Positions 1-43,394 of a DNA stretch of 43,394 nucleotides are shown piece by piece. Where the stretch lies: positions 1-43,394 of the IMG/VR virus record IMGVR_UViG_3300045996_001007. One strand, written 5' to 3'. Position 1 is the stretch's first letter; the number at the start of each line of letters is the position of its first letter. The translations under genes and the position numbers were made by a program. The notes below the pieces were generated by a model that was given only the letters and a program-made list of their open reading frames with translations, was not told the origin of the DNA and did no database searches. This DNA comes from a virus.

Positions 1-2
1 AG

Positions 3-500
3 ATGGACGAAGAACTAAAGCGCCTTTACGTCGCCGGCCTTTCTGGCTCGCAGATCGCAGCGGAAATGCGTCGGGGCCTCTCGCGCAATGCCATCATCGG
101 ACGCATCCACAGGACGGGACTCAACGGCAATACCGAAAGGCAGCGCCAGCCCACCACGAGGGAGGGCCGCGAGCAAAGACGGGTCGAGCGCGAGGCCCGC
201 AAGAACGAGAGAAGGAAGTGGCAGCGCCAGCAATTCCGGATCGACAATCCGCGACCGACCATTCAGGAAACCCAACTGCGCTGCGTTGAAATCGCCCCGC
301 GCAATCTGTCCTTAGTCGATCTCGAGCCGAATGACTGCCGTTATCCGTACGGCGATAGTCCCTTCGCGTTCTGTGGCCATCCGAAGTTCGCCGGCTCGTC
401 CTATTGCGTTGCGCACCATTTCCTGACGATCGGCCCGGGCACGTCATCCGAACGTGCTGCCAATCGTGTCCCGACGCGGTTTCTGGAGGCGGCAGAATGA
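3..500 (+). CDS. gcrA: GcrA-like cell-cycle transcription regulator, N-terminus probably cut by window edge
   Basis: GcrA is an alphaproteobacterial regulator that works with sigma70 RNA polymerase at promoters carrying CcrM-methylated GANTC sites. The N-terminal part matches the GcrA helix-turn-helix block ('GLSGSQIAAEM', then 'SRNAIIGRIHRTGL'). A basic linker follows at residues 45-80, and the C-terminal block 'CRYPYGD...FCGHPKFAGSSYCVAHH' is the cysteine/histidine end typical of the family. The usual opening Trp-Thr residues are missing. The first ATG lies at the window edge with no visible ribosome site, so the true start may be upstream. The gene overlaps the next by ATGA, placing it in the early operon. 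A phage copy would be expected to redirect host cell-cycle promoters (inference). Confidence 0.82.
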   Translation: MDEELKRLYVAGLSGSQIAAEMRRGLSRNAIIGRIHRTGLNGNTERQRQPTTREGREQRRVEREARKNERRKWQRQQFRIDNPRPTIQETQLRCVEIAPRNLSLVDLEPNDCRYPYGDSPFAFCGHPKFAGSSYCVAHHFLTIGPGTSSERAANRVPTRFLEAAE

Positions 501-682
501 AACCAATCCCCATCCATCAGATCGCCGCCAGGATCAAGCGCCTATCGCTTGCGCATCAGATCCACCACTTGCGGGCTTTGGTCGCTGTAGAGCCGCCGCG
601 GTCAATCCGCCGGGGCGAACTCGAAAGCCTGCTCAAAGACAAGCTGCTGCGCCAGATCAAGAAGGAATGCCGGGCTGCATGA
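497..682 (+). CDS. small basic hypothetical protein (61 aa)
   Basis: I do not recognise this family. The start was chosen at the ATG that overlaps the TGA of the GcrA-like gene (ATGA), which implies translational coupling. The protein is basic and helical with no cysteines or membrane segment ('IAARIKRLSLAHQIHHL' near the N-terminus, 'KDKLLRQIKKE' near the end). It sits between two nucleic-acid regulators and itself overlaps the next gene by four bases, so it is very likely translated as part of the early operon. Confidence 0.6.
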   Translation: MKPIPIHQIAARIKRLSLAHQIHHLRALVAVEPPRSIRRGELESLLKDKLLRQIKKECRAA

Positions 683-903
683 AAGCCTTCGCCCTAAAAT
701 TCGTGCGCTATGACCGGATAGAGGACCATCTCCGGCAGGGCTGGATGGTGATGTTTCCGAACGGCCCGCACCATCACCAGCATTACGGCATCGAAATGAA
801 GTGGGTCTGTCCCTGTGAAGTACCGGGCGGATTCAGTGTAGCCCACCGCGTTCCGAACAACCACCAACAAGAGAGCGCGCATGGAGCCGCAGGGGCACAA
901 TAG
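679..903 (+). CDS. hypothetical early phage protein (74 aa)
   Basis: The start is the ATG overlapping the preceding TGA (ATGA). The product has a histidine-rich patch ('PNGPHHHQHYGIEM') next to a pair of cysteines ('WVCPC'), which could bind a metal, but no domain is identifiable. Its last 23 bases overlap the GapR-like gene in another frame. Dense packing supports it as a real gene. Function unknown. Confidence 0.6.
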   Translation: MKAFALKFVRYDRIEDHLRQGWMVMFPNGPHHHQHYGIEMKWVCPCEVPGGFSVAHRVPNNHQQESAHGAAGAQ

Positions 904-1126
904 CAAGGAACAGCTCAAGTCGATCGTGGAGCGGGTCGAGCGCCTCGCAGAAGAGATCAAGGGGCTACGCAGCGACACTAACGACATTTTCGCGGAAGCC
1001 AAGGGCAACGGCTTTGATGTGAAAGCCTTGCGGCAAATCATCCGCCTTCGTGCCGAGGACCCAAACAAGCGGGCCGAGCGCGAAGCCATCCTGGAAACCT
1101 ATATGAACACGCTGGGGATGCTGTGA
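881..1126 (+). CDS. gapR: GapR-like nucleoid-associated protein (DUF2312)
   Basis: GapR of Caulobacter is a small coiled-coil protein that clamps overtwisted DNA ahead of forks and RNA polymerase. The whole 81-residue length fits the family: 'EQLKSIVERVERLAEEIKGL' helix, the diagnostic 'FAEAKGNGFDVKALRQIIRLR' block at about residues 43-63, and a final helix 'AILETYMNTLGML'. No residues of the core block look damaged. The start overlaps the previous gene, and its own stop overlaps the next start. Together with the GcrA-like gene this places two host cell-cycle or chromosome regulators in one phage operon. A role in replication or host takeover is inference. Confidence 0.9.
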   Translation: MEPQGHNSKEQLKSIVERVERLAEEIKGLRSDTNDIFAEAKGNGFDVKALRQIIRLRAEDPNKRAEREAILETYMNTLGML

Positions 1127-1665
1127 AACCTGGCCGCTGGTGGCGAGCGCAGAACGCCTGCGTCGATAACGCCAAGCTGATCAAACTGAATGACCGGGCG
1201 CACCGCAATTGGTTCAACCTCAATTGCGTGGCGAACGAGCACGGCGGTGTGCTGCCTGATCTGGCAACGGTGGCGATCAAACTTCGCGTGACGGAATCAC
1301 GCGCGGCGGCTGCGATCGCCGAGCTCGTCGCGAAGAAACTGTTCGACAAGCTGGAGGACGGCACCTTCGTGCCACACGATTGGAACCAATGGCAATACAA
1401 GACGGATGAGGCTGACCCGACGAACGCCGAACGTCAGAAGCGGCACCGCCAGAAGCAGCGTGAGGAAAAGCGGGCGATCTTGGCGTTACTGGATGCGTCA
1501 CGTAACGGGCCGTTACGTAACGGTGTTACGGACGTTACGGCAAAACGGCCAGATACAGATAAGAATCTAATAACTACCACTGTCTCTGGGGAAACAGGGC
1601 TTGGCAATGTGGAGGTCTTGGGCAGTCCGGAGCTTCGCAACTCGCTGCGGAGGTTTGGGCAATGA
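1123..1665 (+). CDS. probable replication initiator / replisome organiser
   Basis: The N-terminal half (residues about 20-90) looks like a winged-helix domain: 'LIKLNDRAHRNWFNLNC', then 'LPDLATVAIKLRVTESRAAAAIAELVAKKLF', then 'FVPHDWNQWQ'. It is followed by a very basic stretch ('ERQKRHRQKQREEKR') and a low-complexity C-terminus. This organisation is typical of phage replication proteins that follow early regulators. A dense GTTACG/CGTAAC repeat cluster lies inside the gene at about codons 126-139, as iterons lie inside lambda O. The assignment to replication is inferred from architecture and position. I cannot name a close homologue. Confidence 0.55.
   Translation: MKPGRWWRAQNACVDNAKLIKLNDRAHRNWFNLNCVANEHGGVLPDLATVAIKLRVTESRAAAAIAELVAKKLFDKLEDGTFVPHDWNQWQYKTDEADPTNAERQKRHRQKQREEKRAILALLDASRNGPLRNGVTDVTAKRPDTDKNLITTTVSGETGLGNVEVLGSPELRNSLRRFGQ
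1499..1540. repeat. GTTACG/CGTAAC iteron-like cluster, candidate replication origin
   Basis: Five copies of the core CGTAAC/GTTACG lie within about 42 bases: CACGTAACGG at 1499-1508, a perfect 14-bp palindrome CCGTTACGTAACGG at 1510-1523, TGTTACGG at 1524-1531 and ACGTTACGG at 1532-1540. They sit inside the putative initiator gene, where the encoded protein is low-complexity and so little constrained. Closely spaced repeats with an AT-richer stretch just downstream (about 1555-1585) resemble an iteron origin. Confidence 0.45.
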
Positions 1666-1889
1666 TCCGCGACCCCTCAGACGGCAGCGTGAAGGAAATC
1701 AGCCAACAGGCAAGCGAAACCAATGCGTTGCCACCTGAAAAGCCTTCAAAGGAAATCACCTCCGGCCTCCCGCTGGAATCGCAAAGGGCCGCCTACCAGG
1801 AAAAGCTCGAACGCTCCCGCGACTGGCTGCGGAAATACCGGACCAACCCCGAAAAGGTCGTTCGCGAACAGGGGGAGCAGCCCGAATGA
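1662..1889 (+). CDS. hypothetical early protein (75 aa)
   Basis: This gene overlaps the replication gene by ATGA and the next gene by ATGA, so it is a coupled member of the early operon. The product is hydrophilic, with a charged C-terminal helix ('RAAYQEKLERSRDWLRKYRTNPEKVV'). By position it could be a loader-like accessory to the initiator, but there is no motif to support that. Function unknown. Confidence 0.55.
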   Translation: MIRDPSDGSVKEISQQASETNALPPEKPSKEITSGLPLESQRAAYQEKLERSRDWLRKYRTNPEKVVREQGEQPE

Positions 1890-2062
1890 AATTCCTCCTC
1901 TACCGCGACAAGAACCTCGAATGGCGCTGGCGCCTGATGGCCAGCAACGGCCGGGTGCTGGCGGATTCCGGCGAGGGCTACAAGCGCAAGGGCGGCGCGC
2001 GGAAGGCTGCCGAGATCGTTCGGGCTGGCGTGGCCGGCGTGGAAATTGTGGAGGAAGACTGA
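1886..2062 (+). CDS. DUF1508 / YegP-like small protein (58 aa)
   Basis: A short gene starting at the ATG that overlaps the previous stop. The product has the DUF1508 pattern: 'FLLYRDKNLEWRWRLMASNG' strand, 'VLADSGEGYKRKGGARKA' with the conserved Ser-Gly-Glu-Gly-Tyr turn, and a closing helix and strand ('AAEIVRAGVAGVEIVEE'). It is a single-repeat version of YegP. The molecular role of the family is not established. In phages it commonly accompanies small early genes. It ends two bases before the NusG-like start. Confidence 0.75.
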   Translation: MKFLLYRDKNLEWRWRLMASNGRVLADSGEGYKRKGGARKAAEIVRAGVAGVEIVEED

Positions 2063-2063
2063 G

Positions 2064-2651
2064 ATGCAAGGGGCAGTGACCTATCAAATCGGCCAGCATG
2101 TGGGCTTTGTGGATCTGATCGATCGCAGCGAGGAAGACAAATTCCGGCTGAGTGAAACGGCCGAATGGTTTTGCGCCGTGACAAACCCTAACTGCCAGGC
2201 CCGCGCTACCATGGGCCTGTACGAGCTCGGGTATCGAACGTTCTACCCGAAGGCCAAGCGCTGGGTGTCTCACGCTCGCGTCAGGAAGGCCAAGGAAGCG
2301 CCGGTTCTGGGCCGGTATATTTTCGTTGAGGTGGATCCGAAGAACGATCGTCAATCCTTCCACGATGTCCGCAGCGTCAATGGCGTTGAAAGCCTCGTTG
2401 GTCCGATGGGTATCCCTACGCCGTTTCCTCAGCGTTGGGTGGATGACTTGCGAAGCCGCTACATGGCCGGCGAATGGGACGAGGTGGCAAAGGAGCATTT
2501 TCCCGTAGGCGCCCGCATTCGGATCGTTGAAGGCGAGTTCGCCGATATGCTGGCCACCGTGACTAACCGCAAGGGCAATCGGCTGGATTTTAAGTTCTAT
2601 GGCGAGAACCGATACGGCCGGCTGAACGAATGCTCAGTGAGGGCAGCATGA
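2064..2651 (+). CDS. NusG/RfaH-like transcription elongation factor, likely phage antiterminator
   Basis: The protein has 195 residues. The N-terminal NGN-type domain begins near residue 34 ('WFCAVTNPNCQARATMGLYELGY', then 'PVLGRYIFVEVD'). A C-terminal KOW-like segment follows ('FPVGARIRIVEGEFADMLATVTN' into 'YGRLNECSVRA'). NusG-family proteins bind RNA polymerase and suppress pausing or link it to Rho and ribosomes. The gene lies just before the long structural operon, where a lambda Q/N-type antiterminator would act, so a dedicated antitermination role is a reasonable inference. The start at 2064 lies one base after the preceding TGA. An upstream in-frame ATG at 2046 would sit inside the previous gene. 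Confidence 0.8.
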   Translation: MQGAVTYQIGQHVGFVDLIDRSEEDKFRLSETAEWFCAVTNPNCQARATMGLYELGYRTFYPKAKRWVSHARVRKAKEAPVLGRYIFVEVDPKNDRQSFHDVRSVNGVESLVGPMGIPTPFPQRWVDDLRSRYMAGEWDEVAKEHFPVGARIRIVEGEFADMLATVTNRKGNRLDFKFYGENRYGRLNECSVRAA

Positions 2652-2896
2652 TCTATATAACTCCCGATCCATTTACAGCCAGTGCGCGCGATATGTCAGC
2701 GATCGAGCGCGACGATATTGTCAGGCAGACAATTGCGGAAGCCGTCAATCGCATCAATCGGCAAAGCGGAAATGCCACCTATCGCCAAGCATGGAAGGTA
2801 GCCATCAACATTCTCAAAGGCATGGAGCCTAAAATTAACAAACCACTAAATGACAAGGAGCGTGAAATCAGTTCCATATCGTCGCGGCCGGTTTGA
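2648..2896 (+). CDS. hypothetical protein (82 aa)
   Basis: The ATG at 2648 overlaps the preceding TGA, which decides the start over an in-frame ATG at 2630. The product is soluble and helical ('SAIERDDIVRQTIAEAVNRINRQ', then 'YRQAWKVAINILKGM'). No domain is recognised. A 61-base gap follows before the next gene, so it may end the coupled early run. Confidence 0.55.
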   Translation: MIYITPDPFTASARDMSAIERDDIVRQTIAEAVNRINRQSGNATYRQAWKVAINILKGMEPKINKPLNDKEREISSISSRPV

Positions 2897-2957
2897 GACG
2901 TTTCACCCGCCGGGCGGCTTGTGTCCGCAAACAGCATCACGGAAAAGGAACTGATCC

Positions 2958-3167
2958 ATGATCGCTGCACTCATCAACCTTTTGGTCTACCTGATCATCG
3001 TCGGCGTCATCTGGTGGGCTGTAACGCAAATCCTCCCGCTGATCCCGCTGCCAGAACCGATCGCTCGAGTGGTCCGCGTCATACTGATCGTGATCCTGGT
3101 GCTGATCGTTGTCTATGCGTTGCTCGGGCTGTTGCCCGCCGGGCAGTCGCCTGCTTGGCTTCGGTGA
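2958..3167 (+). CDS. small two-pass membrane protein (69 aa)
   Basis: Two hydrophobic segments fill most of the protein: about residues 3-26 ('IAALINLLVYLIIVGVIWW...') and about 37-60 ('RVVRVILIVILVLIVVYALL'), separated by a proline-rich turn. The pattern resembles the small Thivi_2564-type membrane proteins found in phages and alphaproteobacteria. Position between early genes and terminase does not suggest lysis. Function unknown. Confidence 0.65.
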   Translation: MIAALINLLVYLIIVGVIWWAVTQILPLIPLPEPIARVVRVILIVILVLIVVYALLGLLPAGQSPAWLR

Positions 3168-3217
3168 ACATTCTCGACTCCCGAGCGTTGCAGCCCAATT
3201 AACCCATGGAGAGACCT

Positions 3218-3565
3218 ATGAGCAAAGACACCAAGACGCTGCCGGGCGAAAAGCATGTCGAAAGGCAGGCCAATTCCCATCAAGGCGAGCGAGCCAAGCG
3301 CAACCGCGTCACGACTGGCGAACAGGAAAACGTCGATCACGTTGCTCGTATGCGCGAGCTGATTGGCCAGCTTCCGGATGCCAGCCCGTCCGGCGCCACT
3401 ACCATCGCCCAGAAGCTGACCGAGCATCTGGACGCACATCTCGACCCCGAAATCTATAACGCCCGCCAGGCTGAAGTGCGCAAGCAGCAGGACGAAGAAG
3501 AGAAGGTTCGGGAGCAGCGCCGCGCCGCGGTCAAGCAGCCGGTCGAAGAGAAGCCGGCGGCGTAA
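3218..3565 (+). CDS. hypothetical hydrophilic protein upstream of terminase (115 aa)
   Basis: The start at 3218 is preferred because GGAGAG (3207-3212) provides a ribosome site at good spacing. The in-frame ATG at 3206 would overlap that site. The product is highly charged, with a helical C-terminal half ('YNARQAEVRKQQDEEEKVREQRRAAVKQ') probably forming a coiled coil. It directly precedes the small terminase and may be a head-assembly accessory. There is no direct evidence for that. Confidence 0.6.
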   Translation: MSKDTKTLPGEKHVERQANSHQGERAKRNRVTTGEQENVDHVARMRELIGQLPDASPSGATTIAQKLTEHLDAHLDPEIYNARQAEVRKQQDEEEKVREQRRAAVKQPVEEKPAA

Positions 3566-3603
3566 ATAATCGCCCAAGGCTCAAAACCTTAAGGATTTTG
3601 AAA

Positions 3604-3957
3604 ATGGCCGGCGTAAAGGGCCGATCCGGGACCAACAAGAACAAGGACAAGCCGTGGACAGAAGCTTTGCGGCTTGTTGCTTTTCGGGACGATGAAGAGG
3701 GCAAACGTCGCCTCCTGCGGATTGCCGAGAAGTGTGTCGCTGCGGCCGAAAACGGCGACATGCAGGCCATCAAGGAAATTGGTGACAGGCTGGACGGCAA
3801 GGCCGCTCAGACCATCGAGGCAACCATAGACGACAAGCGAGATGCTGCAGACTGGACACGCGCCGAATTGGTCTCGCTCATCCATGACGCCGGTAAAGGC
3901 AGCACAAGAGCTGCTAAGGCGAATGGACGCGGCGGAGAACCTGATAGCGTTCACTGA
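3604..3957 (+). CDS. terS: terminase small subunit
   Basis: The N-terminus 'MAGVKGRSGTNKNKDKPW' is the signature opening of a family of small terminase subunits. It is followed by a helical region ('KRRLLRIAEKCVAAAENGDMQAIKEIGDRLDGKAAQ') seen in these proteins. The small subunit recognises the packaging site and activates the large subunit. The start at 3604 is used because family members begin 'MAGVKG'. The 3' end overlaps the large subunit gene in another frame by up to 74 bases, a common arrangement. Confidence 0.8.
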   Translation: MAGVKGRSGTNKNKDKPWTEALRLVAFRDDEEGKRRLLRIAEKCVAAAENGDMQAIKEIGDRLDGKAAQTIEATIDDKRDAADWTRAELVSLIHDAGKGSTRAAKANGRGGEPDSVH

Positions 3958-5317
3958 GTATACCAATCCTGGCTATTCGAGCGCGCCGCACCACAGGAAG
4001 ATTGCCGAGAAGCTGGAGGCCGTTGAGCGAGGCGAGATTGACCGCCTCGCTATTTTCATGCCGCCGCGGCACGGCAAGTCTGAACTGGCGTCGCGCCGCT
4101 TCCCGGCTTGGTATCTCGGGCGCAATCCCGACCGGCAAATCATCGCCGCCTCGTACAATTCGGACCTCGCATCGGACTTCGGCCGCGAGGTCCGCAATAT
4201 CGTCGCGGGCCCTGAGTATTGCGCGATTTTCGATACGAGGCTGAGAGAGGACAGCCGGGCTGCCGAGCGCTGGAATACGGAACAGGGCGGTGCTTACGTT
4301 GCTGCGGGTGTTGGCACGGCTGTTACTGGCCGCGGCGCTCATATCCTGCTTATTGATGACCCGCTCAAGGACCGGGAAGAGGCGGACAGCGAGATCAGGC
4401 GCCAGCGTGTCTGGGAATGGTACGCATCGACGGCCTACACTCGCTTGATGCCGGGCGGTGCCGTCATCCTGATCCAAACCAGGTGGCACGAAGACGATTT
4501 GGCCGGTCGCCTACTTGAGACCAAGACCGGCGATAAGTGGGATGTTCTGGATCTGCCGGCGCTTAATGAGGCCGGCGAGGCGTTGTGGCCTGAATGGTAC
4601 GGCGCGAAGTCACTGGAGCGGATTCGGACGGCGATCGGGCCGCGGGAATGGTCCGCGTTGTATCAGCAGCGGCCAAGTCCGGAGGACGGCAATTACTTCC
4701 GGGTCGACTGGCTCAAGCCATACAACAAGGCCCCGGCGCGCGAAACTCTGCGGGTGTACGGTGCCTCCGATTATGCCGTGACGAAAGACGGCGGGGACTG
4801 GACCTGCCATGTCGTTGTGGGGCTTGATCCAGAAGGACGGATGTACCTGCTTGACCTATGGCGGAAGCAGGCCGCGGCAGATGAGTGGATCGAGGCGTTC
4901 TGCGATCTCGTTAAGGAATGGAAGCCCATAGGTTGGGCCGAAGAGACTGGCCAGATCAGGTCAGGCGTTGGCCCGTTTCTTGACCGACGGCAACGGGAGC
5001 GCAAAGCGTTTGTCGCACGGGAGCAATTCCCCACGAGGGGTGACAAAGCAGTTAGAGCGCAGTCAATTCGCGGCAGGATGGCCCTGGAAGGGCTTTATGT
5101 GCCAACGGCGGCGCCTTGGTATCCGGGCCTCCGGAGCGAATTATTGAGCTTCCCGGCAGGCAAGCACGACGATCAAGTAGACGCTCTGGGCTTGGTCGGT
5201 CAGTTGCTTGACCACATGGCGAATGGCGTAAAGCCGTCTGAGCCTGAGAGAAAGAAAGATGCGGGCTACAGCTCGCACCAACCCGCAAACAGTTCCAACG
5301 ATTGGCTAACATACTGA
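3884..5317 (+). CDS. terL: terminase large subunit (packaging ATPase-nuclease)
   Basis: This is the motor that pumps DNA into the prohead and cuts the concatemer. From the ATG at 3884 (477 aa), the ATPase shows Walker A 'PPRHGKSE' at 60-67 and Walker B 'ILLIDDP' at 154-160. A conserved 'QTRWHEDDLAGRLL' follows near 198-211. The RNase H-fold nuclease shows 'YGASDYAV' (Asp near 296) and 'DDQVDALG' near 429-436. Start choice is uncertain: 3884 overlaps terS, while 3923 has a slightly better ribosome site but would remove a conserved-looking 'AAQELLRR' helix. All catalytic motifs are intact. The stop overlaps the next ATG. Confidence 0.95.
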   Translation: MTPVKAAQELLRRMDAAENLIAFTEYTNPGYSSAPHHRKIAEKLEAVERGEIDRLAIFMPPRHGKSELASRRFPAWYLGRNPDRQIIAASYNSDLASDFGREVRNIVAGPEYCAIFDTRLREDSRAAERWNTEQGGAYVAAGVGTAVTGRGAHILLIDDPLKDREEADSEIRRQRVWEWYASTAYTRLMPGGAVILIQTRWHEDDLAGRLLETKTGDKWDVLDLPALNEAGEALWPEWYGAKSLERIRTAIGPREWSALYQQRPSPEDGNYFRVDWLKPYNKAPARETLRVYGASDYAVTKDGGDWTCHVVVGLDPEGRMYLLDLWRKQAAADEWIEAFCDLVKEWKPIGWAEETGQIRSGVGPFLDRRQRERKAFVAREQFPTRGDKAVRAQSIRGRMALEGLYVPTAAPWYPGLRSELLSFPAGKHDDQVDALGLVGQLLDHMANGVKPSEPERKKDAGYSSHQPANSSNDWLTY

Positions 5318-5394
5318 TGACCAAGAGTATCGCCGATCCGCCGCCTTGCCCGTTTGACGACTATGGCATGAAGCCGAGGCGCAAGGGCGGCTGA
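5317..5394 (+). CDS. micro-ORF between terminase and portal (25 aa)
   Basis: An ATG overlaps the terminase stop (TGATG), and the ORF's own TGA overlaps the portal ATG (TGATG). It therefore fills exactly the space between two essential genes with coupled translation on both sides. The peptide has a Pro/Cys segment ('ADPPPCPFDDYG') and a basic tail ('KPRRKGG'). It could be a real micro-protein or only a translational bridge that passes ribosomes to the portal gene. Confidence 0.55.
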   Translation: MTKSIADPPPCPFDDYGMKPRRKGG

Positions 5395-7442
5395 TGTACG
5401 CAGCAGAAACCGCGGAAGCCTCGTCGGTCGTTCCGACGGGGCGCGCAGCCGCGCCGACAAAAACCAGCTACTGGAGCCTGGAGCGCTGCAAGCGCGCCTA
5501 TACGGACTATCTCGACAACAAAACCGATGAGATCAACGAACAGAAGGATTCGCGGCGCTATTACCACGGCGCCCAGCTCACCGATAAGCAATACCGCATC
5601 CTGGAGAAGCGACGGCAGCCGCCGCAGATCCGGAACAAGATCAACACTCGCATCGACGGCACAATTGGCGTCATCGAACGGCTGCGGCAAGACCCGAAGG
5701 CATTCCCGCGCACGCCGAAACAGGAGCAGGGCGCAGAGCTCGCAACGGCTATCCTGCGCTATGCGCTCGATGAGCAGGAGTGGAAAGCGATATCGCCCGA
5801 AGTGGCGCGGGATGGCGCGATCGACGGCGTCGGAGGCATCGCCATCGAGATCGAGCAAGGCGATCAGGGGGACAAGGATGTCGGCTTCGACTTGGTAGAG
5901 CCGGATTCGTTCTTCTACGACCCGCGTTCTTATCGTCCGGACTTCTCCGACGCCGGATACATGGGCGAGGGCCGTTGGTTTGACGAGGATACGGCGATCG
6001 ACTTGTTCCCCGACAAGGAGGAGTATCTTCGCGGGACTGGGACGGACGGCAGCGAGCTTTCGTCCAACCCTGACCGCGACCGCAAATGGTATTCGTTCGA
6101 GAGTGGCAAGCGGCTGATCCGCATCGTCGAGGTCTGGTACAAGCACCGCGGCGAGTGGTGCTGGGCTATCTTCACGGGAACGATGATCTTGATGGAGGGC
6201 AAGTCTTACCTGATCGACGAGAAGGGAAAGACGTTCTGCAAATACATCATGTTCTCGTGCAATGTTGATCATGATGGCGATCGGTACGGCTTCGTGCGAA
6301 ACATGAAGTCTGGGCAGGACTCGTACAACTTCAAGCATTCGAAGCTGAACCATATCCTGGCGACCAAGCGGCTGTTTCTCACCCAAGGCGCGGTCGATGA
6401 TGTTGAGCGGACTCGCATCGAGGCCGCCCGACCGGACGGCGTTGTGGTCATCAACGGCAATGACGTTAATGTTGGCCTGAAGATCGACGATCAGACTTTT
6501 GACTTTGCTGGTCTCGCCAAGATGCTGGAGGAAGACAAGCAGGAGCTTGACAGCTACGGGCCTAATGATGCGCTGATCGGCGATCAGACCAATCAGTCGG
6601 GCCGGGCAATTCAGTTACTGCAGCAGGCCGGCATGGCCAAGCTCGGGCCCTATATCCTCGGTTACCGCGGCTGGAAGCTTCGAGTTTACCGCGCGCTGTT
6701 CAACACGATCGTTCGGACATGGACCGCGCCTCGCTACATCCGAGTGACTGACGACGAAGGGCTGGCTAATTTTATTCAGGTCAACGGTGTCGGGATCGAC
6801 CCGCAGACTGGTTACCCGACGATGGTCAATGCTCTCGGCTCGCTAGATGTCGATATCATCCTCGATGAAGGCCCCGATACGGTCAACGCCCAGGCCGACG
6901 TTTACGAAACCTTGACGCAGGTTCTTCCGGCCGTGGCACAGATGCTCACTCCGCCGCAGGCGCAGGCTGCAGTCAAGGTTCTGCTCGAGACTTCGGCGCT
7001 TCCGGCGAGCGCAAAGAAGGAATTCCGGGAGGCTTCCCAGCCTCGGCCACCCGATCCTATGCAGCAGCGCGCGGCGGCTGCCGAGGTGGCCGGCGCCGAG
7101 GCCAAAGTCAAGGAAACCGAATCCAAGGCTGTGCTCAATATTGCAGCGGCACGCGAAAAGGGAATGTCTGACGCGGCCGAAGCCCCGCAGCAAGATGGCG
7201 AAGAACTGCCCATGGAAGTGCAGATCGCCCAGGCCATATCAGAGATCATGGAACGCAATGCCAGCGCCCGGCAGAAGGACGCCGCGGCACGGAAGACTGA
7301 TGTTGAGGCAAACTTAGCGCCCGCAAAAGCCGCCCATGAGGCAGCGCTGGCGCGGGCGAGCCTCGCACAGAATGCGCAGGATAAGGCCGAGGATCGCAAG
7401 ATAGCGGCTCGGCAAGCACAGAATCGCACGGCACCGCGATAA
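5394..7442 (+). CDS. portal protein (P22-like)
   Basis: The portal forms the dodecameric vertex through which DNA enters and leaves, and to which terminase and tail bind. The 682-residue length and sequence ('RPPQIRNKINTRIDGTIG'-like opening region, 'VEPDSFFYDPRSYRPDFSDA', 'KHSKLNHILATKRLFLTQGAVDD', 'QTNQSGRAIQLLQQAG') fit the P22-type portal family. The C-terminal 150 residues are an Ala/Glu/Lys-rich helix, like the long barrel of P22 portals. The start overlaps the stop of the micro-ORF, giving a coupled terminase-portal transcript. Confidence 0.9.
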   Translation: MYAAETAEASSVVPTGRAAAPTKTSYWSLERCKRAYTDYLDNKTDEINEQKDSRRYYHGAQLTDKQYRILEKRRQPPQIRNKINTRIDGTIGVIERLRQDPKAFPRTPKQEQGAELATAILRYALDEQEWKAISPEVARDGAIDGVGGIAIEIEQGDQGDKDVGFDLVEPDSFFYDPRSYRPDFSDAGYMGEGRWFDEDTAIDLFPDKEEYLRGTGTDGSELSSNPDRDRKWYSFESGKRLIRIVEVWYKHRGEWCWAIFTGTMILMEGKSYLIDEKGKTFCKYIMFSCNVDHDGDRYGFVRNMKSGQDSYNFKHSKLNHILATKRLFLTQGAVDDVERTRIEAARPDGVVVINGNDVNVGLKIDDQTFDFAGLAKMLEEDKQELDSYGPNDALIGDQTNQSGRAIQLLQQAGMAKLGPYILGYRGWKLRVYRALFNTIVRTWTAPRYIRVTDDEGLANFIQVNGVGIDPQTGYPTMVNALGSLDVDIILDEGPDTVNAQADVYETLTQVLPAVAQMLTPPQAQAAVKVLLETSALPASAKKEFREASQPRPPDPMQQRAAAAEVAGAEAKVKETESKAVLNIAAAREKGMSDAAEAPQQDGEELPMEVQIAQAISEIMERNASARQKDAAARKTDVEANLAPAKAAHEAALARASLAQNAQDKAEDRKIAARQAQNRTAPR

Positions 7443-7514
7443 GGGCCATTACGCACGCCGACGGCGATATGTCGGCATACGTCTCGCCACGAAACGGCGG
7501 CTTGAGGAAGTATC

Positions 7515-8384
7515 ATGGAACTGAGCAACGGAGACCTTCTGAATTCTGCAATGACTGACGAGCCTGTTGAGCGGGAAGAGGCGGCGGCTGTTGAAGCTGT
7601 CGAAACCGAGCAGCAGGAAGCTGGACAGCTTCGGGATGAGCAAGGGCGTTTTGCTGCACGGCAGGCTGAAGAAGCTGCGCAGCAGGCCGCACAAGCACAA
7701 TCCCAGCCGCGTGAGGGCTTTGTCCCTTCTGGCCGGCTGCGCGAGGAGCGCGAAGCAAGGGAAGCGGCCGAACGCCGTTTCCAGGAGGCTGAGGCGAACT
7801 GGCGTCGGGAGTTTCAGGCCATCCAGGCTCGGCTACCGCAGCCCGAAAAGCCCAAGGCCCCGGATGTGTTCGAAAACCCGGATGGGTTCTTGCAGCACGG
7901 CGTCCAGCAGGCGGTTGACCCCATCAAGAGCGAGATCGGCCAGCTTCGCGAGTTCTATTCGCGGAAGGAGGCCATTCGTGAACATGGGGAAGAAAAGGTG
8001 AAGGCCGCATATAGTTGGATCGCGGAGGGCATGTCGCAGCGTGACCCGGCCCGCGTTGCAATTTACCAGCGCGCCATGCAGTCGATGGACCCGTTCGGGG
8101 AAATCGTCGGCGAGCACCTGAAGACCAACCTCTACAGTCAGATCGGCAACGACCCGCAGGCATGGTTCGGCAAGACGCTTGAGGAGCGGCTGTCCGATCC
8201 GAAGTTTGCGGCCGAGATCATGCAGAAGATTCAAGGTTCGTTGCAGCAGAACCCGAACAATCCTCAGGCGGAACCACAGTTTCAAATGCCGCCGAACCTC
8301 CGGCGGGCGCCCGGCGCCAGATCAGGCGCTGCGGAGTCCACCGACATGAGCAACGCGGCGCTGATGTCAGCTGCAATGCGCTAG
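7515..8384 (+). CDS. scaffolding-like protein
   Basis: The position between portal and major capsid, a 289-residue length, a strongly charged helical N-terminal half rich in Glu, Gln and Ala ('EAAQQAAQAQSQPREGF', 'REAAERRFQEAEANWRREFQ'), and a C-terminal tail that could interact with coat protein all fit a phage scaffold that guides prohead assembly and is then released. No catalytic motif is visible. There is no protease gene nearby, so release is presumably non-proteolytic, as in P22 (inference). Confidence 0.7.
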   Translation: MELSNGDLLNSAMTDEPVEREEAAAVEAVETEQQEAGQLRDEQGRFAARQAEEAAQQAAQAQSQPREGFVPSGRLREEREAREAAERRFQEAEANWRREFQAIQARLPQPEKPKAPDVFENPDGFLQHGVQQAVDPIKSEIGQLREFYSRKEAIREHGEEKVKAAYSWIAEGMSQRDPARVAIYQRAMQSMDPFGEIVGEHLKTNLYSQIGNDPQAWFGKTLEERLSDPKFAAEIMQKIQGSLQQNPNNPQAEPQFQMPPNLRRAPGARSGAAESTDMSNAALMSAAMR

Positions 8385-8408
8385 GACAACCCGCTCTCCA
8401 CCAAAACC

Positions 8409-8433
8409 ACCCGCCTTACGAGGCGGGTTTTTT
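8409..8433 (+). terminator. intrinsic terminator between scaffold and capsid genes
   Basis: A perfect 7-bp stem ACCCGCC/GGCGGGT with loop TTACGA is followed by six T residues. It lies 24 bases after the scaffold stop and 35 before the capsid start. It may trim upstream transcripts, so that capsid levels depend on antitermination or on a promoter I cannot pinpoint. Confidence 0.85.
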
Positions 8434-8467
8434 ATTGGGCGGGTGACGGCGCGAAAGGATCAAGGAC

Positions 8468-9628
8468 ATGGCCGTCACTACGGTTTCGAGCAATAACAAG
8501 CTCGTCAAATATACCACTGAAATCAACCGCGAATGGGTTCGCGGTAATGCCTTCTCTCCCTACCAGTCGGAATCGCTGAATGCGATCATTCGCATTCGCA
8601 CCGAGCTGGAAGGCAAGAACGGCGGCGAGCAGATGAATATCCCGCTCGTCCGTCGCCTCCAGGGACAGGGCAAGGGCGTCGGCACTCTCGTCGGCAACGA
8701 AGAGAAAATCGACAACTACGGCCTGCGCGCCTGGATCGATTGGAAGCGCAACGCCGTCGCCACCACCAAGGCGGACCAGCACAAGGACTCGGCCGACATC
8801 TTCGGCGAGGCCAAGCCGCTGCTGTCCGACTGGATCAACGAGGCCAAGCGTGACGAGTTGATCGCCGCATTCATGGCGCTGCCGTCGGAATCCCCGCCGG
8901 CTAACCTTGGCTCCGACAACGGCGATACCGTCAACGGTATTCGCTATGAGGACGCGACCGCCGCACAGCGCAACACCTGGAACGCGGATAATTCCGATCG
9001 CGTGCTGTATGGCGCCACCACCGCAAACTACAACGCGACCCATTCAACCGCACTTGCGAACTGCGACACGACCAACGACACGTTCACCTATACGAACCTG
9101 GCGTTGCTCAAGCGCATAGCTCGCAATGCCAGCCCCAAGATCCGGCCTTACCGGAATGAAGGGTCGAAAGGTCGCGAATACTTCGTGGCGTTCGCCGGCA
9201 CCAACACGTTTCGCGATCTCGCCAACAGTCTGACCGCGATCGACCAGGCCGCCCGAGCTCGCGAAGCGGATGGCATGAAGGACAATCCGATCTACCAGGA
9301 CGGCGACCTGCTTTACCGCGGCGTGATCGTTCGGGAGGTTCCGGAAATCTCGTCCTTCGTCACCAGCGTCTGGACCACGCTGAAGACGGCCGGCGCCTCC
9401 TCGGCGCGCGTTGAACCCGTATTCCTATGCGGTCAGTCGGCGGCGTACATGGCGATCGGCCAGATGGCCCGTCCGACTTTCCGCAAGGAAGACGACTACG
9501 GCATGATTAAGGGCGTGGGCATCGAAGCTGCGTATGGCGTCGGCAAGATGTTCTCGAAGTCGATCAACGAAACCAAGCTCGTACAGTGGGGAGTTGCCAC
9601 CGGCTTCTTCGCCTCGGCGGCTGACTAA
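8468..9628 (+). CDS. major capsid protein (N4-gp56 family)
   Basis: The protein has 386 residues. It matches the N4-gp56 / DUF4043 coat protein family in length and in blocks such as 'NIPLVRRLQGQGKGVGTLVGNEE', 'YGLRAWIDWKRNAV' and 'GREYFVAFAGTNTFRDLA', with the late 'VFLCGQSAAYMAIGQ'. It has an HK97-like fold by family knowledge and forms the icosahedral shell. It directly follows scaffold and a terminator. The start carries a weak AAGGA site. Confidence 0.92.
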   Translation: MAVTTVSSNNKLVKYTTEINREWVRGNAFSPYQSESLNAIIRIRTELEGKNGGEQMNIPLVRRLQGQGKGVGTLVGNEEKIDNYGLRAWIDWKRNAVATTKADQHKDSADIFGEAKPLLSDWINEAKRDELIAAFMALPSESPPANLGSDNGDTVNGIRYEDATAAQRNTWNADNSDRVLYGATTANYNATHSTALANCDTTNDTFTYTNLALLKRIARNASPKIRPYRNEGSKGREYFVAFAGTNTFRDLANSLTAIDQAARAREADGMKDNPIYQDGDLLYRGVIVREVPEISSFVTSVWTTLKTAGASSARVEPVFLCGQSAAYMAIGQMARPTFRKEDDYGMIKGVGIEAAYGVGKMFSKSINETKLVQWGVATGFFASAAD

Positions 9629-9639
9629 GGAGAACTGAC

Positions 9640-10059
9640 ATGACTGGAACTCTTAATCGAGGCGTCCCCGCCAAGGAAGTAAGCTACGGCGTCGTGCAAA
9701 CGATGGTCAAGAAGATCACGTTTGCCGACCTTGGCACTTCGGTCACGGTTGGCAAAATGCCGCCTTACTCGCATGTGGTCGGCGGTGGCGTTCATATCGT
9801 CACCGCGTTCAACTCGTCCGGCACCGATCTTCTCGATGTCGGGTTCATCGGCGGCACCACCGACGCCGATGCGTATGCGACTGACCTGACCTTGGCTGCG
9901 GTTGGTTTCCTGGCGCTCGATGAACTCGGCGCCACGACCAACATTATGCAGTCCGTGGAAACCACGGTTACGGCTGATGCTGCGCAGTCCGTCGCGGACG
10001 CAACGGCCGGCGAGGCCTATGTGATCGTGAACTTCGTCACGCAATACCCGCGCATGTGA
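9640..10059 (+). CDS. capsid-associated structural protein (139 aa)
   Basis: It lies 11 bases after the coat gene and ends just before a strong terminator, so the two form a short, highly expressed unit. The sequence is beta-rich and Thr/Val/Ala-rich ('KITFADLGTSVTVGKM', 'SVETTVTADAAQSVAD', 'AYVIVNFVTQYPRM'), like many head-decoration or stabilising proteins. Decoration is inferred from position and composition. I do not recognise a specific named homologue. Confidence 0.65.
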   Translation: MTGTLNRGVPAKEVSYGVVQTMVKKITFADLGTSVTVGKMPPYSHVVGGGVHIVTAFNSSGTDLLDVGFIGGTTDADAYATDLTLAAVGFLALDELGATTNIMQSVETTVTADAAQSVADATAGEAYVIVNFVTQYPRM

Positions 10060-10066
10060 CGGAACA

Positions 10067-10100
10067 AGGGGCGGGGCTTCGGCTCCGCCCCTCACTTTTT
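10067..10100 (+). terminator. strong intrinsic terminator after capsid unit
   Basis: An 11-bp stem (AGGGGCGGGGC/GCTCCGCCCCT, one G-U pair) is closed by a TTCG tetraloop and followed by a run of five T after CAC. It begins eight bases after the stop of the capsid-associated gene and ends just before the next ribosome site. Confidence 0.9.
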
Positions 10101-10111
10101 GAGGCTTGCCA

Positions 10112-10459
10112 ATGCCTGATCTCTCGAAGACGCGGACGCAACTTATCGAACGGGCCGCAAAAGACCTTGGCATCATTGAACCTGGCGAGACCTTGTCGTC
10201 CGAGGACAGTGACACATTCGACGGGCTGGTCGACCCGTTGATTGCGCAACTATCCGCTGACGGCATTGTCACGATCCAGGATGATGAAGCGATCGAGAAC
10301 GAATATTTCCTGCCGTTGGCACGGCTGCTGGCCAATGTCGCAGGGCCTGATTTCGGATCGCCGATCAACGAGCAGGCCAAGGCGGTAGACGAGCAGATTT
10401 TGCGCCGCTTGGCATCTACCCGTCCAAGTTACGCGCCTGCGCAGGGCGAATATTTCTAA
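10112..10459 (+). CDS. gp4-like tail accessory / head-completion protein
   Basis: The protein has 115 residues. The order of genes (coat, small gene, this, gp10-like) is that of P22-like phages, where gp4 attaches below the portal. Sequence features ('KTRTQLIERAAKDLGIIEPGETLSSEDSDTFDGLVDPLIAQLSADG') fit the helical gp4/tail-accessory family, which is usually longer (P22 166 aa). The ATG at 10112 has GAGG eight bases upstream. Ends overlapping the next gene's first base. Assigned mainly from synteny and moderate similarity. Confidence 0.62.
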   Translation: MPDLSKTRTQLIERAAKDLGIIEPGETLSSEDSDTFDGLVDPLIAQLSADGIVTIQDDEAIENEYFLPLARLLANVAGPDFGSPINEQAKAVDEQILRRLASTRPSYAPAQGEYF

Positions 10460-11868
10460 TGCCCAAGATTATCTTTCCGGTCTCTCACTCTCCGGGACTA
10501 CGGGCGTCAGAAGGCGCGGGGCGGCTTATCAATGCCTATGCGGAACCGATCGGTGAGGGCGGCAGAGCAATCTCTGTCCGGCATCGCGCGCCGGGGCTCG
10601 CAAACTTCGGAACGACGGCGCGAACTGGTTGCCGCGGGCTTATCGAGGTAGCCGGTGTGCTTTACGTCGCATTCTCGGGGCAACTTGAGAAGTTTTCGAG
10701 CTCGGGCGGCGCTTCGACCAACGTCGGCGCACTTACCGGCACCAAAAAGGGGTTTTTCGCGCGCAATAATGCGGTGACGCCGGACAAGGTCTTCGTTGAT
10801 CCGGACGGCAATATAGCGACCTTCACCACGTCGACGGTCACGAACTCGTTTGACGCTGATCTGCCCTCGGTCAACTCGGTTACGGCCTACAACGGCTATT
10901 TCATCTTCAGCACGGGCAGCGGGCAAATCTGGTCTACCGGCTTGAATGTCGTCACGGTCGATCCGCTGGCCTTCACGACGGATCAGGAATCGGGCGGGCT
11001 GTTGCGTGTCGTGACGTTCGGGGGGCGCGTCTATGCGCTCGGGAACAAGGCATCGAGCATTTGGACGGATGCCGCAACTTCGCCGTTTCCGCTTACTCTG
11101 GTTGATCGCTTCCAACGCGGTATTGCCGGTCCGTATTGTGTCACGGGCCACGAAAGCAACTTCGCCAAGGGCCTGCATATCGTCGCGGACGATAACACGG
11201 TGTGCCGCATCGACGGCAACGTGGCGACGAAGATTTCCCCGCCTGATCTGGATGGGCTGATCGAGGCGGTGAGCGATAAGAGCACGCTGGAAATGTGCAG
11301 TTACATTTCGCGCGGCCATGCCTTCATCCAGATCACCTGTCCGGCTTGGACGTGGGTCTGCAACCTCAACAACGGCAAGTGGCACCAGCGCAAGAGCTAT
11401 CTGCTACAGAACAGCCGGATCACGCAAGCCTACTACGCCTTCGCGAAATGGCTTTGCGGCGATTCCCAAACAGGGAACGTGCAGCAGATCACGAGCACCA
11501 CGCACCAGGAGATCAGTAACCCGTTGATCTGCGAAGTGTGGTCGGCGCCGCTTCAGGACTTCCCGCAGCGCGCGCGGGGCATGTCGGCGCACTTTGATTT
11601 TGCGATCGGTGTTGGCGATGCGACCGGAACGGATCCGATTGAGACTGATCCTAGCGTTGAAATTGATTACTCGGTGGATGGCGGCCAAACCTTCTCAATC
11701 CCCCGCATTCGGAAGCTGGGCAGGCAGTCGATCGGCAAAGCACGAGTTCGTGTCAATCAAGTCAAGGCGAGTGGCCGGCAAGGGTACATCTGGCGCGTTC
11801 GCATGTCTGATCCTCCGCACTTCGGGTTGATGTCGGGTGAAATGTTTGGAGAGGGCCGGGCAGCATGA
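10459..11868 (+). CDS. gp10-like packaged-DNA stabilisation / tail hub protein
   Basis: The 469-residue length is nearly that of P22 gp10 (472). The N-terminus 'SEGAGRLINAYAEPIGEGGR' is the typical opening of this family ('...NAYAE...' after a strand), and the body is a repetitive beta structure. In P22-like virions gp10 forms the tail hub below gp4 and plugs the packaged chromosome. It overlaps the gene before by one base and the gene after by four. Confidence 0.82.
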   Translation: MPKIIFPVSHSPGLRASEGAGRLINAYAEPIGEGGRAISVRHRAPGLANFGTTARTGCRGLIEVAGVLYVAFSGQLEKFSSSGGASTNVGALTGTKKGFFARNNAVTPDKVFVDPDGNIATFTTSTVTNSFDADLPSVNSVTAYNGYFIFSTGSGQIWSTGLNVVTVDPLAFTTDQESGGLLRVVTFGGRVYALGNKASSIWTDAATSPFPLTLVDRFQRGIAGPYCVTGHESNFAKGLHIVADDNTVCRIDGNVATKISPPDLDGLIEAVSDKSTLEMCSYISRGHAFIQITCPAWTWVCNLNNGKWHQRKSYLLQNSRITQAYYAFAKWLCGDSQTGNVQQITSTTHQEISNPLICEVWSAPLQDFPQRARGMSAHFDFAIGVGDATGTDPIETDPSVEIDYSVDGGQTFSIPRIRKLGRQSIGKARVRVNQVKASGRQGYIWRVRMSDPPHFGLMSGEMFGEGRAA

Positions 11869-12050
11869 AAAAGCCTGTTGATGGCAAGCAGCGCTGGGTC
11901 AACCCTGACGGTACGCCAACGCTGTATTTCCTCGAGCTGATCCAGAACCTTTCGGCGAATGGCCTGACCATGCCGGTAGCAACCACCGCGCCGGTCAATG
12001 GCGACGTGCTGACCTATGACGGCACTGCAAAACAATGGGAGCCCGCCTGA
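11865..12050 (+). CDS. small tail-region protein (61 aa)
   Basis: ATGA overlap with the gp10-like gene and one-base overlap with the next (TGATG) show translational coupling. The product is 61 residues ('RWVNPDGTPTLYFLELIQNL', 'GDVLTYDGTAKQWEP'). The last part resembles the short strand motif seen at fibre attachment regions. It may be a tail needle or fibre-joining peptide. Function not established. Confidence 0.55.
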   Translation: MKKPVDGKQRWVNPDGTPTLYFLELIQNLSANGLTMPVATTAPVNGDVLTYDGTAKQWEPA

Positions 12051-12799
12051 TGGGCATTTTCGACATTTTCACGGGCGACAGCGCACGCGAAGCCGCTGAA
12101 GCCAACCAGGCTCGGCTTGCGGCCTCAAAAACCGCCGGCCTCGGCTATCTCGACGCGGGCAAAACGGGTGCGCTCGGTGCTCTCACCACGGCTGGCGATA
12201 CCTATCGGCCGCTCACTCAGAAGTACGGCGCCGCAACTACGCTTGGCCTCGATGCTCTCGGGGTGAACGGCCCGGAAGGCAACACGAGGGCGACACAGGC
12301 GTTTCAGGCCGGCCCCGGCTACAACTGGATGGTTGACCAGTCGCTTGAAGGCGTGGCGCGCAAGGCGAACGCGCTCGGCATGGGAGCGGGCGGCAACACG
12401 CTTGCGGCGCTGTCCGATCGCGCGGGCAACCTTGCCAATCAGGAATACGGCTCTTGGCTGGATCGGCTCGGCGGCTACGTCTCGCCCGAACTGTCTGCAA
12501 CGGCTGGCGTTGCGGGCGCGGAAGCGGGCAAGGCCCCGGTCTACATGAACGACGCCAATCAGCGCGTTGGGCTCGAAAGCAACATCACGCAGGGCATGAA
12601 CAGCCAAGAGACGCAGGCGGCAAATGCCGAGATGGCGGGGTCGAAGAACCTTTGGGGCCTCGGCCTCGGGCTGGCTCAGTTGGGCGTTGGCGCTGCGACG
12701 GGCGGAACGTCACTGTTGGGCGGCCTCGGCGGCCTGGGTGGTGGCGGTCCTATCCCCGGCGGCCCCGGAGGTCATGTGCCGTTCTTTTCTGGAAGGTGA
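12050..12799 (+). CDS. ejection-type virion protein 1 (P22 gp7/gp14-like position)
   Basis: A 249-residue Ala/Gly-rich protein, first of three consecutive genes occupying the place of the P22 DNA-injection proteins gp7, gp20 and gp16. The N-terminal half is helical ('AREAAEANQARLAASKTAGLGYLDAG'). The C-terminal end is a glycine-rich hydrophobic stretch ('GGTSLLGGLGGLGGGGP') that could insert in membranes. Such proteins leave the virion with the DNA and form a channel. Start at 12050 was chosen for the TGATG overlap. Confidence 0.6.
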   Translation: MGIFDIFTGDSAREAAEANQARLAASKTAGLGYLDAGKTGALGALTTAGDTYRPLTQKYGAATTLGLDALGVNGPEGNTRATQAFQAGPGYNWMVDQSLEGVARKANALGMGAGGNTLAALSDRAGNLANQEYGSWLDRLGGYVSPELSATAGVAGAEAGKAPVYMNDANQRVGLESNITQGMNSQETQAANAEMAGSKNLWGLGLGLAQLGVGAATGGTSLLGGLGGLGGGGPIPGGPGGHVPFFSGR

Positions 12800-12802
12800 G
12801 GC

Positions 12803-13882
12803 ATGGCTGAACTGATCGTCCCGTCTGTTGATTTCTCCTCGCTTGGTCAACTGCCGCAGATCTACCGGCAGAACCAGGCAGAAGCGCTGCGCCGGCAGAC
12901 CTTGGCGAGCTTGGGGCAGGGCGGCAACGATGCGCAGACCCTTTTGCGCTCTGGTGACCTGTCGCTAGCCAGCCTTGGGGTTAACTTGCAGAACCGTGCA
13001 GCAGACGACGCTTGGCGCCGGGAAGAGGCATCGCGGGCGCAGCGGAACGCTGATCGGTCGTATGGACTGCAGGAACGGCAATTCACGGAAAATCAGGATT
13101 ACACGCCGCAGGAGCGCGCCAAACTTGCGGTCGAAAATGGCATTGATCCGCGCACGCCCCAGGGGAAGGCTTTTGTCCTCACGGGCAAACTTCCCGAGGG
13201 TGACACTTCCTTCGTCGAAACAGTGAACCAGCGCCGCGCGGCCGCTTCTGCGAACGGTCTCGATCCTTCTTCACCCGGCTATCAGTCCTATGTTCTAACC
13301 GGCAAAATGCCGCGCGAGGACGCGCAGCCGCTGACCGCAACGGACAAGAAGGCCATTCTTGAAGCGGATGAGATGGTCCTAGCGAACCAAGCTGCGATCG
13401 ACTCCCTTGGCCGCGCCAAGTCGCTTTCGAAGGATGCATTCGCCGGCCCGCTCGCGGGCAAGATCGGCTATGCCGCGTCATTCCTTGGCGATAGCAGCGA
13501 TCTGGGCAAGTCGGGCTCCAAGACGCTGCAGCTCGAAAACGAAATCACCAGCAACGCCCTCGGGCAGCTCAAGGCGATCTTCGGCGGCGCCCCGACCGAA
13601 GGCGAACGCAAAATCCTGCTCGACATTCAGGGCTCGGTCGGGAAGCCGGACAACGTGCGGCAGGAGATTTACAACCGCGCTATGATTGCTGCCCAGAAGC
13701 GGCTTGATTTCAACAAGCGCCGCGCGGACGAACTCCGCGGCGGTCAATTCTACAAGCCGCAGGGCAGCATGACCCGCGCGCCCGTCACTCAGTCGCAGGG
13801 CATCACGCAGCAGCAATACGAGGCTCTCCCATCCGGTTCGGTCTTTACCGCGCCTGACGGTTCGCAGCGGGTCAAGCCCTGA
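12803..13882 (+). CDS. ejection-type virion protein 2 with internal repeat
   Basis: A 359-residue, helical, Gln/Ala-rich protein in the ejection cluster. It carries a tandem repeat: 'NGIDPRTPQGKAFVLTGKLP' near residue 113 and 'NGLDPSSPGYQSYVLTGKMP' near residue 151, the same fold unit about 38 residues apart. A helical region follows ('LENEITSNALGQLKAIFGG'), then a C-terminal 'SGSVFTAPDGSQRVKP' as found at the ends of many virion-internal proteins. The stop overlaps the next ATG. Role as a DNA-ejection protein is inferred from position. Confidence 0.6.
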   Translation: MAELIVPSVDFSSLGQLPQIYRQNQAEALRRQTLASLGQGGNDAQTLLRSGDLSLASLGVNLQNRAADDAWRREEASRAQRNADRSYGLQERQFTENQDYTPQERAKLAVENGIDPRTPQGKAFVLTGKLPEGDTSFVETVNQRRAAASANGLDPSSPGYQSYVLTGKMPREDAQPLTATDKKAILEADEMVLANQAAIDSLGRAKSLSKDAFAGPLAGKIGYAASFLGDSSDLGKSGSKTLQLENEITSNALGQLKAIFGGAPTEGERKILLDIQGSVGKPDNVRQEIYNRAMIAAQKRLDFNKRRADELRGGQFYKPQGSMTRAPVTQSQGITQQQYEALPSGSVFTAPDGSQRVKP

Positions 13883-16020
13883 TGGCAAACTGGTGGGATG
13901 CCGCTCCTCTCGCGACCAAGGCCGCAACGCCGGCCGCTGGCGCAAACTGGTGGGAAGCGGCTCCGCTTGCGAATGAGGCCATGTCGGCTCCGACGCTCGA
14001 GCCCGGCAAAGATGGCGGGCCGAAACGTCTTGTGATGGACATGAGCAAGCCCGACCGCGGTGCGCTCGATGCCACGGCGCGCGGCGTTGCTCAGGGTTTC
14101 ACGGCGAATTTCGGCGATGAAATCCGCGGCCTTGTCGAGGCGTCGGGTGCAAACGCAGACGACCCCGCCAGCCTGACGAAACTGATTTCCGGCGCGCTCA
14201 AATACTGGTCTGGCGATACCAAGGCAAAGGAGGCCTATGATGCCGCAGTAGCGCGTGAGCGCGATCTGAACAAGACGGCTGAAGAGCAGCACCCGATTGC
14301 TTCCATTGGTGGTCAAGTCGGCGGCGCTGTTCTCCTTCCTGTTGGCGCGGGCGCTGGTGCAGCCACTCTGGGCGGTCGCATGGCGGCTGGCGCGGGAACT
14401 GGCGCAGCGCTCGGCGCGGCCTCTGGTGCCGGCGAAGGAGAGGGGGGCACAGACACGCTATCCAAGGCAGCAATGGGCGCGGGCGTCGGTGGCGTCGTTG
14501 GTGGCGCGGCTCCGGTTGTCATTCGGGGCGCTGAAGTGGCGGGGCAGGGCCTGGCAAAGCTCGCGCAGCCGATCGTCAACAATTTCCGCGGCGCAACGAA
14601 CGTCGATGCCGAGGCCGCCCGGCGCATTCTGCTTGCGCGACAGCGGGACGCCAAGTCGGCCAGCCCCGGCATGTCAGAGGCCGAATTTGCATCGGCAAAG
14701 GCGTCAGGTTCTCCGGTCATCAATGCCGACATGGGCGGCGAGGCAACGCAGGCGCTTGCGCGATCGGCGGCCAACACTTCCCCCGAGGGGCGGGCGGCGC
14801 TGGAGGCCGTTACCAGCGAACGATACGCCACACAGAACCCGCGCATCTCTTCCTTCCTCAAGGAGAAGTTTGACTTCCCCGAACCTGGGGCCACGCTTGA
14901 CCGCTTGGAAGAAGCTGCGCGTCGGGCCAACCGACCGGCTTATCTCAGGGCGTACAGTGAAGGGGCCAACATCCCGTTTGATGAAGGGCTTCTGCAACTG
15001 AGCCAAGCGCCTGTTGTGCAGGATGCAATTCGAAAGGCGATGATTACGGCCAAGAATGAGGCCGCGAAACTCGACCTCCCGCCGCCCAAAAATCCCTTCC
15101 GTTTCGACGAAACGGGCAGGCTGCGCCCGATGCAGGATGAGGCCGGAAATCTTATGCGCCCGAACCTTCAGTTCTGGGATATTGTTAAACGCAATCTCGA
15201 CAAAACAGGAAGCCCCGAGGCGAGGGATTGGGCTCGCGTTCTGCGCGATCATCTTGATGATTTGGTGCCGAGCGGCAGCTACAAGGAGGCTCGATCTGGA
15301 GCCGCGAAGTTCTTTGGCGCCGAAGATGCGCTTGAGGCTGGTGCCAAGTTTGCGACTATGAGCGGTCGGGATGCGATCTCGCTAGCCGAGGCTCGCAAGG
15401 GACTTGCCAAGATGAACCCGGCAGAGCGCAAGCTGTTCGAGACGGGCTTTGTCTCAAACCTGATTTCGAAGGTCGAAAGCCTTCGCGACGGGCAAGACGT
15501 TGTGAAGAACATTTTCAATTCCGAATTTGCGCGCAACCAGATCAAGCTGGCAATCGGTGAAACGCGAGCCGCGGAGTTGGAAGCAAAACTTCTTGCCGAA
15601 CGCGCCATGAATGGCATCAAGACGGCCATTCAAGGAAATTCGACGACTGTTCGGCAGTGGGTTGAGCGCGGGCTGGCCGGCGGCGCAACCGGCCTTGGTG
15701 GAGTCGGGACCTATAATATGGACCCGCAAGCCATCGGCGTTGCCGCTCTAACGGGCGCAATCGTTGCCGGCGGCAAGAAGATTGACCAGCGCGTCGCTCG
15801 GCGCGTGGCCGAAATGCTGGCATCAGACAATCCGAAGATAACGGAAGCCGGAAACAAGATCATCGCCAAATCAGGCGTGCTTCGTGAAGCATTCCGCAAG
15901 CTGGATCTTCCTTCGGCTCGCGTCGGCGGCGAACAAGCGGGCGCCGTTCCGCCCCTTCAGGCTGCAGGCGTAAGCCGCGCCGAAGACCAGCCAAACGTTC
16001 CACGGCCACCAGGCCAATAG
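13882..16020 (+). CDS. large ejection-type virion protein 3 (gp16-like position)
   Basis: The protein has 712 residues. It opens with two copies of 'NWW(D/E)AAPLA' (residues about 3-11 and 22-30). At residues about 145-215 a long Gly/Ala-rich hydrophobic region ('GGAVLLPVGAGAGAATLGG', 'MGAGVGGVVGGAAPVV') could span the cell envelope. A long helical C-terminal body follows. No lytic transglycosylase or peptidase motif was recognised. By position it corresponds to P22 gp16, which enters the cell with the DNA. It ends 25 bases before a terminator that closes the head/tail block. Confidence 0.62.
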   Translation: MANWWDAAPLATKAATPAAGANWWEAAPLANEAMSAPTLEPGKDGGPKRLVMDMSKPDRGALDATARGVAQGFTANFGDEIRGLVEASGANADDPASLTKLISGALKYWSGDTKAKEAYDAAVARERDLNKTAEEQHPIASIGGQVGGAVLLPVGAGAGAATLGGRMAAGAGTGAALGAASGAGEGEGGTDTLSKAAMGAGVGGVVGGAAPVVIRGAEVAGQGLAKLAQPIVNNFRGATNVDAEAARRILLARQRDAKSASPGMSEAEFASAKASGSPVINADMGGEATQALARSAANTSPEGRAALEAVTSERYATQNPRISSFLKEKFDFPEPGATLDRLEEAARRANRPAYLRAYSEGANIPFDEGLLQLSQAPVVQDAIRKAMITAKNEAAKLDLPPPKNPFRFDETGRLRPMQDEAGNLMRPNLQFWDIVKRNLDKTGSPEARDWARVLRDHLDDLVPSGSYKEARSGAAKFFGAEDALEAGAKFATMSGRDAISLAEARKGLAKMNPAERKLFETGFVSNLISKVESLRDGQDVVKNIFNSEFARNQIKLAIGETRAAELEAKLLAERAMNGIKTAIQGNSTTVRQWVERGLAGGATGLGGVGTYNMDPQAIGVAALTGAIVAGGKKIDQRVARRVAEMLASDNPKITEAGNKIIAKSGVLREAFRKLDLPSARVGGEQAGAVPPLQAAGVSRAEDQPNVPRPPGQ

Positions 16021-16045
16021 AAACACCACTACGCAATAGACGAGC

Positions 16046-16069
16046 AGCGCCCACGACGGGCGCTTTTTT
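16046..16069 (+). terminator. intrinsic terminator ending the ejection-protein block
   Basis: A perfect 7-bp stem AGCGCCC/GGGCGCT with loop ACGAC is followed by six T residues. It lies 25 bases past the preceding stop and 12 before the collar-fibre start. Confidence 0.88.
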
Positions 16070-16081
16070 ATTGGGGTATCC

Positions 16082-17008
16082 ATGGCTGGCACCATAGGTT
16101 TGAGCCTAACACAACGGTACGACAAAACCAGCCACGAGCCGCTGGATGGCGGCTTGCTGTACTTCTACGCGGCCGGCACGACCACACCGCAAAACGCCTA
16201 TCAGGACGTAGATCTAACCATCCCGTGGCCGAATCCGATCACGCTGGATTCTGGAGGGAACGTTCCGCAACTTTTCTTCGCGGACGGTTATATCAAATTC
16301 AGATTGACGAATTCCGCTGGCGTTTCCCAGATCGAGGCGGATTACGTTCTGGTGGTTGGCCCGTCGTCGGGGGGCGGGGGTGCTCCTTCTGTCGATGCTA
16401 CAACTATTCTGGCAACGGGTGATATCAAGATCCGGTACGGCACAGGAGCACTGACCGGCTTTGTCCGCGCCAATGCTCGCACGATCGGCAACGTCGCTTC
16501 CGGGGCGTCTGAGCGAGCTAACGCAGACACTGAGGCGCTGTTCGTTTATCTCTGGGGTGCCGACGCAAACCTGACGGTTTCGACAGGGCGAGGCGCAAGC
16601 GCTGCGGCTGACTATGCTGCCGGTAAGACGATTGCTCTTCCAGACTTCCGTGGTCGAGTTCCCGCTGGCCTCGATGACATGGGCAATACGTCGGCGGCCC
16701 GTCTCACGGTCATGGCCAGCACGACATTGGGCATAGCTGGCGGCAACCAGGAGGTTGCGCTAACGACGGCGCAATTGCCGGCGCACACCCACGCCAACAC
16801 GCTAAACGATCCGGGCCACGTCCACACGATTCCGTTGTTCAATGGTCTAACCGCCGGAGCCTCTACGGCCAACGCCGCCACGGGAAGCACTCAAAGCAGC
16901 GGCAGCTCCACCACTGGTATAACTATCACCAACGCTAGCGTGGGCAGCGGTTCGGCACACCTCAACGTGCAGCCGACCATTCTCATGACCTACTATATGA
17001 AGCTCTGA
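16082..17008 (+). CDS. tail collar-domain fibre protein
   Basis: The protein has 308 residues. The N-terminal part ('GTIGLSLTQRYDKTSHEPLDGGLLYFYAAGT') is a virion-attachment domain common in rhizobial phages. The C-terminal part holds the phage tail-collar motif: 'LPDFRGRVPAGLDDMGN', 'TAQLPAHTH' and the ending 'HLNVQPTILMTYYMKL'. The paired histidines in the 'AHTH...GHVHT' segment may bind metal, as in T4 gp12-type fibres. It probably contributes to receptor binding with the spike encoded two genes later. Confidence 0.85.
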   Translation: MAGTIGLSLTQRYDKTSHEPLDGGLLYFYAAGTTTPQNAYQDVDLTIPWPNPITLDSGGNVPQLFFADGYIKFRLTNSAGVSQIEADYVLVVGPSSGGGGAPSVDATTILATGDIKIRYGTGALTGFVRANARTIGNVASGASERANADTEALFVYLWGADANLTVSTGRGASAAADYAAGKTIALPDFRGRVPAGLDDMGNTSAARLTVMASTTLGIAGGNQEVALTTAQLPAHTHANTLNDPGHVHTIPLFNGLTAGASTANAATGSTQSSGSSTTGITITNASVGSGSAHLNVQPTILMTYYMKL

Positions 17009-17011
17009 CGC

Positions 17012-17353
17012 ATGGCGTATCACACCTCATTCGATCAATCGAACAAAGCCGATTGGGCCTTCGACGTAACGGCAACCGATGCCGAAACGGGGGAGGCCAT
17101 CGACTTCACGGGGGCGGAAGTTGCCTTCATGGTCAAGGACCAGAGCCGATGCACGGTTCTTTCTGCAACGACTGATGCAGACGACGGCATTACGATTTCC
17201 ACTACCACGATATCTGTCCGGTTTGACGACAGCGACATGAATGGCATCTGCGCCGGTTCTTACAACGTCGGCATGATCTACCGGCTCAATGACGAGACGG
17301 CACAGATTTTCACTGGAACCGTGACCATCTTCGATGGAGTGGCGACGCTGTGA
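17012..17353 (+). CDS. small tail protein, beta-sandwich type (113 aa)
   Basis: It lies between fibre and spike, three bases after the collar-fibre stop and overlapping the spike start (GTGA). The sequence is beta-rich ('DWAFDVTATDAETGEAIDFTGAEV', 'AQIFTGTVTIFDGVATL') and resembles small adaptor modules at the base of tail fibres. Adaptor or chaperone roles are both possible, and no diagnostic motif is present. Confidence 0.6.
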   Translation: MAYHTSFDQSNKADWAFDVTATDAETGEAIDFTGAEVAFMVKDQSRCTVLSATTDADDGITISTTTISVRFDDSDMNGICAGSYNVGMIYRLNDETAQIFTGTVTIFDGVATL

Positions 17354-20300
17354 TCGTTCCGCAAATCAAGGTAAAAATTCAGCGCCGGCCGAATATCAAG
17401 CTGAAGATGCTGCCGCGCTTCCCGTCCTCTGTGACGGGCGAGGGCGGCATTGAAGTTGATAACGAGGGCGGTCACTATGTCATCCGACCTGAACTAGGCG
17501 TTCTCGGCGATGTCGTAGGGCCGGGTTCATCCGCATCGGTTGCCGGTCAGATCGCGGTATTCACCGACGGTAACCACATCGAAGGCAGCGGGCTTGCCTA
17601 CGATGATCTGGCATTCGAGTATTCGACGCTGGCTGAAGCCGCAGCGGCGAATATCCCGGCTCATGTCGATGTCGTGCGAACTCTCGGCCACACGACCCCC
17701 AACGACTACGGCGGCGCCAGTTATATCCGCATTCCAGACGCTACAGCCGCCGCATGGCGCTTCCAGAGCGCAGACGGGCAATGGTGGGCACTCAACAGCC
17801 GCTCCGTCACGCCGGAAATGCTCGGCGCCAAGGGTGACGGTGTCACGAACGACTCTGCGGTTTTTGTCGCAATGAGTACGTACATCAACGCCAATACTGA
17901 AGGCGTTGTTATAAATCATGCCCCTGGTGCGACGTATCTCGTCTGGCCTGCGGGTACGATCCCGATGCACCTTCTGAATCTGTCGAATGTCAACGGTCTC
18001 GTCTGGAACTGGAACGGTTCTCGGATGACGACTGACAATGACTTCGCTTCAGGCGGCTTTGGTGTTTCGATCTGGGCTCACTGTTCGAACGTCACAATTA
18101 ACGATCTTAACTTCGAGTGGTCTACCAGCGGCGGTGCTCCTTCGACCATCATCGGGCCGTTGCTTTTTGTTGTTCAAGAAACTTCTGCACCGTGGTCTGA
18201 GAACTTCGTCATCAATAACTCCATCGTCGATGGTGCGCTGTACTTCCTCCGCGTCACTGGTGATGTCGCCTCGGCACAGACCAGCGTTGGTGGTGAAGCG
18301 AAGAACTTCACCGTTCTCAACGCTGATATCCAGAACTGTCATTTCCCGCTGAACTTCCAGGCTTCGGGAGATAACTTCTTCGGCCGAGGGATTAAGATCG
18401 CTCAGGCTGGTCGTGCGTACTTCCCGTATAACGTCCATAATCACGACGTCGATATTATCTCTACGGGCACTACAGCGAACTCGATTCTGATTAAGAGCTA
18501 CCCCTTCCCGAACATGTCAGAGCGGCGAAGGACTACGAGCAACATTCGAGCCAGGTATACACTTCGCCCTCCGTTCACCGGTATTGCTGGTGGCAATATC
18601 TGCCATATGCAGTTTGAGCAGAACGTCGCTGCGGTGACTGTATCGAATGCTGTCTCTAGCGGCGGCAAAGTCCGGCTGACGGTCAACAGCACAGCGGACA
18701 TGCTTACCGGCCAGACGTGGCATTTCAACGCCATTACTGGTACGACCGAAGCGAACGGCACACATGAGATTACCGTCGTCAACGCTACGACTGTCGATCT
18801 CCTCGATGTCAATTTCGTCAACGCATATATTTCAGGCGGTACTGGTTCGGTCCCCGGAAGCATCCGAGACATAGACATCTTCTTGGATATCCCGAGCGAC
18901 GACGCAACCGGCTTCCAGATGTTTGGTACGTCTAAGTTCAACTCTTCGGGTGTCGTCGATCCTGTTGTCTGCGGATATGACGTCTCTAACGTCACTATCA
19001 GTGGCCGTCACAAAGGCTACAACCGAGTGGACGTCCCCTCGATCAACCTCTTTCCGACTACCAGCGGACAGTGGAACAACGAGCAAATCCATAACTTCAA
19101 TCTGAAAGACATTTTAATCACCGGTACGCAGGGCAGTTGCGCTGTCGTCGTGCCTACCGGTGCTACGATCAACCTTGAGAACATCACCAGCAGCGGTGTC
19201 ACTTGGACCCTGCCTACAACTGCGGCAGGTCTTCGGGTCCGAAATTTTGATACTCCGGGTTTGAAGATCGGTACATCGTCCGGTTGGGTCAGCCAACAGC
19301 CGACCGTTACGAACTCGGTCCAGTCCGTCGATCCGGGCGGGAATAGCGCGTTAGTCGTCGGCCAAGGTGTTGCTAATGGCAGTGCATTGTTCTGGAGGTA
19401 TAACGCAACGGCATCCAACGCGACGGCAGAACTCGTTACCTTCGGATATCTCAACCCACTGTCTATCGATGCGCAGACGGTCACAATCAACGACAACAGC
19501 AACGGCGCGACGAACATCCACAACAGCGGTGCTGCTCCGACAGGAACGGGCGCATATGTCCGCGCCACCTCGCCAACGCTTGTTGCGCCCGCGCTCGGCA
19601 CGCCAGCGTCAGGCGTTGTCACGAACCTGACTGGCACTGCCAGCATCAACATCAACGGCACGGTTGGGGCGACAACGCCGACGACTGGCGCTTTCACCAC
19701 GGCTACCGCCAGCACGTCGGTAACATCGCCGATCTCCTACGGAGGTAGTGCCGCTGGCTCAACTCTCACGATTAATGGAACCTCGAACGGTGCGCCCAGC
19801 AGCGCCTTTCTGCTTCTGCAAACCAATTCCCAGCGGACGGGGCTTGCCGGGTGTACCTCGCCGCAAGCAGGCGTTCATATCGGGCCGGGCACAGATGCGC
19901 CGAACCTTGGCTCAGTCAACTTCTACATCAGCAACAGCGGCACCACCTCTTTTGCTGTTCGCGACAGCACGAATGACATTGAACTCGGCATGTTCACCAA
20001 CACCTCAGGCGGCGGCCTCGTGGCGATGGGGACGCGCACCAGTCATCCGTTCTGGATTCAGACCAACGCCGCCAACACCGCCGCATTCCATGTCAGCGGC
20101 GGTTTTAGCGTTGGTGGCACTACTGATCCAGGGACGAATGCTATTGCTGCGGTTGGCCCGATAACAGCCAATTCAGGAACGGCTATACCTGCTGGCGGAA
20201 CTGCAGGATCGGGCCTCAAGGTTTCTTCTACAGCCAATTTTGGCATTTTCTTTGGATCTGGTGCCCCGACCCTGTCGGCCGCGAAGGGCTCGCTTTATTT

Positions 20301-20388
20301 GCGTAGCGACGGTTCCGGAACCTCAGATCGCATGTACGTCAACACGAACGGGAGCACCACTTGGACTGCCGTCACCACGGTCGCTTAA
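17350..20388 (+). CDS. tailspike / receptor-binding protein with pectate-lyase-like beta-helix
   Basis: The protein has 1012 residues and starts at GTG in a GTGA overlap with the previous stop. It has a short N-terminal attachment region, then the typical pectate-lyase-superfamily entry 'PEMLGAKGDGVTNDS' at residues 155-169, leading into a long right-handed beta-helix. Later parts are Thr/Gly/Ser-rich ('ATSPTLVAPALGTPASGVV', 'GTVGATTPTTGAFTT'), a linker style common in tail fibres. Spikes of this type bind and often depolymerise surface polysaccharide. Its stop codon is shared with the opposing O-acetyltransferase gene, which likely alters the same polysaccharide (inference). Confidence 0.87.
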   Translation: MIVPQIKVKIQRRPNIKLKMLPRFPSSVTGEGGIEVDNEGGHYVIRPELGVLGDVVGPGSSASVAGQIAVFTDGNHIEGSGLAYDDLAFEYSTLAEAAAANIPAHVDVVRTLGHTTPNDYGGASYIRIPDATAAAWRFQSADGQWWALNSRSVTPEMLGAKGDGVTNDSAVFVAMSTYINANTEGVVINHAPGATYLVWPAGTIPMHLLNLSNVNGLVWNWNGSRMTTDNDFASGGFGVSIWAHCSNVTINDLNFEWSTSGGAPSTIIGPLLFVVQETSAPWSENFVINNSIVDGALYFLRVTGDVASAQTSVGGEAKNFTVLNADIQNCHFPLNFQASGDNFFGRGIKIAQAGRAYFPYNVHNHDVDIISTGTTANSILIKSYPFPNMSERRRTTSNIRARYTLRPPFTGIAGGNICHMQFEQNVAAVTVSNAVSSGGKVRLTVNSTADMLTGQTWHFNAITGTTEANGTHEITVVNATTVDLLDVNFVNAYISGGTGSVPGSIRDIDIFLDIPSDDATGFQMFGTSKFNSSGVVDPVVCGYDVSNVTISGRHKGYNRVDVPSINLFPTTSGQWNNEQIHNFNLKDILITGTQGSCAVVVPTGATINLENITSSGVTWTLPTTAAGLRVRNFDTPGLKIGTSSGWVSQQPTVTNSVQSVDPGGNSALVVGQGVANGSALFWRYNATASNATAELVTFGYLNPLSIDAQTVTINDNSNGATNIHNSGAAPTGTGAYVRATSPTLVAPALGTPASGVVTNLTGTASININGTVGATTPTTGAFTTATASTSVTSPISYGGSAAGSTLTINGTSNGAPSSAFLLLQTNSQRTGLAGCTSPQAGVHIGPGTDAPNLGSVNFYISNSGTTSFAVRDSTNDIELGMFTNTSGGGLVAMGTRTSHPFWIQTNAANTAAFHVSGGFSVGGTTDPGTNAIAAVGPITANSGTAIPAGGTAGSGLKVSSTANFGIFFGSGAPTLSAAKGSLYLRSDGSGTSDRMYVNTNGSTTWTAVTTVA

Positions 20389-21515
20389 GCGGCGTTTCGT
20401 GGCTGGTAAGTACCGACCGGAGGCGCGGCGATACTGAGCGCGCCGAACCTCTGGCGATATCGATCAAGCGGGATGGTGATGAAGTAGAGTATGGCGACGC
20501 TAACGAGAATGACGACCGCGACATAAAGGGCGTTGCCTTGCAGCATCCACGGGGATGCCCATCGGGGTAGCAACTCGCCGATCAGGATGTGCGTGACATA
20601 CATCGGATAGGACAATTCTCCGATGAAACTGTCGATCCTGTTGCCGCGGGTTGCGTAGAACAGGGGAGCGGCGGCGAGGATGGTGAATAGAAGAACCTGC
20701 GGGTTGTAGAGCATCAGCGTCTGACTGAAGTAGGTTTCATGATCGGGCAGGCCGGGCGAGACAATCCTGGCGCCGACGGTCAGGGCGACAAATCCGGCGA
20801 GGCTTGCAAAACCCGCGATCCTGACCGCGTCAGGAGACAGGGCATAAGCTCTGCGCCCGGCGAGATAAGCCAGCCCCCCGGCGGCGAACAGCATCATCTC
20901 GGATGGTGCGAAGCGGTATGTCCACGGATCGAACGTCAGGCCAAGCGAGCCAGTGTACAATCGGCATAACAAGCCGAACGCAAAGAGCAGCGATAGCCGC
21001 CACCAGTGACGGCAGCAAAACGGTGCGATGGCGTAGAAGGTAAGCTCGATGCCGAGCGACCAGCATTGCGGGACGAGCAAGAAATAGTAGGGCGCTGGTG
21101 TAGGCCCGGTCCTGAAGTTCAAGGCGAAATCAAGCGCGCTGCCGTCGAACTTCAGGAACAAGAACCAGTCCTGCAGAAATAACGTCAGGTTCGAAAAGGC
21201 GATGAACGCGATTGCCGATGGCGAGGCCGTAGCCGGCAGCACGCTCGCAAACCAGTGCCACTTGACCGTCAACAACGCTGTGATGGCAATCAGAATATAG
21301 ACCGGCCACAGCCGCAGATAACGGCTGATGTAGAAGTTCGAAAGGCTCCGGTACTCCTTCCTCTCATTGAGGATCATCGTAATCAGGAATCCGGAGATCA
21401 CGTAGAAGCATTGAACGGCTGTTGTTCCTGAAAACAGCGTCAACCCCATCAGCGTGCTGCCGTGTGAGTGCGCGACCACTACCCATAATGCAAGCAGAAA
21501 CCTGACCGTTCCCAT
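20385..21515 (-). CDS. acyltransferase-3 family membrane O-acyltransferase (seroconversion moron)
   Basis: The 376-residue polytopic membrane protein belongs to the OafA/YrhL acyltransferase family. It opens with 'RFLLALWVVVAHSHG', holding the conserved Arg and His-16 near the first membrane helix. 'FYVISGFLIT' follows, then 'SRYLRLWPVY' and about ten hydrophobic helices. Family members O-acetylate lipopolysaccharide or exopolysaccharide. It is on the strand opposite to all late genes, placed between the spike and endolysin, the classic position of a lysogenic-conversion moron. It likely masks the receptor recognised by the spike (inference). Start and stop are both within tight junctions. 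No clear ribosome site. Confidence 0.85.
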   Translation of the reverse strand: MGTVRFLLALWVVVAHSHGSTLMGLTLFSGTTAVQCFYVISGFLITMILNERKEYRSLSNFYISRYLRLWPVYILIAITALLTVKWHWFASVLPATASPSAIAFIAFSNLTLFLQDWFLFLKFDGSALDFALNFRTGPTPAPYYFLLVPQCWSLGIELTFYAIAPFCCRHWWRLSLLFAFGLLCRLYTGSLGLTFDPWTYRFAPSEMMLFAAGGLAYLAGRRAYALSPDAVRIAGFASLAGFVALTVGARIVSPGLPDHETYFSQTLMLYNPQVLLFTILAAAPLFYATRGNRIDSFIGELSYPMYVTHILIGELLPRWASPWMLQGNALYVAVVILVSVAILYFITIPLDRYRQRFGALSIAAPPVGTYQPRNAA

Positions 21516-21563
21516 AGGTCAGCCCTTACCACTCCTCCGATACAACCATCAAGAGAACAGAGC

Positions 21564-22472
21564 ATGGTCGACACCGCGCCCTTAAAGGCAGCGAATGAGC
21601 GCCGCTGGGCAAATGCCAAACTGACCCGCGGCCCGGAGTTCGTCCCGGTTGCCAAGCGCCTGGTGGCCGCCAAGGCCCGCTATCAGGCTGTAGAAGCCCG
21701 AACCGGCGTTCCGTGGGTGTTCATCGCCGTCACCCACCAGCGGGAGTCCTCGCAGAATTGGTCGTGCTCGCTGGCGCAGGGTGATCCATGGAACAAGAAA
21801 TCAACTCACGTTCCCGCCGGGCGCGGCCCGTTCGCCTCGTGGGAAGAGGCCGCTTACGACGCTTTGGTGAACTGCGGTCCCTACACCGCGCGCAACCGAG
21901 ACTGGTCGATCGGCGGCCTGCTGACGAAGCTCGAGGAGTACAACGGGCTCGGCTACTACCGGAAGGGCATCCCGTCGCCCTACATCTGGTCCGGGACCGA
22001 TCAGTATTCCCGCGGCAAGTACGTTGCAGACGGCGTGTTCGATCCGGACACGGTGGACAAACAGCTCGGCTGCGCCGGCCTCATCATGGCGATGATCCAG
22101 ATCGACTCCTCGATCAAGTTCGGGCGCGCCCCGCCCGAATCTGCAGAGCCCGTTCGCGATGGCGCATGGCTTCAGAATGCCCTCAACAAACTCGGTGCCA
22201 ATCCGACGTTGGAGGTGGACGGCAATGTAGGGCCGGCCACGCGCAATGCTGTGCGGGCATTCCAGCTTTCGCAGGGGTTGGTCGTGGATGGCCTTGTGGG
22301 CCCTGCCACATTCGCTGCAATCGACAAGGCGCTGGCAGAAGGCAAGTCCGTGCCGACACTTCCGGTGCCGCCTGACATCGTTTTGCCCCCGCCTGGTACG
22401 CCTGCGCGGCAGGATCTGGCTCCGACGTTCTGGGGCCGGGTGCTGGACCTGTTCAAACCGAAGGGAAATTGA
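21564..22472 (+). CDS. endolysin with C-terminal peptidoglycan-binding domain
   Basis: The protein has 302 residues. The N-terminal lysozyme-like domain shows 'WVFIAVTHQRESSQNW' with probable catalytic Glu-61, then 'LAQGDPWNKKSTHVPAGRGPF' and 'SWEEAAYDAL', a signature of an endolysin family common in rhizobial phages. A PG_binding_1 domain occupies residues about 200-258 ('LQNALNKLG...VDGNVGPATRNAVRAFQ...VDGLVGPATFAAID'). A Pro-rich linker and short tail end the protein. It has no signal peptide, so it depends on a holin, supplied by the adjacent genes. First gene of the lysis cassette. Confidence 0.88.
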   Translation: MVDTAPLKAANERRWANAKLTRGPEFVPVAKRLVAAKARYQAVEARTGVPWVFIAVTHQRESSQNWSCSLAQGDPWNKKSTHVPAGRGPFASWEEAAYDALVNCGPYTARNRDWSIGGLLTKLEEYNGLGYYRKGIPSPYIWSGTDQYSRGKYVADGVFDPDTVDKQLGCAGLIMAMIQIDSSIKFGRAPPESAEPVRDGAWLQNALNKLGANPTLEVDGNVGPATRNAVRAFQLSQGLVVDGLVGPATFAAIDKALAEGKSVPTLPVPPDIVLPPPGTPARQDLAPTFWGRVLDLFKPKGN

Positions 22473-22715
22473 ATGTTGGGAATTAGCAATTGGGGGAGGG
22501 TGATTGTTTCGACCGTGGTCGTCGTCGGCTTCATCGGCGTGACCGTCCTGTACATGACGCAAAAGCTCAATGACCGCGCCGTTCCTGAAATCCTGTCGAT
22601 CCTGCTCGGTGCGCTTGCCACGAACTTTACCGCGGTGGTCGGCTACTGGATCGGCTCTTCGGCTTCGTCCAGCGCGAAGGATGTGACGATCCAGGATATG
22701 GCGAGCAAATCATGA
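22473..22715 (+). CDS. holin-like two-pass membrane protein (80 aa)
   Basis: It starts at the base after the endolysin stop. Two hydrophobic segments are visible: about residues 9-27 ('RVIVSTVVVVGFIGVTVLYM') and about 41-60 ('ILSILLGALATNFTAVVGYWIG'), followed by a Ser/Lys-rich tail. Size, topology and place fit a class II holin. The next gene is also holin-like, so one may be an antiholin. Confidence 0.7.
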   Translation: MLGISNWGRVIVSTVVVVGFIGVTVLYMTQKLNDRAVPEILSILLGALATNFTAVVGYWIGSSASSSAKDVTIQDMASKS

Positions 22716-23218
22716 TTACCGGCGTCCTCGGCATCCTTGGTGCCCTCACCGGCATGGTGCCTGCCATCATGCAATGGCTCAGCCTGAAGGAGACTAACGC
22801 TCATGCCCTCGCAATGGCTAGAGAGCAGCGCGAGGCTGCGAAGGAAGGCGTTGCGCTACAGGTTGATCTCGCAAATGCTCAGGCTGATATTCGACAGGCA
22901 GACCATATTTATGGTTTTGCTAGTGGCCCTTCTGGTAACCGCTTTGTGGACGCGCTGGTCATATTTGTGCGCCCCTACATCACCATTGTATTCTTCCATC
23001 TGTGGGTACTTTTAGAAGTGTTTCTCTTCATCTACGCGGTGAATAGTGGCTACGACCTTGGGCAGTTGGTTAAGCTTCTGTGGAGCGATGAAACTGCGGG
23101 AATCTTCGGCGCAATTATGGGCTTTTGGTTCGGCGACCGCATGATGCTGCGGGGCCAGCAACGCATGGCGGCAACCCTCGCTGTCACTGCGCCGACTGTC
23201 ACAGCAAAAGGAAAATGA
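22712..23218 (+). CDS. 3TM-type holin (GTA-holin-like)
   Basis: The protein has 168 residues and overlaps the previous stop (ATGA). A hydrophobic N-terminus ('ITGVLGILGALTGMVPAIMQWLSL') is followed by a charged helix ('MAREQREAAKEGVALQVDLANAQAD'), then two hydrophobic segments ('YITIVFFHLWVLLEVFLFIY' and 'IFGAIMGFWFGDRMML'). This matches the three-membrane-segment holin family seen in alphaproteobacterial phages and gene-transfer agents. It lies immediately after endolysin and the smaller holin-like gene. Confidence 0.75.
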   Translation: MITGVLGILGALTGMVPAIMQWLSLKETNAHALAMAREQREAAKEGVALQVDLANAQADIRQADHIYGFASGPSGNRFVDALVIFVRPYITIVFFHLWVLLEVFLFIYAVNSGYDLGQLVKLLWSDETAGIFGAIMGFWFGDRMMLRGQQRMAATLAVTAPTVTAKGK

Positions 23219-23222
23219 CCTC

Positions 23223-23378
23223 ATGACCTTCCTCGTCATCCTCGGCGACATTGCCTGCTTTGCGGCCGGCGGTGCCTTCATCTGGTTCTTCCGTGATCAT
23301 ATCGAGCGGATGGTGATCGGCGCCAATGCGCTGTCCAGGAAGCTCCACGCGAAGGCCGATGCGGTCTTGAAGAAGTGA
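23223..23378 (+). CDS. single-pass small membrane protein in lysis cassette (51 aa)
   Basis: The ATG comes four bases after the holin stop, in a tight cassette. One hydrophobic segment ('FLVILGDIACFAAGGAFIWFF', residues 3-23) is followed by a basic amphipathic tail ('LSRKLHAKADAVLKK'). An N-out or N-in type cannot be told. It may modulate the holin or be a spanin partner. Function unknown. Confidence 0.55.
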   Translation: MTFLVILGDIACFAAGGAFIWFFRDHIERMVIGANALSRKLHAKADAVLKK

Positions 23379-23403
23379 AGCGGCTAAGGCTGGGAATGCC
23401 GGA

Positions 23404-23745
23404 ATGACCTATGACGCGACTATCAACGCCGGGAACATCATCACAATCGTTTTCGGTGCCATCGTTTGGATAGTCACGCTTGCAGTTGCGTGGACCAAAT
23501 TTGGCGGGCGCATGGACATGCTCGAATTTCGGGTAGAGCTCGTTGAGAAGACGCTGGAGAGGATTGCCGCCGTGCTGGAAAAGTTTTCGGCCAATGAAAA
23601 GGACGTGGCGCTTCTGAAACAGGAAGTCGCCGCTCTTCAGGTCGATTACTCCACGCTGCACGCGACCGTCGAGGGGCTACGGAAAGGCGAGGGGTTCATC
23701 CAGGCTCCCCGTCGCGGCAACGTTGACGGCGAATACACCCGCTAA
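23404..23745 (+). CDS. membrane-anchored coiled-coil protein, spanin/XhlA-like (113 aa)
   Basis: A hydrophobic segment at residues about 11-30 ('IITIVFGAIVWIVTLAVAW') precedes a long heptad-rich helix ('LEFRVELVEKTLERIAAVLEKF', then 'VALLKQEVAALQVDYSTL'). This N-terminal anchor plus coiled-coil layout is that of inner-membrane spanins and of haemolysin XhlA-type lysis proteins. Position inside the lysis cassette supports a role in envelope disruption. Exact class unresolved. Confidence 0.6.
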   Translation: MTYDATINAGNIITIVFGAIVWIVTLAVAWTKFGGRMDMLEFRVELVEKTLERIAAVLEKFSANEKDVALLKQEVAALQVDYSTLHATVEGLRKGEGFIQAPRRGNVDGEYTR

Positions 23746-23771
23746 TCCCTTCCACAGCATCACGAGGAAAT

Positions 23772-24113
23772 ATGAAAACCGCCACAGCAATGGCGGCGCT
23801 GGCGTTTGCCTGTGTCGTTTCTACTGCGAACGCTGAAACGGGAATCGCATCTTTCTACGGCGGCCGACATCACGGCAGGCCAATGGCCAACGGCAAGATT
23901 TTCAACCAATGGTCCGATAGCTGCGCTCACAAGAAACATCCGTTCGGGACTGTATTGCTTGTTACCTGGGGAAGTCGGTCTGTCCGGTGCGTTGTTCGGG
24001 ACCGCGGGCCATTTATCAGGGGGCGAATTGTGGACCTCTCCGTAAAGGGCGCAAACGATCTGGGGATGGCTTCGCGCGGCGTTGCCCCTGTGACTATCAG
24101 CGTGGTCAGATGA
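23772..24113 (+). CDS. RlpA-like secreted double-psi beta-barrel protein
   Basis: A cleavable signal peptide is evident ('TATAMAALAFACVVSTANA'). The mature 90 residues contain the RlpA/DPBB signature: 'GIASFYGGRHHGRPMANG', 'CAHKKHPFGTVLLVT', 'VVRDRGPFIRGRIVDLSVKGA'. The Asp and His of the barrel active-site region ('RDRGPF') are present. RlpA proteins cleave denuded glycan strands in the septum. Its placement in a lysis cassette suggests a periplasmic lytic enzyme that helps lysis, or a lysogen trait. The next gene overlaps its stop. Confidence 0.85.
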   Translation: MKTATAMAALAFACVVSTANAETGIASFYGGRHHGRPMANGKIFNQWSDSCAHKKHPFGTVLLVTWGSRSVRCVVRDRGPFIRGRIVDLSVKGANDLGMASRGVAPVTISVVR

Positions 24114-24319
24114 TCCGCGACCTTGCCATCTCCTCGGCTGTCGGCGCGCTCTTCTTCGTGTTGCTGACGTCCTATGCCTTCGCCCATCAATCCCCCGACT
24201 GCGCCTACATCCGCGCCCAGGTGAAGGAGCACGGGAAGATCAAGGCGATAGCTTGGGCTTTGTCTCAGGGCTATTCGCCAAGCGAGATCGCGAGGATCAG
24301 GAAGCAATGCGGGGTTTAG
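24110..24319 (+). CDS. secreted small protein after RlpA (69 aa)
   Basis: The start overlaps the RlpA stop (ATGA). A hydrophobic signal-like N-terminus ending 'LLTSYAFAHQ' is followed by a compact domain with two Cys ('DCAYIRAQVKEHG' and 'RIRKQC'), likely a disulphide in the periplasm, with 'ALSQGYSPSEIARI' between them. I do not recognise a named family. As a coupled partner of RlpA it may assist the same envelope step. Confidence 0.65.
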   Translation: MIRDLAISSAVGALFFVLLTSYAFAHQSPDCAYIRAQVKEHGKIKAIAWALSQGYSPSEIARIRKQCGV

Positions 24320-24414
24320 TCATTGCCGCAGCCCTTCTCGTCGGCTGGGTCGTCTACGCTCTCTATTTTGCTCCCGAGCGCCTCTGCACGACTGCCGCCG
24401 GCATATGTTTTTGA
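24307..24414 (+). CDS. micro membrane protein at end of lysis cassette (35 aa)
   Basis: The ATG lies 13 bases inside the end of the previous gene. The peptide is one hydrophobic helix ('LVIAAALLVGWVVYALYF') with a short tail holding two cysteines ('RLCTTAAGICF'). It is followed by the terminator of the lysis transcript. It has no lipobox. Supported by overlap and hydrophobicity only. Confidence 0.45.
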   Translation: MRGLVIAAALLVGWVVYALYFAPERLCTTAAGICF

Positions 24415-24494
24415 ATTCGGCCCTCTGGCCGTCCGAACTGCCGGGCTCCCGTTTCCTTGCCCGGTAGAGCGCGAAAGCGCCCCTCCTGAGACTG

Positions 24495-24531
24495 AGCCGC
24501 CGCTTCCTTGATTGGAGGCGGCGGCTTTTTT
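24495..24531 (+). terminator. strong intrinsic terminator closing the late/lysis transcript
   Basis: A 13-bp stem (AGCCGCCGCTTCC pairing with GGAGGCGGCGGCT, one G-U) has loop TTGATT and is followed by six T. It is 80 bases past the last lysis micro-ORF and marks the end of the rightward late region. Confidence 0.92.
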
Positions 24532-24586
24532 CGTGCCGTACTTCTCCGGATACAGTCAGAGTCCGCAAAACGCTATATTTTCCAGC

Positions 24587-24691
24587 ATGATCGCCGCAAA
24601 CGATAGCTGGTTTCCAAAAGCGATGCTCGGCCTTGCGACGGTGAGCGGGCTTGCTTTGGTGTGTTCGGTCTGCGTGCTGGTGATGCGCTGA
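24587..24691 (+). CDS. micro membrane protein (34 aa), tentative
   Basis: A 34-residue ORF with one hydrophobic helix ('MLGLATVSGLALVCSVCVLVM'). It has no clear ribosome site. Its stop TGA directly abuts the stop (TCA) of the opposing gene, forming TGATCA, the same zero-gap junction seen elsewhere in the window. This mildly supports it as a real gene. Confidence 0.35.
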   Translation: MIAANDSWFPKAMLGLATVSGLALVCSVCVLVMR

Positions 24692-24982
24692 TCATTTCGG
24701 GCCGCTTTCGTATGCGTCACGCATGACATCTGTTGTGTGGAGCCATTGTCTGAGGATATCGGTCATCTGGCGGTGGCCCTCAGCTATCACATCTTGAACG
24801 CCTTTCCCGGCGTTTCGAACCTCTATCGGGAAATCTGCGAGCTTATTATGGCTTTCGTCGTAGATGCCGAAAAACAGTCTCGCTCCCGCTCCTTGATCAT
24901 GAAGGACTACAAGTCCATCAAAACGGATGTAGGAATTGGTTAGGCCATCTGTGGGGACGAGGTGATCGGGAACATCGGCCAC
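24692..24982 (-). CDS. hypothetical protein (96 aa)
   Basis: It starts at GTG with a well-placed GGAG six bases upstream, which decides the start. The soluble protein has an N-terminal beta-rich half ('YIRFDGLVVLHDQGAGARLFFG') and a helical end ('GVQDVIAEGHRQMTDILRQWLHTTDV'). No known domain recognised. It lies between the lysis terminator and the ligase gene, at the border of the accessory block. Confidence 0.6.
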   Translation of the reverse strand: MADVPDHLVPTDGLTNSYIRFDGLVVLHDQGAGARLFFGIYDESHNKLADFPIEVRNAGKGVQDVIAEGHRQMTDILRQWLHTTDVMRDAYESGPK

Positions 24983-25036
24983 TGAAATCTCCTTTGAATT
25001 GAAAACTATGATTCTGTACTCGCCCGAATTATACCC

Positions 25037-25630
25037 TCAAAACTGATCCATCACCCGCGCAAACGCCGGATGCTTCCGGTTCTTGACCTTCACCCAATCG
25101 CAGGTCTTTGGCCGGTACCGTCGCTCGCGGTGCTTTGAGACCAGCCCTTCCAGCCCCATGCGGCAGGCGGCTTCGAACAGGCCGGGCCCGATCTCGCCGC
25201 CCTCGAACGGGGCGACGAAGATGCCCTGCGGGCGCCCCTTCAGCAATCGCTCGAGCTTTGCCTTGCGGTCGATCAGCGGCAGGTCCCGGAGATCTTCGCC
25301 GTCGACCGCAACTAGGTCGAAGGCGTAGAGCTGGGCCTCTTCGTTGTGCCGGTTGGAATGCAGGGCGTTGAAGTCGGAGATGCCCTGCACGTCGAGCACG
25401 CAGATTTCTCCGTCGATGACGAAGCGCTGCTGTTTCATCTTCAGCGCGGCCTCGACGATCCACGGGAAGCGCCACGTCCAGTCGAGCCCGGACCTCGAAT
25501 AGAGCTTCACGGCCTTGCCGTCGCGGACGATGCGCCCGCGGTAGCCGTCGTATTTGACCTCATGAATCCAGTCGGGGCCGGTCGGGACGGACTTGGCTAG
25601 GATGGGCTTGCAATATTCGAATTTGAACAT
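25037..25630 (-). CDS. ATP-dependent DNA ligase, catalytic domain only
   Basis: Nucleotidyltransferase motifs are in order: motif I 'EVKYDGYR' with the AMP-accepting Lys-26, motif III 'RFVIDGEI' (69-76), motif IV 'EGLVSKHR' (161-168) and motif V 'WVKVKNRKHP' (179-188). The protein stops at residue 197 and lacks the OB-fold that normally follows, although similar short LigD-type catalytic domains are common in Bradyrhizobium. It may seal nicks alone or with a partner supplying DNA binding. It lies in the cargo block, with a fragment of its own 5' region repeated at 26.0 kb. Confidence 0.85.
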   Translation of the reverse strand: MFKFEYCKPILAKSVPTGPDWIHEVKYDGYRGRIVRDGKAVKLYSRSGLDWTWRFPWIVEAALKMKQQRFVIDGEICVLDVQGISDFNALHSNRHNEEAQLYAFDLVAVDGEDLRDLPLIDRKAKLERLLKGRPQGIFVAPFEGGEIGPGLFEAACRMGLEGLVSKHRERRYRPKTCDWVKVKNRKHPAFARVMDQF

Positions 25631-25731
25631 GCCGCGAAGATAGGTGCCGCAGATGCCGATTGCGAATCCTAACTCGGCGGCTGCAGGCCGGAGGAGCGCC
25701 AGCTCCGAACGCTACGGCGGCGCCTCGGCAG

Positions 25732-25947
25732 TCAGGGCTCGGCGCGTCCCTCCAGAATGGCCTTGGTCTTGGCACGCACCCCTTGCAGGAGAGGAAACGG
25801 GCAGCCGAGCTCGCGCGCCTTGTTTTTCACCGTTGGCACCGATCGACGTAATGCCGCGGACGCGCGAAAGGCCGAGGCGCCCTGTTGCACCAGAGCCTTC
25901 AACTTCTCGCAATCTTCAGTTGTCCATTTGCGCTGATGATCTCGCAT
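25732..25947 (-). CDS. small helix-turn-helix-like DNA-binding protein (71 aa)
   Basis: The 71-residue product reads like a SANT/Myb-style or minimal HTH domain: 'KWTTEDCEKLKALVQQGASAFRASAALRRSVPTVKNKARELG', then a basic tail ('FPLLQGVRAKTKAILEGRAEP'). Proteins of this type are common in Bradyrhizobium and are annotated as hypothetical. Start ATG at 25947 was chosen because the domain begins right there; the open frame extends further upstream without similarity. Confidence 0.6.
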   Translation of the reverse strand: MRDHQRKWTTEDCEKLKALVQQGASAFRASAALRRSVPTVKNKARELGCPFPLLQGVRAKTKAILEGRAEP

Positions 25948-26001
25948 AGTAACTAACCGCACGACCCCGAACGGGTTCCTTGGGCGGCGCGCCGTTCTGA
26001 C

Positions 26002-26039
26002 AGCCGTCGTACTTGACCTCGTGAATCCAGTCGGGCCGG
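26002..26039 (-). pseudogene. short duplicated fragment of ATP-dependent DNA ligase
   Basis: About 38 bases match 25543-25580, inside the ligase gene, with two substitutions and one indel. On the minus strand one frame reads 'PDWIHEVKYDGCQ', the ligase motif-I region with Tyr replaced by Cys and the frame then lost. It is either a recombination scar or the relic of a second ligase gene. No full ORF remains. Confidence 0.6.
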
Positions 26040-26105
26040 ATTGCGGGGAAAAATTTGCGATTCCGCTGGAACGGCTGACGGCCCTCTGGCATTCACCGAT
26101 TTGTC

Positions 26106-26167
26106 GCCAGCCGCTTGGCGACACGAGGCGCATAAGGCCTCAGCTCCGGTCCCCCAGAGCTGAGGCC
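26106..26167. repeat. intergenic repeat with GGCCTCAGC hairpin, copy 1
   Basis: Begins with GCCAGCCGCTTGGCGACA and ends in a perfect 11-bp inverted repeat GGCCTCAGCTC/GAGCTGAGGCC (26136-26146 and 26157-26167) with a C-rich 10-base loop. The same two-part unit recurs at 28508-28572. Such units look like a dispersed host-type intergenic element. Confidence 0.65.
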
Positions 26168-26293
26168 CGCGTGCGAGAGGGCCAGAAAAAATCGCATCCC
26201 ACTTTATCGTTTGATATTGCACGGGTGGCCGCGTTTGGTAATTTTGTTCGTCCGGGGCGCATTTGTTTCATTTCGGAGCCATTTTCAGCCCGG

Positions 26294-26322
26294 GGGCCGC
26301 TGAGGGTTACAGCGGCCCTTTT
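26294..26322 (+). terminator. terminator-like hairpin in non-coding stretch
   Basis: A perfect 8-bp stem GGGCCGCT/AGCGGCCC with a nine-base loop (GAGGGTTAC) is followed by four T. No gene on this strand ends just upstream, so it may be a relic of a lost gene. Confidence 0.5.
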
Positions 26323-26500
26323 GATTTGTAGCTTCTGGTACTGGCCGAAATAGGCCACCCTCGTATGCAAAATAGGCCACTCCTCAATGGCGGGAACAAG
26401 TGGCAATCTCTGGCATTGGGTCCTCTCCCCGGAGGGAGGACCATCAAAAGCAAGTGGTACGGTCTTGCACTATAGCCCCTGTGCGAAGACTGGAATTTAG

Positions 26501-26550
26501 ACGGCCTCAGCGCACCCCAGCTTCCCCAAGCCCCCCAGCGCTGAGGCCGT
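26501..26550. repeat. intergenic repeat with GGCCTCAGC hairpin, copy 2
   Basis: A perfect 13-bp inverted repeat ACGGCCTCAGCGC/GCGCTGAGGCCGT with a 24-base C-rich loop, followed by TTCTTT. Shares the GGCCTCAGC/GCTGAGGCC arms and C-run loop with copies 1 and 3, but lacks their upstream 'GCCAGCCGC' part. Confidence 0.6.
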
Positions 26551-26805
26551 TTCTTTGCCACTCGCGGAATCAAAACAGGCCAGCCGAGCGTGGCGATTGG
26601 CTGCTTAGGAACCCTTTCAGCCTGAAAATATTGAACCTCGGGTCGCGAAAACTGGTACTGTCCGTATTTAACCCCAAGTGTCCTAAGTAGAATCCAGGGG
26701 TGTCCTAATTCGAAATTAACCAGTTACTCGCTGCCTGCCTCTGTTGATTCCGGGGATTGCCATGTTTGAGATTGACGAGCTTTGGAACCGGCCTCAGATT
26801 GAGGT

Positions 26806-26982
26806 ATGGGCCAGGCTGAACGTCCGAAGTGCCCCGACTGTGGGGCATTCTTGATCCTCGCATTGCCGCCCGGCGGCAAAGGCAAGCGCACCATGCAGTG
26901 CCTGGATTGCGACCGCCCTGATCCCCTCAAAACAGAACAAGCCAAGGGCTGGCTCAAGAGTGAGCTACAGCCGCCGAAATAG
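26806..26982 (+). CDS. zinc-ribbon protein (58 aa)
   Basis: A short gene whose product has two CxxC knuckles: 'KCPDCGAF' and 'QCLDCDRPDP', separated by a Gly-rich turn ('PPGGKGKRTM'), then a helix ('EQAKGWLKSEL'). This is a classic rubredoxin-like zinc ribbon and a type abundant in Bradyrhizobium genomes. It probably binds nucleic acid or a protein partner. Start ATG was chosen because family proteins begin just before the first knuckle. The GAGG upstream is very close. Confidence 0.65.
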   Translation: MGQAERPKCPDCGAFLILALPPGGKGKRTMQCLDCDRPDPLKTEQAKGWLKSELQPPK

Positions 26983-27171
26983 GATTCGCCGCGACCGAAC
27001 AATTCGGTGCTGGCCTGTTTCCGACCTCAGTGGCCGGTTTTAAAATTAACAGTGGCCTAATTTGATTAGGAACATCGGGCCGTAGGGTTTATTGGTCCCC
27101 ATCGCCGCCACGATTCTGGCATCGGCGCCCGAGAGACAGCGCGCGCTCCCGCCCAACCACGGAGCGCTTCC

Positions 27172-27417
27172 GTGCCTGTATACTTTTTCGATCTCATCAT
27201 CGCTGGCGACCTAGCTCCCGACGAAGAGGGAACCGAACTGTCTTCCATGGACGATGTGCAAAACGAAGCGGCGTACGCTTTAGCTGACATGCTTAGAGAC
27301 GATGTGCGAGCGACCATGGGCAATCCATGCGCCCGGCACCTGTCCATTCTTGTCCGCGATAGCCAAGGTCCGGTGCTCGAAGCGAAGTACTCATTCGAGG
27401 TTGCCCGGCTGCAATAA
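27172..27417 (+). CDS. DUF6894-like host-type protein (81 aa)
   Basis: GTG start with GGAG eight bases upstream. 'MPVYFFDLIIAGDLAPDEEGTEL' and 'DDVQNEAAYALADMLRDDV' fit the DUF6894 family, very common and multicopy in Bradyrhizobium and relatives, of unknown role. It is followed at once by a GC-rich hairpin that overlaps the stop. It is unusual in phage and supports a host origin for this block. Confidence 0.75.
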   Translation: MPVYFFDLIIAGDLAPDEEGTELSSMDDVQNEAAYALADMLRDDVRATMGNPCARHLSILVRDSQGPVLEAKYSFEVARLQ

Positions 27418-27438
27418 GGCCGCCTCAGTCGGCGGCCT
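27417..27438. repeat. GGCCGCC hairpin, copy A (downstream of DUF6894 gene)
   Basis: Perfect stem AGGCCGCC/GGCGGCCT with loop TCAGTC, followed by CTTT. Its first A is the last base of the TAA stop. Near-identical to copy B at 27581. Could act as an intrinsic terminator of moderate strength. Confidence 0.6.
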
Positions 27439-27479
27439 CTTTGGCCTTTACGTTTGCCGACATTCGGGGAAATTGCTGC

Positions 27480-27581
27480 GTGACGTGCTGGGAATATACA
27501 AAGCTGATCGCGCTCGGGATTTCGATATCCATCGCGACGACAATTGCCACCGCCGCTCTATGGTGGTGGCTAACGAAGTAA
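27480..27581 (+). CDS. micro membrane protein (33 aa)
   Basis: GTG start preceded by CGGGGA. The peptide is a single hydrophobic helix ending in three tryptophans ('LIALGISISIATTIATAALWWWLTK'). It lies exactly between two copies of the same GGCCGCC hairpin, and its TAA overlaps the first base of the second. This placement suggests a small stand-alone transcription unit. Confidence 0.45.
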   Translation: MTCWEYTKLIALGISISIATTIATAALWWWLTK

Positions 27582-27607
27582 GGCCGCCTCAGTTGGCGGC
27601 CTCTTTC
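27581..27607. repeat. GGCCGCC hairpin, copy B
   Basis: AGGCCGCC/GGCGGCCT stem with loop TCAGTT, then CTCTTTCATTT. Differs from copy A in one loop base. Like copy A it overlaps the stop codon of the gene before it. Confidence 0.6.
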
Positions 27608-27713
27608 ATTTAAGAACGCAGTGTGCCCGTCGTGTTACACGCGCCAATGGCGGAATCGAATAGCTTTGCACCGCAGCGTTAAGCTACCTCTTCGCTGCAT
27701 CATCCTGAGAGAG

Positions 27714-27743
27714 GCCCCGTTCGAGCGAGCACTCGGACGGGGC
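27714..27743. repeat. GC-rich inverted repeat
   Basis: A 12-bp stem GCCCCGTTCGAG/CTCGGACGGGGC with one G-U pair and a six-base loop. It lies just past the stop of the minus-strand Pro-rich gene and could stabilise its 3' end. No T-run. Confidence 0.4.
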
Positions 27744-27752
27744 ATTCTGTTG

Positions 27753-27866
27753 CTAATCTTCTGGCCGGGCTGGTTGCTGGGGTCGTGCCGGTTCCGGTTG
27801 CCTCGGTGGCTCGGGAGGCCGCGGTGGCTCGGGCTGTCTTGGAGGCTCCGGCTTGCGCGGCGGCAT
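27753..27866 (-). CDS. proline-rich repeat micro-protein (37 aa)
   Basis: The peptide is almost entirely a Pro-Glu-Pro-Pro-Arg repeat ('RKPEPPRQPEPPRPPEPPRQ', then 'PEPARPQQPARPED'). Similar short PEPPR proteins occur in Bradyrhizobium. No fold expected. The repeat unit could arise from slippage, so coding status is moderate. Confidence 0.5.
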   Translation of the reverse strand: MPPRKPEPPRQPEPPRPPEPPRQPEPARPQQPARPED

Positions 27867-27879
27867 GACATGCAGACCT

Positions 27880-28074
27880 CTACACCGAACCAGAAAATGC
27901 GACTTTCAATGCCAATGTGATAATCCAGGCGAGTAGGCCTGCAATGATCGCTATCAAAAAATCTTCGCGACTATGAGGACCGAGGCCTCTCATTTTTTCG
28001 ACCGTCGTCCGATTTCTTCTGACCGGCCTAGTGATCCGTTCATCACTGCCCCCCTTATGGTAGCGCGCAGCCAT
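27880..28074 (-). CDS. single-pass membrane protein, host type (64 aa)
   Basis: A basic N-terminal half ('RITRPVRRNRTTVEKMRGLGPHSRED', here cut into shorter parts: 'RITRPVRRNRTT', 'VEKMRGLGPHSRED') is followed by one hydrophobic helix ('FLIAIIAGLLAWIITLALKVAF'). The frame stays open upstream with plausible residues but no start, so the N-terminus may be shortened relative to host relatives. Function unknown. Confidence 0.5.
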   Translation of the reverse strand: MAARYHKGGSDERITRPVRRNRTTVEKMRGLGPHSREDFLIAIIAGLLAWIITLALKVAFSGSV

Positions 28075-28187
28075 TTCGTCCAGCGGCGCGTTTTGAATGG
28101 TGCCCAGGGAGTCGTCATTTTCCCTTCACCTTCAGCCCGCGCTCGACCTTCCGGCCGACGAACAGCGCGGCGGCTCTGCCATTGCAG

Positions 28188-28400
28188 TTATCGCTTCAAT
28201 CCTGGTGAGCGTAACCACTCGCTCATGTGCGCACCGGTCTCCGCCTGCTGTGACCTGCGGATCACGTCATCCCGGGCGGCGCCATGGGGTAGGGTTTCGG
28301 CTTCCGCGCGGAGGCACTTAGCCAATTTGGCGAGGCGGTCTTCCAGAAGATCGGAATGTTTGATGCTGCGGCGGATCTGCATGTTATTGCTCGCGTTCAA
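28188..28400 (-). CDS. hypothetical helical protein, host type (70 aa)
   Basis: A charged two-helix protein ('LEDRLAKLAKCLRAEAETL', 'ARDDVIRRSQQAETGAHMSEWL') of a kind frequent in Bradyrhizobium. The first ATG gives 70 residues; an alternative ATG six residues on would also work. No function known. Confidence 0.55.
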   Translation of the reverse strand: MNASNNMQIRRSIKHSDLLEDRLAKLAKCLRAEAETLPHGAARDDVIRRSQQAETGAHMSEWLRSPGLKR

Positions 28401-28507
28401 AGCCCGAATTCAGAACGCTGCTCGGGAGGGTAATGTTTCGCCCGCGGAACCGGCTTTGACAAAACTTCGCCGGAACATTTGTGCCTCAGCCACGTTTGGG
28501 AGCGTCG

Positions 28508-28572
28508 CCAGCCGCATGGCGACATCAAGCGAAGGGCCTCAGCTCCCCTGGTCCCCCCAAGAGCTGAGGCCC
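28508..28572. repeat. intergenic repeat with GGCCTCAGC hairpin, copy 3
   Basis: Contains GCCAGCCGCATGGCGACA, then a perfect 12-bp inverted repeat GGGCCTCAGCTC/GAGCTGAGGCCC (28534-28545, 28561-28572) around a 15-base C-rich loop. It matches copy 1 in both halves, so the repeat unit is about 65 bases, not only the hairpin. Confidence 0.65.
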
Positions 28573-28590
28573 CGTTCGCAGGGGCGGGGC

Positions 28591-28683
28591 ATGTATCTGG
28601 TGTTCACGGGCATGGTGGTGCTGGTGCTTGCGATCGGCTTGGCCGTCGTGCTGATCCGCTACGGGGCGCGAATTCGGACCTAG
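28591..28683 (+). CDS. micro membrane protein (30 aa)
   Basis: One hydrophobic helix ('MYLVFTGMVVLVLAIGLAVV', then 'LIRYGARIRT'). The sequence upstream (GGGGCGGGGC) is purine-rich. Its TAG forms the palindrome CTAG (28680-28683) with the stop of the opposing gene. It lies just after repeat copy 3. Confidence 0.45.
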   Translation: MYLVFTGMVVLVLAIGLAVVLIRYGARIRT

Positions 28684-29027
28684 ACTAGGCGCAGCTGGGC
28701 GCGGTCTTGGCTTTCCCGCTCGTGCCGGCCGACGAATTCTTGCAGGCACTCCGGCAGGTCGCTCAGCTGCAGATCGGCCCGCCGGCGCAGCTCGTGCGCG
28801 ATATCGTCGGAGACGTCCTTGGACCAGCCTTCGGCGGTGTTGAAGGCCACGACCCGCACTGGGTTGCCGTACTGGCATTCTAGCAGGTCGGTGATGACCG
28901 TTTCGAGGTCGGTGGTCTGCGCGTCGGCTTCCCGCCAGACCTCGCCGAGCCGTCCGAGGTTGTCCATCACCAAATAGACAGTCTGCTCGTCATCGCGGGG
29001 AACGATCGACGGCGTCCAGGTACTCAT
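28680..29027 (-). CDS. hypothetical acidic protein, host type (115 aa)
   Basis: Start at 29027 ('MSTWTPSIVPRDDEQTVYLV') was selected over an upstream in-frame ATG because the upstream part lacks coding character. The protein looks globular ('LGEVWREADAQTTDLETVITDLL', 'PVRVVAFNTAEGWSKDVSDDIA'), a type conserved in Bradyrhizobium without known function. Convergent with the micro-ORF at 28591 through a shared CTAG. Confidence 0.65.
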   Translation of the reverse strand: MSTWTPSIVPRDDEQTVYLVMDNLGRLGEVWREADAQTTDLETVITDLLECQYGNPVRVVAFNTAEGWSKDVSDDIAHELRRRADLQLSDLPECLQEFVGRHERESQDRAQLRLV

Positions 29028-29082
29028 CAACGCAACTCCACAAACGAACCGGGATTCAAGCGGCACGCGGCCGAAATGGTTC

Positions 29083-29466
29083 CTAGCCTTGATCGGGCTC
29101 AAAGCCGGACGGCATCCTCGGCGGCTCGCCATCGTCGGTCCGGTTGCAGTGCGGACACGGCGCGCCGGCCGCGCCACAGCTGCAGGCGTGCAGCCCTTCC
29201 CACGGCTGGTCTGGATGTTCCTCGCATACCCAGCCGGTGCCGTCGCAGTTCGGGCAGGTGTGTTCCAGCTTGTCGCGCTCGGTGCGGGCCAAGGCTCTCG
29301 CGGCCTCCAGCGCTTGGTCCTGCGTCAGGGCGTCCGGCTGCAGCCTCCGGCCCGCGATGTCATCCCAATAGAAGAACTTGTGGCCGCCCGGCCAGCGCAC
29401 CTCGAAACTGCCGGCGTCGGGGATGACGCTGTGGCGGATGATGCGGACGGGGTCGTCTTCAGCCAT
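29083..29466 (-). CDS. cysteine-rich zinc-finger-like protein (127 aa)
   Basis: The N-terminal half looks like a beta fold ('SFEVRWPGGHKFFYWDDIAGRR'). The C-terminal half carries a DnaJ-like cysteine pattern: 'CPNCDGTGWVC', 'HACSC' and 'CPHCN', suggesting two zinc sites. A role in DNA or protein interaction is plausible. It is the first of several Cys-rich small proteins in the leftward run. Confidence 0.65.
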   Translation of the reverse strand: MAEDDPVRIIRHSVIPDAGSFEVRWPGGHKFFYWDDIAGRRLQPDALTQDQALEAARALARTERDKLEHTCPNCDGTGWVCEEHPDQPWEGLHACSCGAAGAPCPHCNRTDDGEPPRMPSGFEPDQG

Positions 29467-29528
29467 CCCGGCATTTTAGCGGAGCGGCCGGCGCGCTCAA
29501 GATGCTTGGCCAGGATCGGGGAGGCAAA

Positions 29529-29783
29529 CTAGGTCGTTGTTCTCGGTACGATAGGGGCGGGCTTGATCTTGCCGGGATAGAGTTCACCAGCGACTTTCTC
29601 GGCCTGCATAGCTAAATCAAGCTTGCCCATTCGACGCAGGGCGCCGCCGATCTGGTAAAGAGTATCGCAGCAATCTCTTTCTGAAAGAGATTGCCAGTCC
29701 ACCTTTTTCCCATCGGTTTCCAGTTGTTCAATATAGGCTCTGATTTGATCGAGACCCTGAGCCACGCTGATACTTTGGATCAT
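29529..29783 (-). CDS. hypothetical protein (84 aa)
   Basis: The ATG at 29783 has GGAGG at ideal distance and overlaps the TGA of the next gene upstream (ATGA). The product is helical ('SVAQGLDQIRAYIEQLETDG', 'CDTLYQIGGALRRMGKLDLAMQ') and looks like a small TPR-like or adaptor fold. Unknown function; last coupled gene of this part of the leftward operon. Confidence 0.65.
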   Translation of the reverse strand: MIQSISVAQGLDQIRAYIEQLETDGKKVDWQSLSERDCCDTLYQIGGALRRMGKLDLAMQAEKVAGELYPGKIKPAPIVPRTTT

Positions 29784-29932
29784 TTTTCCTCCTCGGTGAG
29801 GCAGCTCTCGCAAACGAATTCGCCGCCCTCGTCGTCTTCGTAGAATGAGGACTTGGTGTTGCATCGAACGCAGCGAAGGGCTTGCGGCACGCCATCGTCA
29901 GGGCTGCGGGTTTTCCAAGTGTCGTAGGTCAC
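29780..29932 (-). CDS. zinc-ribbon micro-protein (50 aa)
   Basis: GTG start with AGGAG six bases upstream; its stop overlaps the next start. Two CxxC knuckles are clear: 'RCVRCNTKSSF' and 'FVCESCLTEEEK', separated by an acidic loop ('YEDDEGGE'). A compact zinc ribbon, typical of phage small regulators. Coupling strongly supports it as a gene. Confidence 0.7.
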   Translation of the reverse strand: MTYDTWKTRSPDDGVPQALRCVRCNTKSSFYEDDEGGEFVCESCLTEEEK

Positions 29933-29953
29933 GGATGTCTCCTATGTGTTCGG

Positions 29954-30124
29954 TCACGCCATCAAAACGCAGGCGATGAACCCAAAAAAACAAACCTGAA
30001 CGGTCGGCGTCCATGGCCAGTACCAACCGATGTCGGAGCCGTAGTCTCTTCCGCCATCCAGGGAGTTGATGCGGTGGACAGCGATCAACAACAGAACGAG
30101 AAGTAGTCCGGCGACGTAGATCAT
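29954..30124 (-). CDS. small two-pass membrane protein (56 aa)
   Basis: ATG at 30124 follows GGAGG. Two hydrophobic helices ('VAGLLLVLLLIAVHRI' and 'TVQVCFFGFIACVLMA') flank a Gly/Trp-rich loop ('GSDIGWYWPW'). Function unknown. An upstream in-frame ATG would overlap the gene before. Confidence 0.6.
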   Translation of the reverse strand: MIYVAGLLLVLLLIAVHRINSLDGGRDYGSDIGWYWPWTPTVQVCFFGFIACVLMA

Positions 30125-30150
30125 TTTGCCTCCACGATGTTCGCTTATAA

Positions 30151-30261
30151 CTACCGCAGCCAATTCAACAGGAGCCGCCGCCACCAGGATATCCGGCGGC
30201 CGGGGCGGTAGGCGTAATGGTCATATTGTGGGTCGTTCGTAATTCTATCCACGTCGATCAT
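30151..30261 (-). CDS. small basic protein (36 aa)
   Basis: It starts 17 bases inside the upstream gene. The peptide has an acidic start ('MIDVDRITNDPQYDHYAY') and a basic, Trp-rich end ('RPGRRISWWRRLLLNWLR'), suggesting membrane or nucleic-acid binding. Supported by overlap rather than by similarity. Confidence 0.5.
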   Translation of the reverse strand: MIDVDRITNDPQYDHYAYRPGRRISWWRRLLLNWLR

Positions 30262-30403
30262 CGGACTTGGCCCTTTCTGTCAGGTAGTGGACTGTAAAGG
30301 CAATGGCGCCCTGCGGACTCCGAAATTCCCTGTCGGTTTCAGCTATGTATGCTTCCCAAATCTCGTTGGGGTCTACGCTCGGCATCGTCAGTTTCTTTTT
30401 CAT
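30245..30403 (-). CDS. hypothetical protein (52 aa)
   Basis: The product is hydrophilic ('LTMPSVDPNEIWEAYIAE', 'GAIAFTVHYLTERAKSDD') with no cysteines or membrane segment. It overlaps the downstream gene and follows another leftward gene by 16 bases. No family recognised. Confidence 0.55.
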   Translation of the reverse strand: MKKKLTMPSVDPNEIWEAYIAETDREFRSPQGAIAFTVHYLTERAKSDDRRG

Positions 30404-30419
30404 GCTCACGTCCTGTTTA

Positions 30420-30629
30420 TCACTGGGTATAAGCGTTTATGGCGGCGACAATCATTTCAGCGTTAACCCACGATGGGGTGCCATCGCCTTCCTCGCCTAC
30501 CTGGTAGCCGCGCGTTAGAACGCAGACCTCCCCACCTTCGGCGTCAACTATCGAGCATGAGTTTGTCCAATGGCGGCCCGCCGATTCTCGGTCAACCCGC
30601 CAAGGTCTCGGAGCCAGATATTTCGACAT
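30420..30629 (-). CDS. hypothetical phage protein (69 aa)
   Basis: A soluble protein of a kind seen in many alphaproteobacterial phages: 'PWRVDRESAGRHWTNSCSIVDAEG' and the ending 'WVNAEMIVAAINAY' (an 'aanaqlIvaAvN'-like tail found in short phage proteins). Role unknown. Confidence 0.65.
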   Translation of the reverse strand: MSKYLAPRPWRVDRESAGRHWTNSCSIVDAEGGEVCVLTRGYQVGEEGDGTPSWVNAEMIVAAINAYTQ

Positions 30630-30647
30630 CGGTCTAAAACTCCCTGC

Positions 30648-30914
30648 TCAACAGTGCGAGTGTGCGGCGCGCATCCGACGGTATTCTGCCTCAATACGGT
30701 CCTGCTGCCGCTTCTTGAAGTCCCAATAATCGCGGTGCCGGTCGTCATAGTCTGGCTGTTCGACCCCCACAGCCTTCCATCGCGCTAAGTGCGTTTTAGC
30801 ACCCCAAGTACCTTTAGTATGGTTGCGGCTGACGCAGCTATATCCAACCTTAGCCCCGCAGAGTGGGCACTCCGCATTAAGCGGCAATCGATCGGCTTCA
30901 ATGGCCCCTGGCAT
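30648..30914 (-). CDS. zinc-finger phage protein (88 aa)
   Basis: Start at 30914 is set by GAGGAG seven bases upstream. The N-terminal half has the pattern of the phage zinc-finger DNA-binding domain: 'AECPLCGAKVGYSCVSR' followed by 'GTWGAKTHLARW', with Cys, Cys, Cys and His ligands. The C-terminal half is a charged helix ('FKKRQQDRIEAEYRRMRAAH'). Probably a small DNA-binding accessory protein. Confidence 0.7.
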   Translation of the reverse strand: MPGAIEADRLPLNAECPLCGAKVGYSCVSRNHTKGTWGAKTHLARWKAVGVEQPDYDDRHRDYWDFKKRQQDRIEAEYRRMRAAHSHC

Positions 30915-30925
30915 CAGACATCTCC

Positions 30926-31216
30926 TCAAGAGTGGGGAGGCGGATTGAACCGATGCTTGAGGGAGTCCGGAACAATCCCGGTCGCAAGCATGGCGTCATA
31001 GTCGTCGATCTCTTTGAGGTTGGCCGGTGGTGAGGCTAAGGCCTCCTCCACAATCGCCCGTATCTCGGCCGCGAAGCTTCTGTCATTCTGCTTCGCGCGC
31101 TTTGTGATGGCCTCGATTGTTTTCGGGTCGAAGCCGATCTGCACGCGCGGGCGCGCGTAGCCGCCTCCGGTCGCGCCCTTGGCATCCTTGCGGTGTGGAT
31201 GGTCGCCCTTGGCCAT
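30926..31216 (-). CDS. ribbon-helix-helix (Arc-type) DNA-binding protein
   Basis: The 96-residue product has the RHH core 'PRVQIGFDPKTIEAITKRAKQNDRSFAAEIRAIVEEAL', here in parts: strand 'RVQIGF', helix 1 'KTIEAITKRAKQN', helix 2 'SFAAEIRAIVEEAL'. A basic, Gly-rich N-terminus ('HPHRKDAKGATGGGY') precedes it. Arc-like proteins repress phage promoters. Start overlaps the stop of the gene upstream (TAATG). Confidence 0.75.
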   Translation of the reverse strand: MAKGDHPHRKDAKGATGGGYARPRVQIGFDPKTIEAITKRAKQNDRSFAAEIRAIVEEALASPPANLKEIDDYDAMLATGIVPDSLKHRFNPPPHS

Positions 31217-31446
31217 TAGAAAAGCTCCGGAAATTGAGTCCGCACCCATCCGAGACCAACACTCGGCTTGTTGTCCTGAAGTTCCTGATCCACAACCATC
31301 CAGACGAGAACTCCGTCCGCGGCGTAATCGTCAGGGTCTAGCCCCCGTCGCTTGCATTCCTCGCGCGCTTCCATCTCACGCTCCTGCTCAGGCGTGATCT
31401 CGTAGTAGCCGCTATCGATAAGGTAGTCGCCAAAAGTAATTCCCAT
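31216..31446 (-). CDS. hypothetical protein (76 aa)
   Basis: Start at 31446 follows GGAGG and is preferred to an ATG 12 bases upstream that lies within the site. The product is acidic ('YEITPEQEREMEAREECKRRG', 'DPDDYAADGVLVWMVVDQEL'). It is coupled to the Arc-type gene by TAATG, perhaps as its partner. Unknown family. Confidence 0.6.
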   Translation of the reverse strand: MGITFGDYLIDSGYYEITPEQEREMEAREECKRRGLDPDDYAADGVLVWMVVDQELQDNKPSVGLGWVRTQFPELF

Positions 31447-31467
31447 CTTTGCCTCCATGGTGTTCGG

Positions 31468-31758
31468 TCAGGATGCGGCAGGGCAAACCGGCTCTAGCTG
31501 GCAATGGCTGCACTGCGTCGGGTACGGACACTTCGAGCAACAGGCAATTGTGGTTGAGGCGACCATGTTGTTCACGGCACCCCCCTGAGGGCGGTCCAGC
31601 GCGTCAGCAATGCGCTCCGCGGCCGTCACGAAGCGGTCAAACATGTCCAGCATATCGGCCTCCTCGATCGCCTTGCGAGCCGTGTAGTTGTTGTGCATGT
31701 CTTCGGCGAGCTTCCTGCGCTCCGCCTTGCGGGCTTCGTATCGTTCTTTCGGCGTCAT
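31468..31758 (-). CDS. hypothetical protein with C-terminal cysteine cluster (96 aa)
   Basis: A charged helical N-terminus ('PKERYEARKAERRKLAEDM') is followed by 'DMFDRFVTAAERIADALDRP'. The C-terminus has a dense Cys cluster ('ACCSKCPYPTQCSHCQ', then 'EPVC') that could bind zinc or an iron-sulphur centre. Its start overlaps the stop of the next gene upstream by four bases. Confidence 0.62.
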   Translation of the reverse strand: MTPKERYEARKAERRKLAEDMHNNYTARKAIEEADMLDMFDRFVTAAERIADALDRPQGGAVNNMVASTTIACCSKCPYPTQCSHCQLEPVCPAAS

Positions 31759-31946
31759 TTTATGATGTCCCTCGTTTTGTCAGTTCGAACGATCCCGATA
31801 AACATGCGGGCAAAGCTGATGCCGCACCACCATTTGATGGGATGCTCGAACGCCCATTCCCGTTCTGGCCGGTCCTTGGCCTTGATTGTCCCGACCCTGA
31901 ACCGGAATCCGCCCTCGTAAATCGGCTTGCCGTAGTGGATATTCAT
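31755..31946 (-). CDS. hypothetical protein (63 aa)
   Basis: Coupled on both sides by ATGA overlaps. The product is beta-rich with several Trp and Phe ('YEGGFRFRVGTIKAKDRPERE', split: 'YEGGFRFRVGT', 'AFEHPIKWWCGISFARMF'). No domain recognised. Confidence 0.58.
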   Translation of the reverse strand: MNIHYGKPIYEGGFRFRVGTIKAKDRPEREWAFEHPIKWWCGISFARMFIGIVRTDKTRDIIK

Positions 31947-32317
31947 GCCTCACCTCCTCGGTGACCATTCGAGAGTGGCGATGCGGGTATCGGCATCCAA
32001 TGCGTGACGCCGTTTACAAATCCTTCGCCGTCCGCTCGCCAACAACTTCCCCACTCCTTCCCGAGCCAACTCGCGGTATAGGCGGCCCGATAAGCACTTT
32101 CCTCGTCGAACTCTTGGTTGAGGCTGTGTTCGCCCCAAACGATCGCGCGATCTATGTCATCAGGAAAATCCGCTATCGGCAGCCACTTAGGGGAGAGGCC
32201 ACCGCACGGCCAACCCCCGCAAAGCCAAGTTCCGTCGCCCGCAGCTCGACAGTCTCCGCAGATCGGATCGACCGTTGGCTGTGGTGGCCTCGGGGTGAAC
32301 TGGATTATGTCTGCCAT
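31943..32317 (-). CDS. DUF551-like phage protein (124 aa)
   Basis: The C-terminal third matches the DUF551 pattern: 'WLPIADFPDD', 'AIVWGEH' and the closing 'VTHWMPIPASP'. The N-terminal part adds a Cys-rich segment ('ICGDCRAAGDGTWLCGGWPC') that may bind zinc. DUF551 proteins are common in temperate phage accessory regions; role unknown. Confidence 0.72.
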   Translation of the reverse strand: MADIIQFTPRPPQPTVDPICGDCRAAGDGTWLCGGWPCGGLSPKWLPIADFPDDIDRAIVWGEHSLNQEFDEESAYRAAYTASWLGKEWGSCWRADGEGFVNGVTHWMPIPASPLSNGHRGGEA

Positions 32318-32329
32318 GGTACTCGCTCC

Positions 32330-32551
32330 CTAATGATCGCCAGTCGTCATGTGCTCTTTGCCTATGGCCTGATACAGCCGGTAGAGCCTTTGTTGGGCAT
32401 CGTCGGCTAACTTCGCCCATTTAGGATTGGCCTTGATGGATGGGTGGTCGCAAAGCTCCTCATCGACCGCATTTATTAAAAAGCTCGTCATGTGAAGTGC
32501 TTCATGACAGCCATGCGATCCCGGAGCGAAGTTCTTGTCATTCTTGGCCAT
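32330..32551 (-). CDS. hypothetical protein (73 aa)
   Basis: A soluble helical protein ('CHEALHMTSFLINAVDEEL', 'WAKLADDAQQRLYRLYQAIG'). The 'HEALHMTSFL' start resembles small phage proteins with a conserved His helix. Function not known. It lies between tightly spaced leftward genes. Confidence 0.6.
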   Translation of the reverse strand: MAKNDKNFAPGSHGCHEALHMTSFLINAVDEELCDHPSIKANPKWAKLADDAQQRLYRLYQAIGKEHMTTGDH

Positions 32552-32559
32552 GGTGGTGC

Positions 32560-32802
32560 CTACTGATCACCAAGCCGGAGCTTGGCGAGGTCGTCCCGGC
32601 ACTGTGCCATTGCCTTGACCTGGCGGACGCGGGCGGCCGGATCTGGCTCGCGATCGTGCGCCCGCTTCAGCTCGATCATGGTAGACAGGATGTGGCCGGC
32701 CGGAGTTTCGGCACCCACTCGGTTACGGGCTACCCTGAGCGGGCATGGTAAGCCTACGGTAAGACTACGCCCCGAAGTTCCTTGTGTGTTCACGGTTTCC
32801 AC
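32560..32802 (-). CDS. hypothetical protein (80 aa) carrying SLTV repeat
   Basis: The GTG at 32802 is selected because GGGGAG sits seven bases upstream. The product has 'GRSLTVGLPCPLRVARNR' near the start, then a charged helix ('IELKRAHDREPDPAARVRQV', 'MAQCRDDLAKLRL'). The DNA encoding 'SLTVGLP' is 20/21 identical to a stretch in the gene at 32887-33048. Confidence 0.55.
   Translation of the reverse strand: METVNTQGTSGRSLTVGLPCPLRVARNRVGAETPAGHILSTMIELKRAHDREPDPAARVRQVKAMAQCRDDLAKLRLGDQ
32747..32767. repeat. 21-bp direct repeat near integrase, copy 1
   Basis: Sequence GTAAGCCTACGGTAAGACTA plus a leading G. It contains two GTAAGNCTA half-units in tandem. Copy 2 is 162 bases away with one substitution. 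Candidate integrase arm-type or other protein-binding sites. Confidence 0.5.
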
Positions 32803-32886
32803 TAGATGTCTCCCCAAATAATTCAATGGTTTAGCTTGTGCGGTTAAAATCAGCCATTTAGGACGCTAGCACGAAATCCCGCTGAA

Positions 32887-33048
32887 TTATAGGGGTTTCT
32901 CGTCTTTGGGTAAGTCTACGGTAAGACTATCCACGGGAAGCGGCCTGCTTATAAGCCGCATGAAGTGCTCCCCGAGGAACTGATTAACCTCTGCGGGCGT
33001 CATCGCGTAGAGCTTATCCATGATCTCGCGGGTTCTCTCATCGGACAT
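32887..33048 (-). CDS. small protein downstream of integrase (53 aa)
   Basis: It overlaps the integrase end by 11 bases. The product has a helical first half ('RTREIMDKLYAMTPAEVNQFL') and a tail 'DSLTVDLPKDEKPL' whose DNA contains repeat copy 2. It may be a regulator of the integrase region, but there is no motif beyond the helix pair. Confidence 0.6.
   Translation of the reverse strand: MSDERTREIMDKLYAMTPAEVNQFLGEHFMRLISRPLPVDSLTVDLPKDEKPL
32909..32929. repeat. 21-bp direct repeat near integrase, copy 2
   Basis: Sequence GTAAGTCTACGGTAAGACTA plus a leading G; 20 of 21 bases match copy 1. Lies within the 3' end of the gene at 32887-33048, about 110 bases from the integrase stop. Confidence 0.5.
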
Positions 33049-34036
33049 TCGCTGCATCCTTCTGCCAGTCGGGGGCGTGGTGACCGTAGACCGCCGCGAG
33101 AACGGCCACAGACATGCCCAGAGCGTTTGCCGCTTCCCAGATGGGCACGCCCTGCTTCAGCATGTGGGTTGCTCTAGAGTGTCGCAGGATGTGGGGAGTG
33201 ATGTAATCCGGTAGAGAGGCAGCCGTGCGGATTCGGGTCCACGAACGAGCAGGACGCGAAATTTTCGCACCGCGGAAGTTGATGATGAACTCAACCTTTG
33301 GACCATCCATTCGTTTCCATCGTCGGAGATGAGCCAGGATTCTTCTACCGAGTCGGACGGGCGGGGCTCTTTTTTTGGTTTGGACGGCATTGCGCTCTTT
33401 CCTTTGCAGGACCCCGGTTTCAAGATTCACCATCGACCACATCAGGCCCGTTATCACGCTTCTGCGGCTTCCAGTGTACCAGCCAAGGATGAAAAAGCGG
33501 GCCAGATGAGGTGTGCGCCTTGCCCTCCACAGGAACCTTGCGGCCTCCGATCGAGTCATAAAGTCCTGCCTTGGTGCTGGCTTCGGCGGTAGTTTGATCT
33601 TGGGTGTCGGCATCATGGGGGCGTGGTTCGCCCTCCAGTGGCCGAGGGCTGCGCTCAAGAATGCCAGTTCTCGCCTGGCGCAGGCAGGCGCATTCCTCGT
33701 CGCAATATATGCCCGACTGGTTGAAGCATTGATATCCGTTACCCTCTTCGCGCCCCACCATTTGTTCAGCTTCCTGATGTCGTAGATAATGTGCTTGCCG
33801 GAGACCGTGTGCTTGATGTGCTCCTCGGCGTAGGTTGCGAGGACATCGGCGATGAGCGGCGCTTCAGAGGCGGCCGGCTTGTGCTTGCTTTCGATGTAGT
33901 CCCGAAGTGCTCGCTCAGCCTGTTTAATGTCCGCAGCGCCGAACCCTGTGCGACGGTTGGATCTACCGTCGATGATGGTCCAGGATTCGCGGCGCTTATC
34001 GAACCAGAGTTTCGGGCCTGAGCTTCGACGCGGCAT
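33038..34036 (-). CDS. int: tyrosine recombinase integrase
   Basis: This enzyme integrates and excises the phage chromosome at attP/attB. The 332-residue protein has a SAM-like core-binding domain (about residues 60-140) and a catalytic domain. Visible catalytic residues are Arg-191 in 'YTGSRRSV', the box 'HILRHSRAT' (His-282, Arg-285) and the nucleophile Tyr-317 in 'LGMSVAVLAAVYGHH'. Met-308 stands where many relatives have the second His; rhizobial integrases commonly share this. The first 271 bases overlap the excisionase-like gene in another frame. No attP core can be named from sequence alone. Confidence 0.93.
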   Translation of the reverse strand: MPRRSSGPKLWFDKRRESWTIIDGRSNRRTGFGAADIKQAERALRDYIESKHKPAASEAPLIADVLATYAEEHIKHTVSGKHIIYDIRKLNKWWGAKRVTDINASTSRAYIATRNAPACARRELAFLSAALGHWRANHAPMMPTPKIKLPPKPAPRQDFMTRSEAARFLWRARRTPHLARFFILGWYTGSRRSVITGLMWSMVNLETGVLQRKERNAVQTKKRAPPVRLGRRILAHLRRWKRMDGPKVEFIINFRGAKISRPARSWTRIRTAASLPDYITPHILRHSRATHMLKQGVPIWEAANALGMSVAVLAAVYGHHAPDWQKDAANVR

Positions 34037-34206
34037 TTTGCTTCCATGTCATGCAAAGCGGGTAGGGTAGTCCAATAAGCTCGCCCGATCTTGGACGCTA
34101 CAAGATTTCCCCGGTTGATCTCTACCCGAAGGGTAGCCGCATGGCGGGCGTCGCCAAAGAATACCTCGGCGGCCTGCTTCAAGGTCATGCGGCGCTCGGG
34201 GCTCAT
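33766..34206 (-). CDS. excisionase-like DNA-binding protein overlapping integrase
   Basis: The protein has 146 residues. The N-terminal winged-helix unit 'MTLKQAAEVFFGDARHAATLRVEINRGNLVASKIGRAYW', seen as 'LKQAAEVFFGDARHAATLR' plus 'GNLVASKIGRAYW', is the pattern of excisionase/MerR-like phage regulators. 'HDMEAKCRVEA' follows. The Ser/Pro/Thr-rich tail ('SSTVDPTVAQGSALRTLNRL') resembles tails of family members, so the full frame, including the part inside integrase, is probably used. The start overlaps the stop of the AP2-like gene. Confidence 0.72.
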   Translation of the reverse strand: MSPERRMTLKQAAEVFFGDARHAATLRVEINRGNLVASKIGRAYWTTLPALHDMEAKCRVEAQARNSGSISAANPGPSSTVDPTVAQGSALRTLNRLSEHFGTTSKASTSRPPLKRRSSPMSSQPTPRSTSSTRSPASTLSTTSGS

Positions 34207-34391
34207 TTGCGCTCTCCGGAAGACATCGGGGAGGCGGCCCGCCGGTTGTATTCCGCGGCGGCCTCTGCGGCGGTTTCAAAGTGCCTGCTGACGAATTGTC
34301 GGCAGTCCCTAGTCACGCGCGCATAGAAAGGTTTGCGCGAATGCCGCGGTGACGTGTGCTTAAGAACGCCCTTGAAGCCGTGCTTGTTCAT
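34203..34391 (-). CDS. AP2-like domain small protein (62 aa)
   Basis: The product fits a single AP2/ERF-type DNA-binding unit: 'KHGFKGVLKH', 'PFYARVTRDCRQFVSRHFET' and 'AAEAAAEYNRRA', the three strands and helix of the fold. In phages AP2 domains usually sit at the ends of HNH homing endonucleases; here one stands alone next to excisionase. ATG at 34391 was selected because it overlaps the preceding stop (ATGA). Confidence 0.7.
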   Translation of the reverse strand: MNKHGFKGVLKHTSPRHSRKPFYARVTRDCRQFVSRHFETAAEAAAEYNRRAASPMSSGERK

Positions 34392-34642
34392 GGCGCGTGG
34401 CATGTGACCTTGATCCCCGAATGCCAGCCGACGCTGGTGACCTTGGCGCCGAGCGTCACGGCGCAGTGTTGGGTCAGCGCCTCTTGGAATGTCTCTTTCT
34501 TGCCGGCGTTGGCGGCAAAGAACTCCGTGATCCGCTCGACCTGGATCAGACCCTCTGCCTCGATGGTGAATTGATAGAGGTCCGTGTCGCTCGGGTTGAC
34601 CGGGCACTGAGCGCGGACCTGATATTCGTAAAGGCACTTCAT
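34388..34642 (-). CDS. hypothetical protein (84 aa)
   Basis: Coupled by ATGA on both sides. A soluble protein with beta then alpha parts ('CLYEYQVRAQCPVNPSDTDLY', 'IEAEGLIQVERITEFFAANAG', 'TLGAKVTSVGWHSG'). No family recognised. It follows the DpdA-like gene directly. Confidence 0.6.
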   Translation of the reverse strand: MKCLYEYQVRAQCPVNPSDTDLYQFTIEAEGLIQVERITEFFAANAGKKETFQEALTQHCAVTLGAKVTSVGWHSGIKVTCHAP

Positions 34643-35244
34643 ACGAAATCCATTTTCGGTTGGAGGGTTCGGCTGGCGATCGCCTCGCGCATGTGGGAGT
34701 ATCTGGCTAATCCGGTGCCATCGACCGAATCCACGCCGAGCTTTTCGAAGTGCTCCCAACGCTCCGGGCCGTTAACACGCCCGACGTGGACCCATTTCGA
34801 AAGCGCTTTAGCCGCTTTGATGATGTGGATGGCGTGTTCGCCGCACTTCCAGTTGGTGCTGCCGCCGATGAACACGGCCGAGATGTCGCCCCACGGGATG
34901 GGCAGGTGCTCTTGGCCGTCCTGGCAGACGAGGGCGCGCTTCCAGTTCCGCAATTCCTCACGTCGGCGCCAATGCTCGAACACCTCCAGCGTCCGCCGAG
35001 CCGACCCGACGACATCAGGCAGGGTAACGAACAAGCAGTTCTTCTGGTGGTGCTTTTCGCGCTCCAGCAGGGAAAGGTAGGACTCGATTTCGGTCTGAGC
35101 AAAGAAGCCGTTATCGATCGCCCAAGGCGCGGTAGGGTCGCGCAATTTGTAGCGGGTCAGTGGCGTAAGCAGTTGCCCGACCTCGCCGCCCAGTTCACGG
35201 GCGCACGTCTCCAGATCCTGCCCGTTGTCGAGGAGAGCGATCAC
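34639..35244 (-). CDS. DpdA/TGT-like protein (putative 7-deazaguanine DNA-insertion enzyme)
   Basis: The 201-residue protein resembles the tRNA-guanine-transglycosylase-like DpdA group (DpdA2 type) in motif order: 'WAIDNGFF' (Asp-44), 'CLFVTLPDVVG' (Asp-77), 'ALVCQDGQ' (Asp-109), 'VFIGGSTNWKCG' (126-134), 'WVHVGRVNGPERW' (151-163) and 'LGVDSVDGTGLAR' (Asp-172, Asp-175). DpdA enzymes swap guanine in DNA for preQ0-type bases, hiding phage DNA from host nucleases. No queC, queD, queE or folE gene is visible in the window, so host preQ0 would be needed. It starts at GTG, coupled as GTGA. Confidence 0.68.
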   Translation of the reverse strand: MIALLDNGQDLETCARELGGEVGQLLTPLTRYKLRDPTAPWAIDNGFFAQTEIESYLSLLEREKHHQKNCLFVTLPDVVGSARRTLEVFEHWRRREELRNWKRALVCQDGQEHLPIPWGDISAVFIGGSTNWKCGEHAIHIIKAAKALSKWVHVGRVNGPERWEHFEKLGVDSVDGTGLARYSHMREAIASRTLQPKMDFV

Positions 35245-35681
35245 TTTTGCTCCCCCGGTGTGGGTGAGGCACCAGTGAGGACAGCAGAAGCTCGGTCGAT
35301 CGACGCTTTCGTATCGGTTAACCAGCCCGGCAAGCCGTTGAGATGCGTGTCGAGACTATGATGCAATTCGGCGCAGCCCACGGAGTTTTGCTGTAGCAGG
35401 GTGGCCGTTCTGATAAGGTCGAGCAGGGCGTTCCGCATAGCCAATGTCTGCGGTTCACCAGCGGGTCCGCTTTCCCTGTTGGCGGGAGCGCGCTTCAGCC
35501 ACACGCGGACAATTTCGACTATGTTCTTTGCACTCTTGGTCGAGAGAATGAACTTGCCGTTGTCGTTGGCCGTCAGAAGCAAGCGATCAAGGCGCTCGGC
35601 CAGTCCGACCAGTTTGTCATCCACGGTGACCGCATCGCACTGCGCGGGGCGTTTCTCTTCTCCGAAATCAGGGGCGCTCAT
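35241..35681 (-). CDS. hypothetical protein (146 aa)
   Basis: Start at 35681 ('MSAPDFGEEKRPAQ') has GGAG eight bases upstream and overlaps the stop of the micro-ORF before it. The product is helical ('KLVGLAERLDRLLLTANDNG', 'IVEIVRVWLKRAP', 'MRNALLDLIRTATLLQQNS'). No motif recognised. It is translated just before the DpdA-like gene and could be its partner (inference). Confidence 0.62.
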   Translation of the reverse strand: MSAPDFGEEKRPAQCDAVTVDDKLVGLAERLDRLLLTANDNGKFILSTKSAKNIVEIVRVWLKRAPANRESGPAGEPQTLAMRNALLDLIRTATLLQQNSVGCAELHHSLDTHLNGLPGWLTDTKASIDRASAVLTGASPTPGEQK

Positions 35682-35782
35682 GGCCGCGGCTCCAGGAATC
35701 CAACGAGGTAAAATCTGCAAGACGCAAGCATGGCGACCAAAACCACGACCAGTTGAAGCCATGGCGGGAGGAAATCGATCAT
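35678..35782 (-). CDS. micro membrane protein (34 aa)
   Basis: ATGA overlaps on both sides, fully embedded in the coupled chain. One hydrophobic helix ('WLQLVVVLVAMLASCRFYLV'). Coupling, not similarity, supports it. Confidence 0.55.
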   Translation of the reverse strand: MIDFLPPWLQLVVVLVAMLASCRFYLVGFLEPRP

Positions 35783-36018
35783 AGGCGGGGCTCCGCTGCC
35801 TTGTGCGCCATCTCGATCATCTTGGCGTAGCGTTCGAACAGGGTTTCAGCCGCCTTCTTGATCTGGTCGGGATGCGGCGCCATGCCCATGCCTACCGGGT
35901 AACCCAGGTTGGCGATGGAATCCGAAAGCTGCTGGGACAGCCACGCGACTTCCACTTCGCGCAGGATCGCGAAGTCATTCGCACTTGCGCCTTCAGGCTG
36001 AGAGTGAAAGTCACCCAT
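35779..36018 (-). CDS. hypothetical protein (79 aa)
   Basis: Start at 36018 overlaps the end of the upstream gene by eight bases. The product is helical ('VEVAWLSQQLSDSIANLG', 'DQIKKAAETLFERYAKMIEMAH'). No family recognised; likely a small soluble factor of the leftward operon. Confidence 0.6.
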   Translation of the reverse strand: MGDFHSQPEGASANDFAILREVEVAWLSQQLSDSIANLGYPVGMGMAPHPDQIKKAAETLFERYAKMIEMAHKAAEPRL

Positions 36019-36316
36019 GGAGAGCGGCCCTTGCGCGGGTGAGGGCGGCGCCGAAGGTGTGTGGTCGAATCCCGGCGATACCCGAAAATTCCCTCCTGAA
36101 ATTTCGGAGCCGCCCCAATACTCGATAGGTGTAGCTGTCGCCGGGGATTTTGTGATCGACGTTGGGGTCAATGCTTTTCAGCCATTGGCCCATCAAGCAC
36201 TGGCCCGACAAATAGAAGCAGTATTCGCGATCCGCCGGCATCTTCTCCAGCCACGCGATCAGGCTTTCGAGGGTGAACGGGTCGGCTGTGACTTCCCATT
36301 TCGGATCGTAGAGCAT
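36011..36316 (-). CDS. hypothetical phage protein (101 aa)
   Basis: Start at 36316 follows GAGG at workable distance. The sequence opens 'DPKWEVTADPFTLESLIAWLEKMPADREYCF', shown here as 'TLESLIAWLEKMPADREY' and 'CLMGQWLKS', a pattern found in many rhizobial phage proteins of unknown role. The C-terminal part is basic ('RLRNFRREFSGIAGIRP'). Confidence 0.65.
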   Translation of the reverse strand: MLYDPKWEVTADPFTLESLIAWLEKMPADREYCFYLSGQCLMGQWLKSIDPNVDHKIPGDSYTYRVLGRLRNFRREFSGIAGIRPHTFGAALTRARAALHG

Positions 36317-36351
36317 TTTCAATACCTCGGTGCGTGTGAAAGATCGGTGAG

Positions 36352-36540
36352 CTAAGTCGCATCGCGCCACGTAAAGACGACTCCGGCACCGGCCGCTGCG
36401 GCGAATAGGGTCCCCGAGTAGCTTCGCGTGGCTCCTGGGGGCAGCCCGATCTGGGCGGAAATCGCGTCAAAGGCGGCCCATAAGACCATCACAATGATGC
36501 CGACCAAGAACCCCTTTGCTTGTGCCTTCACAAAATCCAT
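36352..36540 (-). CDS. small two-pass membrane protein (62 aa)
   Basis: ATG at 36540 follows a GGGGGA site. Two hydrophobic segments: 'GFLVGIIVMVLWAAFDAI' and 'GTLFAAAAGAGVVFTW', joined by a Gly/Pro turn. Function unknown. Confidence 0.6.
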   Translation of the reverse strand: MDFVKAQAKGFLVGIIVMVLWAAFDAISAQIGLPPGATRSYSGTLFAAAAGAGVVFTWRDAT

Positions 36541-36562
36541 TGTGTCCCCCGCTATCCCTTCA

Positions 36563-36922
36563 TCACCGCTCACGCGCGGCATGAACGATCTCGCCGTTGA
36601 ATTTCCGCCATGCTCGTATCGTGCGAGGCTTCTTGATGCCCAGGTGACGCTTGCGAATGCGATCGTTCTTGGCCTTCTCGGCTACGTCGCGCGCGGTCTT
36701 TTCCCGGTGCTTCCCTCGTAGGACAGGAACCAGATTAGACTCCCTGTGCTCACCGCCATTTGCGAGAGCCACAACATGGTCAATATCCCAATGGTCCCAG
36801 GCCTGTATTCGTCGGCCCGACAGACGACAAATGCCGTTATGCCGAGCAAAGACCCGCAAACGAACGCGATCAGGTATCGCAGCATCATCGGTTTTGCCTT
36901 TCCATTCCTCTACGCTACGCAT
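36563..36922 (-). CDS. HNH endonuclease
   Basis: The 119-residue protein has an HNH core: 'RLRVFARHNGICRLSGRRI' with the usual Cys position, 'WDIDHVVALANGGEHRESNL' with catalytic His in 'DH' and the Asn, and a basic C-terminal helix ('KHREKTARDVAEKAKNDRI'). Small HNH nucleases in phages act in packaging, recombination or as selfish elements. It sits next to ninB in the recombination cluster. The start at 36922 overlaps the ninB end by eight bases. Confidence 0.85.
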   Translation of the reverse strand: MRSVEEWKGKTDDAAIPDRVRLRVFARHNGICRLSGRRIQAWDHWDIDHVVALANGGEHRESNLVPVLRGKHREKTARDVAEKAKNDRIRKRHLGIKKPRTIRAWRKFNGEIVHAARER

Positions 36923-37313
36923 GGACAGCCTCTTGATCGTGGAAGCGAACGCCATGGTTCGCACCGAACTGGTGGATGAGTTCGATCAGGTCAGAGAACT
37001 CGGACTTGGAAAGGTTCGACGACGACCGCTTCAGATCCACCACGCCGGTCCCGTCGATGTTCGGGACGAGGCGCATCTCGCGAGTGAGCGCGTCGAGGAA
37101 CAATAATTTCCAGTCGTCAGGCGTCAGTTTCTGTCCGTGCCATTCAACCTGCGTCGCAACATCCGTCAGCGCGGCCCACATCTTGTCGTTCTGCGCGACC
37201 GTGCGCTTGGCTTCCTTGAAGATGACGCGCGTACCTGGCTTGGCTTGGCCAACCCAATTGACCGCCCGCTCACGGTCGATCTTGCCGCTGAGGGTGATCT
37301 GGGCTTGGCTCAT
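36915..37313 (-). CDS. ninB: NinB-like recombination protein
   Basis: The protein has 132 residues and belongs to the lambda NinB (Orf) family: 'WVGQAKPGTRVIFKEAKRTVAQNDKMWAALTDVA', seen as 'RVIFKEAKRTVAQNDKMWAAL', with 'WKLLFLDALTREM', 'SSSNLSKSEFSDLIELIHQFG' and the C-terminal 'HGVRFHD'. In lambda this protein binds SSB and ssDNA and can replace RecFOR. It overlaps the exonuclease gene (ATGA). Confidence 0.88.
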   Translation of the reverse strand: MSQAQITLSGKIDRERAVNWVGQAKPGTRVIFKEAKRTVAQNDKMWAALTDVATQVEWHGQKLTPDDWKLLFLDALTREMRLVPNIDGTGVVDLKRSSSNLSKSEFSDLIELIHQFGANHGVRFHDQEAVHA

Positions 37314-37933
37314 GCGGCCTCCGACCGGCCGTAGCGGCGGATGTAGTCGACCGTTTGCCGAAGCTCAGTGTTGAAAAGCTCAACCTCGTTCGCGAGCCTC
37401 TTGATGTAGTCCTCGTCGCGGTAGACGCGCTTGACGAACAGCGGGAGCTTTGGGCAGTAGCTGACAAAATCCCACCACTCGCGCTCGCAAACCCACATGG
37501 AGCCGTGAACCTGGGCCTTGTGTTCGGATGGCAGTTCATCAGCGAGAAGCCGGGCGACTTGGATGTGTGCCGCTGCGGACTTAATTTCCAATCCGCCTTT
37601 CTCGCCGATGAGACTGTCCGGGCTGGCGCCTTTCTCGCCGTTGCGAACAAAGCCGACACGCTGCGGCTCAATGCCATGGGTGAAGGCGTAGAGGTCGCGG
37701 GCCTCGTCCTCCATGAGCTTGCCGCGCTCCATGTCGCCGTTGCTGTAGCTTTCCATCGGCTCGCCAGTCAGGATTTCGCCAACCAGCTTGTTGAGGTAGG
37801 AGATGCGGCCGACACTCTTGCCGCCGCGCGGTCCCACGGCCATTACCGTGTGAAACTCGCTGGCGGTCGGGATGCCGGCGCGCGCCGCAAACCACTCTGG
37901 CGAACCTTGCTCGCAATCGAGGATCTGGATCAT
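37310..37933 (-). CDS. YqaJ/lambda-Exo type viral recombinase exonuclease
   Basis: The protein has 207 residues. The YqaJ family opening 'QGSPEWFAARAGIPTASEF' is followed by 'GDMERGKLMEDEARDLYA', the catalytic 'ASPDSLIGEKGGLEIKSA' (Asp and Glu-x-Lys) and 'HKAQVHGSMWVCEREWWDFVSY'. All nuclease residues are present. It resects double-strand ends for the annealing protein encoded upstream. ATGA overlaps on both sides make a coupled ERF-Exo-NinB set. Confidence 0.9.
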   Translation of the reverse strand: MIQILDCEQGSPEWFAARAGIPTASEFHTVMAVGPRGGKSVGRISYLNKLVGEILTGEPMESYSNGDMERGKLMEDEARDLYAFTHGIEPQRVGFVRNGEKGASPDSLIGEKGGLEIKSAAAHIQVARLLADELPSEHKAQVHGSMWVCEREWWDFVSYCPKLPLFVKRVYRDEDYIKRLANEVELFNTELRQTVDYIRRYGRSEAA

Positions 37934-38643
37934 TTCGCGGGCGCCTTGAAGTTCGCTGCGTCAAGGCAGGAGTCGAAAAGTTCGGCAGTTATGTCTTCGA
38001 TCTTCTCGACCTTGGCCCATTTCAGGAACGCCTTGCGGTCCTTGCCGCTGGCTTCCAGCGCATCGCGCAGCTTGTCGGCCTGCTCTTGCGTGATGAGGGG
38101 CTTGCCAGCGCCGGCCTTACCGTCGTCATCTCGAGCCGCCGCGAGGCCAAGCATCTGCACAAGCGAATAGCGCTGCAGATAGGTCAGCGTTGAACCGATA
38201 GCCTGGATGGCGTTCTTGCTGCCGGAAGCATCAGGCGGGCCGGAGAGGGTGGTTTCCTCGCTGTGCCCGGCCTTGTGCGAGAGGATGCACGTCACGGCAA
38301 TGCGGTCAGTCTGGTTGGTGCGAAAGCGATAGGAAAGTCCGTGCTTGCCCAAGATCGGATCGACCACGGCGGCGATCGCCGAGAAATCCGCATACTTCTT
38401 GTCGTTGTGCCCCTTGGCGTTGCGCTCAATCGGCGGGATTTCCAGCTTTGCCGCAGCGATAGCCTCGTCGAACGCCTTTCGGGCCTGTCCGGTTTCCCAT
38501 CGCTCCTGCAGCGACATGAGCTTTTCGATCATCTCAATGTCGGCGCCGGACGAAACAGCCCGGTTGAGCATGTCCATCGGTGTCACGGGGACAAGCGCGC
38601 TCGGCTCGTTCGGGATAACAGAGACGGTCTGGGGCTTATTCAT
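37930..38643 (-). CDS. erf: ERF-family single-strand annealing protein
   Basis: The protein has 237 residues. It has the ERF superfamily core 'RNAKGHNDKKYADFSAIAAVV', 'ILGKHGLSYRF', 'CILSHKAGHSEETTLSGPPD' and 'KNAIQAIGSTLTYLQRYSL', ending 'LGLAAARDDDG'. The C-terminal helical part is typical. It pairs complementary strands in recombination and genome circularisation. First major gene of the leftward operon, preceded by two small genes from PL. Confidence 0.92.
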   Translation of the reverse strand: MNKPQTVSVIPNEPSALVPVTPMDMLNRAVSSGADIEMIEKLMSLQERWETGQARKAFDEAIAAAKLEIPPIERNAKGHNDKKYADFSAIAAVVDPILGKHGLSYRFRTNQTDRIAVTCILSHKAGHSEETTLSGPPDASGSKNAIQAIGSTLTYLQRYSLVQMLGLAAARDDDGKAGAGKPLITQEQADKLRDALEASGKDRKAFLKWAKVEKIEDITAELFDSCLDAANFKAPAK

Positions 38644-38843
38644 CGGGTACGCTCCATGCAGGATTTGACGATGGCGAGGTCGCGCTCAAATTCAGCGTCC
38701 AGCCTCTTGCTGAAGAAGTGCAGGCGTTCGTTGGCTTCGAGGGGAGTTGATCCAGCCCGACGCTCTGCGGTGTAGTAGTTGAACAGCGCTTCCTCGCGGG
38801 TGAGACCCGTTGCTGTGCGGCCAGTGCATGACGTGGAGACCAT
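38640..38843 (-). CDS. hypothetical protein (67 aa)
   Basis: The ATG at 38843 overlaps the previous stop (TGATG), preferred to a GTG one codon earlier. A charged helical protein ('LTREEALFNYYTAERRAG', 'ANERLHFFSKRLDAEFERDL'). Unknown; position immediately before ERF suggests an early regulatory or accessory function. Confidence 0.6.
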   Translation of the reverse strand: MVSTSCTGRTATGLTREEALFNYYTAERRAGSTPLEANERLHFFSKRLDAEFERDLAIVKSCMERTR

Positions 38844-39193
38844 CACACCACCTCGTGCTTGCGGAGGTCGCGGGCGTGGTCGAAACGGGCGGCCTGAAAA
38901 TCGATCACTTCGGCTTCGACTTCAGGGCGGCCAGCGGCTTCGATAAGCCGATCCTTCACATCCTCGGGGGCGTCGTTCATGGTGATGAAATGCGCGAAGG
39001 CGATTTCCTTGCCGTCGCCGATGATCTCGCGGACCTTCTCGACTGCGTCAGCGCGGGTCATCTCGGGATCGACGATGGCCTCGATGCAGGCGGGGCGCAT
39101 TTGGCCGGTCAGATCGTTGACCGAGCGCGGGTAGGACACCGCGATTACGTAGTAGCTGAAGGTCTGTTCGGTCTGGCTGGTGCGGTTGGTCAT
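38843..39193 (-). CDS. first gene of the leftward operon, hypothetical (116 aa)
   Basis: Transcribed from the PL-like promoter at 39221-39248, with a leader of about 20 bases containing GGGGAG. The product is soluble with mixed strands and helices ('YYVIAVSYPRSVNDLTGQM', 'DAVEKVREIIGDGKEIAF', 'VIDFQAARFDHARDL'). No family is recognised. Being first from PL, it will be expressed very early after infection or induction, where host-takeover factors are often found. Confidence 0.68.
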   Translation of the reverse strand: MTNRTSQTEQTFSYYVIAVSYPRSVNDLTGQMRPACIEAIVDPEMTRADAVEKVREIIGDGKEIAFAHFITMNDAPEDVKDRLIEAAGRPEVEAEVIDFQAARFDHARDLRKHEVV

Positions 39194-39220
39194 GTCGTGT
39201 GCTCCCCGATCTGATTTGCC

Positions 39221-39248
39221 ATTGTAGCGATTATCGCTACGATGTAAA
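39221..39248 (-). promoter_or_regulatory. leftward early promoter (PL-like)
   Basis: Reading the minus strand: -35 TTTACA (39248-39243), a 16-base spacer, -10 TACAAT (39226-39221). A 17-bp operator fills the spacer and overlaps the first three bases of the -10. Transcription should start near 39214, giving a short leader for the gene ending at 38843. Confidence 0.75.
39224..39240. promoter_or_regulatory. OL operator, 17-bp palindrome
   Basis: GTAGCGATTATCGCTAC: perfect 7-bp arms around TTA. Identical to the operator at 42011-42027 in the rightward promoter. The most likely ligand is the CI-like repressor and/or the Cro-like protein encoded at 41.3-42.3 kb (inference). Confidence 0.85.
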
Positions 39249-39254
39249 TAGGTC

Positions 39255-39271
39255 GTAGCGAAAAAAGCTAC
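39255..39271. promoter_or_regulatory. second, weaker OL-type site
   Basis: GTAGCGAAAAAAGCTAC: shares the GTAGC/GCTAC ends with the strong operators over the same 17-base length, but the inner arm bases do not match. It lies 14 bases from the strong site, a spacing suited to cooperative dimers, on the side facing the winged-helix gene. Confidence 0.6.
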
Positions 39272-39318
39272 GGAGGAGCCGTCGGCTCTTTGGTACTATT
39301 CTGAATCGGGGAGGTGGG

Positions 39319-40794
39319 ATGGCTTATCGATACACAATCAATTTTACGACTTCAGGCATTGACGAAAGCGCGCTCCGGGAAGCTATTGAACAGTTAGGCC
39401 CTGCTGACATTGCGGTTTCGAGAGTTCCAATTGCCTTGGAGGCGGTCGCCGTAAAGCCGGGGTTTTGGCCTACCAAGACCCAGGCGACAATCATTGCCGC
39501 GCTGAAGGACAATCGGCCGCACCGGAAATCCGAGATTATTGATGCTGTTCAGGGAAAGCGTCCTAGCGCCGTTACCAACGCGTTGGACACGCTGGTGGCT
39601 GCGGGGCAGGCTCGTAGGTTCCGTCACGGAATTTATGGGTCAATGCTTTGCAGCGAAGTCGAGGCTGCCGCGCTTCCGCCGCGGCTCAACAAGACGACCA
39701 ATGATTCGACCTTTGGCCAAGTCGTTCGAACCGTCAAAGAGAGCCCATCCACGATGGTGCAATTGCGACAGCAGTTTGGCGTGTCTCGACAGCGTATCGA
39801 GCAAATCCTCAGCAAGGCGGAACGGCTGAAGTTAGTTCAACGCGTCGAAGCAGAGTCCGGTGAAAGGGGGCAGTACATCTATCTAGCACCCGATGCGAAA
39901 ATTAACGAAATTATGGGACGGAAGCCCATTTTCGTTGAGAGCAGGAAAAAACTCCTTTCTGCGATGTCCGCGGGAAAATTGTACTACGCCACTGAATTGG
40001 CAGCTTTCTTGGAGAGGTCAACTAACACCACATTTCTCAAGGAAGCGCTCGCGGGATTGGCGAAATGGGGGCTCGTCTACACAATGGAAATTGGTGTCAA
40101 GATGTTCTGCGGGGTGACGCCAGCCGGGGTAACGCATGAGGACTATGATCTGGCAGCGCCAAAAGCAAACCCAGTCGATTTCATAGCCGAGATCGGTGAG
40201 ATCAAATCGATATTTTTGCAAGCGCTTCGCGTGCTGGGTGGCTCTGCTCGAACGATCGAACTGACCTATGCGATTGGCGAAGACATTTTTGAAAGTGTTG
40301 GCTATTCATCTGGTCAAGTTATGCAACGGCTGGAGCTCAGCGGGTTAGTTCAGCGAACGAAGCGAAAAGGTGAACAGGTTCCACACTCGCTGACGAAAAC
40401 CGGACAGTATGTGGCCTCTCTTGTTGACCAATTCATCCCGCCGCCGGCAGCCGCGGAATTACGAGCTCGCATTGCCCGGCGGATGGAGGAAAAGGCAGAA
40501 AAGTTGCGCGGCCGCGAATGGGATGGGGGGTATTCCTTGCCGCCAACTTATAGGGCCATTCTAGCGGTGGTAACTGACGCGGGTGAAATCGCGACTCCGG
40601 GGATACCCGAAAAAATGGCGGTACGGTTCGTAAATCCGCGATCGATAAACCTAGCCATGAAGACGCTAGAAGAACGTGGGTATGTCAAGCGCGTGCGTAA
40701 GCACCCGCGCGACGGCAATGTGTGGAGCGTGACGGAGAAGGGTCTACAGGAAATGCGGCCGCAGGTGGATAGTTCGGAGATTGCCGCTGGCTAG
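39319..40794 (+). CDS. unrecognised protein with five tandem winged-helix-like units (491 aa)
   Basis: I do not recognise a family for the whole protein. It appears to be a chain of winged-helix domains at residues about 54-108 ('IIAALKDNRPHRKSEIIDAV'), 131-190 ('QLRQQFGVSRQRIEQILSKA'), 207-268 ('LLSAMSAGKLYYATELAAFL'), 295-370 ('SGQVMQRLELSGLVQRTKRK') and 410-480 ('SINLAMKTLEERGYVKRVRK'). Each has a helix-turn-helix followed by a wing-like basic hairpin. It starts with a strong GGGGAGG site. It is divergent from PL across the OL operators and convergent with the repressor operon (shared stop CTAG), so it is probably under repressor control. Base composition is somewhat AT-richer than its neighbours, which may mean separate acquisition. 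Confidence 0.8.
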   Translation: MAYRYTINFTTSGIDESALREAIEQLGPADIAVSRVPIALEAVAVKPGFWPTKTQATIIAALKDNRPHRKSEIIDAVQGKRPSAVTNALDTLVAAGQARRFRHGIYGSMLCSEVEAAALPPRLNKTTNDSTFGQVVRTVKESPSTMVQLRQQFGVSRQRIEQILSKAERLKLVQRVEAESGERGQYIYLAPDAKINEIMGRKPIFVESRKKLLSAMSAGKLYYATELAAFLERSTNTTFLKEALAGLAKWGLVYTMEIGVKMFCGVTPAGVTHEDYDLAAPKANPVDFIAEIGEIKSIFLQALRVLGGSARTIELTYAIGEDIFESVGYSSGQVMQRLELSGLVQRTKRKGEQVPHSLTKTGQYVASLVDQFIPPPAAAELRARIARRMEEKAEKLRGREWDGGYSLPPTYRAILAVVTDAGEIATPGIPEKMAVRFVNPRSINLAMKTLEERGYVKRVRKHPRDGNVWSVTEKGLQEMRPQVDSSEIAAG

Positions 40795-41015
40795 GCGGGC
40801 CAGTGGCGCCAAACATGCAAAATGTGCTTCACGCGCGTCACTACCCACTCCTTTGACCATATTGATCCCGCCACAACCCCTGTCAGAAATCCTGACATTG
40901 CGGAGGGGTAGGCGTAACCAATCGCACCGAGCAAAAACAAGAAGCCGCCAGCCATCGCGAAGGCCAGATACATCCAGACCAAAAATCGAAGGTGGAGGCC
41001 GATTGTTCTAATCAT
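40791..41015 (-). CDS. two-pass membrane protein, third gene of repressor operon (74 aa)
   Basis: Two hydrophobic segments ('FLVWMYLAFAMAGGFLFLLG' and 'AMSGFLTGVVAGSIW') are followed by a basic tail ('RVKHILHVWRHW'). The start overlaps the preceding gene by eight bases. Co-transcription with the repressor implies expression in the lysogen, when other phage genes are off, the pattern of superinfection-exclusion or conversion genes. No homologue recognised. Confidence 0.68.
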   Translation of the reverse strand: MIRTIGLHLRFLVWMYLAFAMAGGFLFLLGAIGYAYPSAMSGFLTGVVAGSIWSKEWVVTRVKHILHVWRHWPA

Positions 41016-41295
41016 CTTTGGGTGCCTTAAAAACTGTAACAGCTTCGACTGTGCCCAGCACCAAGAAGGCCACCAAAATGGCCAAATCCATAGCGTCGAA
41101 TATATACCTAAGTGGCAGAATGTCGAATAATTTGGGGTCCCCTAGCTTAAGCAGGGCGAGCTGAATCAGCTCGATTCCACCGATAAAAACGAGAGCCACG
41201 ATAACGTGAGCAACGAAGAAAGAGCCGGTTCGAAGGGCTCTGTAAAAAGCCCCATGCCAAGGCGGTCCCACCACCTTTTTCCCGCGTCGATTCAC
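41008..41295 (-). CDS. membrane protein, second gene of repressor operon (95 aa)
   Basis: GTG start overlaps the repressor TGA (GTGA), so it is translated by ribosomes from the repressor. A basic N-terminus ('NRRGKKVVGPPWHG') is followed by two hydrophobic segments ('FFVAHVIVALVFIGGIELI' and 'MDLAILVAFLVLGTVEAVTV'). Likely partner of the next membrane protein. Function not known; exclusion of other phages is the leading inference. Confidence 0.7.
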   Translation of the reverse strand: MNRRGKKVVGPPWHGAFYRALRTGSFFVAHVIVALVFIGGIELIQLALLKLGDPKLFDILPLRYIFDAMDLAILVAFLVLGTVEAVTVFKAPKDD

Positions 41296-41942
41296 AGATC
41301 TAGCACCGTCCGCTTGACCCGACCAACCACCATCTTTTCAGCGTCAGCCTTCGATTTTACGAAGATCGGCTCATGCAGGGGGTTTGTAGAGTAGGGGGCA
41401 AACCGTGGCGGGTCCGCGCGCCAGAGCTTGAACGTCGCCTCTCCGCGCTGGGAAACAACGTAGGCTTTGCCTGACACCAATGTTCGGTCAGCCTGGTTGA
41501 CGACGATTACGGAGCCGTCGGGGGAGACGCGATCCATGGAATCGCCGTCTACTTTCAGCGCGAAGAAGTCACCACGGCCGAGATCGGCAAAAGCAAGCAA
41601 AGGAACATCTTCGACTGGAATCTGGCTAGATGGACTGCGCAGCTTGCCGGCAGTCACCGTGTCGAGCAGCGGCACCTGAGAAACCTTGCCCGGCTTCTCG
41701 TTCGGCGCGTCTCGTAAGGCTGCCGGCGCCGGGAAGCCCGTTACTTCCTCAATCGCCAACATTTCCTCGGCAGAAACCTTGCGGGTGCCGGTGGTGACGA
41801 TCTTGTACACCTTCGAGCGGTCGAAATCGGTCCGCAGGCGGGCTTGCAGCGCTCGTGCCAAATCGGATTGAGACATGCTGGCGTGCGCCATTGCCTCCTC
41901 AACCCATTGAACGAGCGGTGTTTTCTTTTTCGCTACGGCCAT
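41292..41942 (-). CDS. cI: CI-like phage repressor with S24 (LexA-type) autoprotease domain
   Basis: The protein has 216 residues. The N-terminal HTH spans about residues 22-72 ('SMSQSDLARALQARL', 'DRSKVYKIVTTGTRKVSAEE'). The C-terminal S24 domain shows the cleavage pair Ala98-Gly99 ('VTAGK'), the catalytic Ser-135 in 'VDGDSMDRV' and Lys-172 in 'GEATFKLW'. It should therefore be inactivated by RecA* during SOS, causing induction. It binds, presumably, the GTAGCG palindromes at OL, OR and just before its own start. First gene of a three-gene coupled operon. Confidence 0.93.
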   Translation of the reverse strand: MAVAKKKTPLVQWVEEAMAHASMSQSDLARALQARLRTDFDRSKVYKIVTTGTRKVSAEEMLAIEEVTGFPAPAALRDAPNEKPGKVSQVPLLDTVTAGKLRSPSSQIPVEDVPLLAFADLGRGDFFALKVDGDSMDRVSPDGSVIVVNQADRTLVSGKAYVVSQRGEATFKLWRADPPRFAPYSTNPLHEPIFVKSKADAEKMVVGRVKRTVLDL

Positions 41943-41951
41943 TTATCCACC

Positions 41952-41968
41952 GTAGCGGATACCGCTAC
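41952..41968. promoter_or_regulatory. OR-type operator variant next to repressor start
   Basis: GTAGCGGATACCGCTAC: perfect 7-bp arms around ATA, differing from the main operator at three positions. It lies ten bases upstream of the repressor ATG, so binding there would block repressor transcription (negative autoregulation or Cro action). Confidence 0.78.
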
Positions 41969-41987
41969 GGCCTGTCTGTGCATAAAA

Positions 41988-41994
41988 TCGCTAC
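41988..41994. promoter_or_regulatory. operator half-site
   Basis: TCGCTAC equals one arm of the strong operator. It lies between the two full sites of the OR region and might extend cooperative binding, or be a relic of a third site. Confidence 0.4.
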
Positions 41995-42002
41995 GGAATG
42001 AC

Positions 42003-42030
42003 TTGCAATCGTAGCGATTATCGCTACAAT
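42003..42030 (+). promoter_or_regulatory. rightward early promoter (PR-like)
   Basis: -35 TTGCAA (42003-42008), 16-base spacer, -10 TACAAT (42025-42030). The 17-bp operator fills the spacer and overlaps the -10 by three bases, the same layout as at PL. The expected start point (about 42037) is only a few bases before the ATG at 42041. TTGCAA is its own reverse complement, so it could also serve as -35 for the divergent repressor promoter. Confidence 0.75.
42011..42027. promoter_or_regulatory. OR operator, 17-bp palindrome
   Basis: GTAGCGATTATCGCTAC, identical over all 17 bases to the OL operator at 39224-39240. Its place inside PR means bound repressor would block the early rightward operon. 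Confidence 0.87.
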
Positions 42031-42040
42031 CCAAATCACC

Positions 42041-42286
42041 ATGCGATTGGAACCTGCAGAGACGATCATTTCCCGATTTGGCGGACCGGCTGCCGTAGCA
42101 AAGCTGGTCTCGGTCCACCGAACGCGGGTGTCCAACTGGAAGCGTCCTCGAGAAAAGGGCGGCACTGGTGGGTTGATCCCCCAACAGTATCACCGAATCC
42201 TGCTCGACTACGCGGTGGAAAACTCAATTGAGCTGGCGGCCGAAGATTTTCTCCCGCCTCGCGAAGTGGCGGAGGCTGCCGCGTGA
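42041..42286 (+). CDS. Cro-like HTH regulator (81 aa)
   Basis: The product opens 'PAETIISRFGGPAAVAKLVSVHRTRVSNWKRP', seen as 'FGGPAAVAKLVSVHRTRVSNW', a YdaS/Cro-type helix-turn-helix. It then has a loop region ('GTGGLIPQQYHRILLDYAV') and a helical end ('SIELAAEDFLPPREVAEAA'). It is the first gene from PR, divergent from the repressor, the place of lambda cro. There is no ribosome site, and the transcript would begin about four bases upstream, so it may be translated leaderless. Its stop overlaps the next gene. Confidence 0.85.
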   Translation: MRLEPAETIISRFGGPAAVAKLVSVHRTRVSNWKRPREKGGTGGLIPQQYHRILLDYAVENSIELAAEDFLPPREVAEAAA

Positions 42287-42561
42287 AGCCCCGCATCCGC
42301 GTCAAAGCTAACTCCATTTTTGTTTCGGCGTTACCCCTCGCCGAGAAAAGCGGCGGTCTCACGTTGGCATCCTGCCCCCCGGATGGTGAGGCCGCCGCAG
42401 ATTTTCTGTTGCCCGTATCGTTGAACGCGACTCCGGGCGATGCGCCGGTCCCGGCGTTGTATCGCCTTCCGGCGCCGGGGCCGGACACAAATGATGATGG
42501 CATTCCCACGTTTCTCCGGCGCGATGCAAACAACATCCCAGCATATGCGAGGAAATCATGA
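42283..42561 (+). CDS. hypothetical early protein (92 aa)
   Basis: Starts by overlap with the Cro-like gene and ends by overlap with the next. The product has a basic N-terminus ('KPRIRVKANSIFVS') and a Pro/Ala-rich body ('NATPGDAPVPALYRLPAPG'). No domain recognised. Being second from PR it is expressed at the very start of lytic growth; position matches a CII-like or kil-like gene, but sequence does not support either. Confidence 0.6.
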   Translation: MKPRIRVKANSIFVSALPLAEKSGGLTLASCPPDGEAAADFLLPVSLNATPGDAPVPALYRLPAPGPDTNDDGIPTFLRRDANNIPAYARKS

Positions 42562-42806
42562 GCAGCCGACGACGCTTCGGGGGCATGAACACGTCGCCGG
42601 CCGCTTACGGCGCTAGGGGTACGCGCGCCGATCTACCTTTTCCTGCGGGGTCGATACTCACCGCTCGCGCGTCTCTCAAATTCAGCGAGCCGTCTGAGCC
42701 CATGCTCAACAGCTTCGCGGTGATTTCGCAAGCGCTCCTCGCCAGCGTCACGGGCCTCGGGCTCGCGTTCGCTCTGTTCGTTCTTCTGTTCGTCGATCTT
42801 CGATAG
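42558..42806 (+). CDS. hypothetical early protein with C-terminal membrane helix (82 aa)
   Basis: ATGA overlap with the preceding gene supports it. The last 35 residues form a hydrophobic helix ('SFAVISQALLASVTGLGLAF', then 'ALFVLLFVDLR'). Third-codon positions are clearly GC-richer than those of the competing minus-strand frame (42633-42905), which favours this strand. The overlap means only one is likely real. Function unknown. Confidence 0.5.
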   Translation: MSSRRRFGGMNTSPAAYGARGTRADLPFPAGSILTARASLKFSEPSEPMLNSFAVISQALLASVTGLGLAFALFVLLFVDLR

Positions 42807-42934
42807 CTGCGCCTGCAAGCGCAGTCGGTTTGTGATCAGCAAGGCCTGCCAGCCAATACTGGTCCAACGTGTTGGTTCTTCGTCTTCGTGAGTGCCTTTA
42901 GTCATGAGATCAACATGACAGAGGAAAAAGCCAA

Positions 42935-43294
42935 ATGCTGGAGAAGTCGTCCAAAATGACTACGCGAGAAGCAATGATCACCCTGGCAGGGTCGCCGCCG
43001 ACATACGGCGAGTTGCCGCGCTGGCTTTCGAAGATAGCCAAGGCTTCAGGAATTTCATTTCGGACGGCTCGGTCCTTGTGGCTGGGCGAGATCAGAGACC
43101 CGAACCATCTTGCCGCGCAGGCTGTGCGGCGACAGGCCCAGATAGAAGAGGCACGACGCGATGCGAAAGTGGTTGCGGACTTTTTTAATAGCCACGCTCA
43201 AGCGCTTGCCAACATCGACCCGGATTTTCATAGGGATCAGATTGATGCGTTCGTCGAAGCGGCGCGCGCTCTTAGCGGTCGAGATAGCACCTGA
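42935..43294 (+). CDS. HTH-containing early protein (119 aa)
   Basis: The middle of the protein looks like a helix-turn-helix ('RWLSKIAKASGISFRTARSLW') followed by 'LGEIRDPNHLAAQAVRRQAQ', a motif pair seen in alphaproteobacterial phage regulators. A helical C-terminus follows ('QIDAFVEAARALSGRD'). The start at 42935 has AGAGGA nine bases before; the in-frame ATG at 42956 is the alternative. Possible CII-like regulator (inference from position and fold only). Confidence 0.65.
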   Translation: MLEKSSKMTTREAMITLAGSPPTYGELPRWLSKIAKASGISFRTARSLWLGEIRDPNHLAAQAVRRQAQIEEARRDAKVVADFFNSHAQALANIDPDFHRDQIDAFVEAARALSGRDST

Positions 43295-43310
43295 GATCAA
43301 GGGGGAATGA

Positions 43311-43394
43311 ATGCCTCTCGATTCCAAAGACAAGGCCAACATCGTCAGGCTTTGGGGCGAGGGCAGGGACACTCACGAGATCGCCCGCGAACTT
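43311..43394 (+). CDS. start of a further HTH-like early gene, cut by window end
   Basis: ATG at 43311 with GGGGGA upstream. The visible 28 residues ('PLDSKDKANIVRLWGEGRD', then 'THEIAREL') look like the first helices of an HTH, similar in rhythm to the GcrA start ('...LW.EGLS..QIA.EL'). The reading frame does not continue sensibly into base 1 of the window (stop after five codons), so sequence is probably missing at the junction. Function undecided. Confidence 0.5.
   Translation, partial: MPLDSKDKANIVRLWGEGRDTHEIAREL

Follow-up and report, generated by a model that had tools for sequence, protein, structure and literature searches.

MarR-, TrmB- and PadR-type regulators have one head per chain and are dimeric. 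SelB has an EF-Tu-like GTPase and reads RNA. Domain 4 of the bacterial SelB is a nucleic-acid reader built from four tandem winged helices (PMC5059743), and in AlkZ/YcaQ (HTH_42) a single chain contains three winged helices in tandem (PMC7367128). Lambdoid phages are known to carry accessory loci, rexAB and bstA among them, in the slot that separates the repressor gene from the leftward operon, where the cI promoter drives bstA (PMC7067206). We compare these systems with a gene for a 491-aa phage protein, P0001, that has five winged-helix heads (W1 to W5). Each head resembles the folds of the MarR/TrmB/PadR-type regulators, but P0001 has five different heads per chain and no dimerisation helices were recognised in it. 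It is like SelB domain 4 in having tandem winged helices, but the SelB wing has no match in P0001 in Pfam, and membership of the SelB family is not supported. It differs from AlkZ/YcaQ in having five units instead of three, with neither an HTH_42 match nor the catalytic motif. It shares the slot of rexAB and bstA. Unlike bstA, it is oriented the opposite way and begins at OL, and its sequence matches no named defence family. A Bosea protein, WP_173050483.1, has five heads ordered as in P0001, but is only 25% identical, lies on a plasmid and has no CI beside it.

The window, by which we mean the whole stretch of 43,394 nucleotides that was analysed, is a 43.4-kb virus record. It is a temperate phage that encodes an integrase and an S24 CI-like repressor, and its recombination operon includes Erf, a YqaJ/RecE-type exonuclease and NinB. 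Its terminase has relatives in genomes of Afipia, Bradyrhizobium, Hyphomicrobiaceae and Rhizobiaceae, which points to a host among the soil-type Alphaproteobacteria, most likely in the Hyphomicrobiales. An earlier note on this DNA had claimed a 491-residue product between OL and the repressor operon, and both the frame and its place are as described. The frame opens with the ATG at 39319 and closes with the stop at 40792-40794, and the Shine-Dalgarno sequence is immediately 5' of the ATG. On the far side the gene is convergent with the last gene of the CI operon, which encodes a hydrophobic protein of 74 aa. That gene overlaps the gene for a 95-aa hydrophobic protein, which in turn overlaps the CI stop. 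Neither small protein was assigned a family in the family searches. The features are collected in Table 1.

Table 1. Positions in the window of the P0001 gene, its heads and the surrounding immunity region.
Feature	Position	Strand	Basis
P0001 gene, five-winged-helix protein	39319..40794	+	open frame, SD GGGGAGGT, full-length Bosea plasmid homologue
W1, winged helix, aa 50-110	39466..39648	+	MarR profile 52-102, E 2.4e-5; z 14.8 vs P0002 W1
W2, winged helix, aa 128-191	39700..39891	+	MarR_2 E 5.2e-8, TrmB 6.2e-7; z 16.6 vs P0002 W2
W3, winged helix, aa 200-271, least conserved	39916..40131	+	P0002 segment profile matches; z 7.1
W4, winged helix, aa 291-372	40189..40434	+	phrog_12817 transcriptional regulator 330-371, E 4.6e-6; z 9.2 vs P0002
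W5, winged helix, aa 403-482	40525..40764	+	phrog_2440 transcriptional regulator 413-486, E 1.1e-6; HTH_27; z 6.1
OL1 operator GTAGCGATTATCGCTAC, overlaps PL	39224..39240	.	exact palindrome, copy of OR1
OL2 operator GTAGCGAAAAAAGCTAC, upstream of PL on P0001 side	39255..39271	.	1 mismatch to palindrome
OR: palindromes 41952-41968 and 42011-42027, half site near 41987-41992	41952..42027	.	
Candidate PL, leftward recombination operon, TTTACA-16-TACAAT	39221..39248	-	consensus scan, 10/12
Candidate weak promoter toward P0001 inside OL1, TTGCCA-16-TACGAT	39216..39243	+	consensus scan, 9/12
Candidate -10 TACTAT of proximal P0001 promoter	39294..39299	+	OL2 centre at about -43 (geometry)
Leader hairpin burying SD and AUG (predicted)	39273..39328 (folded stretch 39272-39330)	+	-23.6 kcal/mol, 0/200 shuffles equally stable
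74-aa hydrophobic protein, probable membrane, last in CI operon	40791..41015	-	ORF layout and sequence
95-aa hydrophobic protein, probable membrane, 3' of CI (rex position)	41008..41295	-	ORF layout and sequence
CI-like repressor, S24 peptidase domain	41292..41942	-	phrog_4 2.1e-17, PF00717 1.5e-13
Cro-like DNA-binding gene	42041..42286	+	phrog_8008 4.8e-7; position after PR

The gene was also said to be richer in AT than its neighbours, and this difference is real. Its GC content is 54.3% and its GC3 is 0.58, while GC3 is 0.68-0.81 in the genes for CI, Erf, gp38843, TerL, portal and capsid. Both values are lower than in CI and in the recombination and structural genes, and near those of the two small CI-operon proteins. 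P0001 has a pI of 9.5 and its Bosea homologue, which we call P0002, has a pI of 10.3, so both are strongly basic. The charge differs between single heads.

The earlier note divided P0001, as a protein of unknown family, into five successive winged-helix units. The units are where it placed them: four have profile matches of their own, W3 is recognised through the homologue, and the heads of the two proteins align along the diagonal. W2 scores above the Pfam cut-offs for both MarR_2 (33.4 bits against 27) and TrmB (29.6 against 25.6), and the profile matches on it span residues 137-189 (MarR_2: 137-183). Through this head P0001 belongs by sequence profile to the winged-helix superfamily (MarR/TrmB-like). 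The W2 recognition helix GVSRQRIEQ is aligned to GITRQRVDQ in P0002. The picture is of a multi-headed, basic protein outside the named families and of DNA-binding type, as far as sequence can tell. Pfam, NCBIfam and PDB sequence searches gave no catalytic family for P0001, the PDB searches gave no meaningful relative of any kind, and no membership of a characterised enzyme family was found. Replic_Relax passed its whole-protein cut-off, yet no single stretch passed it, so this match was rejected as a pooled winged-helix signal.

P0002 (WP_173050483.1, a hypothetical protein) is encoded by Bosea sp. ANAM02 on its 692-kb plasmid pANAM02. It is the sole full-length homologue found, and pairwise comparison aligns it with P0001 over 417 aa (E 4e-28). 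The five heads were cut out of each protein and each head of P0001 was compared with each head of P0002. The diagonal z scores for W1 to W5 are 14.8, 16.6, 7.1, 9.2 and 6.1, and the off-diagonal scores are at most 2.4. Since only the diagonal matches, the five-head order is an old conserved unit rather than the product of chance or of recent duplication. No pair of heads inside P0001 scores above z 3.3. Together with the diagonal this means that the heads are individually old and their order has been kept, so a recent internal duplication is ruled out as their origin. Chance is ruled out for the open reading frame and for the conserved architecture. In the P0002 locus (L002:14091-21794) the gene overlaps the end of a DUF6998 gene and follows a type II-type secretion cluster. 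It lies just upstream of genes for a damage-inducible protein (imuA-like), a DUF6504 protein (imuB-like) and an error-prone polymerase (dnaE2-like).

A third protein, P0003, has three heads. It turned up when 398 genomes of the phylum were searched, is roughly 231 aa long and matches W2-W3-W4 with an E value of 1.0e-9. Its best match is P0002 (E 6e-8), and its z scores against P0001 are 7.7 for W2 and 4.6 for W4. This natural W2-W3-W4 protein implies that the core W2-W4 exists alone. The N-domain with W1, and W5, look like additions to that core, or else were lost in P0003. The P0003 locus (L249:1417-3440) adjoins a gene for a RES-domain toxin. By sequence inspection, a mercuric reductase and a transposase and resolvase of Tn3 type are encoded on the same contig.

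Judged from these sequences, the five-head design is conserved and extremely rare. No further full-length relative was found in phage records, viral-contig scans and about 1,990 genomes or records. P0001 has no relative in 50,697 phage records and none in the 41 related phage contigs, several of which are fragments; the Bosea plasmid served as the positive control there. Viral-contig scans with P0001, with the P0001-P0002 alignment, with P0002 and with P0003 gave unrelated helix-turn-helix proteins or nothing, and the same was true of viral-contig scans for the motifs GxSRQRxxQ and GxARTxExTxA. A first scan of genome contigs with P0001 found no relative. There was none in roughly 1,170 alphaproteobacterial genomes chosen at the level of order, family and class, and among genomes close to the bearer of P0003, searched in sets of 119, 61 and 190, only the bearer itself and one short single-head match came up. 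A match in genome G309 was rejected as a relative because it is an ordinary MarR-type protein. It must be noted that the collection scans rest on short exact peptides, so distant relatives would be missed, and that the genome searches sample part of each group. The alignment search did recover the known cases. The five-head arrangement was not found described in family libraries or in a limited search of papers.

The operators offer a line of reasoning about expression. At 0-1 mismatches the palindrome GTAGCG-N5-CGCTAC has just four copies in the window, at 39224, 39255, 41952 and 42011, and no extra family of repeated sites was found in the immunity region beyond these CI palindromes. A candidate proximal promoter for P0001 combines a -10 of 4/6 matches with a poor -35, and the chance of an acceptable -10 inside the 3-base range is about 3%. 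Its -10 puts the centre of OL2 at about -43; lambda OR2 is placed likewise relative to PRM, and CI bound at OR2 activates PRM. The candidate promoter of the repressor has a similar spacing from OR1 (37 vs 36 bases, counted to the last base of the -10). By analogy this geometry would fit a proximal promoter driven from OL2, but it is suggestive only. The leader from 39244 to 39330 (+) is predicted to be far more stable than its shuffles (z -4.0), with the OL2 palindrome as a second hairpin. In silico, the hairpin that buries the start is absent from a transcript starting at 39305 and present in RNA started further upstream. The operators and the predicted hairpin fit expression from the proximal promoter, with longer transcripts being translationally silent.

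P0001 has the marks of a moron. It sits between the repressor gene and the leftward early operon, its composition differs, and it is missing from the 41 related phage contigs, several of them fragments. A Bradyrhizobium tropiciagri prophage (L096), whose CI is 80% identical over 153 aa (the C-terminal part) and whose NinB is 70% identical, has no P0001-type gene either. In that prophage the slot after CI holds a Rap1a-family gene (L096:2633-2986, -), and the leftward operon follows about 80 bp on. Neither P0002 nor P0003 adjoins a CI-like gene, though with n=2 relatives this is weak. Since the relatives lie away from CI and the related prophage does without the gene, P0001 is accessory rather than a core component of lysis-lysogeny control, and probably a regulator that the phage carries as cargo.

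We argue that P0001 may well be an accessory five-head DNA-binding transcription regulator, inserted by OL, wired to CI and likely expressed in the lysogen, a reading that we believe about as strongly as we doubt it. The basic pI, the profiles, the diagonal homology, the low GC3, the three-head relative and the positions of the operators all speak for it. So do the lack of a catalytic family in the sequence searches, the absence from related phages, the slot of rexAB/bstA type, the promoter geometry and the leader hairpin. Most likely it would bind specific DNA sequences with several heads together and regulate host or foreign genes from the prophage. The five non-identical heads would bind one extended or composite DNA target, or bridge several, and P0001 would repress or organise transcription there. 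A temperate phage would have acquired the gene at a point between its leftward operators and its CI operon, where OL1 and OL2 would tie it into the CI circuit. The most likely wiring would be lysogen expression from the proximal promoter, with CI at OL2 activating it as lambda CI at OR2 activates PRM, while longer read-through transcripts would carry the hairpin that hides the start codon. DNA binding, use of this promoter, activation by CI and a regulatory role are what we infer for P0001. Against this, the candidate proximal promoter matches the consensus poorly, and a promoter that overlaps OL1 and would be repressed by CI may serve instead. Only two relatives were found, too few for co-evolution or context statistics. 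The structural predictions are poor as well, and some tandem winged helices serve as RNA- or protein-binding modules or make up enzymes.

These objections lead to the other explanations. AlphaFold2 on single sequences gave a pLDDT of 39 for the full length and 41 for W3-W4, with W5 the sole part of P0001 near 70, though helix triplets appear at the expected places. Since AlphaFold without homologues stays at about 40, the winged-helix fold rests on the sequence profiles. One can imagine from this that there are fewer than five true winged helices and that some units are look-alike helical segments, particularly as W3 of P0001 has no direct profile match in Pfam or PHROG. However, the P0002 stretch aligned to W3 matches CasR/CARF-HTH models (E 2.4e-5 to 2.5e-4) and the heads pair one to one, so we find this very hard to believe. 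The earlier note had suggested a second lysis-lysogeny switch, which would read several of the phage's own operators. P0001 does abut OL, and the promoter region is common to it and PL. But the position of both relatives away from CI-like genes, the prophage whose repressor is 80% identical in its C-terminal part and the lack of an extra family of repeated sites in the immunity region speak against this, so a second switch is improbable. The note's further ideas, that P0001 could count operator-like sites or be an anti-phage sensor, are guesses.

A different possibility is superinfection exclusion or the silencing of mobile elements, where P0001 would recognise the DNA of a competing phage or plasmid and block its replication or transcription while sparing the carrier. 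The slot is of the rex/bstA type, the carriers are a phage, a plasmid and a transposon-bearing contig, and the family is rare and divergent. It is nevertheless unlikely. PADLOC gave only weak, short winged-helix matches (the best E for P0001 is 0.0024), and no profile of its anti-phage families matched over most of the protein. There is no effector domain, and the Bosea copy lies by secretion and imuA-imuB-dnaE2-like genes rather than in a defence island. The heads could instead serve for RNA or protein contacts, like SelB domain 4 or ScpB-type proteins, rather than for sequence-specific reading of DNA. Four winged helices in a non-transcription role are known (PMC5059743), and the single heads are of variable charge. 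But the best profiles are transcription factors, the W2 recognition helix is conserved and P0001 as a whole is strongly basic, so we consider such a role quite doubtful. A winged-helix enzyme, for example an AlkZ/YcaQ-like DNA glycosylase, is barely credible. HTH_42 proteins do have tandem winged helices that form a DNA repair enzyme (PMC7367128), and the Bosea copy is just upstream of the imuA-imuB-dnaE2-like genes. However, the Pfam matches of P0001, taken up to E 1, do not include HTH_42, and the catalytic motif is not conserved: Q-hydrophobic-Q/D is absent from P0002 and P0003, and P0001 has one non-conserved QVD at 482.

To return to the accessory regulator, the conservation of five distinct heads in one order across deep divergence implies a target that is long and composite and is read by a single chain. 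A bolder version, rather unlikely in our view, is a new family of 'address readers' borne by mobile elements, in which the ordered heads would read a long composite address and expression would be confined to the lysogen by the OL2-activated promoter and escape from the hairpin. If P0001 is a reader expressed in the lysogen, it would give the prophage an unusual means of reprogramming the host or of distinguishing foreign DNA from that of the prophage. As an ordinary repressor it would still enlarge the known accessory genes of phages of Alphaproteobacteria by one compact family.

Other genes in the window deserve mention. An Acyltransferase_3 gene (20385-21515, -, E 1.4e-21) lies between the tail and lysin genes on the opposite strand, and is a candidate for lysogenic conversion by surface modification. 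Inspection by eye suggests that the phage encodes a putative GcrA-like cell-cycle regulator at 3-500 (+), a putative NusG/RfaH-like antiterminator at 2046-2651 (+) and a putative short ATP-dependent DNA ligase-like protein at 25037-25630 (-).
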